Assembly: GCF_907177275.1 (NCBI RefSeq)
Contig: NZ_CAJSLV010000048.1
Location: 124,001-188,000, forward strand
Length of the DNA stretch: 64,000 bases
Direction: 5' to 3'
DNA from: Actinacidiphila cocklensis
GTDB lineage: Bacteria > Actinomycetota > Actinomycetes > Streptomycetales > Streptomycetaceae
In this document: piece by piece, positions 1 through 64,000 of the stretch
Numbering within the stretch: the stretch's first letter is position 1
How the letters are laid out: every line of letters starts with the position of its first letter
Notes under the pieces: generated by a model
What the model saw: only the letters and a program-made list of their open reading frames with translations
What the model was told of the DNA's origin: nothing
Databases searched by the model: none
Translations under genes and position numbers: made by a program

Positions 1-3715
<3,715 letters not shown>

Positions 3716-3729
3716 ACCACCGGGGGAGG

Positions 3730-4473
3730 TCAGGACCAGCGATCAGTGCGGGTGAGGAGCAGGGCGGTGGCGGCCACGCCGGCCGTGGAGGTGCGCAGGA
3801 CCGTCGGTCCCAAGCGGTACGCCAGGGCGCCCGCCTCCGCGAAGGCGGCGATCTCCTCGGGGGCGACCCCGCCCTCGGGGCCGACGACCAGGACCAGCGA
3901 CCCGGCGGAAGGCAGCGGCGCGGACGCCAGCGCGGCGGCGCCCTCCTCGTGGAGGACCCCCGCGAACTGCGCACCGCCGAGAAGCGCCGCGACCTGACGC
4001 GTCGTCATCAGCTCCCCGACCGAGGGGAACCGCAGGCGCCGCGCCTGCTTGGCCGCCTCCCGGGCGGTGGACCGCCACTTGGCCAGCGACTTGGCCCCGC
4101 GCTCCCCCCGCCACTGCGTCACGCAGCGACCCGCCGCCCACGGCACGATCGCGTCGACGCCGGCCTCCGTCATCGTCTCGACGGCGAGTTCGCCGCGGTC
4201 GCCCTTGGGCAGGGCCTGGACGACGGTGATACGCGGGGAGGGCTCGTCCTCCTCCCGGACGCCGTCGACGTCGACGTCCAGCTCGTCCTTGCCGCGTACG
4301 GCCGCCACACGGCCGTACGCGCCCCGTCCCGCCCCGTCCGTCAGGACGACCTCCTCGCCGGGCTGCAGCCGCCGTACGGACACCGCGTGGCGCCCCTCGG
4401 GGCCGTCCAGGGCGATCCGGGAGGGCGAGCCGTCCAGCGCGGCGGGCTCGACCAGGAAGACCGGCGCCGTCAC
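3730..4473 (-). CDS. rsmE: 16S rRNA m3U1498 methyltransferase RsmE
   Basis: A 247-residue SPOUT-class methyltransferase that methylates N3 of U1498 in the decoding region of 16S rRNA with SAM. The N-terminal PUA-like part (residues 1-75) contains EGRHAVSVRRLQPGEEV. The C-terminal trefoil knot carries the diagnostic SAM-binding loops VVGPEGGVAPEE (about 193-204) and LGPTVLRTSTAGVAA (about 220-234). Length is normal. The start is GTG, and its first bases overlap the stop of the upstream nitronate monooxygenase (GTGA, 4 bp), so the two are translationally coupled. Confidence 0.96.
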   Translation of the reverse strand: MTAPVFLVEPAALDGSPSRIALDGPEGRHAVSVRRLQPGEEVVLTDGAGRGAYGRVAAVRGKDELDVDVDGVREEDEPSPRITVVQALPKGDRGELAVETMTEAGVDAIVPWAAGRCVTQWRGERGAKSLAKWRSTAREAAKQARRLRFPSVGELMTTRQVAALLGGAQFAGVLHEEGAAALASAPLPSAGSLVLVVGPEGGVAPEEIAAFAEAGALAYRLGPTVLRTSTAGVAATALLLTRTDRWS

Positions 4474-5531
4474 GCCACGACCTCCTGTGCCGCGTGCAGC
4501 TCCTCGATCAGCAGCTCCATCAGGCGCCCCGCCGATTCCTCACGGGCCAGCCGGTGGCCCTGCCCGGCCCACAGGGCCATCGCCTGCGGGTCGCCCCCAG
4601 CGGCGGCGGCCTTGCGCAGCGGCGCCGTCAGATGGTGGATCTGCGGGTAGGCCTGCGGCGCGTACGGCCCGTGCTCGCGGATGAAGCGGTTGACCAGCGC
4701 ACGGCCGGGGCGCCCGGAGAAGGCCCTGGTCAGCTCGGTGCGGGTGAAGACCGGGTCGGTGAGCGCCCGCTTGTGCAGCGGATCGGCGCCGGACTCGGGG
4801 CAGACCAGGAAGGCCGTGCCGAGCTGCGCCGCGTCCGCGCCCGCCGCGAGCACCGCGGCGATCTGCGCGCCCCGCATCAGGCCGCCGGCCGCGATCAACG
4901 GCACCTGCACCGCCTCGCGCACCTGCGGCAGCAGGGCGAGCAGGCCGGTGCCCGCGTGGTCGAGCTGCGGGTCGTCGCGGTGGGTGCCCTGGTGGCCGCC
5001 GGCCTCCACGCCCTGCACGCACACCGCGTCGGCGCCGGCCCATTGCGCGGCCAGCGCCTCCGGCACCGAGGTGGCGGTGACCACGGTGTACGTACCGGCC
5101 TTGCGGAACGACTCCAGCACCGCCTGCGCCGGGCACCCGAACGTGAAGCTCACCATCGGCACGGGGTCTTCCAGCAGGATGGCGACCTTGGCGTCGTAGG
5201 CGTCGTCGGTGCCGGCGTCGGGGTCGCCGAGCGGCGTCCCGTACCAGGCCCCCTCGCCGGCCAGCTGCTCGGCGTACACCGCCACGGCGGACGGGTCGGT
5301 GGCCTTGGGCTGCGGCATGAACAGGTTGACCCCGAAAGGGTGCGTGCTCTGGTCGCGGAGCTGCCGGATCTCCTCGTACATCGCCTCGGGCGTCTTGTAC
5401 CCGGCCGCCAGGAACCCCAGCCCGCCGGCCGCTGCGACCGCCGTGGCCAGCCGCGGGTTGGACGCGCCACCGGCCATCGGGGCCTGCACGATCGGGTACG
5501 CCGAGAACGACGTCAGACTGGGCGCGGACAT
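4470..5531 (-). CDS. Nitronate monooxygenase / 2-nitropropane dioxygenase family
   Basis: A 353-residue FMN-dependent TIM-barrel enzyme that oxidises alkyl nitronates, a detoxification role. Seen motifs: N-terminal VQAPMAGGASNP, substrate/FMN segment CVQGVEAGGHQGTH with the likely catalytic His around residue 195, and phosphate-binding AAGGLMRGAQIAAVLAAGADAAQLGT. The ATG at 5529-5531 gives MSAPSLTSF, the usual short N-terminus; an upstream in-frame extension is low-complexity and rejected. It overlaps rsmE by 4 bp, so the two form one operon. Actual substrate within the NMO superfamily is not determined. Confidence 0.92.
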   Translation of the reverse strand: MSAPSLTSFSAYPIVQAPMAGGASNPRLATAVAAAGGLGFLAAGYKTPEAMYEEIRQLRDQSTHPFGVNLFMPQPKATDPSAVAVYAEQLAGEGAWYGTPLGDPDAGTDDAYDAKVAILLEDPVPMVSFTFGCPAQAVLESFRKAGTYTVVTATSVPEALAAQWAGADAVCVQGVEAGGHQGTHRDDPQLDHAGTGLLALLPQVREAVQVPLIAAGGLMRGAQIAAVLAAGADAAQLGTAFLVCPESGADPLHKRALTDPVFTRTELTRAFSGRPGRALVNRFIREHGPYAPQAYPQIHHLTAPLRKAAAAGGDPQAMALWAGQGHRLAREESAGRLMELLIEELHAAQEVVA

Positions 5532-5633
5532 GCACCTAGCCTGCCATGCGCTCGCCGCGCCGGCCCATACCGCCCCCCGGGTCCCCTCGCGCCGGACGGC
5601 GCCCCTCCCGGGCCGCGCCCGGCCCGCCCCACC

Positions 5634-5785
5634 CGTCACCCGGCGACGGACCGCCACCACGTCAGGGCAGCGCTGGCGCCGCCCCAGGAGCCGTCACACG
5701 GATCGGGACCGCCACCACATCAGGCGGCGCTGGCGGCCGCCCCCCAGGACCCGTCACACGGCGAGGGACCGCCACGACATCAGGG
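5634..5785. repeat. Degenerate ~60-bp tandem repeats upstream of the NMO gene
   Basis: Three successive units begin with CCGTCAC(A/C)CGG at 5634, 5692 and 5752 and continue with a shared GGGACCGCCACCACATCAGG-type core, giving about two and a half copies with a period of 58-60 bp. No coding potential is convincing: all six frames give biased shadow translations. The repeats lie in the 613-bp gap between the divergently read end of dnaJ2 and the start of the nitronate monooxygenase gene. Confidence 0.65.
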
Positions 5786-5878
5786 GCGCGGGTCGCCACC
5801 GGCCCGAAGGGGCTGTTCGGTCTGAACCGGGCCACCGGCCGCGAGCGAAGCGCACCCCCAGGCGAAGCCCTGGGGACG

Positions 5879-5906
5879 GTTGCGCGCGCAGTTCCCCGCG
5901 CCCCTG
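5879..5906. repeat. Dispersed GCGCAGTTCCCCGCGCCCC element, copy 1
   Basis: The segment contains GCGCAGTTCCCCGCGCCCC, a sequence that recurs in this window at 13386-13418, inverted at 13494-13520 and 13577-13606, and in diverged form inside comEC at 25847-25879. Such short palindromic repeats are common between genes in Streptomyces chromosomes. Here it sits between the two tandem-repeat arrays downstream of dnaJ2. Confidence 0.7.
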
Positions 5907-5940
5907 GTGGTTGCCCGCTTACCGAAGGGGAACCCCACGC

Positions 5941-6130
5941 CACCGCGCCCGGCGGAAGGGCGCCCTCCTGCGCCAGGAGCACCCCAAGGCCACCGCGCCC
6001 AGCGGAAGCGCGCCGTCCCGCGTAAGAGGCACCCCGCAGGCACCGCGGCCCGCGGAAGGGCGCCCCCTTGCGGAAAGGGGCACCCCTCAGGCACCGCGCC
6101 CAGCGGAAGGGCACCCCTCGGGGCAAAGGG
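5941..6130. repeat. ~50-bp imperfect tandem repeats just downstream of dnaJ2
   Basis: Units starting CACCGCG(C/G)CC(C/A)(A/G)GCGGAAG begin at 5941, 5991, 6041 and 6092, a regular period of about 50 bp. Each unit includes GGAAGGGCGCC and a short internal palindrome around GAGGCACCCC. The array ends 14 bp before the dnaJ2 stop codon, so the transcript 3' end would run into it; it may act as a transcription or RNA-stability boundary. No protein is supported. Confidence 0.65.
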
Positions 6131-6144
6131 AGCGCGGCCGCGCG

Positions 6145-7278
6145 TCAGCGGCCGTTGAACGCGTCCTTCAGGCGGGAGAAGAGGCCCTGCTGGCCCGGGG
6201 CGAACTGGCCCGTGGGGCGTTCCTCGCCGCGGAGCTTGGCCAGGCGGCGGAGCAGGTCCTCCTGGTCCGCGTCGAGCTTGTGCGGGGTCACGACCTCGAC
6301 GTGGACGACGAGGTCGCCGCGGCCGCCGCCGCGCAGGTGGGTGATGCCGCGCTGGTGCAGCGGGATCGACTGGCCGGACTGCGTGCCCGGCCGGATGTCG
6401 ATCTCCTCGATGCCGTCGAGCGTCTCCAGCGGGCACTTCGTGCCGAGCGCCGCGGCCGTCATCGGGATGGTGACGGTGCAGTGCAGGTCGTCGCCGCGGC
6501 GCTGGAACACCTGGTGCGGGACCTCGCGGATCTCGACGTAGAGGTCGCCGGCGGGGCCGCCGCCGGGGCCGACCTCGCCCTCGCCCGCGAGCTGGATGCG
6601 CGTGCCGTTGTCGACGCCCGCGGGGATCTTGACGGTCAGGGTGCGGCGGGACCGCACCCGCCCGTCTCCCGCGCACTCCGGGCACGGCGTGGGCACGACC
6701 GTGCCGAAGCCCTGGCACTGCGGGCAGGGGCGGGAGGTCATGACCTGGCCGAGGAAGGACCGGGTGACCTGGGACACCTCGCCGCGGCCGCGGCACATGT
6801 CGCAGGTCTGCGCCGCGGTGCCGGGCGCGGCCCCTTCGCCGTTGCAGGTCCCGCAGGTGACCGCGGTGTCGACCTGGATGTCCTTGGTGGTGCCGAAGGC
6901 CGCCTCTTCGAGGTCGATCTCCAGCCGGATCATCGCGTCCTGCCCGCGCCGGGTGCGCGAGCGCGGTCCGCGCTGCTGCGACTGCCCGAAGAAGGCGTCC
7001 ATGATGTCGCTGAAGTTCCCGAAGCCCTGGCCGAAGCCCGCCCCCGCGCCGCCGCCCGCGGCCGACAGCGGGTCGCCGCCGAGGTCGTAGACCTGCTTCT
7101 TCTGCGGGTCGGAGAGCACCTCGTAGGCCGCGTTGATCTCCTTGAACCGCTCCTGCGTCTTGGGGTCGGGATTGACGTCAGGGTGCAGCTCCCGGGCGAG
7201 ACGGCGGAATGCCTTCTTGATCTCGTCCGGACCTGCGTCGCGGCGTACGCCCAGTACGGCGTAGTAGTCCGTGGCCAC
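6145..7278 (-). CDS. dnaJ2: Molecular chaperone DnaJ2 (type I Hsp40)
   Basis: A 377-residue co-chaperone that stimulates the DnaK ATPase and hands over unfolded clients. Order of domains: J-domain (residues 1-68) with the HPD motif at about 33-35; Gly/Phe-rich linker (GGGAGAGFGQGFGNF); zinc-finger region with four CxxCxGxG-type repeats (CGTCNGEG, CDMCRGRG, CPQCQGFG, CPECAGDG); and the C-terminal substrate-binding domain. All zinc ligands are present. The GTG start follows the hrcA stop directly (TAA then GTG), so it is the distal gene of an hrcA-dnaJ2 operon under CIRCE/HrcA control. Confidence 0.97.
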   Translation of the reverse strand: MATDYYAVLGVRRDAGPDEIKKAFRRLARELHPDVNPDPKTQERFKEINAAYEVLSDPQKKQVYDLGGDPLSAAGGGAGAGFGQGFGNFSDIMDAFFGQSQQRGPRSRTRRGQDAMIRLEIDLEEAAFGTTKDIQVDTAVTCGTCNGEGAAPGTAAQTCDMCRGRGEVSQVTRSFLGQVMTSRPCPQCQGFGTVVPTPCPECAGDGRVRSRRTLTVKIPAGVDNGTRIQLAGEGEVGPGGGPAGDLYVEIREVPHQVFQRRGDDLHCTVTIPMTAAALGTKCPLETLDGIEEIDIRPGTQSGQSIPLHQRGITHLRGGGRGDLVVHVEVVTPHKLDADQEDLLRRLAKLRGEERPTGQFAPGQQGLFSRLKDAFNGR

Positions 7279-8295
7279 TTACGACTCCGCCAGGATCTGT
7301 CCGACGTAACGTGCCACTGCGCGTACCGCTCCCATCGTTCCGGGGTAGTCCATGCGGGTCGGTCCGACCACGCCGAGTTTGGCGACTGCCTCGTCGCCCG
7401 AACCGTAGCCGACGGCCACCACCGAGGTGGAGTTGAGGCCCTCGTGAAAATTCTCATGCCCGATCCGCACGGTCATCGCGGAGTCGGTTGCCTCGCCGAG
7501 CAGTTTGAGAAGCACCATCTGCTCCTCCAGTGCTTCGAGCACGGGTCTGATCGTCAGCGGGAAGTCGTGGTTGAACCTCGTGAGGTTGGCGGCGCCGCCG
7601 AGCATGATGCGCTCCTCGGTCTGCTCCACCAGAGTTTCCAGCAGGGTGGCGAGCACTCCGGCGACCGCGGGGCGGTCGTCGGGGTCGAAGCTCTCCGGCA
7701 GGTCCTGGACCAGCGGCGGCACGTCGGCGAAGCGGCGGCCGACGACCCGGCTGTTGAGCCGGGCGCGCAGGTCCGCGAGCACGGTCTCGCCGACCGGTGC
7801 CTGGCAGTCGATCAGCCGCTGCTCGACCCGTCCGGTGTCGGTGATCAGCACCAGCATGATGCGGGCGGGCGCGAGCGCCAGCAGCTCCACGTGGCGCACC
7901 GAGGACCTGGTCAGCGACGGGTACTGCACGACGGCGACCTGCCGGGTGAGCTGCGCGAGCAGCCGCACCGTCCTGGCGACGACGTCGTCGAGGTCGACCG
8001 CGCCGTCGAGGAAGTTCTGGATCGCCCGGCGCTCGGCGGACGACAGCGGCTTGACACCGGCCATCTTGTCCACGAACAGCCGGTACCCCTTGTCGGTGGG
8101 GATACGGCCCGCGCTGGTGTGCGGCTGGGCGATGTAGCCCTCGTCCTCGAGCACCGCCATGTCGTTGCGCACGGTGGCCGGTGAGACGCCCAGCCGGTGG
8201 CGCTCGGTGAGCGCCTTGGAACCGACCGGCTCCTCGGTGCCGACGTAGTCCTGGACGATGGCACGCAGGACTTCGAGTCTGCGTTCGCTCAGCAT
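7279..8295 (-). CDS. hrcA: Heat-inducible transcription repressor HrcA
   Basis: A 338-residue repressor that binds CIRCE operators and shuts off class I heat-shock genes; its folding depends on GroEL. The N-terminal winged helix is visible as [17 protein letters not shown], then EPVGSKAL, and the recognition segment [19 protein letters not shown] with [16 protein letters not shown]. The GAF-like middle domain and C-terminal dimerisation region follow. I start at the ATG giving MLSERRL because GGAGG lies about 7 bp upstream; the longer in-frame extension crosses the CIRCE element and would not be translated. It precedes dnaJ2 with no gap. Confidence 0.97.
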
Positions 8296-8324
8296 CGCGC
8301 ACCTCCAGCCGTGTCGTCCCTGGC

Positions 8325-8351
8325 CTGGCACTCCGCCGTTTCGAGTGCCAG
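8325..8351. promoter_or_regulatory. CIRCE operator for HrcA
   Basis: A perfect 9-bp inverted repeat with a 9-nt spacer: CTGGCACTC, nine bases, GAGTGCCAG. This matches the CIRCE architecture (consensus TTAGCACTC-N9-GAGTGCTAA) apart from the outer bases, which are GC-shifted as expected in Streptomyces. It lies 30 bp upstream of the hrcA start codon, so HrcA should autoregulate hrcA-dnaJ2 from it. Confidence 0.93.
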
Positions 8352-8462
8352 CTTTCCCGCAGCAAGTGTACGGCGAGGCGGCAAGGGCTCGGCAAGGGTG
8401 CGGCACACCGGGTACGGGGAGGTGACCGCGAGCGGCACCGCGGCGGCGATAGCGTCACCCCC

Positions 8463-9218
8463 GTGGAATCTGTGGAGAGCACGGAGAATCCGGGTACGGG
8501 CGGTTCTGTCTGGGAGCAACTGGCTCCCGGGGTCGCCCGGCGACGGATGCCCCATCTCGATGTGACGATCGGACTGGTGGTCGGCTCCGGCGGCGTACTG
8601 CTGGTGGACACCGCCTCCACGCCGGCGGAGGGCGCGGAGCTGCGCGGGCAGGTCGAGGCGCTGACCGGCCGCACGGTCACGCACATCGCCCTCACCCACG
8701 GCCACTTCGACCACGTCTTCGGCACCGCCGCCTTCCCCGGCGCCGAGGTCTACGGGGAGCGCTCGCTTCCGGACTATCTGCGCCGGGAGCGCGAGGCGCT
8801 GCTCGAGTCCGCGGTACGGCACGGCACCGACCGGGAGCAGGCCGAGCAGGCGGCGCGGGAGCTGGTGCTGCCGACCCGGCAGGTGGCCGGGGAGACCGAG
8901 GTCGACCTGGGCGAGCGCCGGGTGCGGCTGGTGCACCCGGGCACCGGGCACACCGACCACGACCTGGTGGTGGTCGTGCCGGGCGCCAGCCCGAGCGACC
9001 CGACGGTGGTCTTCTGCGGCGACCTGGTCGAGGAGTCGGGCGAACCGCAGGCGGGCGACGACGCCGACCCGGCGCACTGGCCCGGCACCCTGGACGCGCT
9101 GCTCGCCCTCGGCGGCGAAACCGGCCGCTATGTACCGGGCCACGGCGCCGTGGTCGACGCGCGTTACCTGCGGGCGCAGCGCGACGCACTTGCCGAGCGC
9201 TTCGGGACCGCGACCTAG
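8463..9218 (+). CDS. MBL-fold metallo-hydrolase
   Basis: A 251-residue metallo-beta-lactamase-fold hydrolase. The metal-binding motif HGHFDH is in LTHGHFDHVFG (about residues 79-84); further ligands are likely His in HPGTGHTDHD, Asp in FCGDLVEE, and His in VPGHGAV, so a binuclear zinc site looks complete. The family includes thiolesterases, lactonases and glyoxalase II-like enzymes; no substrate can be assigned. GTG start. It is divergent from hrcA across the CIRCE region and is followed by the DUF3097 gene 70 bp downstream. Confidence 0.9.
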   Translation: MESVESTENPGTGGSVWEQLAPGVARRRMPHLDVTIGLVVGSGGVLLVDTASTPAEGAELRGQVEALTGRTVTHIALTHGHFDHVFGTAAFPGAEVYGERSLPDYLRREREALLESAVRHGTDREQAEQAARELVLPTRQVAGETEVDLGERRVRLVHPGTGHTDHDLVVVVPGASPSDPTVVFCGDLVEESGEPQAGDDADPAHWPGTLDALLALGGETGRYVPGHGAVVDARYLRAQRDALAERFGTAT

Positions 9219-9288
9219 GCTCGCTTTTCCGCCGCCTTGTGCCGCGCGTCCTGGGCTCGGCAAGGGGCTGCTGGTTACGATCGCCCCC

Positions 9289-10113
9289 ATGCGCAGCAGG
9301 AGTTACGACCCCGAATTGACCCCGCCGTGGAAGAAGAGCGCCCCGGCCCCCGAGGTGGCGGCGGAGGCCGACCTGGTGGTCGAGGAGGCGACGACGGGCT
9401 TCTGCGGGGCCGTGGTGCGCTGCGAGAAGACCGCGGAAGGGCACACGGTCACCCTGGAGGACCGCTTCGGCAAGCACCGGGTCTTCCCGATGGTGCCCCG
9501 CGGCTTCCTGATCGACGGCCGCACGGTCACGCTGGTGCGCCCGCAGGCCGCGCCCGCACCGCGGGGGCCGCTGCTGTCCGCGTCGGGTTCCGTGGCGGTG
9601 CCCGGCGTGAAGGCGCGGGTGGCGCGGGCCGGGCGCATCTACGTCGAGGGGCGGCACGACGCCGAGCTGGTCGAACGGGTCTGGGGCCACGACCTGCGGG
9701 TCGAGGGCGTGGTCGTGGAGTACCTGGAGGGCGTCGACGACCTGCCCGCGATCGTGGCGGACTTCGCCCCGGCCCCCGACGCCCGGCTCGGCGTGCTGGT
9801 CGACCACCTGGTGCCGGGGTCGAAGGAGTCGCGTGTTGCCGCGTCGGTGAGCGGCGCGGACGTCCTGGTCGTCGGGCACCCGTACATCGACGTGTGGGAG
9901 GCGGTGAAGCCCGCTTCCGTCGGCATCCGGCAGTGGCCGCGGGTGCCGCGCGGCGAGGACTGGAAGACCGGGGTGTGCCGGGCGCTGGGCTGGGACATGT
10001 CCACCGGTGAGGCCTGGCAGCGCATCCTGGCGTCCGTGCGGACGTACAAGGACCTGCAGCCGGAGCTGCTGGGCTCGGTGGAGCACCTGATCGACTTCGT
10101 GACCGCGCCCTGA
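9289..10113 (+). CDS. DUF3097 family protein
   Basis: A 274-residue soluble protein conserved in actinobacteria and known as DUF3097. Visible features are a basic SRSYDPELTPPWKK N-terminus, a beta-rich N-terminal half, and a TOPRIM-like looking segment RAGRIYVEGRHDAELVERVWG around residues 108-128 followed by GVLVDHLVPGSKES and DVLVVGHPYIDVWEAVK, a pattern of conserved E and D residues reminiscent of nucleotidyl-transfer/primase folds. That resemblance is my inference. ATG start at 9289; longer in-frame versions run back into the MBL gene and are rejected. Convergent with hemW. Confidence 0.88.
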   Translation: MRSRSYDPELTPPWKKSAPAPEVAAEADLVVEEATTGFCGAVVRCEKTAEGHTVTLEDRFGKHRVFPMVPRGFLIDGRTVTLVRPQAAPAPRGPLLSASGSVAVPGVKARVARAGRIYVEGRHDAELVERVWGHDLRVEGVVVEYLEGVDDLPAIVADFAPAPDARLGVLVDHLVPGSKESRVAASVSGADVLVVGHPYIDVWEAVKPASVGIRQWPRVPRGEDWKTGVCRALGWDMSTGEAWQRILASVRTYKDLQPELLGSVEHLIDFVTAP

Positions 10114-10131
10114 GCGGGGCGGGCCGCCGGG

Positions 10132-11364
10132 TCAATCGGTGAGGTCGCGCACCACGGCGTCGGCCAGCAGCCGCCCGCGCCGGGTCAGGACGGCCCGCCC
10201 GGCCGCGTGGGCCGCGGGCTCCAGGAGGCCGTCGCCCACCGCCCGCACCGCCGCCCTGGCGCCCGCGCCGGTCAGCAGGTCGAGCGGGCAGCCCGCGGAC
10301 AGCCGCAGCTCCAGCAGGATGCGCTCGACCCTGCGGTCCTCGGCGGCGAGCACCTCGCGCCCCGCGCCGGGGCTGCGGGACTCGGCGAGCGCCTGCGCAT
10401 AGGCGCCCGGGTGCTTCACGTTCCACCAGCGCACACCGCCGACGTGGCTGTGCGCACCGGGTCCCGCGCCCCACCAGTCGGCGCCGGTCCAGTACAGCTC
10501 GTTGTGGCGGCACCTGGCGGCGTCGGCGGTCGCCCAGTTGGAGACCTCGTACCAGCCGAATCCGGCCGCGGACAGCCGCTCGTCGGCGATCAGGTAGCGG
10601 TCGGCGTGCTCGTCGTCGTCGGTCATGGGCACCTCGCCGCGGCGGATGCGCCGGGCCAGCTGCGTACCCTCCTCGACGATCAGCGCATACGCCGACACAT
10701 GGTCGGGGCCTGCGCCTATTGCCGCGTCGAGCGAGGCACGCCAGTCGTCGTCGGACTCGCCGGGGGTGCCGTAGATCAGGTCGAGGTTGACGTGCTCGAA
10801 GCCCGCGGCGCGTGCTTCGGCGACGCATGCCTCGGGCCGCCCCGGGGTATGGGTGCGGTCCAGGATCCGCAGCACATGCTGCCGGGCGCTCTGCATGCCG
10901 AAGGACATCCTGGTGAAGCCGCCGGCCCGCAGCTCGGCAAGATACGCCGGGCCGACGGACTCCGGGTTGGCCTCGGTGGTGATCTCCGCGTCCGGCGCGA
11001 GTCCGAACTCGTCCCTGATGGCGCCGAGCATCCGCACGAGGTCCGCCGCAGGCAGCAGGGTCGGGGTGCCGCCGCCGACGAAGACCGTCTCCGCCTGCCG
11101 CGGGTCGTCCCCGAGCACCTTCCTGGCCAGCCGGATCTCGTCGATCAGGACGTCGGCGTAGTTGTCGCGGGACGCCAGTGCGCCGCCGGAGCCGCGCAGC
11201 TCGCTCGCGGTGTAGGTGTTGAAGTCGCAGTAGCCGCAGCGGGTGGCGCAGTAGGGCACGTGGAGGTAGAAGCCGAGCGGCCGTCCCGCGGCGCCGGACA
11301 GCGCCTGCGGCGGCAGGGCGCCGTCCTCGGGCACGGGTTCGCCGTCGGGCAGTACGGAGGGCAT
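10132..11364 (-). CDS. hemW: HemW (radical-SAM coproporphyrinogen III oxidase-like haem chaperone)
   Basis: A 410-residue radical-SAM protein. The FeS cluster motif CATRCGYCDF lies at about residues 38-47, preceded by YLHVPYC. VFVGGGTPTLL and the NPESV segment are typical of the family, and the C-terminal HemN-like domain is present. The CxxxCxxC is followed by Asp-Phe, not the extra Cys typical of genuine HemN, which supports HemW, a haem-binding chaperone, rather than oxygen-independent coproporphyrinogen oxidase. I use the ATG at 11362-11364; the upstream in-frame reading belongs to a different gene region. The SpoIIE-type gene lies 38 bp upstream on the same strand. Confidence 0.93.
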   Translation of the reverse strand: MPSVLPDGEPVPEDGALPPQALSGAAGRPLGFYLHVPYCATRCGYCDFNTYTASELRGSGGALASRDNYADVLIDEIRLARKVLGDDPRQAETVFVGGGTPTLLPAADLVRMLGAIRDEFGLAPDAEITTEANPESVGPAYLAELRAGGFTRMSFGMQSARQHVLRILDRTHTPGRPEACVAEARAAGFEHVNLDLIYGTPGESDDDWRASLDAAIGAGPDHVSAYALIVEEGTQLARRIRRGEVPMTDDDEHADRYLIADERLSAAGFGWYEVSNWATADAARCRHNELYWTGADWWGAGPGAHSHVGGVRWWNVKHPGAYAQALAESRSPGAGREVLAAEDRRVERILLELRLSAGCPLDLLTGAGARAAVRAVGDGLLEPAAHAAGRAVLTRRGRLLADAVVRDLTD

Positions 11365-11402
11365 GACCCCAGTATCCGGCACGCCGGGCGGTACCCGGCA
11401 CG

Positions 11403-13247
11403 TCAGCGGGCCTGGAGGACGAGCACCGCCAGGTCGTCGGCGGGCGGCACGGTGTCGTACGCGTGCACCGCGTGCCGTACGTGCTCGGCGATACCGGTCG
11501 CGTCCAGGCCCGTACAGCCGCCGAGGAGGGTGGCCAGCCCGTCGTCGTCGTCGAGCTGCCGCGGGCCGCGGCGGCGCTCGGTCACGCCGTCGGTGACGCA
11601 CAGCAGGGCATCGCCGGGCGACAGGTCGAAGGACTCGCTCGTATATTGCGGCGTCTCGGAGATCCCCAGCAGGATCTGCGGGTGGGCCGCCTCCCGCACC
11701 CTGCCGTCCCTGCCGAGCAGCAGCGGCAGCGGGTGGCCCGCGGAGGCCAGGGTGCAGTGGGCGCCGCCATCCGGCGCGTACGGCGTGATCTCGCCGTAGA
11801 GCAGCGAGAGGAAGCGGGCCTGGCCGCCCTCCCAGGCCGCGGTCCGGCCCACCAGCGCGGCGGCGGCCTCGTCGGCGAGCGCCTTGTTGAGCCGGTCGAG
11901 CACGTCGCTGACGCCGAAGCCCTCGCGGGCCAGCAGCCGCAGCACCGGGCGGGCGACACCGGCGAGCGAGGCGGCCTCCGGGCCGTTGCCGCACACGTCG
12001 CCCAGCGCGAAGCACCAGCGGCCGTCCCCGGCGGGGAAGAGGTCGTAGAAGTCGCCGCCGACCCAGTCGCCGGCCAGCGGCTCGTAGACCACGGCGTGGT
12101 CGACACCGGGGATGTCGCCCACGGCGGGCGGCAGCAGGCCGCGCTGCAGGACGGTGCTGATCATCGCCTGCCGCGCGTACTGCCGCGCCGCGCCCATGGC
12201 CAGGGCCACCCTGCGGGCGAAGTCCTCGACCAGGCCGGTCATCTCGTCGGGCATCCCGAGCAGCCCGGCCCTGCCCAGCAGCAGGGTGCCGTGGCAGCGC
12301 CCCGCCACGATCAGCGGCACCGCCAGGGCGCCGCCGCGGTCGCACACCGGGTCGTCCGACACCACGGGCCACACCGCCCGCCGCGCCCCCGGCGGCAGGT
12401 CGGCCGGCGGCGGCGCCTTCTCCAGCACGGCCCGCAGCCCGTCGATCCGATGCTCCTCGCCGTGCCACACGCTGGACAGCCGGGCCTGCGCCCCCGCCGG
12501 GTACACCCACACCGCGCACCAGTCCGCGATCCGCGGCACCAGCAGCTGCGTCGCCAGCGACGCCACGTTGTCCTCGTCCAGCTGGCCCGCCAGCAGGTCG
12601 GACGCCTCGGCCAGGAAGGACAGCGCACCGCGGTTGACCCAGTCCTGCTCGGTGCGCCGGTTGCCCGCCGGCGGCGGTACGGGCGCGAGCAGCTCCGCGG
12701 GCGGTTCGCCGTGGGGGGCGGGCGGCAGGGCCTCGCCGCCGTCCGGCGGGAGGTCGAAGCGGCACCACACCGTCTTGCGGTCGCGGCGGTAGCTGATGCC
12801 CCAGGCGTCGGACAGGGCCGCCACGAGCTGCAGGCCGCGGCCGCCCTCCCGGCTGTCGTCGGGGGCGTCCGGCGCGTCCTCGCGGCCGGCTTCCTCGTCG
12901 CGGAGCACCCGCGCCGGGTGATGGTCCGACACCTCGACGACGACGCCCGGCGGCGAGTCCCTGGCGTCCAGCCGGCACACCAGCTCCACGGTGGTGCCCG
13001 CGTGCACCACGGCGTTCGTCACCAGCTCGCTCACCAGGAGCGTGCCGTCGTCCACGTGCCGCTCTTCGAGGCCGGCGGCCGCGGGCATTCCGCTGGCGGC
13101 CCAGTCGGCCAGCGCCGCCCGCAGGAACCGGCGGGCCGCGCGCGCGGCCTGCTGATTCCCGGGCAGGCTCGTCTGCGACACGGTCTGGGAGATGTCCGAG
13201 GCCGTGTCGCGGGCCTCGCCCTCACGGCGCGCACGGGGGAGCCTCAC
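11403..13247 (-). CDS. SpoIIE-type PP2C phosphatase with N-terminal HATPase and GAF domains
   Basis: A 614-residue signalling protein. Residues ~30-165 form an RsbW-like HATPase_c domain (ELVTNAVVHAGTT as the N-box, GGRGLQLVAALSDAWG as the G-box). Residues ~185-345 look like a GAF sensor. Residues ~370-610 form a SpoIIE/PPM phosphatase with metal-binding acidic motifs GDWVGGDFYDLFP, GDVCGNGPEAAS, CVTDGVTERRRG and ADDLAVLVL. Such proteins act on STAS anti-sigma-factor antagonists in partner-switching control of sigma factors. Carrying both a kinase-type and a phosphatase domain in one chain is common in Streptomyces. GTG start at 13247 with GGAG five bases upstream; the open frame continues upstream into repeats and is not used. 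Confidence 0.9.
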   Translation of the reverse strand: MRLPRARREGEARDTASDISQTVSQTSLPGNQQAARAARRFLRAALADWAASGMPAAAGLEERHVDDGTLLVSELVTNAVVHAGTTVELVCRLDARDSPPGVVVEVSDHHPARVLRDEEAGREDAPDAPDDSREGGRGLQLVAALSDAWGISYRRDRKTVWCRFDLPPDGGEALPPAPHGEPPAELLAPVPPPAGNRRTEQDWVNRGALSFLAEASDLLAGQLDEDNVASLATQLLVPRIADWCAVWVYPAGAQARLSSVWHGEEHRIDGLRAVLEKAPPPADLPPGARRAVWPVVSDDPVCDRGGALAVPLIVAGRCHGTLLLGRAGLLGMPDEMTGLVEDFARRVALAMGAARQYARQAMISTVLQRGLLPPAVGDIPGVDHAVVYEPLAGDWVGGDFYDLFPAGDGRWCFALGDVCGNGPEAASLAGVARPVLRLLAREGFGVSDVLDRLNKALADEAAAALVGRTAAWEGGQARFLSLLYGEITPYAPDGGAHCTLASAGHPLPLLLGRDGRVREAAHPQILLGISETPQYTSESFDLSPGDALLCVTDGVTERRRGPRQLDDDDGLATLLGGCTGLDATGIAEHVRHAVHAYDTVPPADDLAVLVLQAR

Positions 13248-13385
13248 GGCTCCATGGTTACAGGTTGCCGTCGTTCGGCGGCATTCCGTGACCCCCGAGC
13301 GGGTCCCTTTCCCCCGAACTCCCCGCTTCCCCGGCCCCGACCCACTAACATCCCGGGCGCCCCGGGGGGTGCCACTTCCCCGCCG

Positions 13386-13610
13386 TCGTGGTTGCGCGCG
13401 CAGTTCCCCGCGCCCCCGAAGAACGCTCATCCTCTGCGCAGTGGGCGAGCCCTGCCAGGGGCGAACGCTGTGCGCAGGAGGACGCAGGCCAAGAGGGGCA
13501 CGGGGAACTGCGCGCCCCGCGACGACGCGGCGGCAGACAAGCAACGCACCGCAAGGGGCAGCACCCAGGCGAAGCTCTGGGGGCGGAACTGCGCGCCAAG
13601 CCACGACGGC
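13386..13610. repeat. Cluster of dispersed GCGCAGTTCCCC elements in a 413-bp intergenic gap
   Basis: Between the phosphatase gene start and the acyl-CoA ligase stop there is no convincing gene. The gap holds one forward copy of GCGCAGTTCCCCGCGCCCC (13386-13418) and two inverted relatives: GGGGAACTGCGCGCC at 13494-13520 and a diverged GGCGGAACTGCGCGCC at 13577-13606, the latter preceded by CAGGCGAAGCTCTGGGGG, itself a short hairpin. Open frames here are GC-skew shadows. The copies could pair to form large RNA structures. Confidence 0.7.
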
Positions 13611-13660
13611 GGGAAAGGCGCGAGGTCACAGCAAGGGGCGGGGCGGACCGCCAGGGAGGC

Positions 13661-15547
13661 CTAGGCCTCCCTGGCGCCCGAGTACATTTCCTCGATCAGG
13701 CGCGCGAACTCCCGCTCCACCACGGGCCGCTTGAGCTTCAGGCTGGGCGTGAGGTCGCCGTGCTCGACGTCGAGGTCGCGGGGCAGGATCCGGAACTGCC
13801 GGATCTGCTGCCACCGCTGCAGGCCCTCGTTGAGCTGCTGCACGTACCCCTCGATCAGCTCGCGGGCCTCTTCCGAGGCGACGACCTCCGCGTAGGTGCG
13901 GCCGGCGAGGCCGTGCTCCGACGCCCAGCCGAGAATGGCCGGCTCGTCGAGCGCGAGCAGCGCCGTGCAGAAGTTGCGTCCGCCGCCGACGACCAGGACG
14001 TTGCTGACGAAGGGGCACACCGCCTTGAACTGCCCCTCGACCTCCGCGGGAGCGATGTACTTGCCGCCCGAGGTCTTGATGAGGTCCTTCTTGCGGTCGG
14101 TGATCTTCAGGAAGCCGTCGGGGGAAAGCTCCCCGATGTCGCCGGTGTGGAACCACCCGTCGGCTTCCAGGACCTCCGCGGTCTTGTCGGGCAGGCCGTG
14201 GTAGCCCTGCATGATGCCCGGCCCGCGCAGCATGATCTCGCCGTCCTCGGCGATGCGGACCTCAAGGCCCGGCAGCGCCTTGCCGACCGTGCCGGTGCGG
14301 TAGTTCTCGCCCGGGTTGACGAAGCTGGCGGCGCTGGACTCGGTGAGGCCATAGCCCTCCAGGATGTGGATGCCGGCGCCGGCGAAGAAGTAGCCGATCT
14401 CCGGGGCGAGCGCGGCCGAGCCGGACACGCAGGCCCGCAGCCGGCCGCCGAAGGCCTCCCGCAGCTTGGAGTAGACGAGCTTGTCGGCCAGGGCGTGCTT
14501 GGCCCGCAGCCCCACCGGCGCCGAGGGCGTACCCGTGAGCCGCATGCTGTTCTGCGTGGCCTTGGCGTAGTCGCGGGCGACGCCCGCGGCCCACTGGAAG
14601 ATCCGGTATTTGGCGGCACCGCCGGCGCGGGCGCGGCCCGCGACGCCGTTGTAGACCTTCTCGAAGATGCGCGGAACCGCGGCCATGTACGTCGGCTGGA
14701 CGACCGGCAGATTCTCGATGATCTTGTCGACCCGGCCGTCGACGGCGGTGATGTGCCCGACGGAGATCTGTCCCGCGGTGAGCACCTTGCCGAAGACGTG
14801 CGCGAGCGGCAGCCACAGGTACTGCACGTCCTCGGGCTCCAGCAGGTCGACCGCCTCGATGGCCCGCGCCATGTACGACCAGCAGTCGTGCGGCAGGCGG
14901 ACACCCTTGGGGCGCCCCGTGGTGCCGGAGGTGTAGATCAGCGTGGCGAGCTGGTCCTTGGTGATCGCCGCGACCGCGTCGGTGACGGCTGCCGGGTGCT
15001 GGGCGAGGTAGGCCTCGCCGCGCTTCTCCAGCTCCGCCAGCGACAGCACCCAGCCGTCGCCGGCCTCGTCGAGGGCGCCCTCGGGGTCGATGACCACGAC
15101 ATGGGCCAGCTCGGGCAGCTCCGACCTGCGCTGCCGTGCCTTCTCCAGCTGCGCGGCGTCCTCCACGATCAGCACCCGGCTGCCGGAGTCGGCGAGGATG
15201 AACGCGGTCTCCTCGGCGTTGGTGCTCGGATAGACGGTGGTGGTGGCCGCGCCGGCACACAGCACGCCGAGGTCGGCGAGGATCCACTCGACCCGGGTGT
15301 TGGAGGCGATGGCGACCCGCTCCTCGGGTCGTACCCCCAGCTCCATCAGGCCGGCCGCGACGGCGTACACCCGGCGGGCGGACTCGCCCCAGGTGAGCGA
15401 CTTCCAGCCGTCGGGTCCCTCGTGGCCGCCCTCAGGCGGCACCGGGTAGCGGTAGGCCTCCGCGTCCGGCGTGGCCGCCACCCGGTCCAGGAAGAGCGTC
15501 GCCACGGAGGGCGGCCGATTCTCTAGCAACGTCTGTGTGTCGGTCAC
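13661..15547 (-). CDS. Long-chain fatty-acid-CoA ligase (AMP-forming)
   Basis: A 628-residue ANL-superfamily adenylate-forming enzyme that activates fatty acids to acyl-CoA through acyl-AMP. Motifs seen: P-loop YTSGTTGRPKG (~220-230), A5 motif EGYGLTESSA (~420), A7 FHTGDIGELSPDG and A8 ITDRKKDLIKTSGGKYIAPAEVE (~475-515), and A10 LTPSLKLKRPVV near the C-terminus with the catalytic Lys. The length and the long insertion before A5 fit the long-chain FAA/FadD15-like class. GTG start. Its own promoter is likely in the 160-bp gap before it. Confidence 0.93.
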   Translation of the reverse strand: MTDTQTLLENRPPSVATLFLDRVAATPDAEAYRYPVPPEGGHEGPDGWKSLTWGESARRVYAVAAGLMELGVRPEERVAIASNTRVEWILADLGVLCAGAATTTVYPSTNAEETAFILADSGSRVLIVEDAAQLEKARQRRSELPELAHVVVIDPEGALDEAGDGWVLSLAELEKRGEAYLAQHPAAVTDAVAAITKDQLATLIYTSGTTGRPKGVRLPHDCWSYMARAIEAVDLLEPEDVQYLWLPLAHVFGKVLTAGQISVGHITAVDGRVDKIIENLPVVQPTYMAAVPRIFEKVYNGVAGRARAGGAAKYRIFQWAAGVARDYAKATQNSMRLTGTPSAPVGLRAKHALADKLVYSKLREAFGGRLRACVSGSAALAPEIGYFFAGAGIHILEGYGLTESSAASFVNPGENYRTGTVGKALPGLEVRIAEDGEIMLRGPGIMQGYHGLPDKTAEVLEADGWFHTGDIGELSPDGFLKITDRKKDLIKTSGGKYIAPAEVEGQFKAVCPFVSNVLVVGGGRNFCTALLALDEPAILGWASEHGLAGRTYAEVVASEEARELIEGYVQQLNEGLQRWQQIRQFRILPRDLDVEHGDLTPSLKLKRPVVEREFARLIEEMYSGAREA

Positions 15548-15675
15548 CGCAACCTCCGGGCACGCGCGGGCGTTCTTAACTCACCAGTAACCTATCCGTC
15601 GGATCAGAGTAGAGGGCCGACGCCCGGCGCGTAAGAGGGTGCGGCCAGCGCGTCGCGTCCCGCCGCCGGGCGAAA

Positions 15676-15695
15676 CCCCAGGCCTTCGCCTGGGG
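15676..15695. terminator. Terminator hairpin downstream of lepA
   Basis: CCCCAGGC, a four-base loop, then GCCTGGGG: a perfect 8-bp stem, followed on the minus strand by TTTCG. It starts 17 bp beyond the lepA stop codon and so most likely ends the lepA transcript before fadD. Confidence 0.7.
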
Positions 15696-15711
15696 CTCCG
15701 TGCCCTGCGCC

Positions 15712-17589
15712 CTACTTCTTCGCCTTGGACTCGCCGTCGGAGTCGGTGGACAGCACCGCGATGAAGGCCTCCTGCGGGACCTCCACGTTGCCGACCATCT
15801 TCATCCGCTTCTTGCCCTCCTTCTGCTTCTCCAGCAGCTTGCGCTTGCGCGAGATGTCACCGCCGTAGCACTTGGCGAGGACGTCCTTGCGGATGGCGCG
15901 CACCGTCTCGCGGGCGATGACCCGGGCGCCGATGGCGGCCTGGATCGGCACCTCGAAGTTCTGCCGCGGGATCAGCTCGCGCAGCTTGGCGACCAGCCGG
16001 ACGCCGTACGCGTACGCCTTGTCCTTGTGGGTGATCGCCGAGAAGGCGTCCACCTTGTCGCCGTGCAGCAGGATGTCGACCTTGACCAGGTCGGCGCTCT
16101 GCTCGCCGGTGGGCTCGTAGTCCAGCGACGCGTAGCCGCGGGTCTTGGACTTCAGGTTGTCGAAGAAGTCGAAGACGATCTCGGCCAGCGGCAGCGTGTA
16201 GCGGATCTCGACCCGGTCCTCGGACAGGTAGTCCATGCCCAGCAGCGAGCCGCGCCGGTTCTGGCACAGCTCCATGATCGCGCCGATGAACTCGGTCGGG
16301 GCCAGCACCGTGGCCCGCACCACCGGCTCGTAGACCTCGGAGATCTTGCCCTCGGGGAATTCACTCGGATTGGTGACGACGTGCTCGGCGCCGTCCTCCA
16401 TGAGCACCCGGTAGACGACGTTGGGCGCCGTCGCGATCAGTTCGAGGCCGAACTCGCGCTCCAGGCGCTCGCGGATCACGTCCAGGTGCAGCAGGCCGAG
16501 GAAGCCGACCCGGAAGCCGAAGCCCAGGGCCGCCGACGTCTCCGGCTCGTAGACCAGCGCCGCGTCGTTGAGCTGCAGCTTGTCCAGGGCCTCGCGCAGC
16601 TCCGGGTAGTCGGAGCCGTCCAGCGGGTACAGCCCCGAGAAGACCATCGGCTTCGGGTCCTTGTAACCGCCCAGCGCCTCGGTGGCGCCCCTGCTCTGGG
16701 TGGTGATCGTGTCACCGACCTTGGACTGCCGTACGTCCTTCACACCGGTGATCAGATAGCCGACCTCGCCGACGCCGAGCCCGTCGGCGGGCAGCATCTC
16801 CGGCGAGTTGGTGCCGATCTCCAGCAGCTCGTGGGTTGCGCCGGTGGACATCATCCGGATCCGCTCGCGCTTGGTGAGCTGCCCGTCGATGACACGGACG
16901 TAGGTGACCACGCCGCGGTAGGAGTCGTAGACCGAGTCGAAGATCATCGCGCGGGCGGGCGCGTCCGCGATGCCGACCGGGGCGGGGACGTCCCTGACCA
17001 CCCGGTCGAGCAGCGCGTCCACCCCGACGCCGGTCTTGGCCGAGACCCGCAGCACGTCCTCCGGGGAGCAGCCGATGAGGTTGGCCAGCTCCTCGGAGAA
17101 CTTCTCCGGCTGGGCGGCGGGCAGGTCGATCTTGTTCAGCACCGGGATGATGGTGAGGTCGTTCTCCATCGCCAGGTAGAGGTTCGCCAGCGTCTGCGCC
17201 TCGATGCCCTGCGCCGCGTCCACCAGCAGGACGGTGCCCTCGCAGGCGGCGAGCGAGCGGGACACCTCGTAGGTGAAGTCGACGTGGCCCGGGGTGTCGA
17301 TCATGTTCAGGATGTGCGTGCCGCCGGAGCCGTCGCTGGGCTGCCAGGGCAGCCTGACCGCCTGCGACTTGATGGTGATGCCGCGCTCACGCTCGATGTC
17401 CATCCGGTCGAGGTACTGCGCACGCATCTGCCGCGCGTCGACGACGCCGGTGAGCTGGAGCATGCGGTCGGCGAGCGTCGACTTGCCGTGGTCGATGTGC
17501 GCGATGATGCAGAAGTTGCGGATCAGCGCCGGGTCGGTACGGCTCGGCTGCGGCACGTTGGCCGGCACGGATGAAGGGGTCGCGGGCAC
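15712..17589 (-). CDS. lepA: Elongation factor 4 (LepA), ribosomal back-translocase GTPase
   Basis: A 625-residue translational GTPase that binds stalled or mistranslocated ribosomes and influences initiation and elongation under stress. G1 [10 protein letters not shown]3 DTPGH and G4 NKID are visible in the first 150 residues. The EF-G-like domains II, III and V follow, and the LepA-specific C-terminal domain ends with [21 protein letters not shown]. Normal length. GTG start giving MPATPSSV. Divergent from rpsT, with a 246-bp shared intergenic region. Confidence 0.97.
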
Positions 17590-17835
17590 GCAGGGTCCAT
17601 TTTCTCGAGACGCTCACCGCCGCGCTCGGCGCGGGACTCGGTCTCTGCTGGCTGGTCGGATCGATACGTAGCCTCCATGGTCCCATGGCCGGAGGGTGCC
17701 GTGCGGTTTGGGAGCGGCCCGGCGCTGCTGGTAACCTGGGGCGCTGTGCCTCGTGACGCCCGTCAACGGCAATCCGCCGGACCCGGGAACCGGGGCGCTG
17801 ATCCTTTCGGTAAACGAACCTGAGAAGGCTCTTTC

Positions 17836-18102
17836 GTGGCGAACATCAAGTCCCAGATCAAGCGCAACAAGACCAACGAGAAGGCGCGACTGCGCAACAA
17901 GGCGGTCAAGTCCGAGCTCAAGACCGCGGTCCGCCGCACCCGTGAGGCCGTCGCGGCCGGCGACGCCGCCAAGGCCGAGGCCGCCGCGCGTGCCGCGTCC
18001 AAGAAGCTCGACAAGGCCGTGAGCAAGGGCGTCATCCACAAGAACCAGGCCGCCAACAAGAAGTCGGCCATCGCGCAGTCGGTCGCCTCGCTCCAGGGCT
18101 GA
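17836..18102 (+). CDS. rpsT: 30S ribosomal protein S20
   Basis: An 88-residue very basic helical protein ([18 protein letters not shown]...) that binds the 5' domain and helix 44 of 16S rRNA. The [10 protein letters not shown] start and the NKKSAIAQ C-terminal segment are characteristic of S20. The GTG start follows GAGAAGG. rpsT is typically monocistronic here, with its promoter in the region shared with lepA; a strong hairpin lies 130 bp downstream. Confidence 0.97.
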
Positions 18103-18233
18103 TCACCCAGGGTCCGCCGGCACGGCGGGCAACCGGAATCAGCGGCCCCTCTACCGCCCGGACCCGCACCGCCCAAGACCCGCGCCGCACGCGGACGTTC
18201 GCCACGTGCCTGCGGCGCACCGACAGGCCTTCA

Positions 18234-18262
18234 CTGCCCGTCCGGGAATCCCGGACGGGCAG
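18234..18262. terminator. Strong factor-independent terminator after rpsT
   Basis: A 14-bp perfect stem, CTGCCCGTCCGGGA and its complement, with a single central unpaired base, followed on the plus strand by TACTTTTACT. This is the best rho-independent terminator shape on the plus strand of the window. It lies between rpsT and the membrane protein gene that starts at 18296, and its T-tract also reads close to that gene's leader. Confidence 0.85.
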
Positions 18263-18295
18263 TACTTTTACTCACGGCGTCGATATCCTCACCAT

Positions 18296-19210
18296 ATGTC
18301 GATGCCGCCGCCTGACCAGCCGGGCTCAAACCCGTATGCGAACCCCCCGCAGGGCTCAGGAGCCGTGCCCCCGCCGGGACCGCCGCCCGGGCAGATACCC
18401 GGCCAGCCGCAGGTCGGCGGGTACGGGGCGCCCGTGCCGCCGCAGCACAACCCGTACGCCCAGACCGCGGCCGGCCCCTACGGCTCCCCGCAGCCCGCGT
18501 ACTACGGTGCGCCGCAGCCGCCGGGCGCCGCGCCCGCGGGTGCTCCGCGCGGCGGGGCGGGCAAGGCGGTGCTCTGGGGAGTGGTCGGCGCCGTCGTGGC
18601 GTCCGCACTGTGGGGCGGCGGGATGCTGCTGCTCGGCAAGGACTCGGGCAAGCCCGCCCTGCACGGCTACAAGGTGTCCAAGAACCTGTGCAGCGCCCTG
18701 GACATGAGCGCCTTCACGACCGCGTACCCCAAGCCGGACGACGACCCGACCTTCTACACCAGCGACCGGCCGACGCTGGCCGAGATGCACTGCAGCGAGA
18801 GCCTCAAGCAGGAGTCCTCGACCTACTCCGACGCCTACCTGACGGTCGACGCCGACCTGCACCGCAAGACCGACCCGCAGGCCGAGTTCGCCGACCACAT
18901 GAAGGGCTACGAGGTCATCGGCGGCGCGGACGCGAAGGACAAGTACACCGTCACGCCGGTGGAGGGGTTCGGGGACGAGGCGTATCTCGCGACCATGGAC
19001 TCCATCACCGCGGAGTCGGACGGCAGCTCGACCGGCAGCAGGGAGGCCGTCCTGAGCGTGCGCGACGGGGCGCTGATCTTCACCATGTCCTGGTACCACT
19101 ACCCCGACTCGCTCAACGACAACCAGGACGAGGACAAGTCGCCGACCCTCAGCCAGGGCACCGAGTGGGTGAAGGCGTCGACGAAGGCGACGCTGGCCAA
19201 GCTCAAGTAG
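18296..19210 (+). CDS. Pro/Gly/Tyr-rich single-pass membrane protein, function unknown
   Basis: A 304-residue protein. Residues 1-80 are a cytosolic Pro/Gly/Gln/Tyr-rich low-complexity tail (NPYANPPQGSG, PPQHNPYAQ), one membrane helix spans about 86-108 (VLWGVVGAVVASALWGGGMLL), and the rest is a predicted extracytoplasmic domain with two Cys (KNLCSALD, EMHCSES). This layout is common among Streptomyces envelope proteins of the DUF3558-like sort, but I cannot confirm the family. ATG start at 18296; a second ATG two codons later is possible. Weak ribosome-binding site. Convergent with holA, 15 bp apart. Confidence 0.8.
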   Translation: MSMPPPDQPGSNPYANPPQGSGAVPPPGPPPGQIPGQPQVGGYGAPVPPQHNPYAQTAAGPYGSPQPAYYGAPQPPGAAPAGAPRGGAGKAVLWGVVGAVVASALWGGGMLLLGKDSGKPALHGYKVSKNLCSALDMSAFTTAYPKPDDDPTFYTSDRPTLAEMHCSESLKQESSTYSDAYLTVDADLHRKTDPQAEFADHMKGYEVIGGADAKDKYTVTPVEGFGDEAYLATMDSITAESDGSSTGSREAVLSVRDGALIFTMSWYHYPDSLNDNQDEDKSPTLSQGTEWVKASTKATLAKLK

Positions 19211-19225
19211 CGGGCCGGCGGCTTC

Positions 19226-20212
19226 TCAGCCGCGGGCGCGGGCGGCGCGGGCGATGGTGACCACCGCCTTCTCCAGGGCGTAGGCCGGGTCGGCGGCGCC
19301 GCCCTTGACGGCAGCGTCGGCCTCCGCGACCGCGCGCAGCGCGACCGAGACGCCGTCCGCGCTCCAGCCGCGGACCTGCTGCCGCACCCGGTCGATCTTC
19401 CACGGCGGCATGCCCAGGTCCCGGGCCAGCTGGCCCGGATTCGCGCCGCGGGGTGCCGACGCGAGCTTGCCGATGGCGCGGACCCCGGAGGCCAGCGCGA
19501 AGGTGATGCCCGGCAGCGGCTGCCCGACCGACAGCGCCCAGCGCAGCCGCTCCAGCGCCTCGGCCGTTCGCCCGGTCACCGCGAGGTCGGCCACCTCGAA
19601 GCCGGTCGCCTCGGCCCGCCCGGTGTAGTAGCGGGCGACCACCGCGACGTCGACGGTGCCCTCGGTGTCCGCGACGAGCTGCGCGCACGCGCTGGCCAGC
19701 TCCCGCAGGTCGCTGCCGATCGCGTCGACCAGCGCCTGCGCCGCCTCGGGCGTCACGGACCTGCCGAGCGTACGGAACTCGCCGCGTACGAAGGCGAGCC
19801 GGTCGGCGGGCTTGGTCATCTTCGGGCACGCCACCTCCCGCGCCCCCGCCTTGCGCGCCGCGTCCAGCAGCGCCTTGCCCTTGGCGCCGCCGGCGTGCAG
19901 CAGCACCAGGGTGATCTCCTCCACCGGCGCGGCCAGATACGCCTTGACGTCCTTGACCGTGTCGGCCGACAGGTCCTGCGCATTGCGCACGACGACGACC
20001 TTGCGCTCGGAGAACAGCGACGGGCTGGTCAGCTCGGCCAGCGTCCCCGGCTGCAGCGCGTCCGGCGTCAGGTCCCGTACGTCGGTGTCCGCGTCCACGG
20101 CCCGCGCGGCCACCACCACCTCCCGCACGGCGCGGTCGAGCAGCAGGTCCTCCTGCCCCACGGCGAGCGTGAGCGCAGCGAGCGGGTCGTCTTGAGCGGT
20201 CTTCCTGGCCAT
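19226..20212 (-). CDS. holA: DNA polymerase III subunit delta
   Basis: A 328-residue clamp-loader subunit that opens the beta sliding clamp. It shows the N-terminal AAA-like fold segment (EDLLLDRAVREVV, SLFSERKVVVVRNAQDL, LVLLHAGGAKGKALLD) and C-terminal helical collar region (PPWKIDRVRQQVRGW). As usual for delta, there is no Walker A motif. The ATG giving MARKTAQDD is chosen; an in-frame ATG six codons upstream lacks support. The region corresponds to the holA-comEC neighbourhood found in many actinobacteria. Confidence 0.93.
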   Translation of the reverse strand: MARKTAQDDPLAALTLAVGQEDLLLDRAVREVVVAARAVDADTDVRDLTPDALQPGTLAELTSPSLFSERKVVVVRNAQDLSADTVKDVKAYLAAPVEEITLVLLHAGGAKGKALLDAARKAGAREVACPKMTKPADRLAFVRGEFRTLGRSVTPEAAQALVDAIGSDLRELASACAQLVADTEGTVDVAVVARYYTGRAEATGFEVADLAVTGRTAEALERLRWALSVGQPLPGITFALASGVRAIGKLASAPRGANPGQLARDLGMPPWKIDRVRQQVRGWSADGVSVALRAVAEADAAVKGGAADPAYALEKAVVTIARAARARG

Positions 20213-20374
20213 CGCGCCCCAGCATCCCACGCCCCTGTGACATCGAGCCCGGGGCTGTCGCGCGTAACGTTAGCGTAGCGGATCTGTCACAGACTGTCGT
20301 TCCGCCCAGTGCGGCAAACCGACCTTCACCATAGTGAATCGCACTCATCGGCCAACACAGCCATAAGGAACATT

Positions 20375-20962
20375 GTGCGCAGAATCGCCCTCACCCTGGC
20401 CGTCGCCGGCCTTGCCGTCGCCCTGACCGCCTGCGGCGGAACCAGCGTGAAGACCAGCCCGGACAGCACGACGCAGGCCAGCGTCCCGGCGGCCACCGCC
20501 ACAAGCGTGGCCGCGGCTTCCACCCCGACGTCCACAAAGCCCACGGTCGCGCACATCGGCGACACGATCACCCTGCACGGCAGCGACCCCGGCCTGGCGG
20601 TCGCCGTCACCGTCGTCGCGTGGAACGCGAACGCACACGGCGCCGACGAGTTCACCACCCCGAGCAAGGGCAAGCGCTTCGTCGCCGCGCAGTTCAAACT
20701 TGTCAACACCGGCAGCGCCGTCTACTCCGACAGTCCCAGCAACGGGGCGCAGGTCGCCGACAGCCAGGGGCAGCGCTTCTCCTCCACCTTCGCGGAGATC
20801 AGCGCAGGGCCTTCGATGTCCAGCAACGTCAATCTCAGGCCGGGCGACATGGCTCTGGGCTGGATCCCCTTCGAGGTCCCGATCTCGTCGACGATCAGTA
20901 CCGTCCAGTTCGCCCTGGACTCCGGGTTCGCCGATCAGGTCGGGGAGTGGTCCGTGAAGTGA
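20375..20962 (+). CDS. DUF4352-like secreted lipoprotein
   Basis: A 195-residue lipoprotein: VRRIALTLAVAGLAVALTAC ends in the lipobox LTAC, followed by a Ser/Thr/Pro/Ala-rich linker of about 45 residues and an immunoglobulin-like domain with KGKRFVAAQFKLVNTGSA and PGDMALGWIPFEVP, which matches the DUF4352/telokin-like pattern of cell-surface proteins. The GTG at 20375 has AAGGA seven bases upstream, so I reject the longer frame starting at 20309. It faces away from holA; promoters for both lie in the 160-bp gap. Confidence 0.82.
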   Translation: MRRIALTLAVAGLAVALTACGGTSVKTSPDSTTQASVPAATATSVAAASTPTSTKPTVAHIGDTITLHGSDPGLAVAVTVVAWNANAHGADEFTTPSKGKRFVAAQFKLVNTGSAVYSDSPSNGAQVADSQGQRFSSTFAEISAGPSMSSNVNLRPGDMALGWIPFEVPISSTISTVQFALDSGFADQVGEWSVK

Positions 20963-20991
20963 CCGCCGCTCCCCCGCGGCACAATGTCCCG

Positions 20992-21231
20992 GTGACCGAT
21001 GTACGCCATGTCCTGGTGCTTCCCGACCGCGATGCCGCCGAGGAGGTCGCCGCGGAGCTGGCCGAGGGCTTCTCCCTCGCGGAGGAGCCGCGGCTCGTAC
21101 GGGACGCGCTTGCCGGGGAGGACGACGCCGAGGACGCTCAGTGGCTGGTGGTCGTCGAGGACCCCGGGGGCGCTCTCGTCCCGTCCGCACTCGACGCCGT
21201 TGCGGCCGCCCACGACGGCTGGCTGGAGTAG
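20992..21231 (+). CDS. Small acidic protein, possibly RraB-like
   Basis: A 79-residue acidic protein (MTDVRHVLVLPDRDAAEEVA...GWLE). The pattern LVRDALAGEDDAEDAQWLVVVED recalls the ribonuclease E inhibitor RraB fold, but at this length the match is only suggestive. GTG start at 20992, with no strong Shine-Dalgarno, 29 bp after the lipoprotein stop, so it may be cotranscribed. Codon third positions are strongly G/C, which supports a real gene. Confidence 0.7.
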   Translation: MTDVRHVLVLPDRDAAEEVAAELAEGFSLAEEPRLVRDALAGEDDAEDAQWLVVVEDPGGALVPSALDAVAAAHDGWLE

Positions 21232-21235
21232 GCCG

Positions 21236-22492
21236 TCAGGTGGGGAGGTCGCGGGTGTGCGGCACGGGGGAGGGCAGCAGCCACAGGACGCCGAAGGTGG
21301 CGGCGACGGTGACCAGCCACAGTGCGGGGCGCAGGCCGATCGCCGAACCGAGGAAGCCGCCGGCCAGCGCGCCGAGCGGGCGGACGCCGTAGTTGACGGT
21401 ACGGAAGGCGCCGGAGACCCGGGAGCGCAGGGCGTTGGGTATGACGGCGGCCTGGAGTGAGCCGGCGGCTATGTCCAGCAGCATCACGCCCAGGCCCGAG
21501 ACGAACTCGGCGGCGAAGAAGGCGGCCAGCAGTAGCGGGGTCGGGCCGCCGGCCAGCGGGACCAGGATCAGTGGCGCGGGGAAGGCGACCGCGCCGACCA
21601 TCAGCGCCGGCCCGATCCCGATCGCCCCGATGATCCGGCTGCTGACCACCGCGCCCAGCAGGCTGCCGACGGCGCCGGCGCCGATGACCAGGCCCAGTGT
21701 CCCCGCACTGAAGCCGAGTTCGTCGACCGCGTAGAGGACCACGAGCGTGTGGAAGGCGAAGTTGAAGAGGTTGATGGTCGCGGCGCAGGCGAGCATCGCC
21801 CGCAGCAGCGGGGAGCGCGCGATGAAGCGCAGCCCTTCGGTGAGGCGCCCCTTGCCGCGCTCGGCGGCGGGTGGTTCGACGGGCGCTATCCGGGCCAGCT
21901 GCCAGGCCGAGGCCAGATAGGACGCGGCGTCGGCGAGCAGCGCGAGGGGCGCGGCGAGCACCTGGACCAGCAGGCCGCCCGCACTCGGCCCCGCGACGAA
22001 GGAGAACGCGCGGCTGCCGCTGGTCAGCGAATTGCCCGACACGTACTGCTCGGGTCTCACCAGCGACACGAACAGCGTGGCGTTGCAGACGTCGAAGACG
22101 ACCGCGAGGGTGCCGACCGCGAAGACGACGACGCACAGCTGGACGAAGGTGAGCACCCCGAACGCGTAGCCCAGGGGCAGCGAGGCCATCAGCGCGGCGC
22201 GGGCCAGGTCCGCGGCGATCATGGTCTGCCTGCGGCGCCCGCGCCGGTCCGCCCAGGCTCCCGCGGGCAGCGAGAACAGCAGCGCGGGCAGCAGCCCGGC
22301 GAAACGCAGCCAGCCCATGCCGGTGGCCCCGACGTGCAGCACGAAGACGGCGGCCAGCGGGACCGCGAGGTAGCTGACCTCGTCCCCGAAGAGCGAGACG
22401 GTCTGCCCGGTCCAGTAGCGGCGGAACTGCTGTTCACGCAGCAGCGCGGGCGTACGGGCCGCGAGCCCCCGTACCGCGGTGGGCGCGCTCAC
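21236..22492 (-). CDS. MFS transporter (EntS-like, MFS_3)
   Basis: A 418-residue inner-membrane exporter with about 12 predicted helices. The signature loop GAWADRRGRRRQTM between TM2 and TM3 and the FRRYWTGQTVSLFGDEVS N-terminus are typical of MFS_3/enterobactin-exporter-like drug or siderophore exporters. The GTG start overlaps the stop of the upstream ArsR-type regulator (GTGA, 4 bp), so the pair is translationally coupled and the regulator probably senses or controls this efflux pump. A 618-residue open frame continuing upstream is a shadow of the regulator gene. Confidence 0.92.
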   Translation of the reverse strand: MSAPTAVRGLAARTPALLREQQFRRYWTGQTVSLFGDEVSYLAVPLAAVFVLHVGATGMGWLRFAGLLPALLFSLPAGAWADRRGRRRQTMIAADLARAALMASLPLGYAFGVLTFVQLCVVVFAVGTLAVVFDVCNATLFVSLVRPEQYVSGNSLTSGSRAFSFVAGPSAGGLLVQVLAAPLALLADAASYLASAWQLARIAPVEPPAAERGKGRLTEGLRFIARSPLLRAMLACAATINLFNFAFHTLVVLYAVDELGFSAGTLGLVIGAGAVGSLLGAVVSSRIIGAIGIGPALMVGAVAFPAPLILVPLAGGPTPLLLAAFFAAEFVSGLGVMLLDIAAGSLQAAVIPNALRSRVSGAFRTVNYGVRPLGALAGGFLGSAIGLRPALWLVTVAATFGVLWLLPSPVPHTRDLPT

Positions 22493-23106
22493 GGCTGCTC
22501 CCCGGGGCGGTCGGTGTCCGTGGCCCTTTCCGGGGCGACATAGGCGACGTGCAGGTAGGCCACCCGGCGGGCGCCTTCCGGCCGCAGCTCCGGGTGGTAG
22601 CCGCGGTCGGCGAACTCCGCGACCATCGCGTCGAACCGCTCGCCCAGCGCGACCAGTTCCTCCGGGGTGAGGTACAGCATCGCGTCGGAGTGGCGCTCGG
22701 CCCGCTGCCACTCCTCGGGCAGGGTGTGCCGGGTCTCCAGTGCCCGCATCATGCGGTGGAACTGGTTCTCGGCGACCGCCGCGTTCAGCGCCTCCGCGGC
22801 CGAGGCGACCGCGGGGTCCGGCGAGTAGTTCGGCCAGTCCGTGTACGCGGCCGTCGCCCGCCACGGCTTCTCCCGTCCGGGACCGCCCGGGTCGGCCTCC
22901 TCGACCAGCCCGTACTTGGCCAGTATCCGCAGGTGGTACGAGCAGCTGGCGACGGACTCGCCGGTCAGCTCCGCGGCCCGGGTCGCGGTGAACGGCCCTT
23001 CCTGGCGGAGCAGGCCGACCAGGGTCATCCGGGTGGGATGCGCGTACGCGCGCAGGGCGCGCGGGTCGGTGAGGTGGACCTGGTGCTCCCATGGCTTCTC
23101 CGTCAT
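22489..23106 (-). CDS. ArsR-type winged-helix transcriptional regulator
   Basis: A 205-residue regulator. The N-terminal winged helix spans residues ~12-90: DPRALRAYAHPTRMTLVGLL, FTATRAAELTGESVASCSYHLRILAKYGLVEEA. The C-terminal part (EEWQRAERHSDAMLYLTPEELVALGERFDAMV) is the extension found in Streptomyces regulators next to MFS exporters. No metal-binding Cys motif of classic ArsR is evident, so a non-metal ligand is likely. ATG start; an AT-rich palindromic stretch immediately upstream is the probable operator. Confidence 0.92.
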   Translation of the reverse strand: MTEKPWEHQVHLTDPRALRAYAHPTRMTLVGLLRQEGPFTATRAAELTGESVASCSYHLRILAKYGLVEEADPGGPGREKPWRATAAYTDWPNYSPDPAVASAAEALNAAVAENQFHRMMRALETRHTLPEEWQRAERHSDAMLYLTPEELVALGERFDAMVAEFADRGYHPELRPEGARRVAYLHVAYVAPERATDTDRPGEQP

Positions 23107-23110
23107 GTAC

Positions 23111-23130
23111 CTAAAGCTAGCTTTCTAAAG
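23111..23130. promoter_or_regulatory. Probable operator upstream of the ArsR-type regulator
   Basis: CTAAAGCTAGCTTTCTAAAG holds a perfect 12-bp palindrome AAAGCTAGCTTT (23113-23124) followed by a second CTTTCTAAAG arm. Two further half-site-like repeats, TCTTTACAAG and TCTCTTTCTAAG, follow to 23160. The stretch is strikingly AT-rich against its surroundings and lies 5 bp upstream of the regulator's start codon, which fits autorepression. Confidence 0.6.
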
Positions 23131-23185
23131 AAGTCTTTACAAGCATCTCTTTCTAAGCAGACCTTTAGGATGCTGCCCGCCCGCT

Positions 23186-26047
23186 TCAGCCGGCGCCCGC
23201 CGACCCGCCGCCCGCCCTCGCGCCCGCCAGCACCGTCCGCAGCCCGGCCGGGCCGTCGCCGGCGACCGCGATCGGCCCGTCCGTGTCGGTCCGCAGCACC
23301 GTCGCGCCCAGCGCCCGCAGCGCGGTGACCGTACGGGCGGCCGGGTGGCCGTAGCGGTTGTGCGCGCCCACCGAGATCAGCGCCAGGCGCGGCCTCGTCC
23401 GGGCGAACAGCACCGGGTCCTGGTACGCGCTGCCATGGTGGGCGACCTTGAGGACGTCGACCCGCGGCAGGCCGGGCGGTGCGTCCAGCACTTCCTGCTG
23501 GGCCACAGGCCCCAGATCCCCCGCGAGCAGCAGGGTCAGGCCGCCGGTACGGACCAGCAGCGCCACGCTCGCGTCGTTCGGGTCGTCGTCCGGCAGCGCA
23601 TCGGCGGTCGGCGGCGGCCACAGCACGCGCCAGGCCAGTCCGCCCGCACTGCGCTGCTCCCCCGCGCTCGCCCGCAGCATCGGCACCCCCGCGGCCGCGG
23701 CCTCCCGGCGCACCGCGGCCGCCTGCGCCGCCGGTTCGTCCAGCACCGTCGTCTCGATCGCGCCGACGCTGCGGCCGCGCAGCACACCGGGCAGGCCGTC
23801 CGCGTGGTCGGCGTGGAAGTGCGTCAGGATCACCAGCGGGATCGTCGTGACCCGCAGATCGCGCAGGCAGCGGTCCGCCAGGGCAGGGTCCGGCCCCGTG
23901 TCCACCACGACGGCGCTGCCAGGCCCCGCCGCGAGGGCCAGCGCGTCGCCCTGCCCCACATCGCACATCGCGAACCGCCAGTCGGCGGGCGGCCACGCCG
24001 CAACGAAACCCGGCAGCGGCAGCGGGCGCACCAGCGCCACCAGCAGGAGCAGGGCCGCGGCGGACGCGGGCCAGGGTCTCCCGGCCAGCGCTCTGCCGCC
24101 GACCGCGAGCGCGACCGTCACCACGGCCAGCAGCGCCGCGCCCGGCCACCCGCCGGGCCAGCCGATCTCCGCCCCCGGCAGGGCCGCGCCATGCCGGGCG
24201 ACGGTCACGATCCACCGGGTCGGCCACCCCGCCAGCCAGGCCAGGGCCGCCGCCGCGGCCGGGGCGAGCGGCGCCACCGCCAGCGCGCAGAAGCCGAGCA
24301 CCGTCGCGGGGGCCACCGCAGGTTCCGCCAGCAGATTGCACGGCACCGCGACCAGGCTGAGCCGCGCGGAGAGCACCACGATCAACGGGCCGCAGGCAGC
24401 CTGCGCCGCGCCCGCCGCGGCCAGCGCCTCGGCCAGCCGGGGCGGCACACCCCGGCGGCGCAGGGCCGCGCTCCAGCGCGGGGCCAGCGTCAGCAGCGAG
24501 CCCGTGGCCAGGACCGACAGCGCGAATCCGTACGACCTCGCGACGGCCGGGTCGTAGAGCACCAGCAGCAGGACGGCGCCGCACAGCGCCGGCAGCAGCG
24601 AACGGCGGCGGCCCGTGCCGATCGCCAGCAACGTGATCAGCCCGCATGCCGCGGCCCGCAGCACGCTCGGGCTCGGGCGGCTGACCAGGACGAAGGCCGC
24701 GGTCAGGACCGCGCCCAGCACTGCCGTCAGGCGCAGCGGGATGCCGAGTGCCGCCGCCAGCCCGCGGCGCTCGGCCCGGATCGCCCGGGCCGGCGGCCCG
24801 ATCAGCAGGAGCAGCACGATCGTCAGGTTCGCGCCCGACACGGCGGTCAAGTGCGCCAGGTCCGTCGCGTGAAAGGCGTCCTCCAGGTCCTGCGGCAGCG
24901 CACTCGTGTCCCCGATCACCAGCCCGGGGAGGAGCGCGCGGGCGTCGGGCGGCAGGTCACCACTGGCCTTTCGCAGGCCGGACCGCAGCCGGGCCGCGAG
25001 GCGTTGCGGTGTGCTGGGCGGGGCCAGGACGCGGGGCGGGCCGCCCGTGGGGTGCAGTACCGCTGCCGCGGGGTCGGCCGGGCCGCGGGTGGGCGGGCTC
25101 ACGCGGACCCGCACGGACACCGTGGTCGACGGCAGCAGCCGGAGCCAGGCCGCCTGGTCGCGGTTCGCCAGCACGACGACGGGGGTGCGGGTTCTCGTCG
25201 TGCCCACGCGGACGGCTTCCGCCCTCACCACGACGATGCCGTTGCCCGTGCCGGGCGGGGGTGGGGTCGGGGTCCGCGTTCTGAACGGGTCGGCGGTGAT
25301 CCGTAGCTCCACCGGGACCGCTACCGGCGCTCTGCGGGCGGCCAGTTCGGGAATCGGGCCGCGGTGGCGGTCGGCGTCCGCCAGCGCCGCGACGGCGGTC
25401 GCCGTCGCGACGGCCAGCAGCGCAGCCGCTGCCGCGGCGGGGAGGGTGGGGGTGCGGTGCCCTGCCCGGGCGGGGTGGCCGGGCTCCGGCCTTGGCCCTG
25501 CGGGCCGTTCCTGTGGCTGTGTCCGCGCCCTTGCCGTTGCCCTCGCCCTTGCCCCGCGGGCGGCTGTGACCGCTGCTGCCGCCCCGGCGGCTGCCGCGAG
25601 TCCCGCGGTTACGAGCAGGGCCGTCGCGCCGACGGCCGGCGTCAGGGCTGCGGCCGCCCAGGCCGCCAGGGCAGGCGGCACGAGCCGCAGATCCGGCGGG
25701 CCGTCCTGGTGCGGTTCCGACGCGCCCAGCCGGGACGCGGCCGCCGCGTGCACGGGGGTGCGGCCTTGCCGCACCGCTTCTTGCGCGGTCAGGCCCGGCT
25801 GGGCCGCGCCCTGCGGGGCTTGGGCCGTCCCTTCGGGCGACGGTCCCTCGTGGTTGCTCGCGCGGTTCCCCGCGCCCCTCCCGGGCGGCACCCGCCGTGC
25901 GGACGCTTCTGGCACGTCGCGGCCGGGCGTGCCGATTCCTGCGCGCTCCCCGCGGGCCGCACGCCCCGGCCGCACTTGGCGCCCGTCGTCGTTGCCCATG
26001 CTCGTGCCGTGGGGCGGTTGCGAGGGGCTGGGGTTGTTGGAGGTCAT
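23186..26047 (-). CDS. comEC: ComEC/Rec2-family DNA-uptake channel with MBL domain
   Basis: Up to 953 residues. A basic, disordered N-terminal stretch (1-120) precedes two or three membrane helices (LRLVPPALAAWAAAALTP...), an OB-like region, the Competence domain with many helices (TDLAHLTAVSGANLTIVLLLL marks its start near residue 395) and a C-terminal MBL domain with HFHADH (about 745-750) and DVLKVAHHGS. In competent bacteria ComEC passes single-stranded DNA through the membrane; in Streptomyces its role is unproved. I use the ATG overlapping the comEA stop (ATGA), but a GTG at 25753 gives a more typical length, because residues 55-68 are encoded by a dispersed repeat. Confidence 0.88.
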   Translation of the reverse strand: MTSNNPSPSQPPHGTSMGNDDGRQVRPGRAARGERAGIGTPGRDVPEASARRVPPGRGAGNRASNHEGPSPEGTAQAPQGAAQPGLTAQEAVRQGRTPVHAAAASRLGASEPHQDGPPDLRLVPPALAAWAAAALTPAVGATALLVTAGLAAAAGAAAAVTAARGARARATARARTQPQERPAGPRPEPGHPARAGHRTPTLPAAAAAALLAVATATAVAALADADRHRGPIPELAARRAPVAVPVELRITADPFRTRTPTPPPPGTGNGIVVVRAEAVRVGTTRTRTPVVVLANRDQAAWLRLLPSTTVSVRVRVSPPTRGPADPAAAVLHPTGGPPRVLAPPSTPQRLAARLRSGLRKASGDLPPDARALLPGLVIGDTSALPQDLEDAFHATDLAHLTAVSGANLTIVLLLLIGPPARAIRAERRGLAAALGIPLRLTAVLGAVLTAAFVLVSRPSPSVLRAAACGLITLLAIGTGRRRSLLPALCGAVLLLVLYDPAVARSYGFALSVLATGSLLTLAPRWSAALRRRGVPPRLAEALAAAGAAQAACGPLIVVLSARLSLVAVPCNLLAEPAVAPATVLGFCALAVAPLAPAAAAALAWLAGWPTRWIVTVARHGAALPGAEIGWPGGWPGAALLAVVTVALAVGGRALAGRPWPASAAALLLLVALVRPLPLPGFVAAWPPADWRFAMCDVGQGDALALAAGPGSAVVVDTGPDPALADRCLRDLRVTTIPLVILTHFHADHADGLPGVLRGRSVGAIETTVLDEPAAQAAAVRREAAAAGVPMLRASAGEQRSAGGLAWRVLWPPPTADALPDDDPNDASVALLVRTGGLTLLLAGDLGPVAQQEVLDAPPGLPRVDVLKVAHHGSAYQDPVLFARTRPRLALISVGAHNRYGHPAARTVTALRALGATVLRTDTDGPIAVAGDGPAGLRTVLAGARAGGGSAGAG

Positions 26048-26871
26048 GGGTGGACCAGGGGTTTGAGGGTGGTGAATTTGTGGTCGCCGATGCCGGGGAT
26101 CTGGCGGAGCTGCTGGATGGTGGTGAAGCCGCCGTGCTGGGTGCGGAAGTCGAGGATGTGCTGGGCCAGGACCGGGCCGACGCCCGGGAGGGCGTCGAGT
26201 TGGGGGGCCGTGGCCGAGTTCAGGCTGAGAGGGGCGGTCGGGGAGAGGGAGGTCGTGGCGTCGGGGGGCGGGGCAAGGCCCACCAGGAGTTGTTCGCCGT
26301 CGGTGAGGAGGCGGGCGAGGTTGAGGGCCGTGGTGTCGGTGCCCGGGAGAGGGCCGCCCGCTGCCGTCAAGGCGTCGGCGACACGGGAGCCGGGCGGGAG
26401 CCGGCGCAGGCCCGGGTGCGGGACCTTGCCGGCGATGTCGACCGTCAGGTCGGGCCGCGCGGAGGCGGCGGGCGGTGGGGCGGCAGCCGCAGCCGGGACC
26501 GCGGCGGGGACGTGGACCGCGTGCGGGCGGCCCGCCACGTAATGCCGCACCGCGAGCCCCGCGCCCACCAGCAGGACGACCACCAGCGCCAGCACCGTGC
26601 GGAATTCCAGCCCGCAGCGCAGCAGCAGCCAGGTGCGCAGTCCGTCGAGCCGCCCTCTCGGCGGCCCCGCCTCCGCCTCCGGCTCCGCCTGCGGTCGAGA
26701 TGGAGGTGGAGGTGGAGAAGGAGGAGGGGGCTCGGGCGGTGCGCCGAAGATCGCGGAGGCGCGCTCACGGGTGAGTGCGGCCCTGGCCTGCACGGCAGCC
26801 TTGCGGCGCGGGCGGATGACGATGATCGGGCCGGCCTGGCCCACCGGGTTCGTCGCGTTCATACCGATCAT
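26044..26871 (-). CDS. comEA: ComEA-like helix-hairpin-helix DNA-binding protein
   Basis: A 275-residue membrane-anchored protein. A Pro-rich cytosolic region (PPEPPPPSPPPPP) is followed by one membrane helix at ~95-115 (VLALVVVLLVGAGLAV), an Ala/Pro-rich linker, an SLBB domain (DIAGKVPHPGLRRLPPGSRVADAL) and a C-terminal tandem HhH domain (LNSATAPQLDALPGVGPVLAQHILDFR, QLRQIPGIGDHKF). HhH domains bind DNA backbone without sequence preference. It sits directly upstream of comEC with a 4-bp ATGA overlap, the normal comEA-comEC arrangement. A second ATG three codons in is an alternative start. Confidence 0.93.
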   Translation of the reverse strand: MIGMNATNPVGQAGPIIVIRPRRKAAVQARAALTRERASAIFGAPPEPPPPSPPPPPSRPQAEPEAEAGPPRGRLDGLRTWLLLRCGLEFRTVLALVVVLLVGAGLAVRHYVAGRPHAVHVPAAVPAAAAAPPPAASARPDLTVDIAGKVPHPGLRRLPPGSRVADALTAAGGPLPGTDTTALNLARLLTDGEQLLVGLAPPPDATTSLSPTAPLSLNSATAPQLDALPGVGPVLAQHILDFRTQHGGFTTIQQLRQIPGIGDHKFTTLKPLVHP

Positions 26872-26948
26872 CGTGGACCGGCCGGCCCACCCCGCGATGA
26901 TCTTGGTCCGCAGCCTGTGGATAACTCACAGCCTGTGGACAACCACGG

Positions 26949-27794
26949 TCAGTGCGGGGAGATCACCACACCGAGCAGCCCCGGCCCGGCGTGAGCGCCG
27001 ATCACCGCGCCGACCTCGCTCACGACCAGGTCGTCGAGGCCGTGCACGCGCTCGCGCAACCGGTCCGCCAGGGTCGCGGCGCGATCCGCCGCGGCGAGGT
27101 GGTGGACCGCCAGGGCCACCCTGCGGGTGCCCGCCTGCTCGACCACGATCTCCTCAAGGCGGGTGATCGCCTTCGAGGCGGTGCGGACCTTCTCCAGCAG
27201 TTCGATCCGCCCGTCGGCCAGCCGCAGCAGTGGCTTCACCGCGAGCGCGGAGCCGAACAGGGCCTGGGCGGTGCCGATCCTGCCGCCCCTGCGCAGGTAG
27301 TCGAGGGTGTCGACGTAGAAGTACGCGGAGGTGTCGGCCGCGCGCTTCTCGGCGGCGACGACCACCTCGTCGGCGGTGCCGCCGGCCTTCGCGGTCTCCG
27401 CGGCCGCGAGGACGGTGAAGCCCAGGGCCATCGCGACCATGCCGGTGTCCACGACGCGGACCGGGACGGGGGCGTCCTTCGCGGCGATCAGCGCGGCGTC
27501 GTAGGTGCCGGAGAAGTCGGCGGACAGGTGGAGCGAGACGATCGCCGCCGCGCCGGACGCGGCAGCGGCTTCGTAGGCCGCGGCGAATTCGAGGGGGCCG
27601 GGGCGGGAGGTCGTGACCGGGCGGCGGCGCTGGAGCGCGCGGGCGACGGCGGGGGCGGAGATTTCCGTGCCCTCTTCCAGGGCCTCGTCGCCGATCACCA
27701 CGGTGAGGGGCACGATGGTGATCTGGTGGCGGTCCAGGGCGTCGCGGCCTAGGTAGGCCGTGGAGTCCGTGACGATGGCGACGTGCGGGGGCAT
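26949..27794 (-). CDS. DegV family fatty-acid-binding protein (FakB-like)
   Basis: A 281-residue DegV-fold protein. The start VAIVTDSTAYLG, the central TTSRPGPLEFAAAYEAA and SLHLSADFSGTYDAA, and YFYVDTLDYLRRGGRIG are family hallmarks; DegV proteins bind a fatty acid between two lobes, and in Firmicutes FakB presents it to the kinase FakA. No FakA partner lies nearby. ATG at 27794 chosen because the protein then begins with the family-typical beta strand; the longer frame reads into dispersed repeats. Confidence 0.92.
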   Translation of the reverse strand: MPPHVAIVTDSTAYLGRDALDRHQITIVPLTVVIGDEALEEGTEISAPAVARALQRRRPVTTSRPGPLEFAAAYEAAAASGAAAIVSLHLSADFSGTYDAALIAAKDAPVPVRVVDTGMVAMALGFTVLAAAETAKAGGTADEVVVAAEKRAADTSAYFYVDTLDYLRRGGRIGTAQALFGSALAVKPLLRLADGRIELLEKVRTASKAITRLEEIVVEQAGTRRVALAVHHLAAADRAATLADRLRERVHGLDDLVVSEVGAVIGAHAGPGLLGVVISPH

Positions 27795-27875
27795 GTCCGG
27801 GAGATTACCCGGGGTGCGCGCCGGGGCGACAGCTTGGGCCTTGCGGCGGGGCGCCTCATTGCCGGCGGGGCTGGT

Positions 27876-27952
27876 CCTCAATCGCCGGACGGGCTCGGTT
27901 TTGTTGACGCCCGCGACCATCCACCCGCGCCTCCTCAAACGCCGGACGGGCT
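27876..27952. repeat. Two copies of the CCTCAA(A/T)CGCCGGACGGGCT repeat
   Basis: CCTCAATCGCCGGACGGGCT at 27876-27895 and CCTCAAACGCCGGACGGGCT at 27933-27952 are direct repeats 57 bp apart in the 186-bp gap between the two minus-strand genes. This 20-mer is a familiar dispersed intergenic element in Streptomyces genomes. No gene is seen in the gap. Confidence 0.75.
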
Positions 27953-27980
27953 GGAATGTATGGCCCCCCGCGACGCGGGC

Positions 27981-28559
27981 CTACTCGCCTGAGGCCGGGA
28001 GTTTGGGGGGCTGGGTCGGGGTCCAGTGGCGGAGGGCATCGGATTCGATGGCGATCTGGTCGGTCAGCGAGGCCAGGTCGTCGGCGGTGGCGTGGTGGGC
28101 GCGGTCCTGGGCCGCCCAGCGGAGGGAGTCCGCGGAGTGGGTGACGTGGTGGACGCGGGTGGCCAGTTCGGGGAGGCGGGCCGCGACACGGGACTTGTCC
28201 GGCTCCCGTTCGAGGAGTTTCAGCTCGCCGTCGAGGGCGCGGGCGTGGTCGTTGAGGCGGGCCATCAGCGCGGCGGCCTCGGCGAGGGCGGCGTCGTCTG
28301 GGTGGCGCTCGTCCAGCGCGGCGAAGGTGCTGTCGATGGCGGTGCGCAGGTCGATCCGGAGCTGGACCACGTCGCCCGCGACGCCCGGTGACGTGTAGCG
28401 GCGGGCCTTGAGCTGGGCGTCCTCGACGACCCTGCGGGCCTGGGCGGTACCGCGGGTCACACCGCGTTTGACCGCGCGCACGGTTCGTACCGTCGCGACC
28501 GTGGCCAGCGCCGCGAAGATCAGCAGGAACAGGAGGACGACGATGCCGGCGGTTTCCAC
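27981..28559 (-). CDS. Membrane-anchored helical protein, function unknown
   Basis: A 192-residue protein. One N-terminal membrane helix (AGIVVLLFLLIFAALATVATV, residues 4-24) is followed by a basic stretch and a long, almost entirely alpha-helical, coiled-coil-prone domain rich in Ala, Asp, Arg and Leu. No catalytic motif is seen. GTG start. It is found between degV and leuS, and a similar small membrane protein is, from memory, common at this position in Streptomyces. Confidence 0.82.
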   Translation of the reverse strand: METAGIVVLLFLLIFAALATVATVRTVRAVKRGVTRGTAQARRVVEDAQLKARRYTSPGVAGDVVQLRIDLRTAIDSTFAALDERHPDDAALAEAAALMARLNDHARALDGELKLLEREPDKSRVAARLPELATRVHHVTHSADSLRWAAQDRAHHATADDLASLTDQIAIESDALRHWTPTQPPKLPASGE

Positions 28560-28685
28560 GGGCGGCTCCTCCTGAGAGTGCTCGGCGGACGGCGTGACGC
28601 GCCGCTCCCTCCACGGTAACCGCAGGGGCAGGCCGGTGGAATCCGGTGGATCCCCCAGCCTGCCCCTAGGTGGCGTGGCACGCGC

Positions 28686-31571
<2,886 letters not shown>

Positions 31572-31643
31572 CGTCCTCGGTACTCCATCGATGTCATGAC
31601 GGCTGCTGCGGCCCGTCTCTGCCCGTGTCCTGCCTGCACAAAC

Positions 31644-31668
31644 AAAAAAGCCCCTCGCGCAGGAGGGG
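31644..31668 (-). terminator. leuS leader attenuator terminator
   Basis: Read on the minus strand: CCCCTC, loop CTGCGC, GAGGGG, then CTTTTTT. The U-tract (31644-31649) directly follows the stem, so this is an intrinsic terminator. It lies between the Leu-rich leader peptide and the leuS start codon, 73 bp upstream of leuS, the classical position of an attenuator. Confidence 0.8.
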
Positions 31669-31691
31669 TGCCGCACCGACGTGGTTCGTTG

Positions 31692-31730
31692 TCAGCGCGG
31701 CTCGCTAAGCAGGAGGCTCATGGCTCGCAT
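31692..31730 (-). CDS. leuS leader peptide with three consecutive Leu codons
   Basis: A 12-residue open frame reading MRAMSLLLSEPR on the minus strand; the Leu codons are CTC, CTG and CTT. A second ATG would give MSLLLSEPR. It stops 24 bp before the attenuator stem. The nucleotide segment around the Leu codons (GCCTCCTGC...GCGAG) resembles the terminator arm (CCCTCCTGCGCGAG), so ribosome stalling at Leu codons could shift the RNA between alternative hairpins. Too short to score on its own; its Leu run plus the adjacent terminator is what supports it. Confidence 0.7.
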   Translation of the reverse strand: MRAMSLLLSEPR

Positions 31731-31754
31731 GCCGCCAGGTTACCGCAGCGGGCA

Positions 31755-31787
31755 CGGCCCCCGCACCGTTGACCGGTGCGGGGGCCG
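31755..31787. terminator. Terminator between the sedolisin gene and the leuS leader
   Basis: A perfect 14-bp stem, CGGCCCCCGCACCG paired with CGGTGCGGGGGCCG, with a five-base loop. It starts 28 bp after the sedolisin stop. There is no U-tract, which is usual for Streptomyces terminators. It should separate sedolisin transcription from the leuS unit. Confidence 0.75.
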
Positions 31788-31815
31788 CAGGACTCGCAGG
31801 TGCTGCTGCTGGTGC

Positions 31816-33777
31816 TCAGCGCCCGTGCTTGGGCGGCAGCGAGGACGTGACGTAGCCCTTGGCGGGCGTGCCCACCCCGGTGACGTCGTCGTATCCGACC
31901 GTGGCGTGCAGCGAGGCGTCGGCGCCGAGCGTCCGCAGGGACACGATGGTGCCCTCCGAGGCGTCGAAGGCGTTCGCGTAGTCCACACGGACCACGGCGA
32001 GGCCCTGGCCCTGACCCAGCGGGTGGTCGGTGACGTCGTGGTACGCGGACGTCCCGTACTTGTCGTAGATCAGCGGGTTGGCGAAGCCGATCGCGATGCC
32101 GTGCCTGGCCTGCTGTGCGAGGGCCTGGACGCCGGCGATGACCGGTGCGGCCAGCGACGTGCCGCCGATGCGGTACGTGCTGTACTGCAGCGACCCGTCG
32201 GGGTACGACTGGGTCTGGCCGACCAGGAAGCCGGTGTTCGGGTCGGCGACCGCCGCGATGTCGGGCTCGACACGCTGCTTGACGGTGCCGCCGTTGGCCA
32301 GCGCCAGCGAGTCGGGGACCACACCGCGCTGGTAGAACGGCTGGTCGTAGTACTTGCTGGTGCCGCCGCCCGCGCCGGAGGTGTACGGGCCGGGGAAGCC
32401 GGTCCAGGACTTTCCGTCGGCGGACAGCGGGGCGCGCTCGGTGCCCCAGCCGGTCTCCCACTGGTACTTGTCGTTCTTGCCGACCGCCAGCGAGGTGCCG
32501 CCGACGGAGGTGGCCCAGGGGGAGTTGCCGGGGACGTCGGCCTGCTTCACACCGGTGGAGGCGACGTTGTCGCCCGAGTCACCGGAGGAGAAGTAGAAGC
32601 CGATGCCCTCGACGGCACCCTGCTGGAAGACCTGGTCGTAGGCCGCCGCGATGTCCGGCGTCTCGTTGGCCTCGACGTCGCCCCAGGAGTTGGAGACGAT
32701 GTCGGCCAGGTGGTTGTCGACGACCTTGTTCAGCGCGTCGAGCAGGTCGTTGTCGAAGCAGGAGGCACCGCCGACGTAGACGATGTCCGCGTCGGGGGCG
32801 ACCGCGTGCACCGCCTCGACGTCGAGGGTCTCCTCGCCGTACCAACCGCCGGCACCGCAGTCGACCGTGCTGTTGTAGTCGGCCGGCAGGACCTGCGAGA
32901 GCTGGCCCTTCTTGTACTTCTGGCCGCCGGTGTCGTTGGCGTATCGTGCCGCGTCCTGCGCAATGTACGGCGACGCGTAGGCGTCGGTGATGGCCACCGT
33001 CACGCCCTTGCCGGTGTAATTGCCCGCGCCGTACGCGGCACGCAGCTGGTCGCCGGTGTACCCCTGGATGGCGTACGGGGCCTTGCTGCCGTATGCCGAG
33101 GGGTACTTCGGGTCGGTGTTCGAGCCGAAGTACGTGGAGAAGGGCCCGGCGTTCTTGAAGACCCCGTCCGGAGGCGGCAGCGCCTCGTCGTGGCTGGACT
33201 TCTTCGGTGCCGTGTCCAGACCGGTGACGGTGAGCACCGCGCCGTGCAGCGAGGCGGGCGCGGTGGCGTTGCCGGTCGGGGCGCGGTAGGTGTGGCCCGA
33301 CTTGGTGTAGTTGTGCAGCTGGGTCCCGAACGCCTTCTCCGCGGCGGCCACGTCACCGGTGACGGAGAGGTAGTGCCGGTTGGCGCCGGTCACCTTCAGG
33401 CCCGAGGACTTCAGCCAGGCGGTGACCTCGGCGACCTGCGCCTTGGTCGCGCCGTACGCGGCCTGGGTCTGTGCTGCCGTCAGGTAGTGCCCGTAGGCGG
33501 ACGAGTTCGGGTCGGAAACGGCCTTGGCGTAGGCCGCGAGGCCCTTGGCGTCCTTGCCGGCCAGGTAGACCCGGACGGTCACCTTGGCGGAGTCGGCGGT
33601 GGCGCCCTTGTCCGCCTGGGCGGTGGCCCACTGCGGCTTGGTGCCGGACAGGAGCTGGCGTCCGGCGGACGGATCGGCCGAGGCGGACTGGGTGCCAAGC
33701 GCGAGCGCGCTGGCGACCAGCGGCAGCGCGGCGGCGGCCACCAGTCCCACGCGCGTCCTTTTGCGCTCAAATCTCAT
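31816..33777 (-). CDS. Secreted S53 family protease (sedolisin/kumamolisin-like, with prodomain)
   Basis: A 653-residue pre-pro-protease. A signal peptide (MRFERKRTRVGLVAAAALPLV...ASA, cleavage near 34) is followed by a Pro-kumamolisin activation domain (~50-190, with YGHYLTAAQTQAAYGAT). The S53 catalytic domain starts with AYGAGNYTGKGVTVAITDAYAS. Catalytic residues are visible: Glu and Asp in GEETLDVEAVHAVAPDAD, the oxyanion Asp in SNSWGDVEA, and the nucleophile Ser in GGTSLAAPVIAG; the calcium site is near YDDVTGVGTPAKG. Sedolisins are acid-active serine-carboxyl peptidases. The gene is expected to be exported via Sec and self-processed. Monocistronic, with its own promoter in the 350-bp gap upstream. 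Confidence 0.94.
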   Translation of the reverse strand: MRFERKRTRVGLVAAAALPLVASALALGTQSASADPSAGRQLLSGTKPQWATAQADKGATADSAKVTVRVYLAGKDAKGLAAYAKAVSDPNSSAYGHYLTAAQTQAAYGATKAQVAEVTAWLKSSGLKVTGANRHYLSVTGDVAAAEKAFGTQLHNYTKSGHTYRAPTGNATAPASLHGAVLTVTGLDTAPKKSSHDEALPPPDGVFKNAGPFSTYFGSNTDPKYPSAYGSKAPYAIQGYTGDQLRAAYGAGNYTGKGVTVAITDAYASPYIAQDAARYANDTGGQKYKKGQLSQVLPADYNSTVDCGAGGWYGEETLDVEAVHAVAPDADIVYVGGASCFDNDLLDALNKVVDNHLADIVSNSWGDVEANETPDIAAAYDQVFQQGAVEGIGFYFSSGDSGDNVASTGVKQADVPGNSPWATSVGGTSLAVGKNDKYQWETGWGTERAPLSADGKSWTGFPGPYTSGAGGGTSKYYDQPFYQRGVVPDSLALANGGTVKQRVEPDIAAVADPNTGFLVGQTQSYPDGSLQYSTYRIGGTSLAAPVIAGVQALAQQARHGIAIGFANPLIYDKYGTSAYHDVTDHPLGQGQGLAVVRVDYANAFDASEGTIVSLRTLGADASLHATVGYDDVTGVGTPAKGYVTSSLPPKHGR

Positions 33778-33889
33778 GTAACCCCCATGCGAAGCGAGTT
33801 GTCGCGTTATTCGCGTTGGTCGCGCACTGCGGCGTCGCCGCTATGCGTACACGTCGTACCGCAGAGCGACACTCTTTCGCTGATCAGTT

Positions 33890-33904
33890 CATGCCAGGGG
33901 CATG
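33890..33904. promoter_or_regulatory. Short inverted repeat in the sedolisin promoter region
   Basis: CATGCC-AGG-GGCATG is a perfect 6-bp inverted repeat, 113 bp upstream of the sedolisin start, within the 353-bp divergent gap (33778-34130) to the PEP-mutase-like gene. It could be a regulator site. Apart from this I see no gene or repeat in the gap. Confidence 0.4.
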
Positions 33905-34130
33905 AAAACACCAAGAGCAGGTCAAGGAACGATCTGCTCCGGACACTCCGGTGATCAGGCGAACCGACGCTAGCAGCACGGAAGTTGTCCCGACAGAGGG
34001 CATTTTCCCGACTGTGCGGGGCATTTCGGCCTCTCACCGCGGAACACCGCGGCCCGTCGCGACGGGGCGGTCCGCGGCAGGCCCTAGCCTCGGTCGGAGG
34101 GGCTGCGGTGACGAGCGAAGGGCAGGGCCG

Positions 34131-34898
34131 ATGACTTTCCACGACCTCCACCACCAGGGCGACCTGCCGCTGCTGCTTCCCAACGCCTGGGACGTCGCCT
34201 CCGCGCTGGCCTTCGCCGGCGCGGGCTTCCCCGCCGTCGGCACGACCAGCTTCGGCGTCGCCGCGGCGGCCGGCGAACCGGACGGCGGGCGGGCCAGCAG
34301 GGACGCGACCCGTACGCTCGCCCGCCTGCTGGCGGGCCTGCCCGTCCACGTGACCGCGGACATCGAGGACGGCTACGCCGAGGACCCCGAGCAGGTCGCC
34401 GACTACGCGGCCTCGCTCGGCGTGGCCGGAATCAACCTGGAGGACAGCTCGGGCGGCGCGCTCGTCGACCCCGCGCTGCACGCGGCCAAGGTCGCCGCGG
34501 TCAAGAGCCGGGCGCCCGGCCTGTTCGTCAACGCCCGGGTCGACACCTACTGGCTCGGCCAGGACGCCGGCGTCGAGGCCTCGCTCGCCCGCGCGCTGGC
34601 CTACGTCGAGGCCGGCGCCGACGGCGTCTTCTTCCCCGGCGCCACCGCGCCCGACGACCTGCGCGCGCTGACCGCGGGCACCCCGGTCCCGGTCAACGTG
34701 CTGCTCGTACCGGGGCTCACCCTCGCGGAGCTGGGCTCGCTCGGGGTCCGCCGGGTGAGCACCGGCTCGCTGCCCTACCGCGCCGCGCTCGACGCGGCTG
34801 TCTCCGTCGCCACCGACGCGCGGGACGGTCGCACGCCCCAGAAGGCGACGCCGTACGCGGCGCTGCAGCAGCGGCTGGTACGCCACCAGGCGCTGTAG
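34131..34898 (+). CDS. Isocitrate lyase/PEP-mutase superfamily protein
   Basis: A 255-residue TIM-barrel enzyme of the PEP mutase/isocitrate lyase superfamily. Visible segments are LLLPNAWDVASALAFAGAGFPAVGTTSFGVAAAAG, VHVTADIEDGYAEDPEQVADY (acidic Mg-binding DIEDGY), GINLEDSS and VNARVDTYWLG. The lyase-type Cys (KKCGH of isocitrate lyase) is absent, so cleavage of a C-C or P-C bond in an oxaloacetate-like compound is possible but unassigned. ATG start at 34131, preceded by an AGGG-containing leader. The 3' end carries a 30-bp imperfect tandem duplication. Confidence 0.88.
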   Translation: MTFHDLHHQGDLPLLLPNAWDVASALAFAGAGFPAVGTTSFGVAAAAGEPDGGRASRDATRTLARLLAGLPVHVTADIEDGYAEDPEQVADYAASLGVAGINLEDSSGGALVDPALHAAKVAAVKSRAPGLFVNARVDTYWLGQDAGVEASLARALAYVEAGADGVFFPGATAPDDLRALTAGTPVPVNVLLVPGLTLAELGSLGVRRVSTGSLPYRAALDAAVSVATDARDGRTPQKATPYAALQQRLVRHQAL

Positions 34899-34918
34899 CA
34901 GAGGCTGGTACGCCACCA
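34867..34918. repeat. 30-bp tandem duplication at the 3' end of the PEP-mutase-like gene
   Basis: AGCAG(C/A)GGCTGGTACGCCACCA occurs at 34867 and again at 34897, exactly 30 bp later. The first copy encodes QQRLVRHQAL at the C-terminus; the stop codon (TAG at 34896-34898) falls at the boundary of the second copy. This looks like a recent slippage duplication that left the second copy outside the gene. Confidence 0.8.
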
Positions 34919-34938
34919 CGAGACCCGGTGGCCCGCCG

Positions 34939-35286
34939 TCAGCGGTGGGACAGGACATTGACGACCCGGCCGTGCGGATCCCGCACGAAGAAGCGCCGCA
35001 CACCCCACTCCTCGTCCTGCAGGGGATGGACGATCTCCGCCCCGCTCCCCCGCACCGCCTCGTAGACCGCGTCGACGTCGTCGACCTCCACGCTGATGTC
35101 GGCGACGACCGGCGCGGTCCGGTCCGCGGCCATGAAGCTGATCTGCGCCCCCGGGGCGGCGGGCGACGCGAGCGTCACGATCCACCCCAGGTCCATGGCC
35201 TCCTCGAAGCCCAGCAGCCCGTAGAAGCCGCGGCTCGCCGCCACGTCCTCCGACCGCACGTTGGGCACCACCCGGCGAACGCTCAC
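34939..35286 (-). CDS. VOC family (glyoxalase/bleomycin-resistance fold) protein
   Basis: A 115-residue single-domain VOC protein with the paired beta-alpha-beta-beta-beta repeats: VVPNVRSEDVAASRGFYGLLGFEEAMDLGW and VEVDDVDAVYEAVRGSGAEIVHPLQDEEWGVRRFFVRDPHGRVVNVLSH. Members bind metals or sequester drugs. GTG start. Divergent from the downstream MFS gene, with a 145-bp shared intergenic region. Confidence 0.9.
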   Translation of the reverse strand: MSVRRVVPNVRSEDVAASRGFYGLLGFEEAMDLGWIVTLASPAAPGAQISFMAADRTAPVVADISVEVDDVDAVYEAVRGSGAEIVHPLQDEEWGVRRFFVRDPHGRVVNVLSHR

Positions 35287-35431
35287 GTCGACTTCCGATC
35301 TGTACCGACAACGGTCCCGGCACTACGATCCCCCCATGCCCTCCGGACCCCACTGACCGACCCGCCGTCCGCCACTCCATTGCGCGCGCGGACGCCCGGT
35401 CGCTCACGTCCCGTCGACTCCGGAGTTCCCC

Positions 35432-36646
35432 ATGTCCCGCCCCGACCGGGGCAGCGCGTCCTATCGCGCTGTCCTCGCCCTGCCGCGCGCCCGCGCGCTC
35501 TTCGCCACCGCCACCCTGGCCCGCATGTCGTACGGCCTGCTGTCCCTGCCGCTGCTGCTCGCCGTACGCGACGGCACCGGCTCCTACGCCGTCGCCGGCA
35601 CCGCCGCCGGCCTGTTCGGGCTGGCCTCCGCGCTCCTCGGCCCCTACCGGTCCCGGCTCGTCGAACACCACCGCGGCGCGCTCCCGGCCCTGACCCTCCT
35701 CTACGGCGCCCTGCTCGGCTGCCTCGCCGCCGGCTCCGCGCTCGGCACGGACGCCTGGCTCGCGGTGGCGCTCTCGGTGCTCGCCGGGGTCTTCCCACCG
35801 CCCGTGGGACCGCTGATGCGGACCCGCTGGGGCGAGCTGACCCGCAGCGAGGAGCAGCGGCAGACGGCGCTGAGCCTGGACGCCGTCACCGAGTCCACCG
35901 TCTTCGCCGTCGGCCCGGTCCTCGGCGGCCTGCTGACCGCCGCGACCTCCGCGCCCCTGTCGCTCGCGGCCACCGCGGCGGTCGCCGTCGCCGGCTTCAC
36001 CGCCTTCGCGTCCGTCCTCGGCCCGGTCCGGGAAACACCGACATCGGAGGACGCGGAGGACGCGGCGAAGGCGCGGCGGCGACTCGGGCCGCCGCCCGCA
36101 CCGGGCTTCGCCACCCTCCTGGTGGTGGTCCTCGGCAGCGGCAGCGCACTGGCGCTCGCCGAGGTGGGCGTCGTCGCCGCCCGCGGCGCGGCCGTCGCGG
36201 GTCCGCTGATGGCCGTGTGCGCGGTCGGCGGCGCCGTCGGCGGCCTCGTCTACGGCCGCACCCGCTGGCGCACGCCGCCGCACCGCCGGCTGCTGATCCT
36301 CGGGGCACTCGCCGCCGCCTGCTACGCACTGCCGGCCGCGGCGTCCGCGCCGGCCGCCGTCGCCCTCGGCCTGCTGCTGGCCGGAGCCTGCTCCGACACC
36401 CTGCTGATCACCGCGTACCTCCAGGTCGACACCCTGGTCGCGGCCGGCTCGCGCACCGAGGCGAGCGCCTGGATCAACACCGCGTACAACCTGGGCAGCG
36501 CTCTGGGCTCCGCCGCGGCGGGCGTCCTGATCTCGCGCTACGGCGCCGCTCCGGCATTCCCCGCGGCCACCGCGGTCCTGCTCGCCGCTACCGCCCTCGC
36601 AGCCCTCCTCGGCGCACGGCGCCCCACCGTCCGCCCGGCGGTGTGA
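35432..36646 (+). CDS. MFS transporter
   Basis: A 404-residue transporter with about 12 helices (LLSLPLLLAV, FGLASALLGPYRSRLVEHH near the TM2-TM3 loop). It matches the actinobacterial MFS group with the TSEDAEDAAKARRR central linker. Substrate unknown. ATG start. The gene ends in a hairpin whose loop contains the stop codon, then a second hairpin follows 65 bp later; this is the last host-like gene before the low-GC island. Confidence 0.9.
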   Translation: MSRPDRGSASYRAVLALPRARALFATATLARMSYGLLSLPLLLAVRDGTGSYAVAGTAAGLFGLASALLGPYRSRLVEHHRGALPALTLLYGALLGCLAAGSALGTDAWLAVALSVLAGVFPPPVGPLMRTRWGELTRSEEQRQTALSLDAVTESTVFAVGPVLGGLLTAATSAPLSLAATAAVAVAGFTAFASVLGPVRETPTSEDAEDAAKARRRLGPPPAPGFATLLVVVLGSGSALALAEVGVVAARGAAVAGPLMAVCAVGGAVGGLVYGRTRWRTPPHRRLLILGALAAACYALPAAASAPAAVALGLLLAGACSDTLLITAYLQVDTLVAAGSRTEASAWINTAYNLGSALGSAAAGVLISRYGAAPAFPAATAVLLAATALAALLGARRPTVRPAV

Positions 36647-36657
36647 GCCGGGCGGAC
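36629..36657. terminator. Hairpin overlapping the MFS stop codon
   Basis: GTCCGCCCGGC and its complement form an 11-bp perfect stem with a seven-base loop that contains the TGA stop codon. Likely transcription terminator for the MFS gene. Confidence 0.7.
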
Positions 36658-36721
36658 AGGCGCAAAAGGCGAGGGTGGGGGGCGACGCCCCGCCACGCGA
36701 GGCTCAGCCGAGCACAAACGA

Positions 36722-36768
36722 CGAGGGCGGAGTGTGGTCGCGATGTCCGCGAGCACACTCCGCCCTCG
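36722..36768. terminator. Long hairpin between the MFS gene and the low-GC island
   Basis: CGAGGGCGGAGTGTG (36722-36736) pairs perfectly with CACACTCCGCCCTCG (36754-36768) around a 17-base loop. A 15-bp perfect stem is a strong bidirectional terminator; it isolates the MFS gene from what follows. Confidence 0.75.
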
Positions 36769-36773
36769 ATCTT

Positions 36774-36974
36774 GTGGAGGTCCTGACCTCTTACTTGAAC
36801 CTAGCTGACGAGGTCAGCGCCCTCCGCTCAGTCTTGACCCGCCTGTCAGGGCCGGACGCGCCAGCCGACGAGCCGGAACTTGAGGGAAAGGTGCGCGAAG
36901 TTAATCAGTGCTTCCCCCGCCTTGCCTCTCAGGCTGTGGACGGTCTTGGTGAGAGTTCCCCGGAGGCGACCTAG
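36774..36974 (+). CDS. Possible short protein or gene remnant at the island's left edge
   Basis: A GTG-started 66-residue frame (VEVLTSYLNLADEVSALRSV...ESSPEAT) that reads like a helical protein. It begins right after a strong hairpin and has no clear ribosome-binding site. It could be the surviving 3' end of a gene truncated when the island arrived. The stretch from 36975 to 37204 has no convincing gene; composition drops from about 70% to about 55% GC across it. Confidence 0.3.
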   Translation: MEVLTSYLNLADEVSALRSVLTRLSGPDAPADEPELEGKVREVNQCFPRLASQAVDGLGESSPEAT

Positions 36975-37204
36975 CGGCAGCTGGCGGGTCGTCCGGGCGC
37001 GACGGAACAGGGAGCGCCCACGACTTCGAGGGCGATGTCGCCTAGCGGCATCTTGGCGGAAGGCTTCATCACAGGTAGGAGGCCCACTCTCCCGTTGGGG
37101 GTCATCGGCTCGTGGGATGAGTCGAACCGAGCACGCTCCAACTTCATTACTCAACAAGACAAAAGGGCCGCACCGGCAGGCGGGTGGGTGCTACGTTATG
37201 GCGT

Positions 37205-37951
37205 ATGTCGTCCAGCGCCGAAAACGCTTCGAGTATCGAAAAGATGATCCTCAAGCTACACGACTCTTGCATGAATCACATCAGACAGGCAGCACAATCA
37301 AACGAGTCGGAGATAAATCGAATTCTACACTTGGAGGCGGATCTTTTCACGTGGCTCGAAGCCCTGAAAGACAAGCCTGAAGCCCAACAATTCCAGTCAG
37401 CACATCGAGATTTTGGACTCGCATTCTATGCGGCAATGAGCGGTCTCTACCGGCAGGCCTTTTCCAGCCTAAGGTCGTTCATTGAAGTAACCGTCGGAGC
37501 AACATTCCTCAGCTCTCATGAATTTAAGCGCCGCCTATGGGTGAGTGGGGATATCGATATCAGCTGGAAGTCCATCGTATCGGCCGATGACGGACTATAT
37601 TCCACATCGTTTCTGAACCAGTTTTGCCCAGAAGCGATGGGCGATAAGGAGGAGATGCTTGAGAGGCTAAAGCGAGCCTACCGTAGATGCTCTGAGTACA
37701 TTCACGGGAATGTCTCGACTTCTCGATTGCTGCCCACCGACATCAACTACCGCGACGAAGTCGCGAAAGAGTGGATTACCGTAGCTTCCTCGTCCCTGTT
37801 GACGGTAATCCATTGCCTAATGGTGCGCTACTACAAAGACCTTCCCGCAGAGCAGAAGGGAACGGTTGAGGGGTCGCTTGAGGACCACTATTCCCACCTC
37901 ATGTCCGTTAGAACACTGCTCGATCTTCCGATGGAGGAGAACAACACGTGA
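37205..37951 (+). CDS. HEPN-like protein of a two-gene low-GC module
   Basis: A 248-residue, largely alpha-helical protein that I cannot assign to a named family. Two features stand out. GLYRQAFSSLRSFIEVTVGA (about 81-100) resembles the helix seen in HEPN/DUF5677-type proteins. RRCSEYIHGNV (about 161-171) fits the Rx4-6H motif that forms the RNase site of HEPN toxins. GC is about 50%, against 70% or more around it, and codon use is unlike Streptomyces. The start is ATG at 37205; a GTG at 37184 is possible. It overlaps the downstream ATPase gene by 4 bp (GTGA), so the two proteins are probably made in fixed ratio and may form a complex. Anti-phage function is inference only. Confidence 0.8.
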   Translation: MSSSAENASSIEKMILKLHDSCMNHIRQAAQSNESEINRILHLEADLFTWLEALKDKPEAQQFQSAHRDFGLAFYAAMSGLYRQAFSSLRSFIEVTVGATFLSSHEFKRRLWVSGDIDISWKSIVSADDGLYSTSFLNQFCPEAMGDKEEMLERLKRAYRRCSEYIHGNVSTSRLLPTDINYRDEVAKEWITVASSSLLTVIHCLMVRYYKDLPAEQKGTVEGSLEDHYSHLMSVRTLLDLPMEENNT

Positions 37952-39552
37952 GCACAAACGAACTACACTTTCGCACGGAAGATCTCACACTGGAGGACGT
38001 TGAGAAGTATTTTGTAGAAACCGATGTCGATCGTCAGACAATCGATATTCTTAAGAGTAAAAAAACCGTGGTTCTACAGGGGGCTCGCGGCGTTGGGAAA
38101 TCATTTCTTCTGAAGGTCGCCCAAAAGGAGATGGATGACGAATTTTCCAACTCTAAGACCCTTGCAGTCTATGTCACCTTCAATAAAGCTGGCCTCCTCC
38201 AGACATCCGAGCCGGAACGATTCAAGCATTGGATGCTTGCCAAGATCTGCAATCGGATCATTAGGGAAGCACGCAAGAAGGGGGTGCTTCAAAACCACAG
38301 CAGCGTATTTTCGACCCTCTCTGCTGGAGGGGACGACGAGGTCACTGCTTCACGTCTCGAAACCCTCTGGCGCGGGCTGGAAGACGCCTGGAAAACAGAC
38401 TCGCCTCCAATCCAGGCAGATTCAGGCCTCGACCCCGAGATGATCAAGGATGCCGTCGAGGATCTGTGTGATGAAACAGGTGTTGGCAGGGTTGTCCTTC
38501 TCGTTGACGAAGCGGCTCATGTCTTCATCCCCGAGCAGCAGAGACAATTTTTCACGGTAATGCGAGACCTCAGGAGCCCGTATCTTTCAGTTAAAGCAGC
38601 CGTGTACCCTGGCGTCACCTATTTTGGCGACTCCTTTCAGATGAGCCATGACGCCGAACTAATTAACGTTAACCGAAATATTTTGGACCCCGAGTATCTG
38701 AGTTCCATGAGGCAAATTGTGATTCGACAGGATCCCAGCCTTGAAGTAATAGTCAACCGTCACGGCGCGGTATTCGACGCTCTAGCTTTCGCCGCAAGCG
38801 GTAATCCTCGAACACTACTGAAGACAATGTCTTCCGCTTCCCCCCTCAATACCAATAACGCTCAGCGAGTAATGAGGGAGTACTATCGCGACATAATCTG
38901 GTCAGAGCATTCCGCTCTTGGAGATCGTTATATAGGCCACCGCACCGTGATCGACTGGGGTCGCGAGTTTCTACAGCAAGAAGTAATTCCGATGCTACGC
39001 AGGAACCAACGCAACTCGGGTGACCCGGACAAGCGCGTATTCTTGTGGATCCATCGGGATGCGCCGGCAGCGGTGAAGGAAGCATTGCGCCTGCTTTGCT
39101 ACAGCGGAATCTTGCACGAAGCTGGCAGCGGATTGGTCGCCACTCGCGGTGTAACGGGTACTCGATACATGTTGAATATCGGCACTCGAACCGGACCCGA
39201 GTCGGATCCTGTAACTGCAACGAATTGGCTAAGGGAGGCGATTTCGATCAAGCGGATGATCGAATTTGGGGCCAATCATGAACTGTATGGAAGTATCGCG
39301 AAGCTCGACGTGGAAAGAATGGACGAGGTTCGGCAAGAGTTCATCAAATCTCAGCTCGATCGGAGTGTTGACCAGCTGGACATGACGGCTTTTGCTCGAC
39401 AAAAACTCAGAGAGCTTGGATTCGACACCGTAGGGAAGATCCTTGCCGCCTCCGAGGCCGACTTCCAGCAAGCCAGGTACGTCGGCGCTGTCCGTTCACG
39501 CCGGATGATGAACATAGCCACCGCCGCAGTAATGGAGTACCTTTCCGGCTGA
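37948..39552 (+). CDS. P-loop ATPase with C-terminal HhH-like region, partner of the HEPN-like protein
   Basis: A 534-residue ATPase. Walker A is VVLQGARGVGKSFLLK (about residues 41-56), Walker B is VVLLVDEAAHVFIP (about 181-194), and AVYPGVTYFG followed by an Arg-rich segment may be the sensor region. The order resembles AAA/STAND ATPases (ORC/Cdc6-like) used in bacterial defence. Residues ~330-440 look like winged-helix repeats, and the last ~60 residues (LRELGFDTVGKILAASEADFQQARYVG) look like a helix-hairpin-helix tail. GTG start at 37948 has GGAGGAG 10 bp upstream and overlaps the HEPN-like stop. GC is about 52%. No close named relative is recognised. Confidence 0.85.
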   Translation: MSTNELHFRTEDLTLEDVEKYFVETDVDRQTIDILKSKKTVVLQGARGVGKSFLLKVAQKEMDDEFSNSKTLAVYVTFNKAGLLQTSEPERFKHWMLAKICNRIIREARKKGVLQNHSSVFSTLSAGGDDEVTASRLETLWRGLEDAWKTDSPPIQADSGLDPEMIKDAVEDLCDETGVGRVVLLVDEAAHVFIPEQQRQFFTVMRDLRSPYLSVKAAVYPGVTYFGDSFQMSHDAELINVNRNILDPEYLSSMRQIVIRQDPSLEVIVNRHGAVFDALAFAASGNPRTLLKTMSSASPLNTNNAQRVMREYYRDIIWSEHSALGDRYIGHRTVIDWGREFLQQEVIPMLRRNQRNSGDPDKRVFLWIHRDAPAAVKEALRLLCYSGILHEAGSGLVATRGVTGTRYMLNIGTRTGPESDPVTATNWLREAISIKRMIEFGANHELYGSIAKLDVERMDEVRQEFIKSQLDRSVDQLDMTAFARQKLRELGFDTVGKILAASEADFQQARYVGAVRSRRMMNIATAAVMEYLSG

Positions 39553-39612
39553 GATTCCCCCATTCATTCCTTCGCTATCCGAGCGCCCTCGACTCGCAAT
39601 TCCCTATCGAGC

Positions 39613-40356
39613 TTAGATTTCTTCCAGGGATGTACAGCAACGAGCACCGTTCCAGACTCGTTCGAAGCTCTCCGCGTAGTTCGCGCCGAGCATCCCGGCT
39701 TCGGTCAGGCGGGCATGGAAGACCGGGGCGGTTGCTGCGGGTTGGGCGTAGACGTGGGGGTTGATGAGTAGGTCGTCGTCCGCGCGGTAGATGGAGTTGT
39801 ACAGCGCCGTGCGGTGGAGGCGGACTTCCACGGCAGGTAGCAGAGCCAGCGGCCGGAGCAGGGCGAGGGCGTTGCGGATACGGGCGGACATGGCGTCGCC
39901 GATGCCCTCGGACTCGCCTCGCTCGGCCACCTCCGGGCTGTCCGGGTCGCCGAGTAGGAGGCGGACCTGGACGCCCGCGCGAGCCTTGTCGGCCAGGGTG
40001 TGCAGGATGCCGGGGTCCTCGACTAGGAACAGGGCGCTGTACGCGAGGATGCCGATCTCCCGTTCGGCGCCCGCGAAGTGGCGGAGCCACGTCTCACGCG
40101 GCACCGCCCAACGGTGCGGGTAGATCGTCAGGATCTCGCCGCCCGGAGGAACGCGCGGGCGCGAGTGTGCCGCGTTGGGCCACAGCTCGTGCTCGCCCCG
40201 GCCGACCAGTGCCGCGAGCGCAGCGCGGTTGCGCGCGTAGGGAACGCGGCCGGCGCACCACTGCTCGACGGTCTTCGGATCGACGTCGAGTCGGGCCGCG
40301 ACATCGGCGGAGTCGAGGCCGGCGGACATGAGGGCGCGACGGAGCGCGTCGTTCAC
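39613..40356 (-). CDS. HTH regulator with DUF5919 domain, copy A
   Basis: A 247-residue protein: an N-terminal XRE-type HTH (ALMSAGLDSADVAARLDVDPKTVEQWCAGR, residues 8-37) and a C-terminal DUF5919 region. The latter has ILTIYPHRWAVPRETW, GVQVRLLLGDPDSPEV and VRLHRTALYNSIYRADDDLLIN; the last looks like a degenerate phospholipase-D HxK-D segment in which the Lys is missing, so a binding rather than catalytic role is likely. GTG start with a GGGGGAA leader. Paralogue of 43633-44373 (same motifs). It is divergent from the ATP-binding protein gene and at about 69% GC belongs to the element, not to the low-GC module. Confidence 0.88.
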   Translation of the reverse strand: MNDALRRALMSAGLDSADVAARLDVDPKTVEQWCAGRVPYARNRAALAALVGRGEHELWPNAAHSRPRVPPGGEILTIYPHRWAVPRETWLRHFAGAEREIGILAYSALFLVEDPGILHTLADKARAGVQVRLLLGDPDSPEVAERGESEGIGDAMSARIRNALALLRPLALLPAVEVRLHRTALYNSIYRADDDLLINPHVYAQPAATAPVFHARLTEAGMLGANYAESFERVWNGARCCTSLEEI

Positions 40357-40376
40357 GCTTCCCCCTTGTTCGGGGT

Positions 40377-40574
40377 GTGGACGACTTCAGACTAGCCAAG
40401 AAATCCCTAGACGTCCCTCAAGACGTGGTGTCCGCGCCGCCGTATCGCCCCGAATCTCTCGTAAGGGACCCCGCGACCGCGCAGCCGGCCGGGGGCATGG
40501 CCACTCTGCGAGGGAGAGACGACGTGCAAGTGCCGCAGCACCACCTGTTCGGATGGACGGGACCTGAGCAATGA
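40377..40574 (+). CDS. Possible small protein upstream of the RsbW-like gene
   Basis: A 65-residue frame whose end (VPQHHLFGWTGPEQ) overlaps the next start by 4 bp (ATGA), which argues for coupling. The first half has poor third-position GC, so the true start may be the ATG at 40497, giving 25 residues. No family recognised. Confidence 0.35.
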   Translation: MDDFRLAKKSLDVPQDVVSAPPYRPESLVRDPATAQPAGGMATLRGRDDVQVPQHHLFGWTGPEQ

Positions 40575-41023
40575 CCACAGGCACACCCGCAACGCACGTC
40601 GACGAGCGCCCCACCGCCGTATTCAGGATCTGGCCGCGCAGCGTCCGTTCGGTGACCCGAGCACGGCACCTCCTGGCGCAGCACCTGGACGTCTGGGGCC
40701 TACCCCACCTCTCCGAATCGGCCGAGCTGGTGATCTCCGAGCTGGTCACGAACGCGGTCAATCACGCCCGCTCGCCGCGCGGGCACCTCATCGGAACCCG
40801 CTTCGAACGCCTTGAGAGCGGCGGCGTGCGCATCGAGGTCCATGACGCCAGCGAGCGCAAGCCGGAGCTCCGGGAAGCCTCCGCAGATGCGGAGTTCGGA
40901 CGGGGGCTGGCCCTGGTCGACGCGCTCACCAATGGCCAATGGGGCGTGAGCATCCGCGAGGGGCCGGGCAAGATGGTCTGGGCCGTCTGCACCAACGACG
41001 AGAAGATCGGGACTCCCCAGTGA
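40571..41023 (+). CDS. RsbW-like ATP-binding protein (HATPase_c_2)
   Basis: A 150-residue protein with the GHKL ATPase fold: ELVISELVTNAVNHA (N-box) around residues 53-67, VHDASERKP, and FGRGLALVDALTNGQWG (G-box). Streptomyces have many such stand-alone anti-sigma-type kinases; the target is unknown. It overlaps the Zn-ribbon/XRE gene by 4 bp (GTGA), so both may form a signalling pair. ATG start. Confidence 0.9.
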   Translation: MTTGTPATHVDERPTAVFRIWPRSVRSVTRARHLLAQHLDVWGLPHLSESAELVISELVTNAVNHARSPRGHLIGTRFERLESGGVRIEVHDASERKPELREASADAEFGRGLALVDALTNGQWGVSIREGPGKMVWAVCTNDEKIGTPQ

Positions 41024-41439
41024 CGCCCGGAGCGGATGACGTCCCGTCTCCTCTCAGGCCGGACTCGGCGACACCGCAGCATGGCGCGCAGTGCTTGAAG
41101 TGCGGTGGCGACCTGGTGGTGTGCACGCAGTGCGAGTCGACGTCCTACTGTCCGGCCTGCGCCCTACCGCGCCGACGCAAGCGCACGCGCGTCCTGCGAC
41201 AGGACCCGGCAGGGGTGACATGGGCACGGGAGAAGGCCGGTCTGACCAAGAGGGCGCTTGCCCAGCAAGTGGGCATCTCCGAACAGCTCATGGGCGAGAT
41301 CGAGTCCGGATGGGGCAACGCCACACCCGCGTACCTGGCCAAGATCGCCGAGGTGCTGAGGTGCCCCGTCGTCATCCTGGAGCGCAACCCTCCTGATCCG
41401 AACCGCCCGAGTGCTGCCCCTACTCGGCACGGCCAGTAG
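41020..41439 (+). CDS. Zinc-ribbon plus XRE-type HTH regulator
   Basis: A 139-residue protein. Residues ~23-47 form a zinc ribbon with CLKC, CTQC and CPAC. A Cro/C1-type HTH follows at ~65-118 (TWAREKAGLTKRALAQQVGISEQLMGEIESGWGNATPAYLAKIAEVLRCP). The GTG at 41020 overlaps the stop of the RsbW-like gene. This type of compact regulator is found in integrative elements. A longer in-frame version beginning upstream is rejected. Confidence 0.87.
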   Translation: MTPGADDVPSPLRPDSATPQHGAQCLKCGGDLVVCTQCESTSYCPACALPRRRKRTRVLRQDPAGVTWAREKAGLTKRALAQQVGISEQLMGEIESGWGNATPAYLAKIAEVLRCPVVILERNPPDPNRPSAAPTRHGQ

Positions 41440-41680
41440 AAGACCCGATCGATCACACCCGATGGCTGCCGATTCCGGGCAAGGGCAGTGCACAACCTCC
41501 TCTGTACCGGCTGCGGCGCGATCACGTGCCGCAGCCGATACGGGCGAACTCCGCCGATGACGTCGTCCGCCTCCTCTCCACGCCTCCACATGCGCGACGA
41601 TGGGCACCGGTAGGAACACCAAGGGCTCGACAGGCGGACACCCGGCCTTGGGCTGATATCCGACGACGAAGGGACGACGA

Positions 41681-42130
41681 GTGGGCTCGCGCTCGACGCC
41701 GTGGGGCGCGTACAAGACCATCACGGACGCCCTGCGCCGCCGCATCACCGCGGGCGAGTTTCCACCGGGCGTGCAACTCCCCAGCGAGGCCGCGCTTCGG
41801 GCGGAGTATGGCGTTGCCCGCAATACGCTGCGGCGCGCACTCTCCGACCTGGAACACGAAGGCCTGCTCGTCACCATGCCCGGACGCGGACGCCTCGCCG
41901 CATCCCAGATGGACACCACGCCCCCGGCACCGATCTTCCGGCGAATCTCCGCCGACCTCCGCGCCGCGATCGAACGTGGCGAGCTGAACCGAGGGGACAT
42001 CCTTCCCAGCGAGGCCGCGCTGACAGCGCAATACGAGGTCTCCCGTTGGACAGCCCGACAAGCCCTCATCGATCTGGAGGCCGCAGGGCTGATCGAGACG
42101 CGTCACGGCAAAGGCAGGTTCGTGAAGTAG
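41681..42130 (+). CDS. Tandem GntR winged-helix regulator without effector domain (KorSA-like)
   Basis: A 149-residue protein made of two GntR-type wHTH units: YKTITDALRRRITAGEFPPG...GVARNTLRRALSDLEHEGL (residues 11-62) and FRRISADLRAAIERGELNRG...EVSRWTARQALIDLEAAGL (residues 86-137). There is no ligand-binding C-terminal domain. In pSAM2, the GntR-type KorSA represses transfer and replication genes, and a similar role is likely here. GTG start at 41681 with an AGGGA about 10 bp upstream. The 240 bp before it contain no gene. Confidence 0.88.
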   Translation: MGSRSTPWGAYKTITDALRRRITAGEFPPGVQLPSEAALRAEYGVARNTLRRALSDLEHEGLLVTMPGRGRLAASQMDTTPPAPIFRRISADLRAAIERGELNRGDILPSEAALTAQYEVSRWTARQALIDLEAAGLIETRHGKGRFVK

Positions 42131-42155
42131 TGCGTGGCGCCGTTAGCCTCGACTC

Positions 42156-42701
42156 ATGACGTCGGTCCCGTGGTCACAGCAGCTTGCCGGCGACCTGCTC
42201 GCCGGACCGCTTCCGCGCCGCTGGGCGCACTCGCAAGGCGTCGGCCGCAAGGCCGAGTCCATCGCCCGCGTCCTCGGGGCCGATGCCGAGCTGCTGATCT
42301 GTGCCGCGTGGCTTCACGACGTCGGGTACGCGCCGTCGCTCGTCAAGACAGGCCTTCACTCCCTCGACGGCGCCCGCTACCTACGCGACGTGGAGCAGGC
42401 CGACCCCCGCGTGTGCGCCCTGGTCGCGTACCACTCCTGCGCTCACATCGAAGCCCGCAACCGCGGCCTTGGCGAAGAACTCGACGCAGAGTTCGAGCCC
42501 CCCACCGGATTGCTCACCGACGCCTTGACCTACTGCGACATGACGACGACACCGTACGGTGAGCCGGTCGGCGTCGAGACGCGGCTGTCCGAGATCCTTT
42601 CGCGCTACGGCCCCGGGGCTGTCGTCACCGAATCCATCACCGAAGCGAGCCCGCACATCATCGGTTCGGCACGGCGGATCGAGGCTCTGCTCGTCACGTA
42701 G
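42156..42701 (+). CDS. HD-domain phosphohydrolase-like protein
   Basis: A 181-residue protein with the HD metal motif: RRWAHSQGVGRKAESIARVL, AAWLHDVGYAP (HD at about residues 53-54), and later YHSCAHIEARNRGL and TDALTYCDMTT giving further His and Asp ligands. HD proteins hydrolyse nucleotides or phosphodiesters; HD proteins of this size recur in actinobacterial integrative elements. Starts ATG at 42156 about 25 bp after the GntR gene, with no clear Shine-Dalgarno, so possibly leaderless. Convergent with the next gene by 8 bp. Confidence 0.85.
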   Translation: MTSVPWSQQLAGDLLAGPLPRRWAHSQGVGRKAESIARVLGADAELLICAAWLHDVGYAPSLVKTGLHSLDGARYLRDVEQADPRVCALVAYHSCAHIEARNRGLGEELDAEFEPPTGLLTDALTYCDMTTTPYGEPVGVETRLSEILSRYGPGAVVTESITEASPHIIGSARRIEALLVT

Positions 42702-43176
42702 CCGAGCGCTGCGCGCGGATGAGCGTTCCCTGTTCGTCGCGGTTCCAGTGGCGGCCGGCGCTGTCGAGGAACTCGATCTCTATCGGCTCCGGCTCGACGT
42801 ACGACCGCAGCCATTCGCGCGGCGCGGGGCGTCGTATGGTCTGGCTCGGTGGGACGAGGCCGATGAACTCGGTCTGCGACTCCTCCCCCGGGAGGGCGGG
42901 CAGCGGGAGTTCGACCTCGTATATGGGCATGTCGCTGGCGTTGTGGACGTGGAAGGAAAGCTCCCGCGAGCCGTCGTCCCGGCGGTAGGCCTCGACCCAC
43001 GCGCTGACGCGCGCCGCCTGGGCGCGGCGGGCCTCCTCGTCGCGGTCGGCCTCTCGGCGGTGTTCGCGGCGGAGGAGGACGAATCCGGTGCCGAAGGCGC
43101 CGACCGTGCCGATGGAGGAGAAGACGTCGGCCGCGGTGCTGACCCAGTCGCTACCCAAGCTGCGGCAGCCCTTCAC
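42694..43176 (-). CDS. Single-pass membrane protein, element-encoded, function unknown
   Basis: A 160-residue protein with one membrane helix at about residues 16-36 (AADVFSSIGTVGAFGTGFVLL), then RREHRREADRDEEARRAQ and a beta-rich domain with SRELSFHVHNASDMPIYEVELPLP. It overlaps the NUDIX gene by 26 bp from the GTG at 43176; a TTG at 43160 would remove most of the overlap. It completes a three-gene operon with the NUDIX and HTH-DUF5919 genes. Confidence 0.75.
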   Translation of the reverse strand: MKGCRSLGSDWVSTAADVFSSIGTVGAFGTGFVLLRREHRREADRDEEARRAQAARVSAWVEAYRRDDGSRELSFHVHNASDMPIYEVELPLPALPGEESQTEFIGLVPPSQTIRRPAPREWLRSYVEPEPIEIEFLDSAGRHWNRDEQGTLIRAQRSAT

Positions 43177-43636
43177 CTTGCAGGTAGGCGTCGATCCGGT
43201 GGCGCATGGAGTCGTCCATCTTCAGGCCCTGGACGTCGTCGCGCGGGACCCAGACCACCTCACGAGACTCGTCGCTCGGAGTCGGCTCGCCGCCGACGTA
43301 CTCCGCGGTGAAAACGATCGAGAACTCCTGCCGCACCTCGTCATTGCTCGTGTAGTGGATGAGGTGGCGGGGGTCGGTGTAGATACCGACGAGCCCGGTG
43401 ACCCGGCAGTGGATCCCGGTCTCCTCCAGGGTCTCCCGGACCGCCGTCTGCACGATCGACTCCCCGAGGTCCATCGCTCCCCCGGGCACGGCCCAATTGC
43501 CGTTGTCGCTGCGGCGGATCATCAGGATGCGCCCCTCGCGGTCGGTCACGACGGCGTTCGCGGACGGGACGAGGCTGTTGGCGGACGGCGCACTCGGGTC
43601 GTCGAAGTAGTCGATGCGGCTCGGCATGGTCGTCAT
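43151..43636 (-). CDS. NUDIX hydrolase (possible Pif-like transfer-immunity protein)
   Basis: A 161-residue protein. The Nudix box is GGAMDLGESIVQTAVRETLEETG (about residues 52-74) with the REXXEE core RETLEE, so catalysis on nucleoside diphosphate derivatives is plausible. In pSAM2, the NUDIX protein Pif confers immunity against redundant transfer. This gene's position in an AICE-like element suggests a similar role, but sequence alone does not prove it. ATG start overlaps the end of the HTH-DUF5919 gene by 4 bp. Confidence 0.9.
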   Translation of the reverse strand: MTTMPSRIDYFDDPSAPSANSLVPSANAVVTDREGRILMIRRSDNGNWAVPGGAMDLGESIVQTAVRETLEETGIHCRVTGLVGIYTDPRHLIHYTSNDEVRQEFSIVFTAEYVGGEPTPSDESREVVWVPRDDVQGLKMDDSMRHRIDAYLQGEGLPQLG

Positions 43637-44373
43637 GTCTCCAGTTCCCGGGCGCGGTCCCAGACGCGTTCGAAGCTGTCCAGATAGTTGGTGACCATGC
43701 TGCCGCCGGCGACCTTGCGCAGGTGGATCACCGGGGCGTGCGTAGCAGAGAACCCGTAGATGTGGGTGTTGACGAGAAGCTGGTCGTCCGCGCGAAAGAT
43801 CGAGTTGTAGAGGATCGTGTCGTGAAGACGGAACTCGATTCCCTCGACGCTCCGCAACCGCCTGTACATCACCAGGGCGTTCCGGATCTTCGCGGCCAGT
43901 GCACCGTCAAGGCCCTCGTCCGCGCTGCGTTGGGTGACGGCCGGACTCTCGGGGTCGCCGATCAGTATCCGCACGCGCACACCCGCGTCGGCCTTGGCGC
44001 GGAAGACCTGGTGCGTTCCCGCGTCCTCCGACAGGAACAGCCCGCTGTAGACCAGGACGCCGATCTCCTGCTCCGCCGTCTCGAACATGCGCCGCCACAG
44101 GTCGGACGGAACCGCCCAGCGGTGCGGGTAGACGGTGAGGATCTCGCTCTCCGAGGCGCCCGCGACCTGGTCGGGTGTCAGCGCGTCCGGCCACAGGTAG
44201 GTCTCGTCCAAGCCGAGTTGCGAGGCTACGGCGTACCGGTGGCGCCGGTAGGGCGTCCGGTTGGTCGTTACCCAGCGCTCCACGGTCTTGGGATCCACGT
44301 CGATCGCGTTCGCCAACTCATCAAGTGTGAGACCGCGTTCCAGCAACGCGGCCCGAAGGCGCTCATTCTGCAT
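43633..44373 (-). CDS. HTH regulator with DUF5919 domain, copy B
   Basis: A 246-residue paralogue of 39613-40356 with the same layout: HTH (LLERGLTLDELANAIDVDPKTVERWVTTNR), YPHRWAVPSDLW, RVRILIGDPESPAV, and FRLHDTILYNSIFRADDQLLVN. Two DUF5919 regulators 3 kb apart may act on different operators. The start is the ATG at 44371-44373; an upstream in-frame extension would overlap the promoter region. It leads the HTH-NUDIX-membrane protein operon. Confidence 0.88.
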   Translation of the reverse strand: MQNERLRAALLERGLTLDELANAIDVDPKTVERWVTTNRTPYRRHRYAVASQLGLDETYLWPDALTPDQVAGASESEILTVYPHRWAVPSDLWRRMFETAEQEIGVLVYSGLFLSEDAGTHQVFRAKADAGVRVRILIGDPESPAVTQRSADEGLDGALAAKIRNALVMYRRLRSVEGIEFRLHDTILYNSIFRADDQLLVNTHIYGFSATHAPVIHLRKVAGGSMVTNYLDSFERVWDRARELET

Positions 44374-44542
44374 GCATCGACCCCAAGACGTCACGAGACG
44401 GCTCCACGATAGGCGGGACGTCTCGCACACGTCCAGTCATGTAGTGATGACGTACCGCGCACCGGGCGCACTCTCGGTGACGTCGAAGCCGCCCCGGCAT
44501 CGACGACCACCGGCAGAGTCGCAGCGCCCGGAGATCCCAGCC

Positions 44543-44599
44543 TTGACACCTCGTCAGTCGCTGGGCATCGTAAATCTGCACATGTTCAACATGTTCAGA
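44543..44599 (+). promoter_or_regulatory. Putative promoter and operator for the transfer operon
   Basis: TTGACA at 44543-44548, then a stretch ending CATCGTAAAT that may hold the -10, followed by ACATGTTCAACATGT (44580-44594), a near-perfect palindrome, with TTCAG extending it. GAACATGTTGAACATGT-type sites of this kind resemble the operators of GntR and other element regulators. The site lies 40 bp before the first gene of the plus-strand transfer operon. The arrangement would let the tandem-wHTH protein repress it. Confidence 0.55.
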
Positions 44600-44639
44600 T
44601 TCTGGGCGGTGCGCTCCCCGCGAGAAGGGAGTTGTCACC

Positions 44640-44822
44640 GTGACCGCAGACCCGAACCACGACGAGGAAGTCCGATGCCAGTGCGGAGCCCGGCTCACCG
44701 AGCACAGGCGCACCCGGAAGAGCGGCTTAGGACAGTGCCGCAAGTGCCGTGCCCGCGCCCGCTGGCAGCGGAACGAGCAGGCACAGCGCCGGATCGCCGC
44801 ACGGCAGATGCGGAGGCGCTGA
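44640..44822 (+). CDS. Small basic zinc-finger-like protein
   Basis: A 60-residue basic protein with CQCG and CRKC spaced 20 residues apart (VRCQCGARLTEHRR...GQCRKCRAR), a likely zinc knuckle. GTG start with GAAGGGAG 10 bp upstream. First gene of a tightly packed transfer operon (gaps 2, 14, -4, -4 bp). Function unknown; such small basic proteins are common just before spread genes. Confidence 0.78.
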   Translation: MTADPNHDEEVRCQCGARLTEHRRTRKSGLGQCRKCRARARWQRNEQAQRRIAARQMRRR

Positions 44823-44824
44823 CC

Positions 44825-45019
44825 ATGATGGTCACCGTGTCGGCCGCCGTACTGCTGGGCTGTCTGGTCTGGCTGCTGTGGAGGTACGCGAACGTTCGTG
44901 CCTGGCATGCAGCCCTCTGCGCCCTGTTCGGCTTCTACCTGGCGTCCTCGTCGTCCGGTCCGCACATCGCGAGCGCACTTCGGACGCTCGCGCAGTCGAT
45001 CTCCACGCTCCACCTGTAG
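44825..45019 (+). CDS. Small membrane protein (SpdA-like position)
   Basis: A 64-residue protein with two hydrophobic segments (VSAAVLLGCLVWLLW, residues 5-19, and AWHAALCALFGFYLASSS, 26-43). It lies 2 bp after the zinc-finger gene and upstream of the DUF2637 gene. Small membrane proteins in this position are spread (Spd) proteins in Streptomyces conjugative elements. ATG ATG start; either Met could be used. Confidence 0.7.
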   Translation: MMVTVSAAVLLGCLVWLLWRYANVRAWHAALCALFGFYLASSSSGPHIASALRTLAQSISTLHL

Positions 45020-45033
45020 AGAGGAGACGAGCC

Positions 45034-45747
45034 TTGTCATCGAAGGCTGAGACGGCCGCGCCGCGCGACGCGTGGGTGATGGCCGGGATGGCCACGGCCG
45101 CCGCTTCCGCGGCAGTGGCGAGCTTCACCGGACTGCGCGGGCTCGCGCTGGACACCGGGTGGCCGCCACGGCTCGCGTGGCTGCTGCCGGTCACCATCGA
45201 CGCATACGCGATGACGTCCGCGCGGGTCTGGCTCGCCGGGACCACCCGGGCGCCGCACGCCCGGCGGTTCGCGCGGGCAAATGCCATCGGCGCCATCACG
45301 GCGAGCATCGCCGGGAACGCGACGTACCACGCGGCCGCGGTCGGACTGATCGCCATCTCGTGGCCGATCGTCGTCCTCGTCGGCGCCGTCCCGGCGGCCG
45401 TCCTCGGACTCACCGCGCACCTTCACGCGGTACGGAGTCCGGACGAGCACGACGACATGGCGGTACGGACCTCGACCGCCGACCAGGCCGGTCCTCGGGA
45501 CCGTCCCGCCGTCCGACGCCGTACCGCAAGCCGCCGTCCCAAGACTCGGAGCGAAGACGAACTCTGGCAGGCCGCACAGGACGCCGACGCCCGCCACCGG
45601 GCCGAGCACGACGGCCGGCCCATCACCCGGGACGCCTTGCGCACGACCCTGCGCATCGCCGGGCCACGCGCGACCGACTTCCGGCGCCGGCTCGCCGAAG
45701 CGCCCACACCTGACCCCGACCGAAAGGAGGCGGAACCCACCCCATGA
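45034..45747 (+). CDS. DUF2637 membrane protein (SpdB-like spread protein)
   Basis: A 237-residue protein with four membrane helices in residues 15-130 (MATAAASAAVASFTGLRGLAL, RLAWLLPVTIDAYAMTSARVWLAG, NAIGAITASIAGNATYHAAAVGL, WPIVVLVGAVPAAVLGLTAHL) and a basic, Arg-rich cytosolic tail with a HTH-like segment (ITRDALRTTLRIAGPRATDFRRR). The pattern and tail are typical of DUF2637 proteins in actinobacterial integrative elements, linked to intramycelial plasmid spread. TTG start at 45034 with GAGAGGAG upstream; an ATG at 45079 is an alternative. It overlaps the next gene by 4 bp. Confidence 0.83.
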   Translation: MSSKAETAAPRDAWVMAGMATAAASAAVASFTGLRGLALDTGWPPRLAWLLPVTIDAYAMTSARVWLAGTTRAPHARRFARANAIGAITASIAGNATYHAAAVGLIAISWPIVVLVGAVPAAVLGLTAHLHAVRSPDEHDDMAVRTSTADQAGPRDRPAVRRRTASRRPKTRSEDELWQAAQDADARHRAEHDGRPITRDALRTTLRIAGPRATDFRRRLAEAPTPDPDRKEAEPTP

Positions 45748-46043
45748 CCAGCAACGCACCACGCCCCACCCTCGACAAGGAGGCCGTGTCCCACCACCTC
45801 GCCATCGCCACGCGCCGCCGCACGCCCGCCGCGCTGCGGACCGCGCTCATGGACATCCCCGTCCTGCTCGCGGAGACCAAGCGACTGGCAACCCTGCTCA
45901 CCGCTGCCCGCACCGAGTGCGCGAACCTGCTCGCCGCCGCTCGCGCCACGCTCCACGCCCAGGACGACGGCGAGCCCGACCCGCTCTCGTACGTGCGCGA
46001 CGAGGTCGCCGCGCACGCCCCCCTCACACGGGACGAACGATGA
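45744..46043 (+). CDS. Small helical element protein, function unknown
   Basis: A 99-residue alpha-helical protein (HHLAIATRRRTPAALRTALMDIPVLLAETKRLATLLTAARTECANLLAAARATL). It overlaps both neighbours by 4 bp (ATGA each), so it is firmly in the transfer operon between DUF2637 and FtsK-like genes. Such proteins are common in AICEs but unassigned. Confidence 0.75.
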   Translation: MTSNAPRPTLDKEAVSHHLAIATRRRTPAALRTALMDIPVLLAETKRLATLLTAARTECANLLAAARATLHAQDDGEPDPLSYVRDEVAAHAPLTRDER

Positions 46044-47800
46044 GGGCGTACGGACGCCGCGCGCGCCGCAACCGAAGGTCGCAGCCGTTGATGATCGTCG
46101 CCGACGAGTCGCCCCTCCTCGACGCGCTCACCGGACTGGCCCGGCTGACGTTCCGGTACCGCTCGGAACTCGCCCCGATCACCACCGCGCTCGGGCTCGG
46201 ACTCGCCGGGCTCTGGCTCCACGCCACGCACCCCGCGTGGTGGCCGTACGCGCCCGGCGCCGTCCTCGTCCTCATGCTGGGCGTGCTCAGACGCCTGGAC
46301 CGCCCCGAGGAACGCCTCTACGCCGCCCTCGTGGGGGCCGGGGCGGGCGCCTGGCTCGCCGCCGCGACCCGGCTCGGGCCGACCCACCGGCCTTTGCCGA
46401 CCGTGCTCGCGGTGACGACTCTGGCCGCCGGCATCCCCTGGTGGACCCATCGTCGCCGTCGCGTGCGCGTCACGGTGGACCGCACCATCCGCGCGTGGCC
46501 GAACGTCGCAGAAGCCGTAGGGCTCGCCGGATCGCGCGTCCTGTCGGCCGTCGTCGACCTCTGGGGCTGGCGTGCCCGCATGACCCTCCGCCCCGGCCAG
46601 ACCATCGCCGACGTCATCGCGCACGTACCCGCCATAGAATCCGGGCTCGGCACCCGCCCCGGCGCCGTGCGCGTCGAGCCCGACCCCGCGCACGCCGGGC
46701 GGTTCCTCATGCGGGTGCTCGCGGACGACCCGCACGCCACCGCGATCCCCTGGCGCGGCCCGTCCGCCCAGACCATCGGCAAGCCCATCGACCTGGGCGT
46801 GTACGAGGACGCCACCCCGGTACGCGTGGCGTTCCTGCGCCGTCACGCCCTGGTCGGCGGTATCGCCGGGTCGGGCAAGAGCGGCGTCCTCAACGTCATC
46901 GTCGGCAACCTGGCGGCCTGCCCCGATGTCGTGCTGTGGGGCGTGGACCTCAAGGGCGGCATGGAGCTGCGGCCGTGGGCGTCCTGCCTCGACCGGCTCG
47001 CCACCACGCCCGCCGAAGCGGCCACCCTCCTCCGTGACGCCGTACGCGTCATCGAAGCCCGCGCCCGCGCCATGAGCGAGAGCAACGCCCGCGTGCGGGA
47101 ACCCACCCCTCAAGCACCCGCACTGGTGATCATCATCGACGAGTACGCCGAACTCGCCGAGAACGCCCCGCAGGCGGCAACGGCCGCCGACTCGGTCGCC
47201 CGGCGCGGCCGTGCCGTCGCCGTCACCCTGCTCGCCGCCACCCAGCGGCCGACCCAACAGGCCATGGGCAAGGGGGCCGTCCGCTCCCAGATGGACATCC
47301 GCATCTGCCTGCGCGTTCGCGAACGCAAGGACACGGACCTCGTCCTCGGACAGGGCGCGCTCGCCGCCGGCTGGCTCGCGCACACCCTCGACGCCCCCGG
47401 CAAGTTCCTCGTCTCCGCCGAAGGACTCGACCAGCCCCGGCGAGCCCGCGCCTACCTCGTCACCGACGACGACGTACGCACCACGGCCGCGCGCCACTCC
47501 CCCGACCGTCCACCGCTCGACGCGCTGTCGGCTGCCGCGCTCGACGGCGACGAGCCGGAGCCCGACGACGTCGTCGACGCCGAGATCGTCACGGACGCCG
47601 ACCCCGAACTCACCCTCTGGACCGCCCTGCGCGACTCCCCCGACGAAGGGGTGTCCGTATCCGACCTCATGAACATCACCGAGATGGGCCGCACATGGAT
47701 CTACGACCGCCTTCAAGCGCACGCCCGAGCCGGCCGAGCCCGGCAGGTGGCCCGTGGCCGCTGGCGTGCCACCGACCACAACCGCCCGCCGTCCGTATAG
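46040..47800 (+). CDS. FtsK/SpoIIIE-family DNA translocase (TraB-like)
   Basis: A 586-residue membrane-anchored ATPase. Two membrane helices lie at about residues 45-95 (APITTALGLGLAGLWL, YAPGAVLVLMLG). The P-loop is GGIAGSGKSGVLN (about 283-295) and Walker B is LVIIIDEYAELAENA (about 377-391), with VTLLAATQRPTQQA as sensor motif. The C-terminal ~55 residues form a winged helix (VSDLMNITEMGRTWIYDRLQAHARAG), as in TraB, whose wHTH reads 8-bp TRS repeats in the clt locus. In Streptomyces, TraB hexamers alone transfer double-stranded DNA between hyphae. ATG start overlaps the previous stop by 4 bp. Confidence 0.92.
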   Translation: MRAYGRRARRNRRSQPLMIVADESPLLDALTGLARLTFRYRSELAPITTALGLGLAGLWLHATHPAWWPYAPGAVLVLMLGVLRRLDRPEERLYAALVGAGAGAWLAAATRLGPTHRPLPTVLAVTTLAAGIPWWTHRRRRVRVTVDRTIRAWPNVAEAVGLAGSRVLSAVVDLWGWRARMTLRPGQTIADVIAHVPAIESGLGTRPGAVRVEPDPAHAGRFLMRVLADDPHATAIPWRGPSAQTIGKPIDLGVYEDATPVRVAFLRRHALVGGIAGSGKSGVLNVIVGNLAACPDVVLWGVDLKGGMELRPWASCLDRLATTPAEAATLLRDAVRVIEARARAMSESNARVREPTPQAPALVIIIDEYAELAENAPQAATAADSVARRGRAVAVTLLAATQRPTQQAMGKGAVRSQMDIRICLRVRERKDTDLVLGQGALAAGWLAHTLDAPGKFLVSAEGLDQPRRARAYLVTDDDVRTTAARHSPDRPPLDALSAAALDGDEPEPDDVVDAEIVTDADPELTLWTALRDSPDEGVSVSDLMNITEMGRTWIYDRLQAHARAGRARQVARGRWRATDHNRPPSV

Positions 47801-47889
47801 CCGTCCGCGTCCGCGCGGACGTCCGCACCCTCGCACGCGTCTGCGCAGCAAGGGCCTCGTACGGACAACGGACGGACGACCGCGCGGAC
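47791..47889. promoter_or_regulatory. Cluster of GTCCG/CGGAC pentamers: possible clt transfer locus
   Basis: Nine pentamers occur in 99 bp at the end of the translocase gene and just after it: GTCCG at 47791, 47803, 47809 and 47821, and the complement CGGAC at 47816, 47862, 47869, 47873 and 47885. Most forward copies are on the left and most inverted copies on the right. The TraB-recognised clt of Streptomyces plasmids is a repeat cluster at the end of, or just after, traB. Position and repeat density fit, but the motif is not known to be a TRS. Confidence 0.5.
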
Positions 47890-48108
47890 GCGCTCACCGC
47901 TCTCGGACTCACCGAGAGGAGACGCCCACGACCACCACCGAGCCCCCGCCGCCTTCGAGCGGCAGAAGCACCCGACCCCGCGCCCGCCGACTCGTCATCG
48001 CCGACGAGGAACTCCTCCTGCAAGCCCTCGTGCTCGTCGCACAGGACATCGCCCGTCGACCCGAGGACCCGCCCGACAGCTCCGCACCGCCACTGACGAG
48101 AGGACGAC
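47801..48108. other. Gap between translocase and recombinase: no assignable gene
   Basis: Two short frames with good third-position GC are present but neither has a proper start-stop pair. Codons 47801-47930 read VRVRADVRTLARVCAARASYG in one frame. From 47932 a second frame reads TTTEPPPP...LVIADEELLLQALVLVAQDIARRPEDPP; it has GAGAGGAG at the right distance but an ACG where the start should be, and no stop before the recombinase frame. This may be a broken gene (for example Xis-like) or a frameshift. In AICEs a replication initiator and excisionase normally occupy this interval; neither is visible. Confidence 0.5.
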
Positions 48109-49868
<1,760 letters not shown>

Positions 49869-50051
49869 GCTGCGGTCCCGGTATGCCCGGCGACCTGGGG
49901 TTACTTTACACGCTGCACGGGCAGGGGCTGCAAATCCATTGCGGCCGGCGTCGGGGCGGGCGCGGCGAAGTTCATGAAGTGTCAACAATCGGCGGCGCGT
50001 TGCCGGGTTACGGTGGCAGCGGCTGAGTGGACGAGAGAGGTGGAGACCGCT

Positions 50052-51125
50052 GTGACCTCCGCGTTCGACCCGATTGACCTGGGCGGGAGCCGGTTGCGGA
50101 ACCGGATCGTGATGGCGCCGATGACCCGCAGCCGGGCCTACGGTCCCGGGCTGAGCCCGACCGCGAGCACCGCGGCGTACTACGCGCAGCGCGCGTCCGC
50201 GGGGTTGATCGTCACCGAGGGCACGCAGCCGTCGGTCGTGGGGCAGGGCTATCCGGACACGCCGGGACTGCACAGCGCGGAACAGCTCGCCGGGTGGCGG
50301 CGGGTGACCGACGCCGTGCACGCGGAAGGCGGGCGGATCTTCGCCCAGCTGATGCACACCGGGCGGATCGGGCACCGCTCGCTGCTGCCCGGCGGGCTGC
50401 GGCCGGTGAGCGCGTCGGCGGTACGGCCCAAGGGCAGCGTCTACACCGCCGAGGGGCCGCAGGAGTTCGAGGAGCCGCAGGAGCTGACCGAGGAGGACAT
50501 CGCGCGGACCGTCGAGGACCACGCGGCCGCGGCCCGCAACGCGGTGGCGGCGGGCTTCGACGGCGTCGAGGTGCACGCCGCCAACGGCTACCTGGCCCAC
50601 CAGTTCCTCGCGCCGAACGCCAACCTGCGCACCGACGGCTGGGGCGGCTCGCCCGAGCGGCGGGCGCGCTTCGCGGCGGAGCTGGTCACGGCGGTCGCGG
50701 ACGCGATCGGCGCGGAGCGCACCGGCCTGCGGATCTCCCCCGGCAACTCACTGGGCGACATCGACGAGCCCGACCCCGAGCCGGCGTACGCGGCGCTGCT
50801 GCGCTCCCTTGAACCGGTCGGCCCCGGCTACCTGCACATCATGGAGACCGGCGAGCGGTCGCTGACCCTGGAGCTGCGCAAGCGCTTCGCGGGCGTGCTG
50901 ATCCTCAACGCCCGCACGCAGGGCCGCCCGTCAGGCCCCGAGGAGCTGGCCCTGGTCGAGGACGGCACCGCCGACATGGTCTCCTACGGCGCCCTCTTCC
51001 TCGCCAACCCCGACCTGCCGGAACGGCTCCGCGCGGGCGGCCCGTTCAACACCCCGGACCGGGCGACGTACTACGGCGGCGGCGACCGCGGCTACACCGA
51101 CTACCCGGCACTGGGCACCCCGTAG
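50052..51125 (+). CDS. Old Yellow Enzyme family NADH:flavin oxidoreductase
   Basis: A 357-residue FMN ene-reductase. Motifs: NRIVMAPMTRSRA, AQLMHTGRIGH, the catalytic pair in VEVHAANGYLAHQFLAPNANLRTD (HxxN), and GALFLANPDLPERL near the C-terminus; length and spacing match NemA/YqjM-like enzymes that reduce activated C=C and nitro groups. GTG at 50052 has GGTGGAG 7 bp upstream and fits the family N-terminus; a GTG at 50040 is also in frame. Not obviously coupled to the neighbouring MFS gene, which is convergent. Confidence 0.92.
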   Translation: MTSAFDPIDLGGSRLRNRIVMAPMTRSRAYGPGLSPTASTAAYYAQRASAGLIVTEGTQPSVVGQGYPDTPGLHSAEQLAGWRRVTDAVHAEGGRIFAQLMHTGRIGHRSLLPGGLRPVSASAVRPKGSVYTAEGPQEFEEPQELTEEDIARTVEDHAAAARNAVAAGFDGVEVHAANGYLAHQFLAPNANLRTDGWGGSPERRARFAAELVTAVADAIGAERTGLRISPGNSLGDIDEPDPEPAYAALLRSLEPVGPGYLHIMETGERSLTLELRKRFAGVLILNARTQGRPSGPEELALVEDGTADMVSYGALFLANPDLPERLRAGGPFNTPDRATYYGGGDRGYTDYPALGTP

Positions 51126-51167
51126 CCCCCGCTGCGCCGGGCGCCCCGCGGGGCGCCCGGCACCGTG

Positions 51168-52649
51168 TCAGGCCGTACGGGTCCGGCTCCGTCCCAGCGC
51201 CACCGCCGTACCCGCCAGGCACAGCGCGGCCAGGGCGACGGCGGTCACCGCGAAGGCGTGGGCCGAGGGGTGGACGCCCGGCAGGTCGAGCCGGTTGAGG
51301 AAGAGCGTGCCGAGCGCGGCCACGCCGAGCAGCTGGCCGAGCTGCGTCACCGTGGCCAGCAGCCCGCTGGCGTCAGCGGCGTCCTGCGGGGCGACCGTGG
51401 ACAGCGCCAGGGTGAAGGTCGGGCTGAAGCCGAGGCCCAGGCCGCCGCCGAGGGTGAACAGGCACACGTACAGCGCGGCTCCCCCGTCCCCGCCGCCGCG
51501 CAGCGCCAGGCCGAGCCCGGCGAAGGACGCGGCGGCCAGCAGCAGGCCCGCGGCCGGCAGCCAGGTCCGCCAGGACACCGGCAGCCGGCGCCAGTTGAGG
51601 CCGACGCCGCCGAAGCTGACCGCGGCGACCGCGAAGGTCAGGCCGGTGCGCAGCGCGCTGAAGCCGAGCCCTGACTGCAGGTGCAGGGCGACCGCGAAGA
51701 GGAAGCCCGCGTTGACCGCCATCGTCGTCATGATCACGATGACCGCCCGCAGCATGCCTGGCGCCCGCAGCACCCGCGCCGAGACCAGCGGGGAGCCACC
51801 GCGCCGGGCGAGCCGCGACTCCAGCACCATGAACAGGCAGAAGAACACGACGCTCAGCCCCAGGCAGACCCATCCCCACACCGGCCAGCCCTCCTCCTGC
51901 CCCAGCACCAGCGGGACCGTGAGCAGTGTCACAGCCGCCGCCAGCGCCGTCAGGCCCGGAAGGTCAAGGCCGCGGCGCCGGACGGGGTCGCGCCGCCCGT
52001 CCTCGGGCAGCACCCGCGGGGCGATCACCAGCATCGCCGCGCCGATCGGCACGTTGACCAGGAAGACCGGCCGCCACCCGGCGCCGAAGAGGTCGGCGCT
52101 GACCAGGATGCCGCCCAGCGACTGGCCGAGCGCGGCGCCCGAGGACAGCACGGCCGAGTAGACGCTCATCGCCCGGGTCCTGGCCTCACCGCTGAAGGTG
52201 AGCTGGAGCAGGCTGAGCACCTGCGGGATCATCAGCGCGGAACCGACGCCCTGGACGAAGCGGAAGCCGATCAGCTCACCGGTGTTCTGGGCGAGGCCGC
52301 AGGCCAGCGAGGCGACGGTGAAGACCGCGAGGCCCGTGACGAACAGCCGCCGGTGCCCGAACAGGTCGCCGAGCCGCGCCCCGGTGATCAGCAGCACCGC
52401 GTAGGCGATGGTGTAGCCGGCGATGATCAGCTGGAGCGAGGCGCCCGAGGCGTGCAGGTCGGTGCGGATCGTCGGGGCGGCGACGTTGACGATGAAGACG
52501 TCGAGCAGGGCCATGAACTGGCCGATGAGGATGGTGGCGAGCAGCAGGCCGGGCCGCGGCCCCGCTCTGCCGGGCTTCGTGGCGCCGGGATCGACGGCGG
52601 GGCGGTGGGCGGTCGGCGCGGTCGCGCCGTTCATCACGGGCTGTGTCAT
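51168..52649 (-). CDS. DHA2-family MFS drug exporter
   Basis: A 493-residue transporter with about 14 helices. N-terminal GLLLATILIGQFMALLDVFIVNVAAPTI is the DHA2 signature (D in LLDVFIVNVA), and GARLGDLFGHRRLF gives the TM2-TM3 loop. Members export drugs and lipids with proton exchange. ATG at 52649. Divergent from an XRE-family regulator with a palindromic site in the 101-bp gap, which is the usual regulator-exporter pair. Confidence 0.93.
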   Translation of the reverse strand: MTQPVMNGATAPTAHRPAVDPGATKPGRAGPRPGLLLATILIGQFMALLDVFIVNVAAPTIRTDLHASGASLQLIIAGYTIAYAVLLITGARLGDLFGHRRLFVTGLAVFTVASLACGLAQNTGELIGFRFVQGVGSALMIPQVLSLLQLTFSGEARTRAMSVYSAVLSSGAALGQSLGGILVSADLFGAGWRPVFLVNVPIGAAMLVIAPRVLPEDGRRDPVRRRGLDLPGLTALAAAVTLLTVPLVLGQEEGWPVWGWVCLGLSVVFFCLFMVLESRLARRGGSPLVSARVLRAPGMLRAVIVIMTTMAVNAGFLFAVALHLQSGLGFSALRTGLTFAVAAVSFGGVGLNWRRLPVSWRTWLPAAGLLLAAASFAGLGLALRGGGDGGAALYVCLFTLGGGLGLGFSPTFTLALSTVAPQDAADASGLLATVTQLGQLLGVAALGTLFLNRLDLPGVHPSAHAFAVTAVALAALCLAGTAVALGRSRTRTA

Positions 52650-52704
52650 GCGTCGAGCCTGGCGGCAGGGCGGTACCGGTAACGAGAGCCCGGTGATCCT
52701 GGTA

Positions 52705-52721
52705 CTGCCAGCACCTGGCAG
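52705..52721. promoter_or_regulatory. Palindromic operator between exporter and regulator
   Basis: CTGCCAG-CAC-CTGGCAG is a perfect 7-bp inverted repeat with a 3-base centre. It is 56 bp from the exporter start and 30 bp from the regulator start, so the XRE-family protein could repress both from it. Confidence 0.6.
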
Positions 52722-52750
52722 GCGTACTGCGCATTGGGGAGTATGACCGT

Positions 52751-53752
52751 ATGCCCAGCACTCCGGCATCGCCCGCCACCCGGTCCGTACCCGCCGAGCC
52801 CGACCGGCAGACCGGCGGCGCGCGGCAGAAGGGCGCCGCCCGCCGCACCGAACTGGCCGCCTACCTGCGCAGCCGCAGGGCCAGGATCACCCCGGAGGAC
52901 GTCGGCATGCCGCCCGGGCTGCGGCGCCGCACCCCGGGGCTGCGGCGCGAGGAGGTCGCGCAGCTCGCCGGGGTCGGTGTGACCTGGTACACGTGGCTGG
53001 AGCAGGGCCGCCCGATCAACGCCAGCGTCCAGGTGCTCGACGCGGTGGCCCGGGTGCTGCAGCTCGACGCGACCGAGCGCGAGCACCTCTACCGGCTGGC
53101 CGGCATCCCGTTCGTGAGTGAGCCGAACTCCGACGCGGAGACCGTCGGCGTGGAGTCGCAGGGCATCCTGGACGCCCTCGACCCGCTGCCCGCCGCGATC
53201 TACAACGCCCGCTACGACGTGCGCGCCACCAACGCGACCTACCGCACGCTGTGGCCGATGACGTCGATCGTGGCGCGCTGGGAGCGCAACGTGCTCTACA
53301 AGCTCTTTACGGTGCCCGAGTGCTGCATGACCTTCGTCAACAGCGCGGAGGAGCTGCCGTGGATGGTGGCCCAGGTGCGCAGGAGCTACGGGCGGCACGT
53401 CGGCGAGCCCGCGTGGGAGTCCTTCATCGCGCTGATGGTCAAGGAGAGCCCGACCTTCGCGCAGCTGTGGGCGAGCGGCAACGTGGCGGCGCCGGGCAAG
53501 CGGGTCAAGGCCTTCCGGCACGAGGGCATCGGCGTGATCAACATGACGTCGATGTCATTGAGCATCGACGGGATGGCCGGGCACCGCTTCGTGGTCTACA
53601 CCCCGGTCACCGAGGACGACCGGCTGCGCATCGAGCGGCTGCGGCAGATCGGCGACCCGGTCGTCGGCTGCTCCCTGCACGGCCGCCCGCTGTCGGTGAT
53701 CATGGCGGAACGGGAGGCGGCGGCCGCCTCGGACTGCGACAAGTCCGCCTGA
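52751..53752 (+). CDS. XRE-family regulator with MmyB-like ligand-binding domain
   Basis: A 333-residue regulator. The HTH lies at about residues 35-105 (LAAYLRSRRARITPEDVG, LRREEVAQLAGVGVTWYTWLEQGR); the C-terminal half with DPLPAAIYNARYDVRATNATYRTL and TSMSLSIDGMAGHRFVVYTP is the MmyB/MLTR-type domain (PAS-like, fatty-acid binding). These proteins usually control an adjacent exporter or short-chain dehydrogenase. ATG start. Ends 84 bp before tRNA-Ala copy 2, across its terminator. Confidence 0.9.
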   Translation: MPSTPASPATRSVPAEPDRQTGGARQKGAARRTELAAYLRSRRARITPEDVGMPPGLRRRTPGLRREEVAQLAGVGVTWYTWLEQGRPINASVQVLDAVARVLQLDATEREHLYRLAGIPFVSEPNSDAETVGVESQGILDALDPLPAAIYNARYDVRATNATYRTLWPMTSIVARWERNVLYKLFTVPECCMTFVNSAEELPWMVAQVRRSYGRHVGEPAWESFIALMVKESPTFAQLWASGNVAAPGKRVKAFRHEGIGVINMTSMSLSIDGMAGHRFVVYTPVTEDDRLRIERLRQIGDPVVGCSLHGRPLSVIMAEREAAAASDCDKSA

Positions 53753-53788
53753 TCAGCCCGATCCGGCTGGTCTGCCCGGCAGAACGCG

Positions 53789-53830
53789 GAAGGCGAGACC
53801 CTTCCGCATGTGCGGAGGAATCTCGCCTTC
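53789..53830. terminator. Terminator of tRNA-Ala copy 2
   Basis: GAAGGCGAGA (53789-53798) pairs with TCTCGCCTTC (53821-53830), with a second inner stem CCGCA/TGCGG. Lies 6 bp beyond the tRNA 3' end (minus strand) and also follows the regulator gene on the plus strand. Confidence 0.75.
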
Positions 53831-53836
53831 TTCCTG

Positions 53837-53909
<73 letters not shown>

Positions 53910-54013
53910 GCGCCTGTCAGGTTTCCCCTGACGACGTGAAGAAGCATAGCCGGTGGGTGGACCGGAAACGAAATCGGCTGTGCCAGGCCCTACGCGTCGC
54001 CGTGCGCGTCGTC

Positions 54014-54679
54014 CTACGCGTCGTCGCCGAGGACCGGCTCCGGCAGGGTGCCGGCGTTGTGCTCGGTCAGCCGCCAGCCGCGCGCGCCCTCGCCGAGGAC
54101 CGACCAGCAGCAGTTGGACAGGCCGCCGAGCGACTCCCAGGTCAGCGGGTCCAGGCCGAGCAGCCGGCCGATGGTCGTACGGATCGTGCCGCCGTGGCTG
54201 ACCACGACCAGCACGCCGCCGTCGGCCAGCTCGTCCGCCGCGGCGAGCACCACGGGCGCGGCCCGGTCGGCGACCTCGGTCTCCAGCTCGCCGCCGCCCC
54301 TGCGGACCGGCTCGCCGCGCTTCCACGCGGCGTACTGCTCGCCGTACGAGGCCAGGATCTCCTCGTGGGTCAGGCCCTGCCAGTGCCCGGCGTAGGTCTC
54401 CTGCAGGCCCTTGTCGTACGTGACGGACAGCCCGGTGAGCGCCGCCAGCTCGGCGGCGGTGGCGGCGGCCCGGTTCAGGTCGGAGGAGACGATGGCGTGC
54501 GGCGACAGGGCGGCCAGCAGCCGGGCCGAGCGGCGGGCCTGGGCCACGCCGGTCTCGGTCAGCTCGATGTCGGTGTTGCCCTGGAAGCGCTGCTCCAGAT
54601 TCCACGCCGTCTGACCGTGCCGCCACAGCACGATCCGGCGGCCCCTGCCGCTCGTCTGCCGGCTTGCCTGCCCGCTCAG
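54014..54679 (-). CDS. Histidine phosphatase superfamily protein (phosphoglycerate-mutase-like)
   Basis: A 221-residue phosphatase. The catalytic motif is VLWRHGQTAWN (RHG at about residues 17-19), with SDLNRAAATA, the acid in GLQETYAGHWQGLTHEE, and the second His in VVVSHGGTIR. Substrate not assignable (2,3-BPG-independent small phosphatase type). There is no ATG or GTG at a sensible place. The best start is CTG at 54679, four bases overlapping the rsfS stop (CTGA), with GGGGAG five bases upstream. From memory, the same gene sits here in S. coelicolor. Confidence 0.88.
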   Translation of the reverse strand: MSGQASRQTSGRGRRIVLWRHGQTAWNLEQRFQGNTDIELTETGVAQARRSARLLAALSPHAIVSSDLNRAAATAAELAALTGLSVTYDKGLQETYAGHWQGLTHEEILASYGEQYAAWKRGEPVRRGGGELETEVADRAAPVVLAAADELADGGVLVVVSHGGTIRTTIGRLLGLDPLTWESLGGLSNCCWSVLGEGARGWRLTEHNAGTLPEPVLGDDA

Positions 54680-55113
54680 CTCAGCTCCCCGTCCTCGTCC
54701 GCCGCGGCGGTGGCCGCGGCATGCTCCTTGCCCTTGCCCCGGGTGGCGACCGCGTCCGCAGGAAGTTCGATCTCCGGGCAGTCCTTCCACAGCCGCTCCA
54801 GAGCGTAGAAGACCCGCTCCTCGGAGTGCTGCACGTGGACGACGATGTCGATGTAGTCGAGCAGCACCCAGCGGCCGTCCCGCTCGCCCTCGCGGCGGAC
54901 CGGCTTGACGTCCAGCTCCTTGAGCAGCGTCTCCTCGATGGCGTCGACGATCGCCTTGACCTGCCGGTCGTTCGGTGCGGACGCGACCAGGAACGCGTCG
55001 GTGATGGACAGCACGTCGCTGACGTCGTAGGCGATGACGTCGTGCGCGAGCTTGTCGGCGGCGGCCTGCGCGGCGGCGCGGGTCAGCTCGATGGAACGGT
55101 CAGTGGCGGTCAC
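54676..55113 (-). CDS. rsfS: Ribosomal silencing factor RsfS
   Basis: A 145-residue protein that binds ribosomal protein L14 and blocks subunit joining under nutrient stress. Conserved fold segments: DVIAYDVSDVLSITDAFLVASAPNDRQVKAIVDAI, GRWVLLDYIDIVVHVQHSEERVFYALERLW. The C-terminus is a short Ala/Lys-rich tail. GTG start. In the nadD-side operon block with the LCP and histidine phosphatase genes. Confidence 0.95.
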   Translation of the reverse strand: MTATDRSIELTRAAAQAAADKLAHDVIAYDVSDVLSITDAFLVASAPNDRQVKAIVDAIEETLLKELDVKPVRREGERDGRWVLLDYIDIVVHVQHSEERVFYALERLWKDCPEIELPADAVATRGKGKEHAAATAAADEDGELS

Positions 55114-55215
55114 AGAAACGGCTTTCCGGTCGGGGGCTGGACTCCTTCAAGGGTCTCACGACCCTCGGACAGCCCCCGACCGGTTTTCGATCACCGCTCC
55201 GCACTCACCGCACCG

Positions 55216-57051
55216 TCACTGCGTCGGCGGCTTGTAGTCCTTGCCGAGCGTCACCGCGATGTCGGCGTTGGACGGCACCTTGCCCTTCTTGACCGCGGTC
55301 GGCGCCAGGCCGAGCGTGGCGGCGACGTCCTTGGCCGCGGCGAGCCGCGCCGGGTCGGTGTAGAGCACCTCGGAGGTGCTCTGGGTCTTGGCGGCCTTGC
55401 CGCCGGCGACGTAGGTGTACGTGCCGCCGTTGACGATCGCGGCCTGGGCCAGCGGGGCCGACTTCGAGCTGCCGGTCGCGATGCTGACCAGGACCCGCGG
55501 CTGGGTGGTGCCCGCGGACTGCTTGACGGTGCCGCCGAGCACGTCCTTGACCAGCGTGTCGGTGTCCTGGCTGAGCGTGCCGTCCTTCTGCACCGGCAGC
55601 AGCGTGGTGCCGTACGCGCCGGTCTTGGCCAGGTCGGCGAGCTGGGCGAGCGAGGCGCCGAGCTGCTTGTCGGTGAGCGACGGGTCGAGGATCTGGCCGA
55701 GCGACTGCACGGTCCTGGTCGCGCCCGTGGCGTCGCTCGGCATCTTCTTGAGCACCGCCTGCATGACCTGTCCGAAGCGGCTGAGCTGCTTGGTCTGCGG
55801 CTCGCCTGCGGCCCGGTAGGTGGCGTAGGCGACGGCGGCTTGGCCGGTCAGCTCCTGCTGCTTGCCCTGCCGCACCAGGGTCTTCCCGCTGTCCTTGCCG
55901 GTGCCCTTCACCGCGGCGTCGGTGTCGACGTAGATGTCGCCGAGCGCGTCGACCAGCAGCTCCAGATACGGGCTGTCCAGCCGCCAGCTGCCCTTGATGT
56001 CGGCGCCGAGCAGGGTGCCCAGCGAGTCCCGGGTCGGGCCGATGCCGTCGCCGACCGACTTGTCCAGCGGCGCCGCGGCGCCGTCGTCCGAGGTGATGGA
56101 CAGGGTGTTCGGCAGCAGCAGGGTGGTGCCGCGGCCCTTGGTGGCGTTGTCCACCAGCAGCGCGGTGTCGCTGGGGCCGCCGTTCACCGGGATCATGTGC
56201 ACGACTATGACGTCGCGTTTCTGCGCTCCGCCGGTCGCGGCCTGCACGGCCTTGGTCTTGCCGAACCCGGGCAGCTTGCCGGCCTGCCACAGGTAGCCGG
56301 TGCCGCCGAGCAGCGCCAGGACCAGCAGCACGACCAGGCCGGTCTTGCGGTTGCGCCCGCGCCGCTTGGCCTCCTCGCGGCGCTCGGTGCGCGACTCGGA
56401 GAACTTGAGCCAGTCGATGACCTCCTCGGACTGCTCGGACTCGTCGTCGACGAAGTCGAACATCTCCGTCTGGTAGCCCGGCCGCCCGCCGCCGCCCGCG
56501 GCGGCCGGCTCCTCGGCCTCGCCGGCCTGCACGGGCATCTGCCCGGTCTCGTACACCGCGTGCTGACCGGTGTCGTACACGGGCTGCTGGCCGGTCTCGT
56601 ACACCGGCATCTGGCCGGTCTCGTAGGCCGCGTGCTGGCCCGTGTCGTACACGGCGTGCTGACCGGTGTCGTAGACCGGCTGCTGGCCGGTCTCGTACAC
56701 CGGCATCTGGCCGGTCTCGTAGGCCGCGTGCTGGCCCGTGTCGTACCCCTGCGGCTGCTGCGGCTGCTCGTAGTAGGGCTGCTGCGGCTGCTGCGGGATC
56801 CAGCCCTGCTGCTGGCCGGGCGGGGGCGGCGGGGCCGGGCGGCCGCCGTAGGTCTGGTACGGGTCCTGGTAGCCGGGCTGCTGCGGCACCTGGGGTGCCT
56901 GCGGCGCCTGCGGCGCCTGCGGCTGCACGGGGTTTCCGTACTGGTCGTAACCGTAGGACTGCTGCTGGTAATAGGGGTCCTGCGGGTAAGGGTCCCTCTC
57001 GTCGTCGGGTCCGCCCTCGGCATATTGCCAACGGGGGTTTGCGTCGTTCAC
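55216..57051 (-). CDS. LytR-CpsA-Psr (LCP) family protein with octapeptide repeats, PdtA-like
   Basis: A 611-residue type II membrane protein. Residues 1-175 are a cytosolic Tyr/Gln/Pro-rich region, ending with nine octapeptides (Y(D/E)TGQ(H/M/Q)(A/P)(A/V), residues 103-174). One membrane helix follows (TGLVVLLVLALLGGTGYLW), then the LCP domain, with DVIVVHMIPVNG and GDGIGPTRDSL, and a C-terminal LytR_C-type domain (TDPARLAAAKDVAATLGL). LCP enzymes attach glycopolymers to peptidoglycan. S. coelicolor PdtA (SCO2578), found in the same gene context, attaches polydiglycosylphosphate to the spore wall; I infer the same role. GTG start with GAAGGGG upstream. Confidence 0.9.
   Translation of the reverse strand: MNDANPRWQYAEGGPDDERDPYPQDPYYQQQSYGYDQYGNPVQPQAPQAPQAPQVPQQPGYQDPYQTYGGRPAPPPPPGQQQGWIPQQPQQPYYEQPQQPQGYDTGQHAAYETGQMPVYETGQQPVYDTGQHAVYDTGQHAAYETGQMPVYETGQQPVYDTGQHAVYETGQMPVQAGEAEEPAAAGGGGRPGYQTEMFDFVDDESEQSEEVIDWLKFSESRTERREEAKRRGRNRKTGLVVLLVLALLGGTGYLWQAGKLPGFGKTKAVQAATGGAQKRDVIVVHMIPVNGGPSDTALLVDNATKGRGTTLLLPNTLSITSDDGAAAPLDKSVGDGIGPTRDSLGTLLGADIKGSWRLDSPYLELLVDALGDIYVDTDAAVKGTGKDSGKTLVRQGKQQELTGQAAVAYATYRAAGEPQTKQLSRFGQVMQAVLKKMPSDATGATRTVQSLGQILDPSLTDKQLGASLAQLADLAKTGAYGTTLLPVQKDGTLSQDTDTLVKDVLGGTVKQSAGTTQPRVLVSIATGSSKSAPLAQAAIVNGGTYTYVAGGKAAKTQSTSEVLYTDPARLAAAKDVAATLGLAPTAVKKGKVPSNADIAVTLGKDYKPPTQ
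56530..56745 (-). repeat. Nine-copy 24-bp repeat encoding Y(D/E)TGQxxx in the LCP protein
   Basis: The nine octapeptides run in the order HAA, MPV, QPV, HAV, HAA, MPV, QPV, HAV, MPV (last three residues of each). The first four and next four form an exact 32-residue (96-bp) higher-order duplication, so expansion went in two steps. The repeat is cytosolic and Tyr-rich, suited to be a multivalent or phosphorylated interaction site. Confidence 0.9.
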
Positions 57052-57088
57052 GAGGAACCCCTTCACCTGCTTTGTTTCGCGGCGCCTG

Positions 57089-57691
57089 CTACCCGGAAGC
57101 GTCCCGGTAGAGCGCGCGCTTGTCGATGTAGCGCACCACCCCGTCCGGAACCAAGTACCAGACCGGATCCCCCTTGGCCACCCGCTGGCGGCAGTCCGTC
57201 GAGGAGATCGCCAGCGCCGGGACCTCCACGAGCGAGACTCCGCCCTCGGGGAAGCCCGGGTCCGACAGCGTATGCCCAGGACGTGTGACCCCGATGAAAT
57301 GTGCGAGCGAGAACAGCTCCTCGGCATGCCGCCAGGAGAAGATCTGCGAGAGCGCGTCCGCGCCCGTGATGAAGAACAGCTCGGCCGTCGGGTGCTCGGC
57401 CCGCAGGTCGCGCAGGGTGTCGATGGTGTACGTGGTGCCCGCGCGGTCGATGTCGCTGCGGCTGACCGAGAACGTCGGGTTCGACGCGGTGGCGATCACC
57501 GTCATCAGATACCGGTCCTCGGCCGCCGACACCTGCCGGTCGCTCTTCTGCCAGGGCTGCCCGGTCGGCACGAAGACCACCTCGTCGAGGTGGAAGAGGC
57601 TCGCCACTTCGCTCGCGGCCACCAGGTGCCCGTGGTGGATGGGGTCGAACGTACCGCCCATCACACCGATACGGCGCTTGCTGTCGGACAT
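57089..57691 (-). CDS. nadD: Nicotinate-nucleotide adenylyltransferase
   Basis: A 200-residue nucleotidyltransferase that makes deamido-NAD from NaMN and ATP. It shows [12 protein letters not shown] with the HxGH ATP-binding motif (about residues 18-24), [10 protein letters not shown], and the [10 protein letters not shown] variant of the ISSTxIR motif. ATG giving MSDSKRRIG chosen over a 13-codon longer frame. Next to rsfS and LCP genes, as in most actinobacteria. Confidence 0.95.
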
Positions 57692-57699
57692 GGCGCCGG

Positions 57700-57849
57700 T
57701 CAGTCCCGGTTGAAGCGCGTGACCAGCCACAGCAGGATCAGCAGGGCGCCCAGCGCGCCGAACCCGGTCAGGTACGGGCTCAGGCTGGGGTGGTTGCCGC
57801 CGTGGTCCTCGGCGAGGGTGGTCAGAGTGGAGACTGCGAGGGGCGACAT
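57700..57849 (-). CDS. Small single-pass membrane protein (49 residues)
   Basis: Too short for ordinary gene callers. It reads [20 protein letters not shown]...[27 protein letters not shown], with one membrane helix ([15 protein letters not shown]) and a basic end. It lies 8 bp upstream of nadD on the same strand. The [10 protein letters not shown] motif, hydrophobicity and G/C third positions make it credible, and a gene of this size sits beside nadD in Streptomyces (from memory). Confidence 0.75.
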
Positions 57850-57987
57850 GTCAGCGGGACCCTTTGCGAAGTCGGGGACGGGCGGGAAGACTCTGCGGAC
57901 ATCGTACGGGCGGCCCTGCGGGAACTTCGCGCAGGCTCTGCGCGTCCCTGACTATGTACCGGTGGGCTACCAGGGGGTTGGGCCAGT

Positions 57988-59127
57988 ATGTCCGAGTCGA
58001 ACGGACCGAACGACGATCGCGTGAGCACCGAGAAGCTGCCGGGACGCACCCGCACGAGATTCCCTGACATCTCCTCACGTGCCTACGAGCACCCCGCGGA
58101 CAGGTCCGCCCTGGTGGCGCTGCGCAAGCTCACCGGCTTCGACACGGTCTTCAAGTCGCTCAGCGGGCTGCTGCCCGAGCGCAGCCTGCGGCTGCTGTTC
58201 CTCTCGGACTCCGTCCGGGTCAGCGACGAGCAGTTCGCGCATCTCAACGCGATGCTGCGGGACGCCTGCTACATCCTGGACCTGGAGAAGGTCCCGTCGA
58301 TGTACGTGACGATGGACCCGCAGCCCAACGCCATGTGTATCGGCATGGACGCGCCGATCATCGTGGTCACCACCGGTCTCGTCGAGCTGCTGGACGAGGA
58401 GGAGATGCGCGCGGTCATCGGCCACGAGGTCGGCCACGCACTGTCCGGCCACTCGGTCTACCGGACGATACTGCTCTTCCTCACCAACCTGGCGCTGCGC
58501 GTGGCGTGGATACCGCTGGGCAATCTGGCAGTGCTGGCGATCATCACCGCGCTGCGCGAGTGGTTCCGCAAGTCGGAGCTGTCCGCCGACCGGGCCGGGC
58601 TGCTGGTCGGCCAGGACCTGCAGGCCTCGATGCGCGGCCTGATGAAGATCGCCGGCGGCAACCACCTGCACGAGATGAACGTCGACGCGTTCCTCAAGCA
58701 GGCCGACGAGTACGAGGCGGCGGGCGACCTGCGCGACTCGGTGCTCAAGATCCTCAACGTGCTGCCGCGCAGCCACCCCTTCACCACCGTCAGGGCCGCC
58801 GAGCTGCGCCGCTGGGCGGGCACCCGGGAGTACCAGCGGTTGATGGACGGGCACTACCCGCGGCGGACGGAGGACAAGGACGCCTCGGTCTCCGACGCCT
58901 TCCGCGACTCGGCCAGCCACTACGCCGACACGGTGAAGAAGTCCAAGGACCCGCTGATGGGCCTGATCCGCGACATCACCAACGGCGCGGGCGACGTCGG
59001 CGGCAAGCTCAGGGACCGCTTCACAGGAGGCGGAACGTCGCAGGCGACTGCGGAACGGCCTTCGGGGTCAGCAACAGACTCCGACTTGCCGGACGACGAC
59101 GAGCAGCCGGAGAGCCCGCTGCCGTAG
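57988..59127 (+). CDS. M48-family zinc metalloprotease (HtpX-like)
   Basis: A 379-residue protein. Zinc site IGHEVGHALSGHS (HExxH at about residues 152-156), third ligand Glu likely in KSELSADRAG (about 206). Two membrane-like segments follow the HExxH (RTILLFLTNLALRVAWIPLGNLAVLAIITAL). HtpX-like proteases take part in membrane-protein quality control. The C-terminal region from about 300 (SDAFRDSASHYADTVKKSKDPL) is charged. ATG start. Its 3' end overlaps the convergent SCO2583-like gene by 107 bp. Confidence 0.92.
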   Translation: MSESNGPNDDRVSTEKLPGRTRTRFPDISSRAYEHPADRSALVALRKLTGFDTVFKSLSGLLPERSLRLLFLSDSVRVSDEQFAHLNAMLRDACYILDLEKVPSMYVTMDPQPNAMCIGMDAPIIVVTTGLVELLDEEEMRAVIGHEVGHALSGHSVYRTILLFLTNLALRVAWIPLGNLAVLAIITALREWFRKSELSADRAGLLVGQDLQASMRGLMKIAGGNHLHEMNVDAFLKQADEYEAAGDLRDSVLKILNVLPRSHPFTTVRAAELRRWAGTREYQRLMDGHYPRRTEDKDASVSDAFRDSASHYADTVKKSKDPLMGLIRDITNGAGDVGGKLRDRFTGGGTSQATAERPSGSATDSDLPDDDEQPESPLP

Positions 59128-60262
59128 CCGTGGCCCCCGTAGCGGCGGTCGTGGCCGCCGCCGGGGGCGATGCGGGAGGGTCCGCCGCCCCGCTGCCCGT
59201 CGCGTCGGTGAGCGGGGCGCACACGGCGCCCGGCGGGTGCGCGCGGTTGTACGGGTCGGCGCCGGCGACCGCGTCGGGCGCGGAGTGGCCGGCCAGTATC
59301 GGCCGGAAGTAGCTCTGCACCTCGGCCGAGCAGGCCAGCGGCCCGGCCGCGACGTCCGCCTGCACCACCTCGATGTGGTGCCGGGTCAGCTCCCGGTGGT
59401 CGAAGTGGAAGCGCAGCTTCCGCCGGACGGTGAACAGCGACACCGCGCCCGTGGGGTCGGACGAGCCGCGGATGGCGTAGACGTAGGTGTGGTCGGCGAC
59501 GATCTCCAGGTGGTCGTCACCGGTCTCGGACGCCGTCCAGCCGCCGTTCACCCGGATGCCCGCGTTGCCGCCCGCCAGCTCCACCCGCACCTCGGGGTCG
59601 GGGTCGAAGCGCACCATCCAGCCGGTGACCTCGCGGGAGCCGTCGGCAGCCGGGTCGCTGAGGCTGCTGTCGAACTGGTCGATCTGGCTCGGATCGAGCA
59701 GCGCGCGCACCTCCCGCACATCGCCGCCGGTGACGGTCTGCTCCTCCAGCGCGGATTCGGTGATGAAGTCCACGGCGGTGTCGTAGCCCTCGCTGACCTC
59801 ACCCTCGGAGTATCCGCCGATCCGGTGCATCTCCTCGGGCACGTTCAGCCCGCGGACGCCGTCGGCGTAGCCGGCCGCCGCGGTGCCGGTGAAGGGCGCG
59901 GCAGGGGAGACGGCGGGCACGCGGCCGCCCGGCACCAGCGGGATCACCGTGACGCGCAGCTGCTCGCCGGTGCCGGTGTCGTGGGCCTTGTAGGGGTGCC
60001 GGACCCCCATGTAGATCGCGAAGCCGAAGGCCAGCACGATGAGCAGGATCAGGGCCACCGCCTGGCGGGCCAGGCCGCGGGGCAGCACATGGCGGATCCT
60101 GACCGGATGGGCGGCGTCGTCCTGCCGCTCGCGCGCGGAGTACTCCTGGATCCGGGCAGCTCTCACGAACGATTCGTCGAAGACGACGGATCGGTACTCG
60201 TCCTCACCGCCTCCTGAGGCGCCCTCGGGCGTGCCCTCAGGAGGGTCTCCAGGCCCGCTCAT
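59021..60262 (-). CDS. SCO2583-family membrane protein
   Basis: A 413-residue single-pass protein: a cytosolic N-terminus with EYRSVVFDESFVRAARIQEYSARER (residues 22-46), one membrane helix (QAVALILLIVLAFGFAIYMG, about 67-86), and a large extracytoplasmic domain of unknown fold. The protein ends in an Ala/Thr-rich tail that overlaps the M48 gene. The SVVFDE-FVRA-ER N-terminal motif is shared with the next gene. The SCO2583 family sits beside the spore-wall protein SCO2584 in Streptomyces. ATG start; weak ribosome-binding site. Confidence 0.85.
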   Translation of the reverse strand: MSGPGDPPEGTPEGASGGGEDEYRSVVFDESFVRAARIQEYSARERQDDAAHPVRIRHVLPRGLARQAVALILLIVLAFGFAIYMGVRHPYKAHDTGTGEQLRVTVIPLVPGGRVPAVSPAAPFTGTAAAGYADGVRGLNVPEEMHRIGGYSEGEVSEGYDTAVDFITESALEEQTVTGGDVREVRALLDPSQIDQFDSSLSDPAADGSREVTGWMVRFDPDPEVRVELAGGNAGIRVNGGWTASETGDDHLEIVADHTYVYAIRGSSDPTGAVSLFTVRRKLRFHFDHRELTRHHIEVVQADVAAGPLACSAEVQSYFRPILAGHSAPDAVAGADPYNRAHPPGAVCAPLTDATGSGAADPPASPPAAATTAATGATATAAGSPAARRRPASRSLLLTPKAVPQSPATFRLL

Positions 60263-60326
60263 AGCACAAGGTTAAGTCTGCGGACGCGGGAATAAACTCC
60301 CCGGTACCGGCCGAGTTGACACGGGA

Positions 60327-60761
60327 TCAGGGGACGGGGGTACTGGCGACCGGCGGCATCAGCCGGTCGCCGACCGGGCTGCCGCTGGACGGCGGGGGGT
60401 CGGCCGGCTGCCGGGTCGCGCCGCCCGCACCGCGGTAGACCGCGGCGAAGGTCAGGGCGACCACGCCTATGCCCATGACCACGGCAAGAGCCCAGGCCAC
60501 CGGGCGGTGCCAGCGGGTGCTGCTGCCCCGGTAGGGATGCCCGGCGGCGTACAGCGGATCGCTTTCCGGGAAGTCGGCGTCGTCGCCCGCCTCGGGGACC
60601 GCCGAGCGCGGGTTTCTGCGCCGCCCGGGCCAGCCGGGCGGTAGCGCGGGACCTTCGGCGACGGCCAGCATCCGTTCCCGGGCCGTGGGCTCGTGGAACA
60701 GAGCAGACCGTACGAATTCTTCGTCGAGGACTACGGAGGCGAATTCGTCATCGTCCGACAT
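60327..60761 (-). CDS. SCO2584-family spore-wall biosynthesis protein
   Basis: A 144-residue protein with the N-terminal motif DDEFASVVLDEEFVRSALFHEPTARER (residues 4-30), which repeats the motif of its neighbour, then a Pro/Arg-rich loop, one membrane helix (ALAVVMGIGVVALTFAAVYR) and a short periplasmic tail. SCO2584 is linked in S. coelicolor to the spore-wall synthesising complex. ATG at 60761 chosen; a longer frame adds a non-conserved stretch. Confidence 0.85.
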   Translation of the reverse strand: MSDDDEFASVVLDEEFVRSALFHEPTARERMLAVAEGPALPPGWPGRRRNPRSAVPEAGDDADFPESDPLYAAGHPYRGSSTRWHRPVAWALAVVMGIGVVALTFAAVYRGAGGATRQPADPPPSSGSPVGDRLMPPVASTPVP

Positions 60762-60872
60762 CTGTCCAGAGTAATGCGGAAGTTGGCCCTTTGGGCAGGG
60801 GAATCCCGGTTGGCTGCGGTCCGGCCGTTCACCCGGATGGCCCAACCCCGGGCGGAACCGGCCCGCCGCAGG

Positions 60873-62150
60873 TCAGCGGGTGTGGCCGTCGCCGGTGACG
60901 ATGTACTTGGTGGAGGTCAGCTCGGGCAGCCCCATGGGGCCGCGGGCGTGGAGCTTCTGGGTGGAGATGCCGATCTCCGCGCCGAAGCCGAACTGGCCGC
61001 CGTCGGTGAAGCGGGTCGAGGCGTTCACCATCACCGCGGCCGCGTCGACCAGCTGGGTGAAGCGGCGGGCCGCGGGCTGCGAGCCGGTCACGATCGCCTC
61101 GGTGTGGCCCGAGGACCACAGCCGGATGTGGGCGACCGCCGCGTCCAGCGAGTCCACCACGCCGGCGGCGATGTCGTAGGACAGGTACTCGGTCTCCCAG
61201 TCCTCCGCGGTCGCCGGCACCACGGTGGCCTTGCTGCCGGCCGCCTCGGCGGCGGCCACCACGTGCGGGTCGCCGTGCACGGTGACGCCCGCCTCCGCCA
61301 GCGCCTCCAGCGCGCGGGGCAGGAACAGGTCGGCGATGTCGCGGTGCACCAGCAGCGTCTCGGCGGCGTTGCACACGCTGGGCCGCTGGGCCTTGGAGTT
61401 GACCAGGATCTCCACGGCCATGTCGATGTCGGCCTGCGCGTCGACGTAGACGTGGCAGTTCCCGGTGCCGGTCTCGATCACCGGGACGGTGGAGCCCTCG
61501 ACGACGGTACGGATCAGGGCGGCGCCGCCGCGCGGGATCAGCACGTCGACCATGCCGCGGGCGCGCATCAGCTCGGTGACGGACTCCCGGCTCTCCCCTG
61601 GCACGAGCTGCACGGCGTCGGCGGGCAGCCCGGCGCCGCCGACCGCGTCCCGCAGCACGGCGACCAGGGCGGTGTTGGACGCGTAGGCCGACGACGAGCC
61701 GCGCAGCAGCACCGCGTTGCCCGACTTCAGGCACAGCGCGGCGGCGTCCACGGTCACGTTGGGCCTGGCCTCGTAGATGATGCCGACGACGCCGAGCGGC
61801 ACCCTGACCTGGCGCAGGTCGAGGCCGCCTGGCAGGGTCGAGCCGCGCAGCACCTCGCCGACCGGGTCGGGCAGGCCCGCCACGTGCCGCACGTCGGCGG
61901 CGATGGCGGCGATCCGCTCCCTGGTGAGCGTCAGCCGGTCGACGATCGCCGGGCTGGTGCCGGCCTCCTCCGCCCGGGCCACGTCCTCGGCGTTCGCCGC
62001 GACGATCTCCTGGGTGCGCACGATCAGCGCGTCCGCGACGGCCAGCAGCGCGTCGTCCTTCGCGGACCGCGGCAGCGGGGCCAGGTCCGCCGCGGCGGCT
62101 TTGGCGCGGTAGGCCGCGAGCATCACGGGGGACTTGGGGAGGGCATCCAT
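60873..62150 (-). CDS. proA: Gamma-glutamyl-phosphate reductase
   Basis: A 425-residue NADPH-dependent aldehyde dehydrogenase-fold enzyme, second step of proline synthesis from glutamate. Motifs: [51 protein letters not shown], and the catalytic Cys in [15 protein letters not shown] (about 290). ATG start. On the same strand as proB, separated by one hypothetical gene. Confidence 0.96.
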
Positions 62151-62228
62151 GCCCGTAGCGTACTGACCGCGAAGTGCCCGCGCCCGGTCCGCCCACGCGC
62201 TGGACGGCGTCCCTTCGGCCGAGGAGCG

Positions 62229-62687
62229 TCAGAAGGGGTGGACGCCGGCCGGGACGGCGGGAGCGGGGCCGGCGGCCAGCCGCTGGTGGTAGGTGTCGCG
62301 GTCGACGACCTCCAGGCCCACCGTCTCCCACGGCGGCAGCCCTGCGGTCGAGCGGTGCTCGCCCCACAGCCGCAGCGCCAGCGCGGCGGCGTCGTGGACG
62401 TCCCTGGCCTCCTCCCAGTAGCGGATCTCCGCGTGGTCGGGGGCGTAGCGGCTGGTCAGCAGGAAGGGGTGGTCGTTGGCGAGCTGCTCCAGGCCGCGGC
62501 GCAGCTCCGCCAGCGAGGTCAGCGGCCCGGCGACGCTGAGCGTGACATGCCACAGCCGGGCGGCGGGCCTGTCCTGCGTCCGCGACTGGTACGGCACCAC
62601 CGCGCCGTCCGGTGCCCCGCGGTCGACGCTGACCAGCGCGCGCTCCGCCGAACTCCTGGTCGACGGCCCCGGGCGCCCTCGTTTCAC
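62229..62687 (-). CDS. Conserved hypothetical protein between proA and proB
   Basis: A 152-residue soluble protein: a basic N-terminus (VKRGRPGPSTRSS), then a beta-alpha domain with WHVTLSVAGPLTSLAELRRGLEQLANDHPFLLTSRY and AEIRYWEEARDVHDAAALALRLWGEHRSTAGLPPWETVGLEVVDRDTY. The GTG at 62687 has GGGAGG six bases upstream; a frame starting ATG at 62780 would add 31 basic residues and is less likely. Streptomyces keep a gene of this kind between proA and proB. No function recognised. Confidence 0.82.
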   Translation of the reverse strand: MKRGRPGPSTRSSAERALVSVDRGAPDGAVVPYQSRTQDRPAARLWHVTLSVAGPLTSLAELRRGLEQLANDHPFLLTSRYAPDHAEIRYWEEARDVHDAAALALRLWGEHRSTAGLPPWETVGLEVVDRDTYHQRLAAGPAPAVPAGVHPF

Positions 62688-62852
62688 CAGCGGCCTCCCT
62701 GTGGGTTGCGTCCGCCGCCGCCCGCCCCGTCCGTGCCGGCGGGCGCGGACCCGGGCGGTGGCAGGGACGTACCTGCGCATCGCATCCTCATCAAAGTTGA
62801 CCAGGCTCCGGCAGGCGGCGGGGGCCTTTTCCGCAAGAAGTCCCCGACGAGG

Positions 62853-63992
62853 TCAGCGCGTCAGCCCCTGCCGCCTCAGCAGCACCAGGTCGTCGCGGTG
62901 CACGACCTCCCGCTCGTAGGCGGGTCCCAGCTCCGCCGCCAGGTCGCGGGTGGAGCGGCCGAGCAGCCTGGGCAGCTCGCGCGCGTCGTAGTTGACCAGG
63001 CCGCGGGCCACCGCGAGGCCCGACTCGTCCACCAGGTCCACCGGGTCGCCCGCGGCGAAGTCGCCCTCCACCCCGGTGAGCCCGGCCGGCAGCAGCGAGC
63101 TGTGCCGCTGGGTGACCGCGCGGACCGCGCCGGCGTCGAGCCGCAGGGCGCCGCGCGGGGCGGACGCGTGGGCGAGCCACAGCAGCCGGTCGGCGGAGCG
63201 CTTGCCGGTGCGGTGGAAGTGGGTGCCGGTGGGGCGGCCGGCCAGCGCGTCCGCGGCGTGCACCGCGGAGGTCAGCACGACGGGGACGCCCGCGCCGGTC
63301 GCGATGGCGGCGGCCTCGACCTTGGTGACCATCCCGCCGGTGCCGACGCCGGCCCGGCCGGCGCTGCCGATGGACACGCCTTCCAGGTCCCCCGGTCCTG
63401 TGACCTCGGCGATCAGGCGGGTGCCCGGGGTGCGCGGGTCGCCGTCGTAGAGCCCGTCGACGTCGGAGAGCAGCACCAGCAGGTCGGCCCGCACCAGGTG
63501 GGCGACCAGGGCGGCGAGCCGGTCGTTGTCGCCGAAGCGGATCTCGTCGGTGGCGACCGTGTCGTTCTCGTTGACGACCGGCAGCGCGCCCATCGCCAGC
63601 AACTGGTCCAGGGTGCGGTAGGCGTTGCGGTAGTGGGCGCGGCGGCTGACGTCGTCCGAGGTGAGCAGCACCTGGCCGACGCGGATGCCGTAGCGGGCGA
63701 AGGAGGCGGTGTATCGGGCGACCAGCAGGCCCTGCCCGACGCTGGCCGCGGCCTGCTGCCGTGCCAGGTCGCGGGGTCTGCTGGGCAGCCCGAGCGGGGC
63801 GAGCCCCGCGGCGATGGCGCCGGAGGAGACCAGCACGATCTCCCGGTCCTCGCGTGCCTTGGCCAGCACGTCGACCAGGGCGTCCACCCGGTCGGCGTCC
63901 AGGCCGCCGGCGGCCGTGGTCAGCGACGAGGAGCCGACCTTGACCACGACTCTGCGGGCCTCCACCACGTCCTGCCGTGCCGCCGTCGTCAC
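62853..63992 (-). CDS. proB: Glutamate 5-kinase
   Basis: A 379-residue enzyme that phosphorylates glutamate for proline synthesis. It shows the amino-acid-kinase domain with RRVVVKVGSSSLT, VSSGAIAAGLAPLG, VVNENDTVATDEIRFGDND and GVGTGGMVTKVEAA, then a C-terminal PUA domain (KRSADRLLWLAHASAPRG, LDAGAVRAV). GTG start at 63992, 8 bp from the window edge, so the ribosome-binding site and an upstream gene (often obg) lie outside. Confidence 0.95.
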   Translation of the reverse strand: MTTAARQDVVEARRVVVKVGSSSLTTAAGGLDADRVDALVDVLAKAREDREIVLVSSGAIAAGLAPLGLPSRPRDLARQQAAASVGQGLLVARYTASFARYGIRVGQVLLTSDDVSRRAHYRNAYRTLDQLLAMGALPVVNENDTVATDEIRFGDNDRLAALVAHLVRADLLVLLSDVDGLYDGDPRTPGTRLIAEVTGPGDLEGVSIGSAGRAGVGTGGMVTKVEAAAIATGAGVPVVLTSAVHAADALAGRPTGTHFHRTGKRSADRLLWLAHASAPRGALRLDAGAVRAVTQRHSSLLPAGLTGVEGDFAAGDPVDLVDESGLAVARGLVNYDARELPRLLGRSTRDLAAELGPAYEREVVHRDDLVLLRRQGLTR

Positions 63993-64000
63993 GTACGTCC

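Follow-up and report, generated by a model that had tools for sequence, protein, structure and literature searches.

The 12-codon open reading frame lying upstream of leuS in Actinacidiphila cocklensis, followed by a hairpin and a run of uridines, raises the question of whether leuS is controlled through translation of a leader peptide and, if so, how a ribosome on that peptide's leucine codons could influence the hairpin behind them. We addressed it within a window of 64,000 nt, by which we mean the whole stretch of DNA that was analyzed, and by comparing the locus with its counterparts in other Actinomycetes. As argued below from conservation and pairing models, the element is probably a ribosome-mediated transcription attenuator that would tune leuS to the supply of leucyl-tRNA. 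An initial annotation of this DNA had described a 12-residue leader frame with CTC-CTG-CTT, then a stem-loop with a U6 tract ahead of leuS, and its coordinates are right, including the distance of 73 nt from the last U of the terminator to the leuS start (31571). The parts of the locus are the following.

31737..31742, minus strand: -10-like element TAACCT, seen in the sequence, ending six nt upstream of the leader ATG
31692..31730, minus strand: leader ORF of 12 codons, MRAMSLLLSEPR followed by stop (sequence; family and distant conservation)
31707..31715, minus strand: three tandem Leu codons, CTC-CTG-CTT, the last of which (CTT) is at 31709-31707
31691..31701, minus strand: 5' arm of putative helix P, GCCGCGCUGAC (covariation, family and class)
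31670..31680, minus strand: 3' arm of putative helix P, GUCGGUGCGGC (covariation, family and class)
31651..31668, minus strand: predicted terminator hairpin T, CCCCUC-CUGCGC-GAGGGG (consensus scan, sequence, conservation)
31644..31649, minus strand: U6 tract of the terminator (consensus scan, sequence)
28686..31571, minus strand: leuS, leucine--tRNA ligase, 961 aa (TIGR00396, PF13603)

The leader frame reads ATG CGA GCC ATG AGC CTC CTG CTT AGC GAG CCG CGC TGA (31730-31692). Its end, together with the UGA, is contained in the 5' arm of helix P, and a single base, A31669, lies between the 3' arm of P and the terminator. The spacing of the -10-like element implies a leaderless transcript, whose start would be the A of the leader ATG. 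The product of the downstream gene scores 885.8 bits against TIGR00396 (cut-off 548.4) and matches PF13603, the leucyl-tRNA synthetase editing domain; among the best 80 of 581 LeuS matches in the named collection, Actinacidiphila acididurans has the closest leuS, at 91% over 174 aa. A terminator consensus scan over 401 nt returned T as the only terminator-like site (shuffles gave a mean of 0.0, sd 0.2). The leader folded alone has a z of -1.65, with 16 of 200 shuffles equally good, and because this is only a modest excess over shuffled sequence the evidence for the element rests on conservation. In the 64-kb window, no Rfam family other than two tRNAs reached its gathering score, and the region 30500-33000 gave three chance-level matches only (E 3.1-3.3). 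With no Rfam match at the leuS leader, a riboswitch or T-box reading was rejected. Elsewhere in the window, two tRNA-Ala (GGC) genes on the minus strand (49795-49868 and 53836-53909) have equal scores and lie ~4 kb apart.

A leucine attenuator before leuS is, as a core idea, already in print for Streptomyces, and our locus is a member of the leuL kind. In the passages devoted to them, classical attenuators before leuS were predicted in S. avermitilis and S. coelicolor in 2005 (PMC1262725), and leuL2 of S. lividans TK24, MRAVRLLLSEPR, was described in 2021 as leaderless by RNA-seq, with a hairpin and uridines behind it (PMC8079986). Like Streptomyces leuL, the A. cocklensis locus has a Leu-run ORF directly before leuS with an intrinsic terminator and U-tract between the two, and its leader is equal to S. 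lividans leuL2 in length and also has three tandem Leu codons. Those passages treat one or two species each, and the wider spread, the abutment of helices and the codon split presented below are absent from them. In a literature search that had most subscription journals outside its scope, we found no leuS attenuator beyond Streptomyces, no abutment or codon split for leuS, and no experimental test of any leuS leader; leuS is absent from the main text of PMC4681348, PMC8780764, PMC8269248, PMC4895711 and PMC11109978. A 2010 survey by Lopatovskaya and colleagues, represented by a passage in PMC4833913 that speaks of "chains of RNA helices," may anticipate part of the findings on leuS leaders. 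The extensions that we make to the Streptomyces prediction, namely spread, abutment and codon split, are computational, and we word them as predictions from sequence comparison and pairing models.

How widely is the arrangement kept? In all of the 151 Streptomycetaceae loci examined, leader and hairpin stand upstream of leuS in unchanged order; these loci represent 143 distinct leader sequences and come from overlapping collections, so some species may count twice. The choice of 100 of them was made via LeuS and was independent of the leader (80 of these are the best 80 of 581 in the named collection). Used as a DNA query, 111 nt of the leader matched 31 of the 35 genomes in the genus and 228 of 297 drawn from the family, many of the latter matches spanning only half the query and being counted as listed. 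A follow-up with LeuS took in the 20 listed of the 69 family genomes without a DNA match, and the leader was found in 20/20. All loci but one were caught by a first leader pattern (150/151), and the exception, L028, whose peptide ends in PC before the stop, was caught by a second. The leader ORF measures 39 nt in 142 loci, 36 nt in 7 and 42 nt in 2, that is, the differences are of whole codons only. Moreover, TAnnnT precedes the leader ATG in 151/151 loci, by 6 nt (145) or 7 nt (6).

These results support in general the claim of the initial annotation that a leucine leader peptide and a terminator attenuate leuS, and the Leu run and stem, whose alignment in relatives it had put forward as a check, are kept in all 151 family loci and beyond. 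A transcript start downstream of 31692, which it had regarded as fatal to its own reading, is disfavored by the TAnnnT motif and by the S. lividans homologue, leaderless according to the passage on it in PMC8079986. By eye, GTTTCCG often comes directly after the terminator U-tract in Streptomycetaceae. The T stem and most of the T loop (CCCCTCCTG..GCGAGGGG) are nearly frozen across this family and, outside it, drift with compensation.

The same collection of loci speaks to a simpler view, in which T would terminate transcription of the gene upstream and the short ORF would be there by chance. A kumamolisin-like peptidase gene (PF09286, PF00082; 33777-31816, minus strand) is indeed codirectional and ends at 31816. 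However, a tRNA-Ala (GGC) gene, and not the peptidase, precedes the leader in five of eight relatives tested (L032, L033, L035, L039 and L070), and leader plus T remain with leuS when the upstream gene differs. In addition, the -10 element is found before the leader ATG in every one of the 151 loci, and the peptidase gene has a GC-rich inverted repeat of its own at ~31784-31752, without a U-tract, as judged by eye. We therefore consider this view very improbable.

Beyond the family, we searched with R1, a covariance model built from 59 family leaders. It matches 60/60 genomes of the order and 157/394 genomes of Actinomycetes (E up to 0.1, strict filters); counting the listed rows, 40 of the 157 class matches belong to Streptomycetaceae and 117 fall outside that family. 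The class count misses some, because a rescan of 20 of the 237 no-match genomes found the element in two (L385 and L390). For closer inspection 80 R1 matches were fetched, picked from the order and class lists and including weak and second matches, and leuS is downstream in 72 of them (67 by motif, five by reading). Of the remainder, one locus (L226) stops at the contig end and seven lie before non-leuS genes, which are leuA (L263, L269), leuC (L260) and citramalate synthase (L258, L259, L261, whose genes match the profile TIGR00977), the seventh being L270, with a peptide resembling S. lividans ilvL. The profile matches of the leuA, leuC and citramalate synthase genes fall below curated cut-offs because the genes are cut, and R1 matches the leuA and leuC leaders weakly (three loci). 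All distant loci come from R1, a model that itself favors CTT and short spacers.

Several particulars of these distant loci were also noted. The leaders before citramalate synthase (L258, L259, L261) are Ile/Val-rich, such as MPSQVLIIVRRAG followed by stop, and have by eye a flush layout of P and T, while the leader before leuC (L260) is MRTVLLLLSGRDETSF followed by stop. By eye, many distant loci within L194-L257 share a conserved motif near CATGTCCGGA directly after the terminator U-tract.

What, then, would connect the leader peptide to the terminator? The candidate is helix P, which pairs the end of the leader, including its stop codon, with the segment immediately before T. In the family alignment (59 sequences), 98.7% of cells pair, 28 cells are changed on both sides versus 7.1 in shuffles, and the covariation score is 0.122 versus 0.083 shuffled and at most 0.060 slid; two pairs are changed on both sides, which is not unusual since 148 of 500 shuffles reach this number. 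T is almost invariant within this alignment. In the class alignment (83 sequences), which was fitted to the covariance model and so leans towards it, 11 of 17 pairs are changed on both sides versus 5.7 in shuffles, with 79 cells changed on both sides versus 14.9 shuffled, and the score is 0.242 versus 0.125 shuffled and at most 0.074 slid. Judged by these alignments, P and T covary across the class Actinomycetes.

The position of P relative to T is tightly kept. All 151 family loci have a short spacer, varied in sequence, that separates P from the 6-bp T stem by 1 nt (30 loci), 2 nt (118) or 3 nt (3), and the distance from leader stop to T varies from 22 to 114 nt. When the helix search was left unrestricted upstream, 60 of 61 family sequences had their best helix end 0-3 nt from T; a shuffled-spacer control placed it at most 3 nt away in 18 of 61, at a mean score of 17.3 versus 28.7 for the real sequences, and our abutment argument leans more on the constancy over 151 loci than on this control. 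In the distant loci, T stems often take in the spacer, and the gaps between P and T (69 parsed of 73) are 0 (36), 1 (20), -1 (6), 2 (4), -2 (1), 5 (1) and 6 (1). The family numbers are the cleaner ones because the distant search was limited to gaps of -2 to 8, L248, L254 and L273 look misparsed, and R1 favors short spacers. P and T have no bases in common in the family, and they overlap by 1-2 nt in 7 of the 69 distant loci (gaps -2 to 8).

We then asked what a ribosome would do to these helices in models in which its footprint was masked on each Leu codon and on the stop codon and pairing was computed, for 143 family and 66 distant sequences. In the family, the median probability of T is 0.999 for ribosome-free RNA and 1.000 for each ribosome position, with minima of 0.011 (ribosome-free), 0.609 (first and second Leu codon), 0.283 (third) and 0.644 (stop). 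P has median probabilities of 1.00, 0.998 and 0.49 for a ribosome on the first, second and third Leu codon, respectively, and of 0 for one on the stop, the last two values following largely from the masking of the P 5' arm. The 66 distant loci agree, with T below 0.5 in one sequence when ribosome-free and in three when the ribosome is on the stop. In these models, P is a ribosome-dependent helix. P and T are compatible in every modeled state, and P leaves T possible in free RNA.

These computations allow a classical overlapping attenuator to be weighed, in which the Leu-codon segment, or codons 9-10, would pair with the terminator arm in place of T. A. cocklensis itself invites such a reading, since its minimum-energy fold pairs the Leu-codon segment with the T loop and 3' arm and its ribosome-free T reaches a probability of only 0.69 because that segment competes. 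In the family, the duplex between Leu segment and T beats random synonymous Leu codons in 136/143 sequences (mean -9.6 versus -7.8 kcal/mol) and is stronger than a usage-weighted null in 129/143, and the leuS elements are called classical, with an antiterminator hairpin, in the passage on them in PMC1262725. The excess is modest, however, and the statistic ignores relatedness; pairing of the Leu segment is negligible in the 143 family sequences (median 0.000 ribosome-free), T keeps a median of at least 0.999 in all states, and the 66 distant loci behave alike. Overlapping pairing also has the wrong sign for starvation because a ribosome stalled on the Leu codons blocks it, and we find this reading unlikely. 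The initial annotation had seen a resemblance between the Leu-codon segment and the terminator arm "as in classical attenuation." The resemblance stands in A. cocklensis, in the minimum-energy fold, and does not stand as a conserved alternative in the family, and the segment was accordingly dropped as a candidate antiterminator. The classical part of the description is not supported: against competition for the terminator arm stands a T median of 0.999-1.000 in all states (143 family and 66 distant sequences), and against overlap stands a conserved, ribosome-dependent helix P that abuts T without sharing bases in most loci. Two other candidate pairings were discarded as well. One would join the T loop to the 3' arm of P, the other codons 9-10 to the 5' arm of T, and by eye they are not maintained in sequences with an altered T loop or codon 10.

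In the attenuator that we favor, with P as the ribosome-dependent helix, the transcript would begin at the leader ATG, as its -10 element suggests here and as reported for S. lividans, and the ribosome would start on a 5'-terminal AUG. With ample Leu-tRNA, the ribosome would reach the UGA within the P 5' arm, P would not form, T would form, and RNA polymerase would stop. With scarce Leu-tRNA, the ribosome would wait at the Leu codons and P would form, adjoining the base of T. The dependence of P on ribosome position comes from the models, and we infer that P lowers termination. Because P and T can coexist in free RNA, this antitermination step is without thermodynamic support, and the constant abutment of P and T points to an action of P on T within the elongation complex. 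We propose, since the two helices share no bases in most loci, that P may antiterminate sterically, by lying "flush" with T: closure of T has to take place within the RNA exit channel, the strand 5' of the T base would have to run back out beside T, and with a spacing of 0-3 nt that strand would be locked in P. To this flush step we give about an even chance.

The compatibility of P and T in free RNA could also mean the reverse, namely that P assists T in a stacked composite terminator on which leucine has little effect, none, or one of opposite sign, and the constant abutment would equally suit coaxial stacking. Such an arrangement leaves unexplained the conserved Leu run, the CTT, its fixed distance to P, the codon split described below and the presence of the stop codon in or near P in most loci, and it would make leuS expression lowest when the need is greatest; we see only a slim chance for it. 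Hindrance of T by P is preferred over help because leuS should rise as leucyl-tRNA falls. Results from S. coelicolor, as given in a passage of PMC1262725 citing earlier work, count against the attenuator reading of the leuS leader: altering candidate codons was without effect in the ilvB leader and, in the leuA leader, gave results at odds with classical attenuation.

The leucine codons themselves provide a further line of evidence. The last codon of the run is CTT in 150/151 family loci and CTG in one. Among 72 distant loci, where the choice of leader start took the -10 into account and R1 favors CTT, it is CTT in 65 and CTC in 7. Its first base lies 8 nt upstream of P in 151/151 family and 71/72 distant loci. 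In A. cocklensis, CTT at 31709-31707 appears from this constancy to be the conserved control codon. In leuS of the same organism, 78/78 Leu codons are CTG, and in 12 Streptomycetaceae genomes CTG makes up 884 of 898 Leu codons of leuS (98.4%), with CTC or CTT at 13, versus 65.5% of 843 in valS, 59.6% of 891 in alaS and, in rpoB fragments, 62.1% of 599. For leuA (L321-L332, also 12 Streptomycetaceae genomes), the figure is 93.3% of 460, and leuA leaders are rich in CTT/CTC. In 19 distant genomes, some of which have one of the two genes only in part, CTG accounts for 81.6% of 1188 Leu codons in leuS versus 51.8% of 1887 in rpoB, and leuS is higher in 19/19; a twentieth genome (G376) was dropped because its rpoB match is a contig-end fragment. 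Sixteen of the rescanned genomes, with no R1 match and with a readable leuS fragment, have CTT plus CTC at 0.02-0.62, versus 0-0.33 in the 19 leader-bearing genomes, in a comparison made on leuS fragments, with raw G+C and for leuS alone without an rpoB control. A weaker purge of leuS codons in genomes without an R1 match is thus suggestive only.

Selective-charging theory predicts starvation-sensitive synonyms in leaders, and the enteric leu leader uses CUA (passage in PMC1183508). In E. coli after leucine starvation, according to a figure legend in PMC3783181, the rates for CUU, CUC and CUA vary greatly and CUG is fast. The leuS sensor could be built along these lines, its last codon CTT (or CTC) tuning it to the CTY-reading isoacceptor. 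Since leuS is almost without CTY codons, it could still be translated when the CTY-reading tRNA is uncharged, which is presumably what the purge is for. The isoacceptor that reads both CTC and CTT we take to be tRNA-Leu GAG, by standard decoding.

On a broader scale, we tentatively suggest, at somewhat under even chances, that an old leucine circuit with an abutting antiterminator and an isoacceptor split extends across much of the class Actinomycetes. Its abutting part would consist in P and T excluding each other only inside the transcribing polymerase, without common bases. Its isoacceptor part would consist in a leader run that ends in CTT/CTC and a leuS, less strictly a leuA, from which these codons have been purged; the sensor could then stall while the product is made.

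Set against known systems, the leuS leader is a mixture of the familiar and the unusual. In the enteric trp, his and leu attenuators, a ribosome stalled at codons for the cognate amino acid governs termination, as it would at leuS; there the alternative hairpins overlap, and translation of the leader begins in the conventional way. The leuS leader peptide resembles them in its tandem cognate regulatory codons, but it differs from the trp/his type in that P and T are not mutually exclusive through shared bases, and from the enteric attenuators in general in having abutting helices and an apparently leaderless leader ORF. The nearest tested case is the ilvBNC attenuator of Corynebacterium glutamicum (PMC11857589, in the passages on its leader), where the leader peptide starts one nt from the transcript start, CUU is among the control codons, and the bases of antiterminator and terminator are adjacent, as those of P and T are in the leuS leader. 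In contrast to the leuS family leaders, which have a spacer of 1-3 nt and no shared trinucleotide, the ilvBNC hairpins overlap and compete at a shared GCC, and the published model includes a third, anti-antiterminator hairpin that our model of the leuS leader does not have. The LEU element before actinobacterial leuA, described in a passage of PMC1262725 as a pseudoknot without an obvious terminator and with the leuA Shine-Dalgarno sequence as its presumed target, resembles the leuS leader in being Leu-rich, and CTT/CTC-rich in 12 genomes checked.

Our analysis takes a prediction for two Streptomyces species to an apparently covarying element found in many Actinomycetes families, before an essential gene and without an Rfam family. 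It would also offer theory a clean case in which leaders use starvation-sensitive synonyms and the controlled genes insensitive ones. Searches for attenuators that demand overlapping hairpins would miss such elements if abutment on T is how P acts.

Finally, a second small ORF was observed at the start of leuS. This tiny frame, ATG GAG TAC CGA GGA CGA TGA (31588-31568, minus strand), ends in the leuS start through an ATGA overlap. Across the family, ATGGAG is present 15-18 nt upstream of the leuS ATG in 142/151 loci, in 71 of which the frame runs for six codons and stops at the leuS start, and in 57 of which it reads MEL followed by stop.
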